DNA of 32,818 bases, taken from the NCBI GenBank assembly GCA_021201035.1, contig JAJQFQ010000133.1, positions 1-32,818 of the forward strand, written 5' to 3'. The translations under genes and the position numbers were made by a program. Positions within the stretch are counted from its first letter, which is position 1. Each line of letters starts with the position of its first letter. Positions 1 to 32,818 of the stretch are shown piece after piece. The notes below the pieces were generated by a model that was not told the DNA's origin, made no database searches, and saw only the letters and a program-made list of their open reading frames with translations. Source of the stretch: Clostridiales bacterium. GTDB taxonomy: Bacteria; Bacillota; Clostridia; Lachnospirales; Lachnospiraceae.

Positions 1-93
1 TTCATAGTACAGTATTGTATGATCAAAGGTGACTACCTTTTGTCGCCCGAATCATGTTTATTTTTAAAAAAGAAAAAGGAGAGGAGAGCAGAT

Positions 94-2571
94 ATGGGAA
101 GAAAAGTCAGAGAATCAGGTCTTTCCGGCACATCCAGTGAACGGCCGGAGGCCTATGAGGCACCCCACGCGGCCCTGGCCCGCAGGGCCGCGGCAGAGGG
201 AATTGTGCTGCTTGAAAATAAAGAAGGAATCCTTCCCCTGAAAGAGGGGAGCAAAATTGCCATGTACGGTGCAGGTGCCACGAGGACAATCAAGGGAGGC
301 ACCGGCTCCGGGGATGTGAACGAGCGGTATCATGTGAGCATAGCGGAGGGAATCCGTAATGCCGGTTTTACCATCACGGACGAGGATTGGCTTGCCGAAT
401 ATGACAGAGAATATTCGAAAAAGAGAGAGGCCTGGAAGCAGGAGATTCTGGATAAGCTTGAATCCGGGTCTTCTGCAGGCCTGAGCTTTTTTGACGCTTA
501 TACTTCGGTGCCTTTTCGGATGCCGGTGGGACCTGAAGCTGCGAAAACCGATGCGGATACCGCGGTGTATGTGCTCAGCCGTGTGGCCGGGGAAGGCGCG
601 GACCGCATGGCCGCAGGGGGCGATTATTTTCTCAGTGAACAGGAGCATCAGATGCTGGCGGATATCTGTGCCCTTTACCCCAATGTGATTGTGATGGTGA
701 ACGCCGGCGGTGTGGTAGATCTTTCTTTTATGGATGAGATGGATTCCATAAAGGCCCTGCTGATTGTTTCCCAGCCGGGAATGGAAGGGGGAAATGCCGT
801 GGCGGATGTGCTTTCAGGAAGGGTCTCCCCCTGTGGAAGACTGACGGATACCTGGGCGCTTCGCTATGAGGACTACCCCAATTCTTCGTCTTATTCTCAC
901 AATAACGGGAATGTGGAAAAGGAATACTATGAGGAGGACATATATGTGGGTTACCGCTATTTTGACTCCTTTGGGCTGCCAGTGCGCTATGGCTTCGGAG
1001 AAGGACTTTCCTATACTGCTTTTTCTGTTGAAATGGAAGAGCCTTTGATTCAGGCAGACGGCAGGGTGGCAGTAAACCTGCGGGTAAAAAATACCGGCAC
1101 CTGCTCCGGACGGGAGGCCGTGCAGATTTATGCCGCCCTGCCGGAAGGAAATCTGGAAAAAGAAGCTCGCAGACTGTGTGCCTTTGGCAAGACCTCCCTT
1201 CTTGGCCCCGGAGATTCCCAGAGCCTTTCCCTGCATTTTGCCCCCATGGACCTGGCCTCCTATGACGCTGCCCGGGCCGCATGGGTGCTGGAGGCGGGCC
1301 GTTATGTGCTTTTTGCGGGGGAATCGCTGAAAGACTCCACAGCTTTTGGCGTTTTGCTGCTGGAGGAGGAAAAGCTTCTGGAAAAAACGGAAAATATCTG
1401 CCCGCTGCAAGAGCCTCTGCGCCGTCTTACTCGTCCGGCTTCCGGAAACCGGTGGGAAACAGCTTCGGATCTTTTCGAAGTTATCTGGGATCTTTCCGGG
1501 ATCCCGGAAAGAATCGTCAGTTCTTCCGGAAAAAACCAGGAGAGGGATGAGTCCAAAAGGATGGCAGATGAGCTTCCGGTTGAAAAGCTGATTTGCCTGG
1601 CCACCGGCGATCCGGTCAAGGGACAGGGCAGCAATCTTGGCTCCGCGGGCATTTCTGTGCCTGGCTCCGCGGGGGAGACATCCAGCTGTGCGCTGGAGGA
1701 GGGAATCGCCAATATTATACTGGCGGACGGACCGGCCGGACTTCGCCTGAATGATACCTACTATGTGCTGGACGGACAGGTCCTTTCTCTTCCCATGGAG
1801 GCTTCCCTGGAGCATGGCTTTTTCTTTGACGGCTCCGGACAGAAGGGTGAGAAATATCATCAGTACTGCACGGCTCTGCCGGTGGGGACCATGCTTGCGC
1901 AGACCTTGGATCCGGAGCTTCTGGAAACCGTGGGGGAGAGTATTGGGGAAGAGATGCGGCATTTTGGCATAACTCTGTGGCTGGCTCCGGGAATGAACAT
2001 TCATCGGAATCCCCTGTGCGGGCGGAATTTTGAGTATTATTCGGAAGATCCTCTGGTCAGCGGAAAAATGGCCGCGGCCATAACCTGCGGCGTACAGCGT
2101 GTTCCGGGCTGCGGAACCACGATCAAGCATTTTGCCTGCAACAATCAGGAGGATAACCGGATGCACTCCGACAGCATTGTCTCTGAACAGGCGCTGCGGG
2201 AGATTTACCTGCGTGGATTCGGCATTGCCATCCGGGAAGCGCGGCCTTTTTCCATTATGACCAGTTATAACCTGGTCAACGGGGTTCACAGCGCCAATAA
2301 TTATGATCTGTGCACTACAGTGGCGCGGGAGGAATTCGGCTTTGACGGGGTGATCATGACGGACTGGACCACCACCGAGCAGGGACCGGACTGTACGGCC
2401 GCAGGATGTATGCGCGCGGGCAACGATCTGGTAATGCCGGGACAGCTTTCCGATCAGGAGAATATCCGGGAAGCCCTTGGGGACGGATCGCTGGAGGAAG
2501 AAACCCTTCGGGGCTGTATTGCGAACCTGATTCGGGTTATTCTGCGCTCTGACCGTTATGAAAGCCATTAA
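94..2571 (+). CDS. Glycoside hydrolase family 3 beta-glucosidase, permuted domain order (GH3-C, Fn3-like, then GH3 N-terminal catalytic domain)
   Basis: ORF 19..2571; likely start ATG at 94 after AAAGGAGAGGAG. GH3 motifs KHFACNNQEDNR and GFDGVIMTDW lie near the C-terminus, while GSKIAMYGAGATRTIKGGTGSGDVN (GH3-C) lies near the N-terminus. Confidence 0.92.
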   Translation: MGRKVRESGLSGTSSERPEAYEAPHAALARRAAAEGIVLLENKEGILPLKEGSKIAMYGAGATRTIKGGTGSGDVNERYHVSIAEGIRNAGFTITDEDWLAEYDREYSKKREAWKQEILDKLESGSSAGLSFFDAYTSVPFRMPVGPEAAKTDADTAVYVLSRVAGEGADRMAAGGDYFLSEQEHQMLADICALYPNVIVMVNAGGVVDLSFMDEMDSIKALLIVSQPGMEGGNAVADVLSGRVSPCGRLTDTWALRYEDYPNSSSYSHNNGNVEKEYYEEDIYVGYRYFDSFGLPVRYGFGEGLSYTAFSVEMEEPLIQADGRVAVNLRVKNTGTCSGREAVQIYAALPEGNLEKEARRLCAFGKTSLLGPGDSQSLSLHFAPMDLASYDAARAAWVLEAGRYVLFAGESLKDSTAFGVLLLEEEKLLEKTENICPLQEPLRRLTRPASGNRWETASDLFEVIWDLSGIPERIVSSSGKNQERDESKRMADELPVEKLICLATGDPVKGQGSNLGSAGISVPGSAGETSSCALEEGIANIILADGPAGLRLNDTYYVLDGQVLSLPMEASLEHGFFFDGSGQKGEKYHQYCTALPVGTMLAQTLDPELLETVGESIGEEMRHFGITLWLAPGMNIHRNPLCGRNFEYYSEDPLVSGKMAAAITCGVQRVPGCGTTIKHFACNNQEDNRMHSDSIVSEQALREIYLRGFGIAIREARPFSIMTSYNLVNGVHSANNYDLCTTVAREEFGFDGVIMTDWTTTEQGPDCTAAGCMRAGNDLVMPGQLSDQENIREALGDGSLEEETLRGCIANLIRVILRSDRYESH

Positions 2572-2648
2572 GAAACATTTTTCGCGTCCGGGCGATTGCA
2601 TCTCACGGGAAAGGACAGCCGGTCAGAGATAACATGGGAGGTGAGCCG

Positions 2649-3861
2649 ATGGGAGTTTATCTGAATCCGAATAACATGGATTTTCAGATGGCACTGAATT
2701 CCAGAATTTATGTTGATAAAACAGGGTTGATTGCGTATACAAACGGCCAGGTGATGACAGAACAGAGGTTTATCAGTGTGAGCCGTCCAAGACGTTTTGG
2801 AAAAACAATGGCCGCGAATATGCTGACCGCATATTACAGTCGTGGATGTAATTCGGCGGAGCAGTTTGCCGGACTGAGAATAGCGAAAGATCCGAATTTT
2901 GAAAAATATCTGAATCGATATAATGTGATTCGGCTGAATATGCAGGACTTTCTGGGCCGATCAAAGGACATGGGTGATATGATTTGGCGAATCCAGAGGG
3001 AAGTTCTGTTTGATCTGACTTCTGAATTTACGGATGTCAGGTATTTTGATGACTCGGATCTGATGCGGTCATTGCAGGACATTTATGCGAAATCTGCTGA
3101 AGGATCAGAGCTATGTAGGTCTTGCCTATATGACCGGAATTCTTCCAATAAAAAAATACGGACAGCATTCGGCTCAGAATATGTTTTATGAGTATTCGAT
3201 GATGGACGCTGCGCCGATTCAGGAATTTACCGGATTTACCGGGGCGGAGGTGGATGTACTCTGCAGGCAGTATCAGGTATCCCGTGAGGATATGAGAAAA
3301 TGGTATGATGGGTATATGGTTAACGGGCTGTCTGTCTATAATCCCAAATCTGTGGTAGAGTCTGTACTCAGAGGGAACTTCAGCAATTACTGGACAAAGA
3401 CGGAGACCTATGAGGCCTTAAGGATCTATATTCAAATGGATTTTGACGGGCTTCGGGGACGGATAGAACGGCTGATCGCGGGTGAAAGCGTTTCCCTGAA
3501 TCCCAATAAATACCAGAATGATATGACTACCTTTGAGAGTGCAGATGATGTGCTTACGCTTCTGGTTCATCTTGGCTATCTGACCGGCGATATGGAAGCC
3601 GGAACCTGTTCAATTCCCAACCGGGAGGTGCAGCAGGAGTTTATTAACTGTATTGAGGATGGTGGATGGGAAAATGTGATGGATGCGGTGCGAAGTTCGG
3701 AGGAACTGCTTCGAATGACTTTTTCCGGAGAAGAAGAAGCGGTCGCGGCGCATATTGCGAAGGTCCACGAGGAAAATGCCTCGATTCCGCTGGTAGGTGT
3801 AAACTATGACAGGAGCAGCAAAAAACATACCTGCAGAATAGAACGTGTGACCGGTCGTTAG
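2649..3861 (+). pseudogene. AAA-ATPase-like / PD-(D/E)XK nuclease superfamily protein, disrupted by internal deletion and frameshift
   Basis: N-terminal ORF 2634..3191 (IYVDKTGLI..SRPRRFGKTM) and C-terminal ORF 3085..3861 (LLKDQSYVGLAYMTGILPIKKYG..KWYDGY..NPKSV) lie in different frames. The expected IIDEWD Walker B segment is missing between them. Confidence 0.82.
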
Positions 3862-3867
3862 GGTGAG

Positions 3868-3902
3868 GCGGAGGATTTTTATTTTTTCAGATAATCCTCC
3901 GC
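3868..3902. terminator. Rho-independent terminator, possibly bidirectional, between convergent genes
   Basis: GCGGAGGATT ... AATCCTCCGC followed by TTTTT. Confidence 0.75.
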
Positions 3903-3937
3903 TTTTTACTGTGCCGGATGAAAGTCCGGCCGGGCTT

Positions 3938-4667
3938 TCAGGTGACGATTACTGTGCTGTAGCCTTCATCCCGCAGGCGCTGTTCCATGCTTATGGCGTT
4001 GCCGAGCTGCAGATACGCACCCACCTGTACCTTGTACAGGCCGTTTTCAAAGAGGAGGAAGGCCGGATATCCCCTGTCATCCAGCTGGTACAGCATTCGG
4101 TCCGCGTTTTCACGGCTCCGGAAGGCGCCGGTCTGCACGCGGTAATATACAGGAGCTTCCACCGTTTCCTCATTCAGAGTTCCAAGAATCGCTTCTGCGA
4201 TGGCTGTGGCGATCGCCTCAAATTTCTCATCAAAAAGCCGGTTGTCTCCATCGGAATTCAAAAATCCTGTCTCAATGAGAAGTGCGGGCATTTTCGTTCT
4301 GCGCAGGACGGTCAGATCCGCCCGTGCCTTCACTCCGATTTCCCGGAATCCCAGGGCGCCCAGAGCTCCCACGATGTTTTCCGCCATTTCATATTTTATC
4401 CCGGTTTTGTCGTAGACGAGCACCTCCACACCCTCATACTGATTTTCAGAGGGACTTGAATTTCTGTGGAAGGATATAAAATAATCGCCTCCTGCTTCAT
4501 TGGCAATGGAGGCCTTCTCAGAGGGCATCTGATAGACATCGGCCGTACGTGTATAGACAACCTCTGTCCCACTGTCGCTGAGAATTTTTCCAACAGCCAG
4601 CGTCAGCGCCAGGTTATCGTCCTTTTCCTGTCTCCCCCGGGAAACTGCGCCGGGGTCGGCGCCGCCA
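3938..4667 (-). pseudogene. 3' part of interrupted N-acetylmuramoyl-L-alanine amidase (Amidase_3 + SPOR domain)
   Basis: HGGADPGAVSRGRQEKDDNLAL..YTRTADVY..FISFHRNSS..LLIETGFLNSDGDN then SPOR-like YYRVQTGAFRSRENADRM. The ORF extension to 4762 is element sequence with no amidase similarity. Confidence 0.9.
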
Positions 4668-4754
4668 TGGGGCGGTAGTAAGTTGCGGTAATTTGTACCG
4701 ATGTGGTACATTTGATTTTTCTTAAATGTGCTTCGTAGAAAATTGAAATCTGCT

Positions 4755-4783
4755 GTTGACAAATTTCAAAAGAAGTGCTATGG
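4755..4783 (+). promoter_or_regulatory. Possible sigma-A promoter inside the element
   Basis: TTGACA - 17 nt - TATGGT. Confidence 0.35.
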
Positions 4784-4810
4784 TCTTTATCAAAGAGGAG
4801 CAGTTTTTTG

Positions 4811-4845
4811 CCACTTGTCTACAATGTTTTGTAGTCCTTGAGTGG
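4811..4845 (+). terminator. Hairpin followed by a T-rich stretch, possible terminator
   Basis: CCACT..CTACAA-TGTT-TTGTAG..AGTGG, then TTCTTTTTTTATG. Confidence 0.35.
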
Positions 4846-4910
4846 GTTACTTGCTTCTTTTTTTATGTCCAAAAGATCATATAAAAATAATTTCCCATAG
4901 GAAGTCCTGT

Positions 4911-5342
4911 TCACAAGCAAACGGGCCGAATAAAAATTATAAATCTCCGTTTTTGTTCATCAGCATAAACAGGCAAAGCAAAACGTGTTTTATAATAATA
5001 CCATCCCTTTTTCGCCACAGAAGAATGCTTGTCCTTCCGATTCTCATGAAAGTCCTTTTCCGTAGCAATTTCCAACATCTTAGGTATAGCCTGCGCAGCA
5101 TTCGCCTTCACCTTGGCATTTGTTCCTTTCAATCGTTTCGTATATTTGGAGCCCGTATATTCATCAGGAAATTTTTGCCCAATATAAACAATGTCTCCTG
5201 TCTCAGCGATTGTCACAATTTCGCCCATATATCTCTTTAAATAGTTTTCTACCGCAGACCAGTCAATATTTTGCCTGTTCTTAAAAATAATCTCCGGTAT
5301 TACTACGATCTTATGACCCTTTTCATCCGTTACAATCTTCAT
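4911..5342 (-). CDS. Conserved hypothetical protein of clostridial mobile elements (possible PBECR/RelE-like fold)
   Basis: 143-aa ORF directly downstream of the recombinase: MKIVTDEKGHKIVVIPEIIFKNRQNIDW..DIVYIGQKFPDEYTGSKYT..KANAAQAIPKMLEIAT. The family is recalled from memory only. Confidence 0.6.
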   Translation of the reverse strand: MKIVTDEKGHKIVVIPEIIFKNRQNIDWSAVENYLKRYMGEIVTIAETGDIVYIGQKFPDEYTGSKYTKRLKGTNAKVKANAAQAIPKMLEIATEKDFHENRKDKHSSVAKKGWYYYKTRFALPVYADEQKRRFIIFIRPVCL

Positions 5343-5375
5343 ATTCTTTTATTCACCTTCTTTCTGTCCATGACT

Positions 5376-6983
5376 TTAATTTTCATAGGTATCCGGGAAT
5401 AAATGCGCCAGCTCGTCTGAAAAGTTGTAAGTGATTTTTATTCTGTGATCCTCATAAACCCGAATCTCATGGATCATCTCCACTACCATATCCCGATCCA
5501 GCTTTTCTACATTCCGGAATGTGAGCAGTCGTTTCACCCACGGACTTTCCAGAACATCTCCGGCAGTTCTCTTTTCTGACTGGCGTTCCAGATCTTCCAT
5601 CTGCTTTGTAAGCATTTCTTCTTTTTTTACATAATCCTGTCTGTAAGTGACAAACTCGTCTTTGGAAATCAGACCTTCCCGATAATCCTCGTAAACCGCT
5701 TTTTTAAGGTTTCTCAGCTTCTCCAGCTCTGCGGACAAACGGTTCCTTTCGTTTCCGGTTTGACGTTTTGCAAAAGCCTCCTGCGCCTGATTCTGTTCGA
5801 GCAGTTCCTGAAGATTCTCCACACTATCTATGATTGTGTTCAGGTCGTTTCGTATCACATCCTCGAGAACCGAATACGGAATGGCATGTGCGCTGCAATA
5901 CTGTCTGCCGGAGCGGACATAAGTTCCGCAATAGTAGTTGATATTCCCGGCGCCATGTCCAGGTGATCCGATTTTCTTTACCAGCGCCCTGCCGCAGTCC
6001 CCGCATTTCAGGAATCCGGCAAACACAGACATATTAGAGTTCAGGTCAAGCTCGCGTGTCCGGCGTTTCAATAATTCCTGTGTCTTCTGCCAGGTTTCCG
6101 GATCAATGATGGCCTCGTGTGTATGCTCCACAATAATCCAGTCCTCTTTGTCCACGCTGCGCTGCCTGCCTTTCATCCGCTGGGTTTTCCTGCCCTGCAC
6201 CATATTTCCGGCATACATCTCATTTTTCAGGATGCGGTTCACCGTGGAATACGTCCAGTAAGAAGTGCTTTCCAGCTTCCGGCTGTTCCGATAATTTTCG
6301 CCATTCAGCCGCTTATATTCGGACGGACACACAATCCCATCTTCATTCAACGCTTTCGCAATGCTGTTTTTCCCATATCCGCTGACATACATTTTGAAAA
6401 TCCGGCGCACCACATTCGCGGCGTAATCGTCAATCACCAGCTTATTTTGGTCAATGGGAGATTTCCGATAGCCATAGGATGCAAACGCCCCGATAAACTC
6501 CCCAGCCTTTTGCTTGGTTTTCATGGACGCGTGGACTTTCTTTGAAATGTCCCTTGCGTACTGCTCGTTGAAAATATTTTTGATCGGCAGCAGGATATCA
6601 TAAGCCTGTTTCATACTGTCAATATTATCTGTGATAGCGATAAACCGCACATCGTTATCCGGAAAATAACGTTCCAGATATCTGCCGGTCTCAATATAAT
6701 CCCTCCCGAAGCGGGACAAATCTTTGACAACGACACAGTTTACTTTTCCATCCTCGATGTCATCCATCATTCTCATGAAAGATGGCCTTTGAAAGCTAAG
6801 ACCCGTAAAGCCGTCGTCCACATAAGTATCATAGACGACAAATTCGGTCCGTCCTTTCAGATAATCCGCGATCAGTTTCCTCTGGTTTCCGATGCTGTCA
6901 CTTTCTGCCTTATCACCATCCTCTCTGGATAACCTGATATATTCAGCTACGTTGAAAAGAGTTTGTTTCTTCATGTTGCTCAC
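5376..6983 (-). CDS. Large serine recombinase (resolvase + recombinase + zinc-ribbon + coiled-coil)
   Basis: YIRLSREDGDKAESDSIGNQRKLI, VVKDLSRFGRDYIETG, zinc-ribbon CGDCGRALVKK..YYCGTYVRSGRQYCSAH, then a coiled-coil tail. Confidence 0.95.
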   Translation of the reverse strand: MSNMKKQTLFNVAEYIRLSREDGDKAESDSIGNQRKLIADYLKGRTEFVVYDTYVDDGFTGLSFQRPSFMRMMDDIEDGKVNCVVVKDLSRFGRDYIETGRYLERYFPDNDVRFIAITDNIDSMKQAYDILLPIKNIFNEQYARDISKKVHASMKTKQKAGEFIGAFASYGYRKSPIDQNKLVIDDYAANVVRRIFKMYVSGYGKNSIAKALNEDGIVCPSEYKRLNGENYRNSRKLESTSYWTYSTVNRILKNEMYAGNMVQGRKTQRMKGRQRSVDKEDWIIVEHTHEAIIDPETWQKTQELLKRRTRELDLNSNMSVFAGFLKCGDCGRALVKKIGSPGHGAGNINYYCGTYVRSGRQYCSAHAIPYSVLEDVIRNDLNTIIDSVENLQELLEQNQAQEAFAKRQTGNERNRLSAELEKLRNLKKAVYEDYREGLISKDEFVTYRQDYVKKEEMLTKQMEDLERQSEKRTAGDVLESPWVKRLLTFRNVEKLDRDMVVEMIHEIRVYEDHRIKITYNFSDELAHLFPDTYEN

Positions 6984-7204
6984 CTGCGGGCCGCTGTCCC
7001 TGTGGCTATTGTACCGCAGGAAGCGACATTTTCCAATTCATTTTTACAAGTTTCATCCGGTTTTTGCAGATGCGTCCGGATCAGACGGCGGAGCATTTCC
7101 TCCGACGTGCAGCGGGAGAGAAATTCTCTTTCAATCACATATGAAGTTGATTCAGATTTCTTTTCTCTCACCTTGTATCTCCCGTTTTGCCATCTGTAAA
7201 ACAT
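6980..7204 (-). CDS. Small hypothetical protein upstream of and overlapping the recombinase start
   Basis: 74-aa ORF MFYRWQNGRYKVREKKSESTSYVIEREFLSRCTSEEMLRRLI.., 4-nt overlap with the recombinase gene on the same strand. Confidence 0.5.
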   Translation of the reverse strand: MFYRWQNGRYKVREKKSESTSYVIEREFLSRCTSEEMLRRLIRTHLQKPDETCKNELENVASCGTIATGTAARR

Positions 7205-7361
7205 ATGGGGCAGGGCTTATCCCATATACGTTCTTATTTGTTCTTGTTCCCGATCAATACTGCTTTCGAAATCCGCATCCCCAAAAAAGGATATTTCTAT
7301 CGTTTTTCCTTTGAGAGCGGTAAAAAAGTGCTTGATTTAAAAGGGTTTCAAAGGTTCTAAA

Positions 7362-7422
7362 CAAGATTCCCGCGGGGCAAAATGGAGCGTGGAGCGAAAT
7401 TTGGCACCGTGGTAGAATCTTG
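7362..7422. repeat. 61-bp imperfect palindrome in the element's non-coding region
   Basis: CAAGATTC ... GAATCTTG outer 8-bp arms, with inner CCGCGGGGCAAA / TTTGGCACCGTGG pairing. Confidence 0.55.
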
Positions 7423-7633
7423 CTCTTTTGTGATTGTCCTCTACCCTTAAGCCGAAAAATCAGGGCAATGGCTACCCCGGACTGATACATTTTTTGCGGC
7501 CTTTGCTATCCAACGCGGCGCGTCTTCTGAAAATGGGCGTAAAAAACCGCAGAACTTTTTGCAAAAAATCACTGCGGTTCGTTATGGGAATATATTCAAT
7601 TTTTTTCTTGGATGATGAAGGTGTGCAAAAGAA

Positions 7634-7656
7634 AAGCGCCCGTTAATTGGACGCTT
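7634..7656 (-). terminator. Rho-independent terminator for the truncated 5' amidase transcript
   Basis: Minus strand AAGCGTCC AATTAAC GGGCGCTT then TTCTTTTGC. Confidence 0.55.
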
Positions 7657-7767
7657 ATATATTCAGTAAGCACTGCTAAGGTTACCTTAACGCTCATCAT
7701 CAGGGCAGTCGTTTTTAAGGGACAGCGGCTGCCTTTCTTCTATTCCCCGCAACTGACTTCCGCCGTG

Positions 7768-7920
7768 CCCAGCATCAATCACAATTACTGTCGGCATCGT
7801 TTCCGCTTTCATACTCATCACATACTGCGCCGATTTCGGCGCCGCAAAAATCGCAGCAGCCATCACGACAACAGCCATCACTACTTCTATTTTTCTCTTC
7901 AAAAAACTCTCCCACATCAT
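7768..7920 (-). pseudogene. 5' part of the interrupted amidase (membrane anchor/signal plus first catalytic strand)
   Basis: MMWESFLKRKIEVVMAVVVMAAAIFAAPK..TMPTVIVIDAG. Past the junction the ORF reads SQLRGIEERQPLSLKNDCPDDER*, which is element sequence (ORF end 7687). Confidence 0.88.
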
Positions 7921-7954
7921 ATAATTATTATATGATATGAGAGAGTCGTTTTCT

Positions 7955-9820
7955 TTAATCCATAAATTCCGCGATCATATCCCAAACGGTATTCTTCTCA
8001 AAACCCAACTTCCAGAAGGAAGCTCCCGCGAGTCCGTTAGACTGCATCACCTCCAACTTTTTCTCAATAGAATACTCATTCTCTATCCAGATCTTGTAGG
8101 TACTGCCCCCGTACTCATACTCCACATAGTACTGACCGCAATCCTCCAGCCATTCATAAGTCGCGTCATTCGCCGCTACACGGGTCTCCGCCTCACTCAT
8201 ACTGACCGCCTCGCTTGTCAGGGTATAACCGTCACCGTTGTCGGTTGTATCCGTATCGGTCTCCGAAGTATTCTCATCCCTGTCCGCCGTATTTTCATCA
8301 GTCTCTGACGCATCCTCGTCATCGTCCGCCGTGCTTTCATCAGAGTCCAATACACCGCTGTCATCCTCCGCTGCCGTCTCATCCGGCGTCAGCTTCCACA
8401 CTCTGGTATAAAACGGTACTCCGAGAATCACCTGTTCTGCCGGGACCTCCTCCAGTGTGTCCGCTACAGCCTGCGTCACAAAGCTCAGTGATGCCACCGA
8501 TCCCTCTTCCGAACCATTATAATGCTCATCATAAGCCATCAGCACAATGTAGTCCGCAAACACCGCCTGTTCATCCCGATTGTAAAATTCATTGTAGGAA
8601 GCCGGCGCATAATTATCAACCGAGAGAACGATGCTGTTATTCCTGCATTTGATTGACAATTCCCGGATAAACTGCAGGAACCCGGCTCCCGCCTCTGCCT
8701 CCAGCGATTCAAAATCAACATTGATCCCGTCCAGATCATATTTAATTGCCTCCGAGACCAGATTATTAACCAGCGCGTCGCGACTGGATGTCACATTCAG
8801 CACCTGCGTTGTATCAACCTCGTCATTTTCCAGATTGCTGACCAGTGCCCAGACCTCTATGCCCTGTTGATGACAATATGTCACATAATCCGAGCTTGCC
8901 AGCGAGGCTATGCCGCCCTCGTCATCGTTGAGGTAAAACCATGTGGGCGAAATGACATTCAATCCTGAGGTCGAAGCAAGGACAGATGAAACGTTTGCAT
9001 TCGCGTCCTGGCTTGTCACCTGATGCCATGCCATATTGATCGTATACGATCTGGAAATGTGGGTAAACTCAGCCTCATCAAAATCACTCTCATAAAGCTC
9101 TGTCTGTGTACTGCCGAGAGACTTATTTTTGACATAGCCGACAAATCCATCCTCCGTACATACCTCTGTCCAGCTGTCCATCTCCTCGATGATGATCACC
9201 CGATCGCCCTTTTCAAGCTCTGTAATGATACTGCTCTTGACTCCGCCCAGTTCCCGCAGCTGTGTGGAGCTTTTCACGGTAACATATTCTATCTCACCCC
9301 ACGCATCTGAAATCACCACACGATTCGGTTCCTCATAATAGTCCCAGCGAATATCTGTATACTGCTCAATGAAAGACAGGGACAGATACATCTCACCATC
9401 CGCCACATGGACAATGACCGCATCCGCCGTCTGAGCCTCCTTCGCCACAGTATACTCCGCCGTCTCCGCCTCCGCATTGACAATACCATCCGGAAGAGTA
9501 TAGCGCAGAATCTGTTCCGTCTCATCCCAGTAAAACCGCTCGTTCAGATAACTGTGAAGCACATCATAGGGAATATACAGCTCGCCATCCATCATCAGCC
9601 CGGTCTCATCCAACACCTCATTGTCATACGTAAGAAGCACATCCTCCTCACTCTCCAGACCGTAAAAAGAAGCATAGTCCGTCGTATCCGACGATGGAAG
9701 ATACTGCTTCAGTATCGTATTCAGAGAAGTGATACCCACGATCAGGACAACCAGTACCACTACCGCTGCTATCAGAATCATTCTTTGTTTTCTCTGTTTT
9801 TTTCTTTTCCGTACCGGCAT
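7955..9820 (-). CDS. Membrane-anchored cell-wall hydrolase: N-terminal TM, copper-amine-oxidase-like stalk, SH3b, GH18 (YaaH/YdhD-like)
   Basis: YDLDGINVDFESLEAEAGAGFLQFIRELS (GH18 DxxDxDxE-like motif), ELEKGDRVIIIEEMDSWTEVCTEDGFVGYVKNKSL (SH3), start preceded by GGAGGAACAG. Confidence 0.9.
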   Translation of the reverse strand: MPVRKRKKQRKQRMILIAAVVVLVVLIVGITSLNTILKQYLPSSDTTDYASFYGLESEEDVLLTYDNEVLDETGLMMDGELYIPYDVLHSYLNERFYWDETEQILRYTLPDGIVNAEAETAEYTVAKEAQTADAVIVHVADGEMYLSLSFIEQYTDIRWDYYEEPNRVVISDAWGEIEYVTVKSSTQLRELGGVKSSIITELEKGDRVIIIEEMDSWTEVCTEDGFVGYVKNKSLGSTQTELYESDFDEAEFTHISRSYTINMAWHQVTSQDANANVSSVLASTSGLNVISPTWFYLNDDEGGIASLASSDYVTYCHQQGIEVWALVSNLENDEVDTTQVLNVTSSRDALVNNLVSEAIKYDLDGINVDFESLEAEAGAGFLQFIRELSIKCRNNSIVLSVDNYAPASYNEFYNRDEQAVFADYIVLMAYDEHYNGSEEGSVASLSFVTQAVADTLEEVPAEQVILGVPFYTRVWKLTPDETAAEDDSGVLDSDESTADDDEDASETDENTADRDENTSETDTDTTDNGDGYTLTSEAVSMSEAETRVAANDATYEWLEDCGQYYVEYEYGGSTYKIWIENEYSIEKKLEVMQSNGLAGASFWKLGFEKNTVWDMIAEFMD

Positions 9821-9947
9821 CTGTTCCTCCAGAATATGCGAAATGTATAGATATACTGTAGTTTAACATGTTTCGCCTTTTTCTGCTACTGTTTTTCATT
9901 TTTTCGATAATCATATGATTTTCCTGCACCCTTTTTTCTAAACGGAC

Positions 9948-10169
9948 ATGACTGCTGACGCAGTCATCACCATGTATGAAAGTCGATGACTCCGCTCTGC
10001 GAGCTCCCGTCATCGCCGCCGATATTCGCAATCCGCGCTATCGCGCTACTTGCTCATACCGTCTTGGTCGTCGAATATCCAGCCATCTGGGTGTGCAAGC
10101 ACCCCCATCTGACTGTCTATTCACGACACTTTCATAGTAAATGGCAGAGGGCATTTCTGCTCCTCTGCC
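9948..10169. repeat. Multi-hairpin intergenic element
   Basis: ATGACTGC/GCAGTCAT (9948-9967); outer arms TATGAAAGT (9975-9983) / ACTTTCATA (10128-10136) enclosing GATGAC/GTCATC (9985-10014), GATATTCG/CGAATATC (10021-10079) and GGGTG/CACCC (10089-10104); then GGCAGAGG/CCTCTGCC (10143-10169). Confidence 0.6.
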
Positions 10170-10198
10170 TGTTGCAGACATTCACTGCCAGTTTTAGT

Positions 10199-13100
10199 TT
10201 ACTCAGTTGCAACCGTTTTCTTCCTACGCTTAAACAGCATATAGAGCCCGAAGACGGACACAGCTGCCCCGATGCCAAGCGCAACCGGAAATGCCGGGGA
10301 TACGCCCGCTTTCGGAAGTTCGAAAGTCACACTGTTCGAAACAGTATATGTAATGTCGCGGAAGTAGTATACTGTCCCATCAGAACTCATTGACGCATTC
10401 GTCAGATCCACATCATCCATGGCCTCAACCGCCTCCACACTCACCATATATGGAAGTTCAAACTCGATTGGCTCCGCCAGAAGCGTCATGCCGTCAACGG
10501 CAGCAGTCTCTACCAGACGATATTTCTCACCATAGGTCAGCTCCTCAAAGGAAGCTATGCCATCCTCATCTGTTGTTGCCGTGCCGATGGAGACATGATC
10601 ACCCAGATCTTCATCGTACATGTAGAGGGTGAAGGTGACGCCTTTCAGCGCATTCCCGTCATCATCCTGTTTTCGGATCCTGACACTGCAGGGCGGCACA
10701 TCCTCGCTGTCTTCTTTGGTGAACTCATCTTTGATCTCTTCATCATCACGCGTCAATGCTGCCGTGCTGCCATTTGAATCCTGTGTGATATTAAGGGTAA
10801 CAACCGTCATTGCGTCGCCGTTATCATCCACAAGCTCATTGCCGTCAGCGTCATACCATGACCCGTCAAGTGTGTATCCGGCCGGTGACACGGTTTCCTC
10901 AATGGTGATCGTGCCGACCGGGATGATCACGTTGCCGTCCTTGTCATAGTACAGCGCGTCGGAGATAACATCCTGGAGGTAGATATAATTACCATTGCCG
11001 TCTTTCTCATCCGACAATTTCGTCACATAACCTCCGTTGCCATCAGACAAGACATTGAGCACCCACATTGCTGTCGGTGCGGCACCTGCCGCCTCAATCT
11101 CGGCCTGTGACGCGTACTGCCCGTCATAGTACAAGACAGTAAACTGTGTACCTTCCATCGTATTGTCCGGGAAGACAATCTCTGCCAGCCCTTCTGCCGG
11201 GACAGCCTTCTTATAGATCTCCAGGCCGCCGCCGTAATACGTGGAGTCGTCCGTTACATCCAGTTCCACGGCATACTCTGCATTCACGGTTTCGGATGTC
11301 ACATTGACCGCATGCGTTACCGTATCCAATTCAAAGCCAGCCGGGGCGAGTGTCTCTTTTACATAATATGTGCCATAAGCGAGTCCTTCCAGGTACTCTG
11401 TCTCGCCGAACTCATCTGTTGTCAGGTAGCCAAGTCCAAGCGTGCCCGTACCATCTGCTTTGATGACATCCCCGGATGCATCCGATGCAGACGCATACAC
11501 GCCGTACACAGCACCTCCCAGTGTATACGTATCCAGGTATTCCGTCAGGTCACGGTCATCTGACTCCTTGTAAACCCGGAGTTTTCCGGTCTCAATATCC
11601 TCTGTAATGGACAGGCTGTCACCGGACAACAGGGAGCTTCCGGATACGCCGGTCGTCAGGTTCGTATATGTCACGCTGCTTGCCGTGCAGGCTGCCTTAT
11701 AGATGGTGCTGTTTAATTCAAAACCTTCCGGTGCCTGCATCTCCTGAATGTAATACGTCCCGACCGCCAGGTCTTTCGAAGCTGCCTTGCCGTCCACATT
11801 CGTTGTCATAGTGGTAAGGAGCGTGCTGCAGGCTTCATCGCTGAAAATGCCGAACACCGCACCTTCTAATGTGTAATTATCGTTGTTGTCTGTTGCATCC
11901 GGGTCAGCGGAAGACTTCACGACCGATAAGGTAACCGTATTTGGTGTCTCCGCTACAGGTATGGTGTATGTTTTCCCATCCCCTGAATTGCCCGATATAA
12001 GAACGGCCTTATTCGTTTCGCTGTTGATCTTGAAACCTTTGGATGCCTTCGTTTCTTTCACATAATACGTCCCAAGAGCCAAATCTGACACGCCTGCATA
12101 TCCATCCGCATTCGTTGTCAGGTATGCAACACCCAGCGTTCCTGTACCGTCATCGCCGATGACATCATTCCCAGCGTCAGATTCAGATCTGTATACACCA
12201 AATACCGCTCCTTCCAGTGTATAATCATCCGCACTATATCCGCCTGGTGCCGTACCTCCTGATTCATCCAGAATATAAGCACTGTCAGAAGAATACTTCC
12301 GGATCTCGATCGAGCCGGTTTTCGGCTTATCATAGATGTACTTCCGGAATACCGTTTTAGTTGTCGTGATCTCGACCGTATACACATTCGGATTCCCGTT
12401 TGCATCAACATCCGCCTCATAGCCTGTCGGAGGGTTTATCTCTTTCAGGTAATATGTTCCGATTGGTATGCCGGTAAGAGAACCAGACGTATACAGTCCG
12501 GACGGGTCTGTGTATTTGGTTGAGCCTGTCGTAAAGGAATCATACAACTGCGAGCAGCCCGCATCGTAATACAGGCCGAACTCCGCACCTTCCAGACTGT
12601 AGTTGTCATTAATGACCCATTCATCCTCCGTATAAACATAATAGCCGGTTATGGTCGCATCAGACGAGTATTTGTATACGTAGATGCTTCCGGTCACAAC
12701 ATCGTCTTCCACCTCAAAATACAATGTTGTCTTTTCATCTTTAACGGCTGTCAGGCTATGGGATCCTGTATCGAGTTTGATGCCGGTGGACTGTCCGCCC
12801 GCCTGTAATTGTGCAAGTTTGGTAGCGTTCTCTTTAATATAATATGTCACTTCCGTTGCTGTCCCGATATCAATCGGGCCGATCGTGTTAGATACGCCGT
12901 TAGCGGAAAGTGTAAGCACAGCAGCCGTTTCAGCCACATCGTCCCCATCCGCATCCCAGTACAGCTGTTCTGTGCAGTCCGCATCCGTATAAACAATATA
13001 CTCAATACCTTCCATTGAATACTCTGTACCTGTCAGATCCTGGTCAATATCCAGCGTTTTCTCCATGGCGATATAAACATTATCAGGCTGTTCCTGCGGA

Positions 13101-16100
13101 TCCGTCGAAGTCACATATTTCAAGCTTGCATCACTCGCTGAGAAAGACCAGGTATTTTCATCCAGCCCGTAGTTGGTTGCCGGCATAGTTTCCTTCACAT
13201 AAATTGTCAGTCCATACGGGACGTCAGTCAGCGCAAATACCGCGGTAGTCTCACCATTGCTGTCAGTCTGGTAATGGTCGAAATCAAACTTCCGGTATTC
13301 TTTTTCAAATTCACTGTCAAGGAACGCCATATATACTGCATCATCCAGATCCAGTTCTGTCTCCTCCGCTTCCGCCTCAGTCACCAGCCCCAGCTTATCT
13401 GCGATGGAAGCAAGGGACATGTTTTCACTAACCGCCCCTGCCACACTGCCAGCCATGCCGGACAGGGCATTTTTTACACGCGACAGGATGCCGGTATCCG
13501 CCGAAGCCGTCAGAGTCGATGTGTCGGCAAAGCTTACTGCGCCGCCATAGCTTACATTGGAAGCTGCGGATTTCGTAGCAACCATGTTCTGTGCCATTGT
13601 AGCGGTTGCCGATGTGCCATACAGTGTAAAGCTTGTGCCAGATGCTGTACTGCATCGAACGAACATACCTTCATGAGATGTCGTAGTGGAACACCGCCAG
13701 ATCAACGAGCCGGTCAGGTTAGTACAATTGAGAAACATGTTGCCAGCATCCGTCACGTGTAAGGTAGAGATGTTGGCCAGTCCGGATACAGTTGTCAGTG
13801 CCGTACAGCCGTTAAATATACTGGACATGTCCGTTACTTTTGCAGTATTCCAGCCAGTAATATTAATCGACTTCAGGCTGGGACAGTTATAGAACATAGC
13901 CGATATATCCGTCGCATTCCCTACCTTAAAGGTTCTGAGGTCCAGGCTGGTCAGGCTGGTACAGTTCATGAACATACAAGTAAAATTTGTTACTCTTGTT
14001 GTGTCAAAGTTGCTGATATCAATGGAAGTCAGCAGGTTGCAGCCACGGAACATGGCCGTCATATCTGTACAGTCACTGGTATCAAGCGTATCCAGTCCCG
14101 TAATACTGGTCAGGGATGAATCTGCTGCGGTAAGGCCTATCGCTGATCGATAATAAACCTGGAACATGGATTCCATGTTCGTCACATTCTGTGTATTGAA
14201 TTCACTGACATCCAGTGTTTTCAAAGATATAACGTGGTCAAACATATGGTTCATGTCAGTCGCATACGACGTGTCAATGACCTTGGTTCCGAAATCAATA
14301 GACACAATATCCGTCATTGCACTAAACATAAAACTGCTGTCATAATTGAAATAAATCAGCCCGGCATCATCCCCTTCGCCTGTCGGGACATCGGATACAT
14401 AGCATGTCGTCCCGACCATCCAGGCAATCACACCGCCGTTCTGCGCATAAGACACATCAATCGTTGTCGTTGAGTCGGACGGTGACTTGGTGTTCGTGAA
14501 TACAATGCTCTTCAGGGTCTTGCCTTCACTCTCTGCCAGTGCCATGATATCCGCATCAAAGTCCGGCCCGGTCTCCAGCATCGCCATGGGACCTTTGTAG
14601 ACGTAGAACGTCCGGGTTTTCGGCGTATCTGTGCTCTTTACAATACCTACATCGTTGTCTGCGGTGAGTTTAACCGGATGCACCTCAGTGTCAATCTCAA
14701 AGTTCGCCGGTGCGCTGGTTTCCTGTACATACACGTATGTATCATCGCCGCTGTACAAAATCCCGTCCAGCTCACCGTACCCGTCCTCATTGATCGTGAT
14801 CGTGCCTGCAGGGCGGGAACATACATTGTCATTGCACTCATAATATACCGTGTATACTGCACCTTCCAGAGAGTAATAATCCGGGTAATCCTCAAGCAGG
14901 GACGAGTCACTGGATGATTTGTACACGATGACCTTGCCAAGATCCAACGGGTCGCTCACCGTCACTTCCACTGTCATGTTTGACTCGGAAACGACAGTGC
15001 TGTCCGCAGTCACGGTATGTACTTCATCGCTGAGTTCATAGCCTTCCGGGGCTGTGATCTCCTTCACATAATAAGTGCCCATGGGGAGTTCAACAGAGCT
15101 CGTGCCCTTCCCATCTTCATCTGTCGTGATCATATGCAACAGCTTTGTGCAGTCGCTGTCAGAATAGATACCATATACAGCACCTTCCAGTGTATAATCC
15201 TCATGGAGCGCAAGCTCGTTCGCTTTCACCGTGTCGCTGACCTGCCCTCCACCATCGGAACTCATAACAGCCACGCTGTCAAAGTCAGTCTCTTTCGTCA
15301 GCTCGATCGTGATCGTGATCGGCTCATCCCAGAAGGACAGGCTGAAGCTGGTTTCTGCCGTTGTGGAGCTGACAACCACCGACTTTATCTCAGAGTTTAA
15401 GAAGAAGCCTTTCGGTGCCGTGATCTCCTTGACATAATACGTGCCGTAAGGCAGGTTGGACGCCGTGCCGTAAGCGCGCTTGTTTGTGGAATCATACTGG
15501 TCTAATGACACCGTAGCCACAGCCGTGCCGCTGCAGACGCTGTTTGTATAAACACCGAACGTCGCCCCGGAGGCAAGCGAATACGCACTGTTGCCGTCCG
15601 TAGTGCTGTTGTCTTCCGAATACTTGTAGATTTTAAGATCTCCTGTATACGGTTCTTCTGTCGATGTAACGGTGCTTGTTTTTCCATTCGTTACAGTTAC
15701 CGAATACACATTCGTGTCAAGCTTGTAGCCTTTCGAAGCCACGATCTCCTTGATATAATACGTACCCGGGTCAAGGGAGATCGTTTCTGTATTCCCGCTG
15801 GAATCCGTGGTCAGGGTTGCAATACGGTTCGTATTGTTGGAGTTAGTGCCGGTTGCCGCGGCTTTAGCTTCCGCCTCGGTTTTAAAAATCTGGTACTTCG
15901 CGTTAGCCAGCGAGTAATTGCTGTTGCCGGAAGTGATCGTCGTATTGCTCGACACTTTCTTCACCTGTGCTTTACCTTTTGTCTGCGTGCCGACTTTGAA
16001 TAAAGCTACAGAACTCTGGCTGTGCGTCATCTGCGTGATGATGCCAAACACTGCATACGTTGTCCCTGCGGAATCCGTGCCGGTCGCCAGGAGGCGGAGC

Positions 16101-17482
16101 CGTGCATTAACGACAGTTGCGCTGTTGGAAGCTTTGCCGAGAGACGTGCTGATATGCCCGCACTGCAGCACCATCGTTGATGAAATGCTGCCCAGACCGG
16201 AATTAATGGATGACAGGTTGCCCTGGTTCAGCCATACAGCCGTGTTTGTCTGCTTTGCCTGAGACAAAGACATGATATGTGAAATACTGTAAGCCGTGTT
16301 GCTGTCGACCGCGCTCATCAGTTCAGCCGTATAGCCGTCATTTTCCGCTAATGCACCGTACACTGTAGATGTATGCTGGTAGACATCCGAGTAGCTGTAT
16401 CCGACCGTACAGTCAATGTACGAGCCGACAGACATGGAGCCGATATTGATGTTACGGGCAAAGTAACTCATATCATCCCAGGATGAAATCGCCGTGTATG
16501 CCTGGGCTGTCTCCGTAAACACGCTGTCTGCCGCCGAAAGCAGTTTATCCAATAATCCGCTGTTTTCATCACTTACAGTCACGGACACGCTCTGCACGGA
16601 AGTCGGGGACTGCGCAATAGTAAGCTCGCCGCTCTCAGAATCATACGTATAGTAATCCTCAGAAAGAGGCGCGCCGTCCACGGACACGGACGCAATGGTA
16701 AGCCCCTCATCCACCGTTACCGTTGTCTCTGTGTCAAAGAACGTTGTCTTCTGCTCCGTGGAGGATAAGATATCATCCCCGTCATCTACAGTAACGGTCG
16801 TCGTTGCCGTGTCCTCATCCATGGAGATCAGCTGCATCAGCTGTACCTGCAGGTACAGGATCTCCTGTTCGCCTGCATCATTTAACAGCAGAACCCTGGG
16901 AATGTAGGCGATGCCGGTTTCCGCGTCATAGATGCACCCGTCCACCGTCTCACCTTCATTGCTGTTCACTGCAAACACAGCTTCCCGTGTCTCGGCAGAG
17001 CTTTCATCACCCAGGTACGCCACCAGGTAATCACTGTCCTCATCCAGTTCATATACAGCCACATACCCGGACGTCTGCATGATGTACTTTTCAAGGGCTG
17101 CAGAAGCCGCTGCTCCATCGCCTTCCTCAATGTCCGTCATGATGGAGTTGATCGTATCCGAATCGTCCACCAGATCCGCATCAAAGAATGTCTGTTTTAA
17201 AAGGATGTAATTAACTAGCTTTTTATCCGACGTGTCGGTATATTCCTCATCCGCGTTCTCCTCAATGTAATCCTCCAGCAGCGGATCTGTGACAGCATCC
17301 CCGACATCAATATCGAATATATCCGCAGACACATCTGCAGATGAATCCCCTGAGCCTGCCGCAGCTGCGACTTTCCCTGTGATAGTATCCGTCACTGTTT
17401 CCGCAGCATAGCCCTGTACCACGGTTGACAAGAGGAGTATTGCCGCCAGCAGCAGGGCTGACAGCCGCTTTGCTTTTTTCAT
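10199..17482 (-). CDS. Giant sortase-anchored pilus adhesin: signal peptide, about 12 SpaA/prealbumin-like repeats, central DUF285 (BspA-type) block, LPKAG sorting signal
   Basis: MKKAKRLSALLLAAILLLSTVVQGYAAE; repeated YTLEGAVFGIYSD..C..LL..LP.GTYYVKEITAP.GFELD; C-terminus ELPKAGVSPAFPVALGIGAAVSVFGLYMLFKRRKK. Confidence 0.93.
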   Translation of the reverse strand: MKKAKRLSALLLAAILLLSTVVQGYAAETVTDTITGKVAAAAGSGDSSADVSADIFDIDVGDAVTDPLLEDYIEENADEEYTDTSDKKLVNYILLKQTFFDADLVDDSDTINSIMTDIEEGDGAAASAALEKYIMQTSGYVAVYELDEDSDYLVAYLGDESSAETREAVFAVNSNEGETVDGCIYDAETGIAYIPRVLLLNDAGEQEILYLQVQLMQLISMDEDTATTTVTVDDGDDILSSTEQKTTFFDTETTVTVDEGLTIASVSVDGAPLSEDYYTYDSESGELTIAQSPTSVQSVSVTVSDENSGLLDKLLSAADSVFTETAQAYTAISSWDDMSYFARNINIGSMSVGSYIDCTVGYSYSDVYQHTSTVYGALAENDGYTAELMSAVDSNTAYSISHIMSLSQAKQTNTAVWLNQGNLSSINSGLGSISSTMVLQCGHISTSLGKASNSATVVNARLRLLATGTDSAGTTYAVFGIITQMTHSQSSVALFKVGTQTKGKAQVKKVSSNTTITSGNSNYSLANAKYQIFKTEAEAKAAATGTNSNNTNRIATLTTDSSGNTETISLDPGTYYIKEIVASKGYKLDTNVYSVTVTNGKTSTVTSTEEPYTGDLKIYKYSEDNSTTDGNSAYSLASGATFGVYTNSVCSGTAVATVSLDQYDSTNKRAYGTASNLPYGTYYVKEITAPKGFFLNSEIKSVVVSSTTAETSFSLSFWDEPITITIELTKETDFDSVAVMSSDGGGQVSDTVKANELALHEDYTLEGAVYGIYSDSDCTKLLHMITTDEDGKGTSSVELPMGTYYVKEITAPEGYELSDEVHTVTADSTVVSESNMTVEVTVSDPLDLGKVIVYKSSSDSSLLEDYPDYYSLEGAVYTVYYECNDNVCSRPAGTITINEDGYGELDGILYSGDDTYVYVQETSAPANFEIDTEVHPVKLTADNDVGIVKSTDTPKTRTFYVYKGPMAMLETGPDFDADIMALAESEGKTLKSIVFTNTKSPSDSTTTIDVSYAQNGGVIAWMVGTTCYVSDVPTGEGDDAGLIYFNYDSSFMFSAMTDIVSIDFGTKVIDTSYATDMNHMFDHVISLKTLDVSEFNTQNVTNMESMFQVYYRSAIGLTAADSSLTSITGLDTLDTSDCTDMTAMFRGCNLLTSIDISNFDTTRVTNFTCMFMNCTSLTSLDLRTFKVGNATDISAMFYNCPSLKSINITGWNTAKVTDMSSIFNGCTALTTVSGLANISTLHVTDAGNMFLNCTNLTGSLIWRCSTTTSHEGMFVRCSTASGTSFTLYGTSATATMAQNMVATKSAASNVSYGGAVSFADTSTLTASADTGILSRVKNALSGMAGSVAGAVSENMSLASIADKLGLVTEAEAEETELDLDDAVYMAFLDSEFEKEYRKFDFDHYQTDSNGETTAVFALTDVPYGLTIYVKETMPATNYGLDENTWSFSASDASLKYVTSTDPQEQPDNVYIAMEKTLDIDQDLTGTEYSMEGIEYIVYTDADCTEQLYWDADGDDVAETAAVLTLSANGVSNTIGPIDIGTATEVTYYIKENATKLAQLQAGGQSTGIKLDTGSHSLTAVKDEKTTLYFEVEDDVVTGSIYVYKYSSDATITGYYVYTEDEWVINDNYSLEGAEFGLYYDAGCSQLYDSFTTGSTKYTDPSGLYTSGSLTGIPIGTYYLKEINPPTGYEADVDANGNPNVYTVEITTTKTVFRKYIYDKPKTGSIEIRKYSSDSAYILDESGGTAPGGYSADDYTLEGAVFGVYRSESDAGNDVIGDDGTGTLGVAYLTTNADGYAGVSDLALGTYYVKETKASKGFKINSETNKAVLISGNSGDGKTYTIPVAETPNTVTLSVVKSSADPDATDNNDNYTLEGAVFGIFSDEACSTLLTTMTTNVDGKAASKDLAVGTYYIQEMQAPEGFELNSTIYKAACTASSVTYTNLTTGVSGSSLLSGDSLSITEDIETGKLRVYKESDDRDLTEYLDTYTLGGAVYGVYASASDASGDVIKADGTGTLGLGYLTTDEFGETEYLEGLAYGTYYVKETLAPAGFELDTVTHAVNVTSETVNAEYAVELDVTDDSTYYGGGLEIYKKAVPAEGLAEIVFPDNTMEGTQFTVLYYDGQYASQAEIEAAGAAPTAMWVLNVLSDGNGGYVTKLSDEKDGNGNYIYLQDVISDALYYDKDGNVIIPVGTITIEETVSPAGYTLDGSWYDADGNELVDDNGDAMTVVTLNITQDSNGSTAALTRDDEEIKDEFTKEDSEDVPPCSVRIRKQDDDGNALKGVTFTLYMYDEDLGDHVSIGTATTDEDGIASFEELTYGEKYRLVETAAVDGMTLLAEPIEFELPYMVSVEAVEAMDDVDLTNASMSSDGTVYYFRDITYTVSNSVTFELPKAGVSPAFPVALGIGAAVSVFGLYMLFKRRKKTVATE

Positions 17483-17585
17483 ATATGTCCTCCTTTTTTA
17501 TAACCCGCGCCCGCAAAGGACACGGCAAAAATCTAATTATCATAAGTGCTGCCGCTGCAGGGCACCCGCCCTGACCGCCGACCGG

Positions 17586-18530
17586 TCAGCCCGCATCAGC
17601 CGTCCTGCATTCACCGGCAGTAATGCGTTCTCTTCTCCGCCCGGTAATAAGACAGATCAGAAAGATAATGATAAGCGCAACTCCGCATACATAGCGGAAC
17701 AACCGTTCTCTGTCTATATCAGACTGAGAAGCCGGGTAAATATTCCCATCTGATGCCGTAATGGCATCGCCCGCGCCTCCGGAAAACTGTATGTCTGTCC
17801 CCAGTACCGAATCATCCCGCACACAGTATACAGCATAGCGATACTTCCCGTGGGAACGATAAGGATGACATGTGACCAGCGTCACCATATCTTTTCCTTC
17901 CTGTATCATCACTTTGCCTGAACCCACCGGGCTGATGATGTCTATGGATTCGACACGGTAGCCGAGCGTTCCCCACGGGTTGGTGATATACACTGCACCC
18001 CCGACACCCAGCTTTTCAATCTCACGGAAGAACGGAATGCCGCGGTAGCCGCGATGCGCAGCAATCACGCAGTTTGTATTCTCCCCGCCGACAGGCAGAG
18101 AAGTAGCTCCGAGGATGGCTGCGCCTTTGGCAAGGTTTTTGGCAGAAGCGCCCACATATAGAGGAAGCGTGACATCCATCGCCGGGATTTCAATATACCC
18201 AAAGATACCATCTTCCAACCCTTCAATGGACGGTGCCTGCGTCACCGCCCAGGCATCACAAAAATCCGCCTGTCCGTTTTCCCACAGCTCCAGATTATAA
18301 GCCTGCACCTGCTCCCACAGATTATCTGAAGATGTGATGATATCGTACTCTTCTGCCCTTTCTGCAGCATCAGTTGTTTCATCCGCAGCATCATCCACAG
18401 CGGCGTCAAATGCTTCTATCACCCGGGCATTCTCCTGTTTCAGGAGCCATGAATTGATCTCCGGAAACAGAAAGATCCCGATACCTGCCAGAAGAAACGC
18501 CGCACACAGGATTTTTTTAACGTTCCTCAT
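17586..18530 (-). CDS. Sortase (class C-like)
   Basis: IFGYIEIPAMDVTLPLYVGAS..CVIAAHRGY..MVTLVTCHPYRSHGKYRYAVYCVR, N-terminal TM; 1-nt stop/start overlap with the upstream sortase. Confidence 0.9.
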   Translation of the reverse strand: MRNVKKILCAAFLLAGIGIFLFPEINSWLLKQENARVIEAFDAAVDDAADETTDAAERAEEYDIITSSDNLWEQVQAYNLELWENGQADFCDAWAVTQAPSIEGLEDGIFGYIEIPAMDVTLPLYVGASAKNLAKGAAILGATSLPVGGENTNCVIAAHRGYRGIPFFREIEKLGVGGAVYITNPWGTLGYRVESIDIISPVGSGKVMIQEGKDMVTLVTCHPYRSHGKYRYAVYCVRDDSVLGTDIQFSGGAGDAITASDGNIYPASQSDIDRERLFRYVCGVALIIIFLICLITGRRRERITAGECRTADAG

Positions 18531-19447
18531 TATTTTCTCACCTCATCCTGACCCTGCTTTTCATCTACGGAATTTTCTTCAGGAATTCGCCATTTCTTCT
18601 TTCGGAACAGACGCACGTACTGGACAAATACAACGATGCATCCGATAGCTGCCAACGCGATGATAAGCGCTTCCCTGTATGCTTTCATCCACTCTGAAGA
18701 AGAATCCAGCTCCTGCCTGTCTGCTTCCGCCTGCAAATCCTCTGTGTACTCCGTCCGTTCACCGGTCACAATCAGCCGGTGTGAGTTCACGCCGTAAGGC
18801 GTGCAGGTCATTAATGTCATCAGATCGAGGTCTTCCTGCGCCGTCACGGACGAAACATCGTCCGGTTCTATGACCTGTATGTCAAAAACACGATAAGCAA
18901 GGGTTTCATCCAGCACATGGATAAAAAACAGATCCCCTTCCTCCATCTCCACCAGGTCAGAGAACATTTTGGCAGAATTAATCCCCGTGTGTGCCGAGAT
19001 GACCGGCCTGCCGCCCGCCGTCCCGATCGGGAGCGCCGTGCCTTCCACATGCCCCGCACCTTTTGACAGTACCTCTGATGAAGTGCCGTGATAGACAGGC
19101 AGGTAAACATTGATCTTTGGAATTTCAATAAAGCACATGATCCCGGAACCGTCCGTATCCAGAACATCCTCATACTCCACATCGCATTCTGCCGCAAGGT
19201 ATTTTTCTGTAAACGGATCTGTCAATGACACTTCTGAGGCAAGGAGTTTCGTGTTATATGCCTCCGCCTCCGCCCGATAAACAGCCAGTTCTTCTGTAGA
19301 GGAAGAATCCATAACAGCTTCATATCCGTCTGCCGTGGACTCTGTTGCATGCTCAAACAGCCGGTTGCTCACCCACGGGTAAAGTGTCAGCATCAGCCCG
19401 GCAGCAACGATCAGGACAGCGAAAACTTTTTTCAGCCTGTCATGCAT
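18530..19447 (-). CDS. Class C sortase
   Basis: MCFIEIPKINVYLPVYHGTS..PVISAHTGINSAKMFSDL..DLMTLMTCTPYGVNSHRLIVTGERTEY, N- and C-terminal TM helices. Confidence 0.95.
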   Translation of the reverse strand: MHDRLKKVFAVLIVAAGLMLTLYPWVSNRLFEHATESTADGYEAVMDSSSTEELAVYRAEAEAYNTKLLASEVSLTDPFTEKYLAAECDVEYEDVLDTDGSGIMCFIEIPKINVYLPVYHGTSSEVLSKGAGHVEGTALPIGTAGGRPVISAHTGINSAKMFSDLVEMEEGDLFFIHVLDETLAYRVFDIQVIEPDDVSSVTAQEDLDLMTLMTCTPYGVNSHRLIVTGERTEYTEDLQAEADRQELDSSSEWMKAYREALIIALAAIGCIVVFVQYVRLFRKKKWRIPEENSVDEKQGQDEVRK

Positions 19448-19469
19448 TTGGCATGTCCTCCCATATCCC

Positions 19470-19482
19470 GCCCCAAAGGGGC
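19470..19482 (-). other. Intercistronic hairpin between pilin and first sortase
   Basis: GCCCC-AAA-GGGGC. Confidence 0.4.
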
Positions 19483-19498
19483 AGTGTGTACAGGAATA

Positions 19499-22405
19499 CT
19501 ATGCCTGCACCTTCTTGTTTTTACGTGTTACCATGTAAATACCGCCCGCCGCAACAGCCACGCCGATAATAGTAATCAGGTACAGTCCGTAACCGCCGGT
19601 CTGCGGGAGCAGGAAATTCCTGCTGTTCGTCACGGTCAGGACAACCGTCGCATCCTCAGACGTGATCTCTGTCTGATTAGAGTCTGCACCAAGAACCGTC
19701 GTATGGCTGGCCATTGTCGTTGTCACACCGTCAACCGTCGCATGTGCCTCAGCGATCTCGCCGACAAACATATCCGTGCCGCCGAGTGTACGTCCGTTGG
19801 CTTCCTCTGTCGCGGAATAAGAGATACTTTCGGAACCATCAAGCGCAATATCAGAAGACTGGTCATTGATCAGGTTTCCGTTCTCATCATAGATGCCGTT
19901 ATTGTAGGTGCTGATAATCGCTTCTACCACATTCGCATCTGCCTCATCCTGCGTCAGGCCCACGACACCTTCTACGGCAGCAATAATATCGCGATCTGTA
20001 GCAGAGATGTTGATATCGATCTGCTCACCAAGGATCTTATAACCATCATCGGTAGCCACCTCCGTCAATGTGTAATCATCTGCTTCAAGGCCGTAAATTT
20101 TGAGTGTACCGTCCGCTGCCGGAACAAAGGTGGTCGCACCGGTGCCCGTATTCGTATTCGAATCGTATACATATTCCTTGTCTGTCGACTTGCCGGTCAC
20201 ATAATAAATACCGTCCGCAGACTTCTCAGCTACTACATAATAAGAATCAGTCGCGTTATATAGCTTAAACTGTACTGCCGTCGGGTCGCCTTCACCGTCA
20301 GAGAACTCTTTCGTCAGGTCAAGCGCATAGCTGTACACATAGTTTCTGTCATTTAACTGGCTGTAATAACCGGAAGATGTACGCTCATAAGTCAGGACAA
20401 CGTTATTGGCATTGCCTTCATCGCCAAGTACAACGGAATCATCCGAGTTCACGGTTGCGGTGTAATACACCACCATATACATGTTGCGGAGACCATCCGT
20501 CATCAGAGTGCCGTCCAAAGCACAGATCTCGCCGTCTTCACCCATCGCGTCATCAACGTTATTGAGCACTTTCAGACCTGCTTCCGTAAACCGAAAGGTC
20601 ATCTGGTGGGATCCGTCCTCGATCTTGTTATAGATCTCACTGCCATAGCGGTCATAAACACCGGTGTAGTCTTTCGAATAAGACTCTATGTAAGTCTGGG
20701 AAGCGAGGTCTGTGTCATCTTCGCCGTCCGTATCCACAACATCCCATATCAGGATTGCTTTTTCAGTGTTGTTGGCATTCGCGTCATCCGCATTGTCATA
20801 AAACGCGACGCGTGCATCCCTGTTGTAGGTAATACCGGCTGCCAGAACGTCCGTGAAGGTATACTCCGTGATATACGTTGCCTGGGAAGTGATGTTCGGG
20901 AGTTTGGATACAATAATGTAATCCAGAACATCACCCTCAGAAGCCGTTGTCGTGTCGCGGTACTCAAAATCGACGGAATAGCCTGCACCGCCGGCGCCTG
21001 CCGTGATGCCGTCACCGGTATAACCGCCGCGGTTTGCCACATACGCATCATCATCGGTATCCGCGCTGGTCATGGCGGAGTTGGTATCCGGGTTATAAAC
21101 AATCAGAGAAGTGGAATCGAGGGCTGCGTCATAGTCGTTGCCGTCGTTCTCAACCGTGCCGTTCTTATTGCCGGTTGTCAGACCCGTATTTGCCTGATTA
21201 TGCCCGTTGCCATAGTCTTCCGTGCTGTTGCTGTACGCATTACGCACGCTCTTGTCAACGGTTGGGTTCCCGGACTGGTTCTTCGGATAAACAACCATGT
21301 CATAGAGCCATTTCTCACCGCCGGCATTTGTATCAGTCACACCATCGGCATCATGCTCCTCACCGCTTGTCTCCTCGCCGGTATCATCCGTATCAGAGGT
21401 ATTGGTAAACGGAAGCTCCACAAAGAACGGGTTCACAGTATCCGTGATTTCTTCCGGGACAGTCGTCTCTACCACAAGGTAAAGCCCGAGCGCCAGCCCG
21501 TCAATGGAAGTCATACCGGTGGAATCCGTCAGGTCAAGCTCAATCAGTTCGCTGCTGTTGAAGTTTGACATATCGGCGCTGCCGACTTCATCGTCATAGT
21601 CCTCATCTGTCAGGTCATCTTCCATTACATCCTCCGGATCCGTCAGGTTTCCGTTGTCAATCGTGTTATACGTGCGCAGGTAAGACTCCAACGCATTCTT
21701 TGCGGAAACGTTGTCAGACTCAAGAATCTCTGCCAGTGCTTCTGAAATCTGAGTGCTGGTATAATGAAGCACAGATACGTCAGAGCACTTGTTCGCCACG
21801 TTATCGTTGGTCATACCGTCGCCCGCACCGGATTTTGTCTCATATTTTGTCTCGATTGCCTCAGACGCCGGGAGGCTGCCGTTGACATTCAGGATCTCCT
21901 GCAATTCAACCGGAATCTCATAGACCAGAGTCACAGAGTTCGAGTCGCCGTTATTCATGCTGTAAGTTTCTACGTTGCCGACACGCAGAATGGTAAATCC
22001 GACACCTTCTACACCAAAATTGGAAAGGGTATCTTCGAGCTCTTCATCCGTCTCGCCGGTTGCTTTCCAGTCGCCCCCGGAGTAAACACCTGCCGACTCT
22101 GCCGCCGTGATGTCATACTTATGGATCGTCAGGCTGGCCGTCTTGCTGAGATCGATGATGTCCGCATTTGCCAGGTCTTCACCGGTTGCCGTGTTGTTGG
22201 CCGTATCGTTGGAGCTTGCACCTGCCTGCCCGCTATACGTATTAGTGTCTTTTCCACTGTCATAAACGGTTGTCGTGTTTGTACTGTCATAGATGTTCTG
22301 TTGCGTCGCGGCAAAAGTCGGAAGCGCAGATGCTGCCGGGCACGCTGCTACAGATGCCGTCAGCGAAAAAGCCAACATGGCCACTCTGAATTTTTGAAAT
22401 TTCAT
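19499..22405 (-). CDS. Major pilin, isopeptide-forming fimbrial protein with LPQTG anchor
   Basis: Signal peptide MKFQKFRVAMLAFSLTASVAACPAASA; pilin-like motif VVYPKN; C-terminus LPQTGGYGLYLITIIGVAVAAGGIYMVTRKNKK; RBS AAGGAGTGTACT-ATG. Confidence 0.93.
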   Translation of the reverse strand: MKFQKFRVAMLAFSLTASVAACPAASALPTFAATQQNIYDSTNTTTVYDSGKDTNTYSGQAGASSNDTANNTATGEDLANADIIDLSKTASLTIHKYDITAAESAGVYSGGDWKATGETDEELEDTLSNFGVEGVGFTILRVGNVETYSMNNGDSNSVTLVYEIPVELQEILNVNGSLPASEAIETKYETKSGAGDGMTNDNVANKCSDVSVLHYTSTQISEALAEILESDNVSAKNALESYLRTYNTIDNGNLTDPEDVMEDDLTDEDYDDEVGSADMSNFNSSELIELDLTDSTGMTSIDGLALGLYLVVETTVPEEITDTVNPFFVELPFTNTSDTDDTGEETSGEEHDADGVTDTNAGGEKWLYDMVVYPKNQSGNPTVDKSVRNAYSNSTEDYGNGHNQANTGLTTGNKNGTVENDGNDYDAALDSTSLIVYNPDTNSAMTSADTDDDAYVANRGGYTGDGITAGAGGAGYSVDFEYRDTTTASEGDVLDYIIVSKLPNITSQATYITEYTFTDVLAAGITYNRDARVAFYDNADDANANNTEKAILIWDVVDTDGEDDTDLASQTYIESYSKDYTGVYDRYGSEIYNKIEDGSHQMTFRFTEAGLKVLNNVDDAMGEDGEICALDGTLMTDGLRNMYMVVYYTATVNSDDSVVLGDEGNANNVVLTYERTSSGYYSQLNDRNYVYSYALDLTKEFSDGEGDPTAVQFKLYNATDSYYVVAEKSADGIYYVTGKSTDKEYVYDSNTNTGTGATTFVPAADGTLKIYGLEADDYTLTEVATDDGYKILGEQIDINISATDRDIIAAVEGVVGLTQDEADANVVEAIISTYNNGIYDENGNLINDQSSDIALDGSESISYSATEEANGRTLGGTDMFVGEIAEAHATVDGVTTTMASHTTVLGADSNQTEITSEDATVVLTVTNSRNFLLPQTGGYGLYLITIIGVAVAAGGIYMVTRKNKKVQA

Positions 22406-22643
22406 AGTACACTCCTTATATAAATTTATTTATATATTCCGTGCCTGCGCGCCGGACACAGAAATATACGCTGTGAAATATGAAACCTGTAAATGATAAT
22501 TACTTTTTGATCTATGTCTGAGAAAAAAAGAAATATGACACAGAAGAAATAAATGATTTACAAGAAAAATGCTATGATGTTCTGAATTGAAACAACTGCC
22601 CCGCATTCGGAAAGAATATCCTGCCAACGCAGTTATGAGGTAT

Positions 22644-22671
22644 ATTATAACAAAAAAAATCAAAATTGCAA
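22644..22671 (-). promoter_or_regulatory. Candidate pilus operon promoter with homopolymer in the spacer
   Basis: Minus strand TTGCAA - 16 nt (contains T8) - TATAAT, about 240 nt upstream of the pilin ATG. Confidence 0.5.
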
Positions 22672-22757
22672 GATGGAACTATACATTTTATACAAATTTT
22701 ATTTATAGTTTATATATGTATCATCATGCGGCACTTTCCGCCCTCAAACTCTGTCAG

Positions 22758-22786
22758 TTGCAGTTTGACACGATTTATGCTATATT
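22758..22786 (+). promoter_or_regulatory. Candidate promoter of the putP-like gene
   Basis: TTGCAG - 17 nt - TATATT upstream of the CDS at 22879. Confidence 0.45.
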
Positions 22787-22878
22787 GGAAAAATAGTTTA
22801 ACCGGCAAACAAACAGGTTTTCTGCAGCCCATCAAATCCATTACAGGGGGAAAATTCATTATTCGAGGAGATTGAGTT

Positions 22879-24405
22879 ATGACAGGCAAAACAATCGGAC
22901 TGCTGATTATCATGATCATCTATCTGTTGATGATGGTGATGATCGGTATCATCTATTCCAGAAAAAACAATGACGTCAGTGATTTCTATCTTGGTGGCCG
23001 AAAACTCGGTCCCATCGTCACAGCCATGAGCGCGGAAACATCCGACATGAGCAGCTGGCTGCTGATGGGACTGCCCGGTGTGGCGTACCTGAGCGGTTGC
23101 GCGGACGCCGGCTGGACAGCCATCGGTCTGGCCGTCGGTACCTACTTAAACTGGCTGATCGTGGCAAAGAGACTGCGGCGGTATTCAGTGAAAGCGAACA
23201 ACTCCATCACGATTCCGGATTTCTTTTCAAACCGTTACCGGGATAAGAGCCACTCGCTGCTCGCCATCTCAGCCCTTATTATTGTAATATTTTTCGTGCC
23301 GTACACAGCCTCGGGCTTTGCGGCATGCGGCAAATTATTTTCCACACTGTTCGGCGTACCTTATCTTCCTGCCATGCTGGTCAGTGCCGTTATCATTGTC
23401 GCATACACGACACTGGGCGGTTTTCTGGCTGCCAGCACGACCGACCTGATCCAGAGTATTGTCATGACCATCGCCCTGGTGGTTGTGATCTTCTTCGGCG
23501 TTCATGTGGCGGGAGGCCTTGATGTTGTCGTCAGCAACGCGAAATCACTCCCCGGATATCTCGATATGTTCCATACCTATGACGCAGCGTCCGGAACATC
23601 ATCCTCCTACGGCAGCCTGACTATCGCGTCCACGCTGGCCTGGGGACTGGGATATTTCGGCATGCCCCACATCCTGCTCCGCTTCATGGGCATCCGGGAT
23701 GAAAACAAATTAAAAATGTCCCGCCGGATCGCCTCTGTGTGGGTCGTGATCTCCATGTTTATTGCCATTTTTATCGGTATCATCGGTTATTCCATGTCTC
23801 AGGCCGGAGCCATCGATATCTTTACGACATCTTCGGAGTCCGAGACACTGGTCATCAAGACCGCCATGCTGCTGAGTACACACGGCGGACTGGCTATCGT
23901 AATCGCGGGCCTGATCCTTGCCGGTATTCTGGCATGCACCATGTCCACCGCAGATTCACAGCTTCTGGCAGCCTCCTCCAGTGTTTCCCAGAACCTGCTG
24001 AAAGATTGTCTGGGCATCAAGCTCTCCGAAAAATCATCCATGGTCATGGCGAGACTGACTGTCATCATCATTGCAATGGTCGCCGTGATTCTGGCGCACA
24101 ATCCGGATAGTTCGGTCTTCCAGATTGTGTCCTTCGCCTGGGCGGGATTCGGCGCCTCCTTCGGCGGTGTCATGCTGTTCTCCCTGTTCTGGAAGCGGAC
24201 AAACCGCAACGGCGCTCTGGGCGGTATGATCGTCGGCGGCGCCATGGTGTTTATCTGGAAATTCCTGATTGCTCCGATCGGCGGAGTCTTCGGTATTTAT
24301 GAGCTGCTTCCCGCTTTTGTCTGCTCATGCATCGTTATTGTGGTGGTGAGTCTGCTGACGGCGCCGCCGGATAAAGAGATTGTAGAAGAATTTGAGAGCG
24401 TGTAA
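22879..24405 (+). CDS. putP: Sodium/proline symporter (SSS family)
   Basis: DFYLGGRKLGPIVTAMSAETSDMSSWLLMGLPGVAYLSG..ADSQLLAASSSVSQNL; multiple TM segments; RBS CGAGGAG. Confidence 0.93.
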   Translation: MTGKTIGLLIIMIIYLLMMVMIGIIYSRKNNDVSDFYLGGRKLGPIVTAMSAETSDMSSWLLMGLPGVAYLSGCADAGWTAIGLAVGTYLNWLIVAKRLRRYSVKANNSITIPDFFSNRYRDKSHSLLAISALIIVIFFVPYTASGFAACGKLFSTLFGVPYLPAMLVSAVIIVAYTTLGGFLAASTTDLIQSIVMTIALVVVIFFGVHVAGGLDVVVSNAKSLPGYLDMFHTYDAASGTSSSYGSLTIASTLAWGLGYFGMPHILLRFMGIRDENKLKMSRRIASVWVVISMFIAIFIGIIGYSMSQAGAIDIFTTSSESETLVIKTAMLLSTHGGLAIVIAGLILAGILACTMSTADSQLLAASSSVSQNLLKDCLGIKLSEKSSMVMARLTVIIIAMVAVILAHNPDSSVFQIVSFAWAGFGASFGGVMLFSLFWKRTNRNGALGGMIVGGAMVFIWKFLIAPIGGVFGIYELLPAFVCSCIVIVVVSLLTAPPDKEIVEEFESV

Positions 24406-24460
24406 AAGCAAGGAGATTTTTTTAATCATTAACTGTTATCAAATGATTCGGGAGACAAAA

Positions 24461-24499
24461 GGGACATCAAAGATCCGGGCTGGCGATCTTCGATGTCCC
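24461..24499 (+). terminator. Rho-independent terminator after the putP-like gene
   Basis: GGGACATCAAAGATC-cgggctggc-GATCTTCGATGTCCC followed by TCTATTTG. Confidence 0.75.
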
Positions 24500-24553
24500 T
24501 CTATTTGTGTTATTTAATCTGTCCGGTATATATGCTGAATAAATATAAGCCGG

Positions 24554-24955
24554 TCAGCCTATATCCTGTAAATAGCCTCTTGAAATAGCTGAAACCACTC
24601 CCAGATCCGCCGGCAGCCATGCCACACTTCCCAAATCTTCCCTTGTCAGCCACCGCGCGGCCTCGTGTTCCTTCAGAACCAGATCACCGGATACTATTCT
24701 GCAAAGGAAACAATCCATCGACAGGTGAAAATCCGGATAGTCATATTCTACCGTATCCAACAAATCCCGCACCTCAATCTCTGTATCAAGTTCCTCCCTG
24801 ATTTCGCGCACCAATGCCTCCTGCGGAGTTTCGCCCGGCTCGATTTTTCCGCCGGGGAATTCCCAACCGTCCTTAAAAGCGCCGTATCCGCGCTGGGTGG
24901 CGAAAGCTTTGTTGTTTTCTATGATAATCGCTGCAACAACTCGTAATGTTTTCAT
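24554..24955 (-). CDS. NUDIX hydrolase (MutT / (deoxy)nucleoside triphosphate pyrophosphohydrolase-like)
   Basis: Nudix box GGKIEPGETPQEALVREIREELDTEI. Confidence 0.93.
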   Translation of the reverse strand: MKTLRVVAAIIIENNKAFATQRGYGAFKDGWEFPGGKIEPGETPQEALVREIREELDTEIEVRDLLDTVEYDYPDFHLSMDCFLCRIVSGDLVLKEHEAARWLTREDLGSVAWLPADLGVVSAISRGYLQDIG

Positions 24956-25018
24956 TAATATCGGTCACTACTCCTCTCCATGGGTCTGCACCAAATTATA
25001 CTGTCCTTTTCCTGATTA

Positions 25019-26395
25019 TCATCCAACAATATATTGATAAATATCCTCTCTCACCGGCGTATCCAGACTCCATTCAATCTTCACTGCCGTCTTCGTCGTA
25101 TTTGGCATACAAAACTCTTCCGCTTTTCCGGTAGCATACATGCGACCCAGATAATAAAACTCCTTTGAAATTTTATCATCTTTATTTTTTCGTACAAACA
25201 AATGCACATCAATACCGCGTTCTTTCGCAAACAGGAAATTCTGTACATCCTCCGACTGCTTTGTTCGACCGGATTTTGAAATTGCTATCAGCATACCGGC
25301 ATTCAGAAAATGGTCTTCGTATTTTGTTGTATCACTGATATCTGCCGATTTTTCATAATTGATAAACACAGGGAATGTCTTTGTCTTTTTGTCATATTTA
25401 TATCCGCCAATATTCAGCGGGACCTCATTATTTTCCCAGTTTAACAGACGACAGGCATCCTCATACGTATATTTTTGATACAATACAAAATCCGTGTTCT
25501 GGTAACGCTGCTTATAATTCGCATGGTATCTGGAAATGCCGAACTCAACCACTTCGTTGACAATTTCATAAAAATCCGGGTTTTGCAGCATTTTTTCAAA
25601 AGATCCGGATATCCCATAATCTCCACTTTCTTTTTCAATAAAAATGCAATTTTCATACGTCTTCCTTCCGAACCCGGATGGGAATTCGTTTGTCATCACA
25701 TTGATCAGATTCCTCTCTGCACCGCTGTCCATAGAAATGCCGTAGTCCTCTTTCAAGGACTCCTCCAGAATCCGTAAAATTTGATGGTGATAGGTCATCA
25801 ATCTCTTCAGCAGTTCAAGTTCCTGAACCCGTTTTCCGGCAGCGAGTTTTTTTTGAAATAAACTCTACTACCTTCTCCTCATCCTTCGACAACCGCACTT
25901 TATAATCTTTTTCATATTTCACAAGAAACTTATAATATGATCCAAGACTGTTGTTATCAAAAATCCGGCAGACATCCATCTCACCATAATCATCAAAATC
26001 TTTCAATCTCGGAATTCGACCCAGCTTATACTTAAGGTTTGTGTAATTCTCTTTAATCAGCCGAATATCACTGAAATTTGCACTATCTATCGCAGCAAAA
26101 ATTCTTTTTTTACTAATCTCATCAAAGTGAATCGTAGAAATGCCGGGAATAATTCGATCTCCCTCCATCACATAGCGGCGTATATTATCCTTATTGTAGC
26201 TGCGGTCTCCTGATAGAGCGATCGGAATCAGAAAATTATTCTTATAATTTCCGATAAAATCCAATACAACAACAAAATCTTTATTTTCTGATTTTCTTAA
26301 GCCTCTTCCGAGCTGCTGCACAAAAACAATCGCAGACTGTGTAGGACGAAGCATAATCACCTGATTGATTTCCGGAATTTCAACGCCCTCTGTTG
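25019..26395 (-). pseudogene. 3' remnant of a DEAD/DEAH-box helicase with DUF3427 C-terminal domain, 5'-truncated and frameshifted
   Basis: EGVEIPEINQVIMLRPTQSAIVFVQQLGRGLRKSENKDFVVVLDFIGNY (helicase motifs V/VI) in ORF 25815..26360 and its upstream extension; continues after a frame break in 25019..25801 (DUF3427-like). Helicase motifs I-IV are absent. Confidence 0.82.
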
Positions 26396-26565
26396 GGCGG
26401 ACAAAAATGATACAATGTAACGATGCACAAGGCTGTAAAAGGAATGGGTGTGCATTTTTACGATTGCTCCTGTTCTGCCCTGATGATTGATTTTAGCATA
26501 TTTTTCTTCTGATTACATCCGCTTTTTCTGAAAATTCACATACCCATTTTTCCAAACACAAAAAA

Positions 26566-26589
26566 GCACCCAGACCGAAGCCTGAATGC
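26566..26589 (-). terminator. Rho-independent terminator after the recombinase operon
   Basis: Minus strand GCATTCAGGC-TTCG-GTCTGGGTGC followed by TTTTTTG. Confidence 0.8.
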
Positions 26590-26617
26590 CGTTAAACCTG
26601 CTGCCTGTTTTCCTTTG

Positions 26618-28198
26618 TTACGCTTTTATCTCAGTGCCATCTTTAAACACCACCGTCACATCCTTCTTCGTCCGAACCACTATGTGGTCAACCAGACTGC
26701 CCCAGAGGCTGTCATCAAATTCCGTGATGATGTTCTCCTGCTCCTCGAGCACCTCGATGAACCTTCCCATCTGCTCATACCGCGCCTCCCTGGACGAAAT
26801 TTCGGAGCAGACTTCTTCGTGCCTGTTCTTCAAGCTATCGTAGCGCTCCACCAGTCCATTGTACCGCCTGTTGTATTCTTCCTGGTCCTGCGCGACTCTC
26901 GCGTTCTCAGCAACCGCTTTCTGCGTCATCTCAACCACAACCGCGATTTCTTCCTGCAGAGCGTCGCGCTCGGCAGCAAGAATGGAATTGTCACAGAGCA
27001 CCTGCCGAATTTCCCTTATGTTGGAAATCACCTCGTCTTTTTCGCCCACCAGCTTGTTTAGCGCGCTTATGAAGTATGCTTTTATCTCATCCTCCGTCAA
27101 ATGCGGCGTGGTACATTTCCTGTCGCCGTCAAACTTGTGGTTGCATCTGTAAATCACTCTGCGGTACTTGTCGTTTGAATGCCAGACCTTTGAGCCGTAC
27201 CAGCTGCCGCACTCCGCGCATTTCACTTTGGTAGAGAAAATGCTGACTCCGCTGTAACGCTCCTTGCTCCGGCTTCTTTTCTCAATCTCATCCTGCACGA
27301 TATCGAACATTTTCGGGTCGATGATTGCTTCATGATTCCCTTCCACATAGTACTGAGGAACCTCGCCTTCATTCTTTTTGACCTTCTTCTGAAGAAAGTC
27401 CACTGTGAAATGCTTCTGGAGCAGGGCGTCGCCCTTGTACTTCTCGTTGGTGAGGATGCTGTTAATAGTGGACTGGCTCCATTTCTCCTTGCCACCAGGC
27501 GTCAGAATTTTTCTTCTCGTAAGCTCCGCGGCAACCGAGTACATGGACATTCCGTCGAGGAAAAGTTTGTAGATAAGCCTGACAATCTTCGCCTCCTCCT
27601 CGTTTACCACAAGCTTCCCGGTTTCCTTATCCTTGTCAAGGCCAAGAAAACGGCTGTAAGCAAAGCTGACCTTTCCATCCGCGAAGCGCTTTCTGTGTCC
27701 CCAGGTGACGTTTTCTGAAATGGAGCGGCTCTCCTCCTGTGCCAGTGATGACATGATTGTAATGAGTAGCTCTCCCTTTCCATCAAAGGTCCAGATGTTC
27801 TCCTTTTCAAAATAAATCTCAATTCCGGCATCCTTCAGCTGCCGAACCGTGGTAAGGCTGTCAACTGTGTTTCTCGCGAATCGGCTCACTGACTTGGTCA
27901 CAATCAGATCTATTTTCCCCGCGAGCGCATCCGCGACCATTTCCTTAAAGCCTTCTCTGTGGCGGGTCGAGGTACCCGTGATTCCTTCATCTGTATACAC
28001 TTTTACAAATTCCCAGTCTGACCTTGCCTTGATGTAGTTCGTGTAATAATCTATCTGTGCCTGATAACTGGTAAACTGTTCATCGTGGTCTGTGGATACT
28101 CTGGCGTAGCCTGCCACCCGTCTTTTCTTTACCTCATTTATCGGCTGCTCAGAAAACTTACTGATACGAGCCGGTATTGCTGTTACTTTTCTAGCCAT
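26618..28198 (-). CDS. Large serine recombinase (full length, with coiled-coil)
   Basis: YARVSTDHDEQFTSYQAQIDYYTNYI..DEGITGTSTRHREGF..SVSRFARNTVD; zinc-ribbon CAECGSWYGSK; coiled-coil. Confidence 0.95.
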   Translation of the reverse strand: MARKVTAIPARISKFSEQPINEVKKRRVAGYARVSTDHDEQFTSYQAQIDYYTNYIKARSDWEFVKVYTDEGITGTSTRHREGFKEMVADALAGKIDLIVTKSVSRFARNTVDSLTTVRQLKDAGIEIYFEKENIWTFDGKGELLITIMSSLAQEESRSISENVTWGHRKRFADGKVSFAYSRFLGLDKDKETGKLVVNEEEAKIVRLIYKLFLDGMSMYSVAAELTRRKILTPGGKEKWSQSTINSILTNEKYKGDALLQKHFTVDFLQKKVKKNEGEVPQYYVEGNHEAIIDPKMFDIVQDEIEKRSRSKERYSGVSIFSTKVKCAECGSWYGSKVWHSNDKYRRVIYRCNHKFDGDRKCTTPHLTEDEIKAYFISALNKLVGEKDEVISNIREIRQVLCDNSILAAERDALQEEIAVVVEMTQKAVAENARVAQDQEEYNRRYNGLVERYDSLKNRHEEVCSEISSREARYEQMGRFIEVLEEQENIITEFDDSLWGSLVDHIVVRTKKDVTVVFKDGTEIKA

Positions 28199-29471
28199 CC
28201 GCTGACCTCCTTGGACTTCTCAATTTTCTGCGTCTCGGATAATGATGCGTCCTGACGGTTCCATCACTTAGGAAAAACCGGAGGTCATCATCAGGTGTCA
28301 CTTCGATGTGGTCCACTAATTCGCTATAGCTCTCCTCGCTGAATTCTGGCAAACCAAGAACCGCCGCGCAAATGCTTTTCAGTTCTTCCTCCTTGACAGC
28401 AACCACCGCGCATTTATGTCTGTCTCCGGTACGCTGCTTGCAATTCCATGCGGGTTCCTTTATTCCACCCTTGAATTTTGTAATACTTCTGCCAAACGGC
28501 TTTCTGCAACAGCCGCAGATAATGCTCCCAGAAAAACAATTCTGAGTTCCTCCGCGATAACATCCGTTTTCCGTGTTGAATTTGAACTTCTCCTGCACCC
28601 TGTTAAAGGTCTCCATATCAATGATACCCTCATGAGTACCCTCTGCGTAGTACATGGGTCTTTCGCCATGATTCTTCTTGTGCTTTTGGGTAAGAGGTCC
28701 ATCGCTATAGAACTTGCCAAGAAGCAGATTCCCAACATAAACAGGATTTTGTATCATCCGCCGCAGATTCGCCTGTGCCCAGGCTGTGTTTCTCGGAGAA
28801 GGGATGCCTTCCTCATTCAGAATTTTTGCAATCTTATAGACACTGTAGTCGTCCTCAAGGTAATACCTGAAAATGCGCCTTACGATTTCCGCTTCTCCCG
28901 GAACAATCACGAGTGAATATGTTTCCGGATCATATGCGTAACCGTATGGCGCGGCGGCATTCGTCATTTTACCCTGTTCAAAGTTTTTCCGCTTTGCCCA
29001 TTTAATGTTTGCCGACATATTCTTGCTTTCTTCTTCCGCAAAGGAAGCAAGAATCGTCAGCATCAGTTCTCCGTCACCGCTCAGTGAGTTAATGTTCTGC
29101 TCCTCAAAACGGACCTCCACACCCAGCTCCTTCAGGTATCTCGTTGTCTTCAGAACATCAACGGTATTCCTTCCAAACCGGCTGATGCTCTTTACGAGGA
29201 TGATGTCAATCTTCCCAGCAGCGCAATCATCAATCAGTCTCAAAAATTCACTACGTTTGTCCGTTGAGGTCCCAGTGATTCCTTCATCTGCGTACACTCC
29301 GGCGTATTCCCATTCTGGGTTCTTCTGAATCAGACTGCTGTAATAGCTAACCTGCGCTGAAAGCGAATGCGCGAGGCGTTCCGTTTCTCTGGAAACACGT
29401 GCATAGGCGGCGACCTTTTTCTTCTTTCTGATTGCAGGCAATGCCTGCTCCACTCTTGTAATTCTCGCCAT
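28191..29471 (-). CDS. Serine recombinase (shorter, little or no coiled-coil)
   Basis: YARVSRETERLAHSLSAQVSYYSSLI..DEGITGTSTDKRSEF..SISRFGRNTVD; ATG at 29471 with GAAGGTGA RBS. Confidence 0.94.
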   Translation of the reverse strand: MARITRVEQALPAIRKKKKVAAYARVSRETERLAHSLSAQVSYYSSLIQKNPEWEYAGVYADEGITGTSTDKRSEFLRLIDDCAAGKIDIILVKSISRFGRNTVDVLKTTRYLKELGVEVRFEEQNINSLSGDGELMLTILASFAEEESKNMSANIKWAKRKNFEQGKMTNAAAPYGYAYDPETYSLVIVPGEAEIVRRIFRYYLEDDYSVYKIAKILNEEGIPSPRNTAWAQANLRRMIQNPVYVGNLLLGKFYSDGPLTQKHKKNHGERPMYYAEGTHEGIIDMETFNRVQEKFKFNTENGCYRGGTQNCFSGSIICGCCRKPFGRSITKFKGGIKEPAWNCKQRTGDRHKCAVVAVKEEELKSICAAVLGLPEFSEESYSELVDHIEVTPDDDLRFFLSDGTVRTHHYPRRRKLRSPRRSADG

Positions 29472-29515
29472 AAAATCACCTTCTTTCAACTGACATATAT
29501 TGCTCAAATTTCTAC

Positions 29516-29692
29516 TTATATCAAGTCAATGTCAGCAAATAAAGTGCCCAAAGTTATGGCATATTTCTCGCTCATTTTTGTATCAATTATGGCGTATTCT
29601 TCCCTGGTTATCAGGCCTTCTCCGAGCATGCGTCTGGCAATATGCATCGTGGTCTGGTACAGCTTTTCATTTTTCATCTGCTCCTCACTCAT
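29516..29692 (-). CDS. Small SHOCT-like protein of the recombinase operon
   Basis: MSEEQMKNEKLYQTTMHIARRMLGEGLITREEYAIIDTKMSEKYAITLGTLFADIDLI; RBS GGAGGTGGCGGGG. Confidence 0.7.
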   Translation of the reverse strand: MSEEQMKNEKLYQTTMHIARRMLGEGLITREEYAIIDTKMSEKYAITLGTLFADIDLI

Positions 29693-30086
29693 CCCCGCCA
29701 CCTCCAAATCTGTCAGCGACATAGCACTCGTGCGAACAGTATTTTCTGTTTGAATTCCCGTAAGCCGTGAATGTCTTTTTACAATGCGGACAGATGAACT
29801 CATAGTTTGCCTTACGGTTCACTTTATCCAGATGGCTGTTCCACCACTTCATCCGGCATGAGTCCGAGCAGAACTTCTTTTCCTTGCGTCCCTTCGTCTG
29901 CTCAACAGGACAACCGCAATACCAGCACAGATGCTGTCCGGCGGGAGGCTTTGTTCCAGCCAGACCGTTTCTGCGGCAGTATGAGCTTACCGTATTCTGT
30001 GATAATCCAAGCGTCTGGGCGATACGCACATAACCCACGCCGTTTTCTCTCAGCGTTTTTATCCGCGATTTCTGGTCTTCAGTCAT
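29685..30086 (-). CDS. HTH plus zinc-finger protein (element regulator/accessory)
   Basis: IKTLRENGVGYVRIAQTLGLSQNTVSSYCRRNGL then CWYCGCPVEQ..KFCSDSCRMKWW and CPHCKKTFTAYGNSNRKYCSHEC; RBS AGGAGGTGCTTCTA. Confidence 0.85.
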   Translation of the reverse strand: MTEDQKSRIKTLRENGVGYVRIAQTLGLSQNTVSSYCRRNGLAGTKPPAGQHLCWYCGCPVEQTKGRKEKKFCSDSCRMKWWNSHLDKVNRKANYEFICPHCKKTFTAYGNSNRKYCSHECYVADRFGGGGDE

Positions 30087-30153
30087 TAGAAGCACCTCCT
30101 TCCAACATCCTTTGGACACGAAATCCGGATTTGAACGAAATAATTTTAGTCAT
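30079..30153 (-). CDS. 24-codon small ORF translationally overlapping the HTH/Zn gene
   Basis: GATGGAGGTAGCCAT-ATG; MTKIISFKSGFRVQRMLEGGASND*; overlaps the next start as ATGACTGA. Confidence 0.4.
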   Translation of the reverse strand: MTKIISFKSGFRVQRMLEGGASND

Positions 30154-30253
30154 ATGGCTACCTCCATCAACAGGAGAGAGGCACAAACGCCTCCTCCTTT
30201 TCTGACAGGGGTGTAGCCAAAATGGAAATTTTCCGATTTTTGCGCAAAAAAAT

Positions 30254-30288
30254 AACCCCGCAGAGAGTGCAATCACTCTCCACGGGTT
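30254..30288 (-). terminator. Terminator after the endolysin gene
   Basis: Minus strand AACCCGTGGAGAGTG-ATTG-CACTCTCTGCGGGGTT followed by ATTTTTTTG. Confidence 0.75.
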
Positions 30289-30293
30289 CAACC

Positions 30294-31910
30294 TTAAACC
30301 TTTGTAGCATAATCCAGGCTTATCCATCCTGCTCTTGTACTCTGGTATGCCTTAAGCAATCCCCATCCCTTCGTGGAGCCTTCACCGGCGGATTCTTCCA
30401 CGATGGTAAACGTCCCCTTCCCAGTCTGCTTGCCAATCTTAGAATAGTTGGTTCCGGGACCTGTGCGGATATTCAAATCCGTAATTGTCACCTTAACCAT
30501 GTACGGCACTTCCGATGCAGAAGATGTCGCGCTACCACTCACCGTAGAGCCAATCGTGCAATAACTGGTGTTGAGAAGATAAATCCACCCAGCACCGCTT
30601 TTCAGCTTGCCCCAGCCATTGTTCACTTCGGTGATGGTAAATGTGCCGATGCCGGTCTGTCCCTTGACCGCGCCGCTCATGGACGGCTGGTCGCGATAGT
30701 TCAAATCACTGATGATGACCTTCACTAAAAACGGCACAGCCGGAAGACTGGTCTCAGCGATGATGGTATCGGTGCTTGTAACTACATCATACTGGGTAAG
30801 ATTCCACTTTTCGATAATGCTGCACAGGTTATCTACATAGGTCAGTGAAGTTGCGTAGCCGCCGTCCTTAATGAGCTGAGCAGCTTCCTTGTAGTTTGTC
30901 ATACCGGCAATGCCATCATAGCGAAGCTTCTTTCCGTTCTTCGCTCCGAGCAGGTAAGCGGAGTGGTCGGTAATAGAGTCCTCAACACAGCTGTACTTGC
31001 GGAAATCCGCTGTAATGGTTGTATAGCTACCATCCGTGTTCTGCTCCTTCGTCTCCTTAGTATAAACCGAAGAGCCATCCCATGCAGAGCCGCTCCATGT
31101 GTTCCCAGACAGCGACTTCTTCATGCCAAAGCAGTTATTTGCGTTCTGTGCCAGCTCGGACTTACCATAGCCGGATTCCAGAATAAACTGCGCCAGTGTG
31201 ATGGATGCCAGAATGCCCGTAGACTTCATGTCCGCCGTGGCAAGCGGACCAACCTTTGCAATCACATCGGCCTCCGACAGGCTCTTAAAGGCGGTCGCCT
31301 GTGTGCCGCTGGTCGTTTTAGCACTCGCCGTTCCCATTGCAGCTTTGACCGCCGCACGGAAGGTATCCATCGTATAACTGAGCCCCAGCCCCTTCCAGAG
31401 ATGTGTCGGATCCGCATGGTTTGAAGCCACGCCACGGCTGTATCCTTCCGCGTGGGAGATGATCACGCCATCTGCAGTCGGATCCAGACTGTATTTTGTG
31501 CAGAGATAAGCGAACAGCTCGACGGCTGCTTCGTAAGTTCTTTTTGCCACAGCTTTTGCCGTGGCAGTGTCGGAGCAGGTGAAGTTTGCACCGGATGAAT
31601 ACGTGATGCATCCCGGCTCACACATCTCGACACCGATATGAGTGTCATTTGCCGATGAGCCGGATGTTCCCTTGCCGCAGTGCCAGCCGCGATGGTTCCA
31701 CGGGAGTGTCTGATAGACGGTTCCGTCATTTCCATCAATGAAAGCGTGGACACAGGCAGATGAATAGCTCTCCTTGTTCCAACTATTGATAAACGCAGCT
31801 GCCGAGGGCTGTGCGCACCCAACCGAGTGTAGCATCAAACCTTTGACCGTAATTGTTTTCCCTGCTGTATAACAGGGATTTTTTGTTAAAATGCTTTCTA
31901 CCAGATTCAT
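30294..31910 (-). CDS. Phage endolysin: Amidase_2/PGRP + glucosaminidase + two SH3 domains
   Basis: GLMLHSVGCAQPSAAAFINSWN..NHRGWHCG..THIGVEMCEPG; ILASITLAQFILESGYGKSELAQNANNCFGMK; two VKVTI/VKVIISDLNxRxxP SH3 repeats. Confidence 0.93.
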   Translation of the reverse strand: MNLVESILTKNPCYTAGKTITVKGLMLHSVGCAQPSAAAFINSWNKESYSSACVHAFIDGNDGTVYQTLPWNHRGWHCGKGTSGSSANDTHIGVEMCEPGCITYSSGANFTCSDTATAKAVAKRTYEAAVELFAYLCTKYSLDPTADGVIISHAEGYSRGVASNHADPTHLWKGLGLSYTMDTFRAAVKAAMGTASAKTTSGTQATAFKSLSEADVIAKVGPLATADMKSTGILASITLAQFILESGYGKSELAQNANNCFGMKKSLSGNTWSGSAWDGSSVYTKETKEQNTDGSYTTITADFRKYSCVEDSITDHSAYLLGAKNGKKLRYDGIAGMTNYKEAAQLIKDGGYATSLTYVDNLCSIIEKWNLTQYDVVTSTDTIIAETSLPAVPFLVKVIISDLNYRDQPSMSGAVKGQTGIGTFTITEVNNGWGKLKSGAGWIYLLNTSYCTIGSTVSGSATSSASEVPYMVKVTITDLNIRTGPGTNYSKIGKQTGKGTFTIVEESAGEGSTKGWGLLKAYQSTRAGWISLDYATKV

Positions 31911-31912
31911 AA

Positions 31913-32365
31913 TCAATTGTCCTCCTCATTATCGTTTTCTGTTTCTGCTTCGTTGGAGCTTTCATCCTCCGAGCGTTCATGTAGCTGCTCCAGGACGAGC
32001 TTCAGTCTGTCCGGCACCGGAAGCCCCAGGTGCGCCGCATTCTCCAGAATGGAGATCCCCTCGTTGGAGAGGTAAAAGAAAATGACTGCCGTCCGCAGCA
32101 CACTTCCCGTTCCGATGACCTGCGCGTCTAAAATGCTGCCGATGCCCACGAGCAGGAAGATTAAGACCTTGCGGCAAATACCTCGAAAGCCTACCTCGCT
32201 CGAAAGCTTCTGGTCGTTAATCGCGCACATCACCCCGGTGAGATAATCAATCACCACAAAGGCAATCAGGGCAAAGAGCAGCCCGTCGCAGCCTCCGAGG
32301 AAGTACCCCAGCCATCCTCCGATTGCGGTAAAGACCATCTGAATCAGGTTCCAAAATTCCTTCAT
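31913..32365 (-). CDS. Phage holin family protein
   Basis: MKEFWNLIQMVFTAIGGWLGYFLGGCDGLLFALIAFVVIDYLTGVMCAI..VGIGSILDAQVIG..ENAAHLGLPVPDRLKLVLEQL. Confidence 0.92.
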   Translation of the reverse strand: MKEFWNLIQMVFTAIGGWLGYFLGGCDGLLFALIAFVVIDYLTGVMCAINDQKLSSEVGFRGICRKVLIFLLVGIGSILDAQVIGTGSVLRTAVIFFYLSNEGISILENAAHLGLPVPDRLKLVLEQLHERSEDESSNEAETENDNEEDN

Positions 32366-32579
32366 AACACTACCTACCTTTCGATTTTTTATTAAAAAAA
32401 GCAGTCTCCGATGAGAAGAGCTGCCAGTTTCCACACCATAATCAGCACAAATCTCCGCGCTGATATTTGTACAATTTATGCCTCCGATTGTGCTTGCTTT
32501 TATCTGCTTTCAGAGTGATTAATACACTACAAAAAACAACACCGCCACCAAAACGGCGAAGCCAAAAGGAGGATTTTTC

Positions 32580-32818
32580 ATGAAGACAAAGAACATCAAA
32601 GTGCAGTATTCTAACAAGTACCAGGCGAACGGCGGCCTGCTCCCAAAAATCCAGATGGAAGGCAAGTGGCTTGAAGCCCTCGGCTTTTCAGTCGGCACCC
32701 GCCTCGTGGTCGAGTACGAGGAAGGTTCCATCCGCATCCGGACCCTTTCGGAAGAGGAAGAGACGGCCATCCGCGAGCCGGCGCGTCAGCTGGAGGTCGA
32801 AAAGCGGCTCCGTGAAAT
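32580..32818 (+). CDS. SymE-like (type I toxin family) protein, truncated by the window edge
   Basis: RBS AAAGGAGGATTTTTC-ATG; MKTKNIKVQYSNKYQANGGLLPKIQMEGKWLEALGFSVGTRLVVEYEEGSIRIRTLSEEEE; open to window end, so absent from the + strand ORF track. Confidence 0.75.
   Translation, partial: MKTKNIKVQYSNKYQANGGLLPKIQMEGKWLEALGFSVGTRLVVEYEEGSIRIRTLSEEEETAIREPARQLEVEKRLRE

Follow-up and report, generated by a model that had tools for sequence, protein, structure and literature searches.

The Clostridiales-1 motif, which occurs in Clostridiales and in human gut sequences, has been considered to be probably an RNA and not cis-regulatory, and the main text of its description gives no function for it (Weinberg et al., 2010; PMC2864571). 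It is registered in Rfam as RF01699, under the type gene/sRNA. In the searchable, open-licence literature, no treatment of its biology naming the accession was found, and neither was any description of Clostridiales-1 as a mobile element.

The copy described here lies in a window of 32,818 nucleotides, the whole stretch of DNA that was analysed, from a draft assembly (235 contigs, 2.44 Mb) of an uncultured gut Lachnospiraceae. An original prediction had drawn attention to a nested multi-hairpin cluster in this window and had suggested either a dispersed repeat of the REP/MITE type or a structured RNA. The two descriptions hold at once: the cluster is most probably a short, non-autonomous, MITE-like mobile element of about 160-220 bp, the body of which is the Clostridiales-1 RNA.

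The Clostridiales-1 locus and its fold

Positions 9977-10134 of the window, on the minus strand, were matched by cmscan to RF01699 over the entire model (1-166), with a score of 111.6 bits, the gathering score being 48 (E 1.2e-26 for 501 bases); this full-length covariance-model match above the curated cut-off makes the sequence a member of the family. As predicted, the cluster is located between a pilus operon and a GH18 gene, and all of these neighbours, identified with Pfam, are on the minus strand. Upstream and co-directional lies the gene of a SpaA/DUF285 surface (pilus-type) protein, a SpaA-fold pilin or adhesin (10199-17482), with sortases encoded at 17586-19447, and downstream, also co-directional, is that of a GH18 protein with SH3 and copper-amine-oxidase-N domains (7955-9820). 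A large serine recombinase with Resolvase, Recombinase and Zn-ribbon domains (5376-6983, minus strand) is also encoded near the pilus-type locus. The open reading frames that overlap the cluster are mechanical antisense frames, and, judged by position, none is a plausible gene, in line with the prediction that no convincing one would explain it.

The outer stem is formed by a perfect inverted repeat, TATGAAAGT at 9975-9983 and ACTTTCATA at 10128-10136, with the anticipated 144 nt between its arms. In the RNA sense, which is that of the minus strand, TATGAAAGT is the 5' arm (10128-10136) and ACTTTCATA the 3' arm (9975-9983). Three stem arms are enclosed. The first (roughly 10067-10127) is a long hairpin with a conserved TGCTTGCA tip, as seen in the minimum-free-energy fold of the window copy and in the alignment. 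The second (10020-10061) carries the most conserved motifs, TGAG.AAGTAG ... CGGATT.CGAAT, and the third (9984-10015), GATGACGGGAGC ... GCGGAGTCATC, has an internal loop with GGGAG/CGGAG motifs; both are delineated by the fold and by covariation. One extra hairpin lies on each side of the outer stem, at about 9942-9973 and 10143-10169, so that the two flanking hairpins of the prediction are both present, but only the former belongs to the repeat. This 3' hairpin, after which comes a short TTT run, recurs with the window's subfamily and is also found solo elsewhere (fold and blastn). The other, detected as an inverted repeat and in a terminator scan, lies past the pilin stop codon, ahead of the repeat, is weakly terminator-like, and is local to the site, with no counterpart in the 5' flanks of other copies. 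The repeat unit, core plus 3' hairpin, extends over approximately 9938-10142 on the minus strand, as defined by blastn to same-genome copies, which match the query (9930-10180) from its position 9 or so to 213.

Folding of the 256-nt region is far more stable than that of its shuffles on both strands, most of all on the minus strand (-116.9 kcal/mol, z -9.2, compared with -93.6 kcal/mol, z -6.0, on the plus strand), and none of 200 shuffles matched the native energy. Covariation was analysed in an alignment of 40 sequences from the host genome and its relatives, and covers arms 2 and 3, arm 1 being too variable to be included in the shared alignment. RNAalifold predicted 20 pairs in the two arms, 15 of which show compensatory changes (7 of 9 consensus pairs in arm 2, and 8 of 11 in arm 3). 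Paired cells amounted to 98.1%, against 80.3% after shuffling, and the covariation score was 0.554, compared with 0.203 after shuffling and no more than 0.13 with the partner slid. The conserved, covarying structure that characterizes RF01699 is therefore present, and the structured-RNA part of the prediction is borne out, in the form of a known family. In all 30 full-length copies the RNA-sense strand was the stabler one, by a mean of -13.6 kcal/mol, while in flanking controls the mean strand difference was -3.4 kcal/mol (sd 10.9); the fold is therefore maintained on one strand.

Dispersal and mobility of the family

Searches of the host genome yielded 48 blastn matches to the repeat and 59 covariance-model matches in 2.44 Mb, 48 of them above the cut-off. 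The element is thus short, non-coding, multi-copy and dispersed, as are MITEs; a single copy devoid of covariation, the outcome that had been named as contrary to the prediction, is not what was found. The count is slightly inflated, because copies at L038/L039 (G000:C173) and L096 (G000:C77), a few kb apart, have identical flanks on both sides and represent either local segmental duplications or assembly artefacts.

Among related genomes, 33 of 61 were positive for Clostridiales-1, with 0 to 38 copies per genome under stricter filters, and the count is patchy even inside the genus, one genome of which has 0. A phylum-wide sample gave matches in 4 of 250 genomes, namely the host and three of the same family, and 14 control genomes gave none. 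The pattern specific to the window's subfamily matched only metagenome-assembled genomes labelled as uncultured 'Clostridiales' and 'Lachnospiraceae'. Carriage by phages was considered and rejected, since viral contigs contained no match to the pattern.

Insertion polymorphism, another hallmark of MITEs, was observed for several copies of the host genome (G000) when their flanks were joined and searched for across the genus. A pstB-phoU site is occupied in the host; in G010 the element is doubled there, and in G001 the site is empty. An L,D-transpeptidase site has no insertion in either G010 or G015, both gene names having been read by eye from the flanking reading frames, and G003 has an empty site at the position of L047 (TTAATTA-TATGAAG). 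The same search gave no empty site for the window copy itself, G015 and G010 matching its downstream side and differing in the upstream sequence. Spread is also visible inside genomes, with three copies that are 100% identical in unrelated flanks in G018 and seven that are about 96-98% identical in G021. The family hence combines a patchy, high copy number with empty orthologous sites and identical copies in unrelated surroundings.

A footprint of insertion is found in the TGATAC-type subfamily. Complete units of this type, present in G021, G027, G018, G010 and others, read TGATAC...core...GTATCA, followed by a second hairpin and ATCA, and are surrounded by 5-bp direct repeats such as TAGTA, TTATA, TTTGA, TATCA or TCTGA. 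When the right end was set by a fixed rule, an exact 5-bp duplication flanked the core and 3' hairpin in 13 of 30 copies, while 20,000 permuted pairings produced a mean of 1.1 exact matches and a maximum of 6, which strongly indicates DNA transposition of this subfamily. In the TGAAAG type, to which the window copy belongs, the right end is less clearly delimited and the flanks are mostly TTTACTA-like; the duplication test showed no excess (P 0.76, 9 usable copies), and at the window copy 3 of 5 bases match as a duplication. The mobility of the window copy therefore rests on its status as a repeat and on its kinship.

Some copies contain extra hairpins at fixed positions inside the element. 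Module X, of about 50 nt (ATAAGTGAGATAG...CTTATGCARAGC), has ten copies in the host genome (L269-L278, e.g. L275, C172:1607-1636). Nine are in clear Clostridiales-1 contexts, of both subfamilies, where the module splits a GGGA or CGGA motif in arm 3 and has one constant orientation relative to the element, and the tenth (C157) adjoins a TGATACCAGGGTCAAAA element start; two distant relatives (L279, L280) have module X in other mosaic contexts. In at least six copies, among them C171:603-818, C208:21339-21497, C113:111-262, C172:7276-7435, C167:4051-4212 and C61:5450-5582 of the host genome, arm 2 is interrupted at one and the same point by module Y (TAATGCTCTCCC...), the second hairpin module (TAATGCTCTCCCTTAATGAGCATG...GAGAGCTTATGCA), whose 3' end is the same as that of module X. 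Head-to-tail partial copies adjoin 7 of the 59 copies, and the genome G057 harbors a tandem array of five head-to-tail units, with a 149-bp period and 93% matches (L199 1345-2084; G057:C1, about 1.032 Mb). Partial tails and arrays of this kind are atypical of a plain MITE and count against that reading.

Gene context and candidate mobilising enzymes

According to crude ORF calls, the 5' end of 18 of the 59 copies lies no more than 40 nt from a co-directional stop codon, compared with 3 in which it is equally close to the start of a gene of opposite direction. Among copies with close neighbours on both sides, the ++ arrangement, in which the two genes run with the element, prevails over the -- arrangement, in which they run against it (19 versus 5, P 0.007). 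The window copy is of the ++ kind, lying 64 nt past the stop codon of the pilin gene, on that gene's strand, with the co-directional GH18 gene downstream. The first bases of the element (TGA) can supply or replace the upstream stop codon, as seen in the host at L053, L045, L035, L042 and C172:7276; at L053, the reading frame enters the element by a few codons. In G057, a single contig with dnaA at 1.058 Mb, where the GC skew switches, the RNA sense is on the leading strand at 9 of 12 independent sites. A lagging-strand (single-strand) bias of insertion was considered and not taken up, as the sites are no more biased than the genes and the comparison does not discriminate; the effects of replication and of gene direction are not separable there.

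Covarying structure, a sense-strand folding bias and sense orientation behind stop codons are thus properties of the family, and they lend some appeal to the view that it is a selected functional small RNA, or an RNA processing or stabilizing element, that multiplied through the service of each copy to its host gene, mobility being incidental. The invariant loop motifs, the Rfam type and the opinion, in the main text of the description, that the motif is probably RNA and not cis-regulatory (PMC2864571) point in the same direction. This view is nevertheless unlikely to be correct: neighbouring genes vary widely, copies are missing from orthologous sites in sister species and altogether from one genome of the same genus, and TGATAC-type insertions are accompanied by target duplications.

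Another alternative is that the element is a REP/BIME- or IS200/IS605-type palindrome, mobilised as single-stranded DNA by a Y1 transposase (TnpA/RAYT; PF01797). Its richness in hairpins and the TTTAC-like 5' flanks of the window's subfamily are consistent with that mechanism, as is the occurrence of Y1 genes or fragments, often broken, in 9 of 14 copy-bearing genomes. An intact 202-aa RAYT-like Y1 transposase is encoded in two species, G015 (L256, C97) and G010 (L260, C205), between which it is conserved; in both it has the same neighbour and is not beside the repeat; this gene is possibly domesticated. On the other hand, Y1 genes are absent from the host genome, from G005 and G006, and from the copy-rich G011, G018 and G021, an absence that is not absolute in draft genomes. 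Insertion sequences are easily lost from draft assemblies. Among the fetched loci, no copy adjoins a RAYT gene, so that the arrangement typical of REP/RAYT or IS200/IS605 systems, with a Y1 gene in the genome and adjoining a copy, was not encountered. Furthermore, IS200/IS605 insertion makes no target duplication, whereas the TGATAC type has one. Mobilisation by a Y1 enzyme is accordingly improbable, and of the two classes joined in the original prediction, MITE-like suits the element better, owing to the target duplications in the sister subfamily, and REP less well, as there is no consistent link to Y1/RAYT genes.

A parent element was sought through matches to the repeat's ends. Among the end-only matches in G000 and G021, none belongs to a transposase gene; they adjoin ordinary genes and were rejected as an autonomous parent. 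Two identical solo hairpins on contig C77 were also rejected as parent ends, because they flank not a transposon but a duplicated stretch, in which a histidinol-dehydrogenase-like ORF was identified by eye.

A main role as transcription terminator of the pilus-type operon is improbable and weakly supported: the element does sit where the operon was predicted to terminate, on the same strand and shortly past the pilin stop codon, but the one weak site returned by a scan for intrinsic terminators (G+C hairpin and U run; 10160-10144, with 0.4 expected by chance) is the local hairpin 5' of the repeat. After the 3' hairpin that belongs to the repeat itself comes TTT only, and many copies lie between co-directional genes, where a strong terminator would often be costly.

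Proposed life cycle and comparison with known systems

If the element is MITE-like, a transposase acting in trans would move it with a 5-bp staggered cut, and the TGAAAG-type window copy would have moved in the same way as the related TGATAC-type copies. Once inserted, the element would form part of the upstream gene's transcript, as a structured RNA in the 3' UTR or between cistrons, and sense insertions might be tolerated or favoured because the compact fold harms the transcript little, or because it protects or processes it. The window copy would then be a passenger, with the pilus-type operon on one side and the GH18 gene on the other, any effect on the 3' end of the operon being secondary. 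A more far-reaching and doubtful proposal is that the RNA-sense fold is itself needed for the life cycle, which would make this a new type of mobile element. The fold might, for example, be recognised as RNA or as a single strand in mobilisation, or direct placement behind the stop codons of transcribed genes; the element would grow by hairpin modules at fixed internal loops, and its fold would be selected for transposition, not for host regulation.

A catalogued 'small RNA' that is common in gut Lachnospiraceae seems to form the body of a mobile element, which would explain its lack of a consistent gene context. Clostridiales-1 copies should not be taken as regulatory genes, and the question is raised of why a transposable repeat keeps a strand-specific, covarying fold and lies, in the sense orientation, right behind stop codons.

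The family as modelled in RF01699 resembles the window copy in sequence and fold over the whole model, in strand and in host group (Clostridiales and gut). It covers the core only, and the main text of the description (PMC2864571) mentions neither the dispersed, mobile nature of the element nor its recurrent 3' hairpin, nor the 5-bp duplications or the hairpin modules inserted in some copies. REP/BIME sequences with their RAYT (Y1) enzymes are also dispersed intergenic palindromes, often composite, whereas the present element has a much larger cloverleaf, target duplications and no consistent Y1 gene. The BOX-type repeats of streptococci, which are modular, structured and intergenic as well, are a possible parallel. 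With bacterial MITEs it shares small size, lack of coding capacity, many copies and empty sites, and, in the TGATAC type, target duplications and short inverted ends (TGAT...ATCA). It differs from them in that no parent was found, and in its tandem arrays, its covarying, strand-asymmetric RNA-sense fold and its strong sense orientation behind stop codons.
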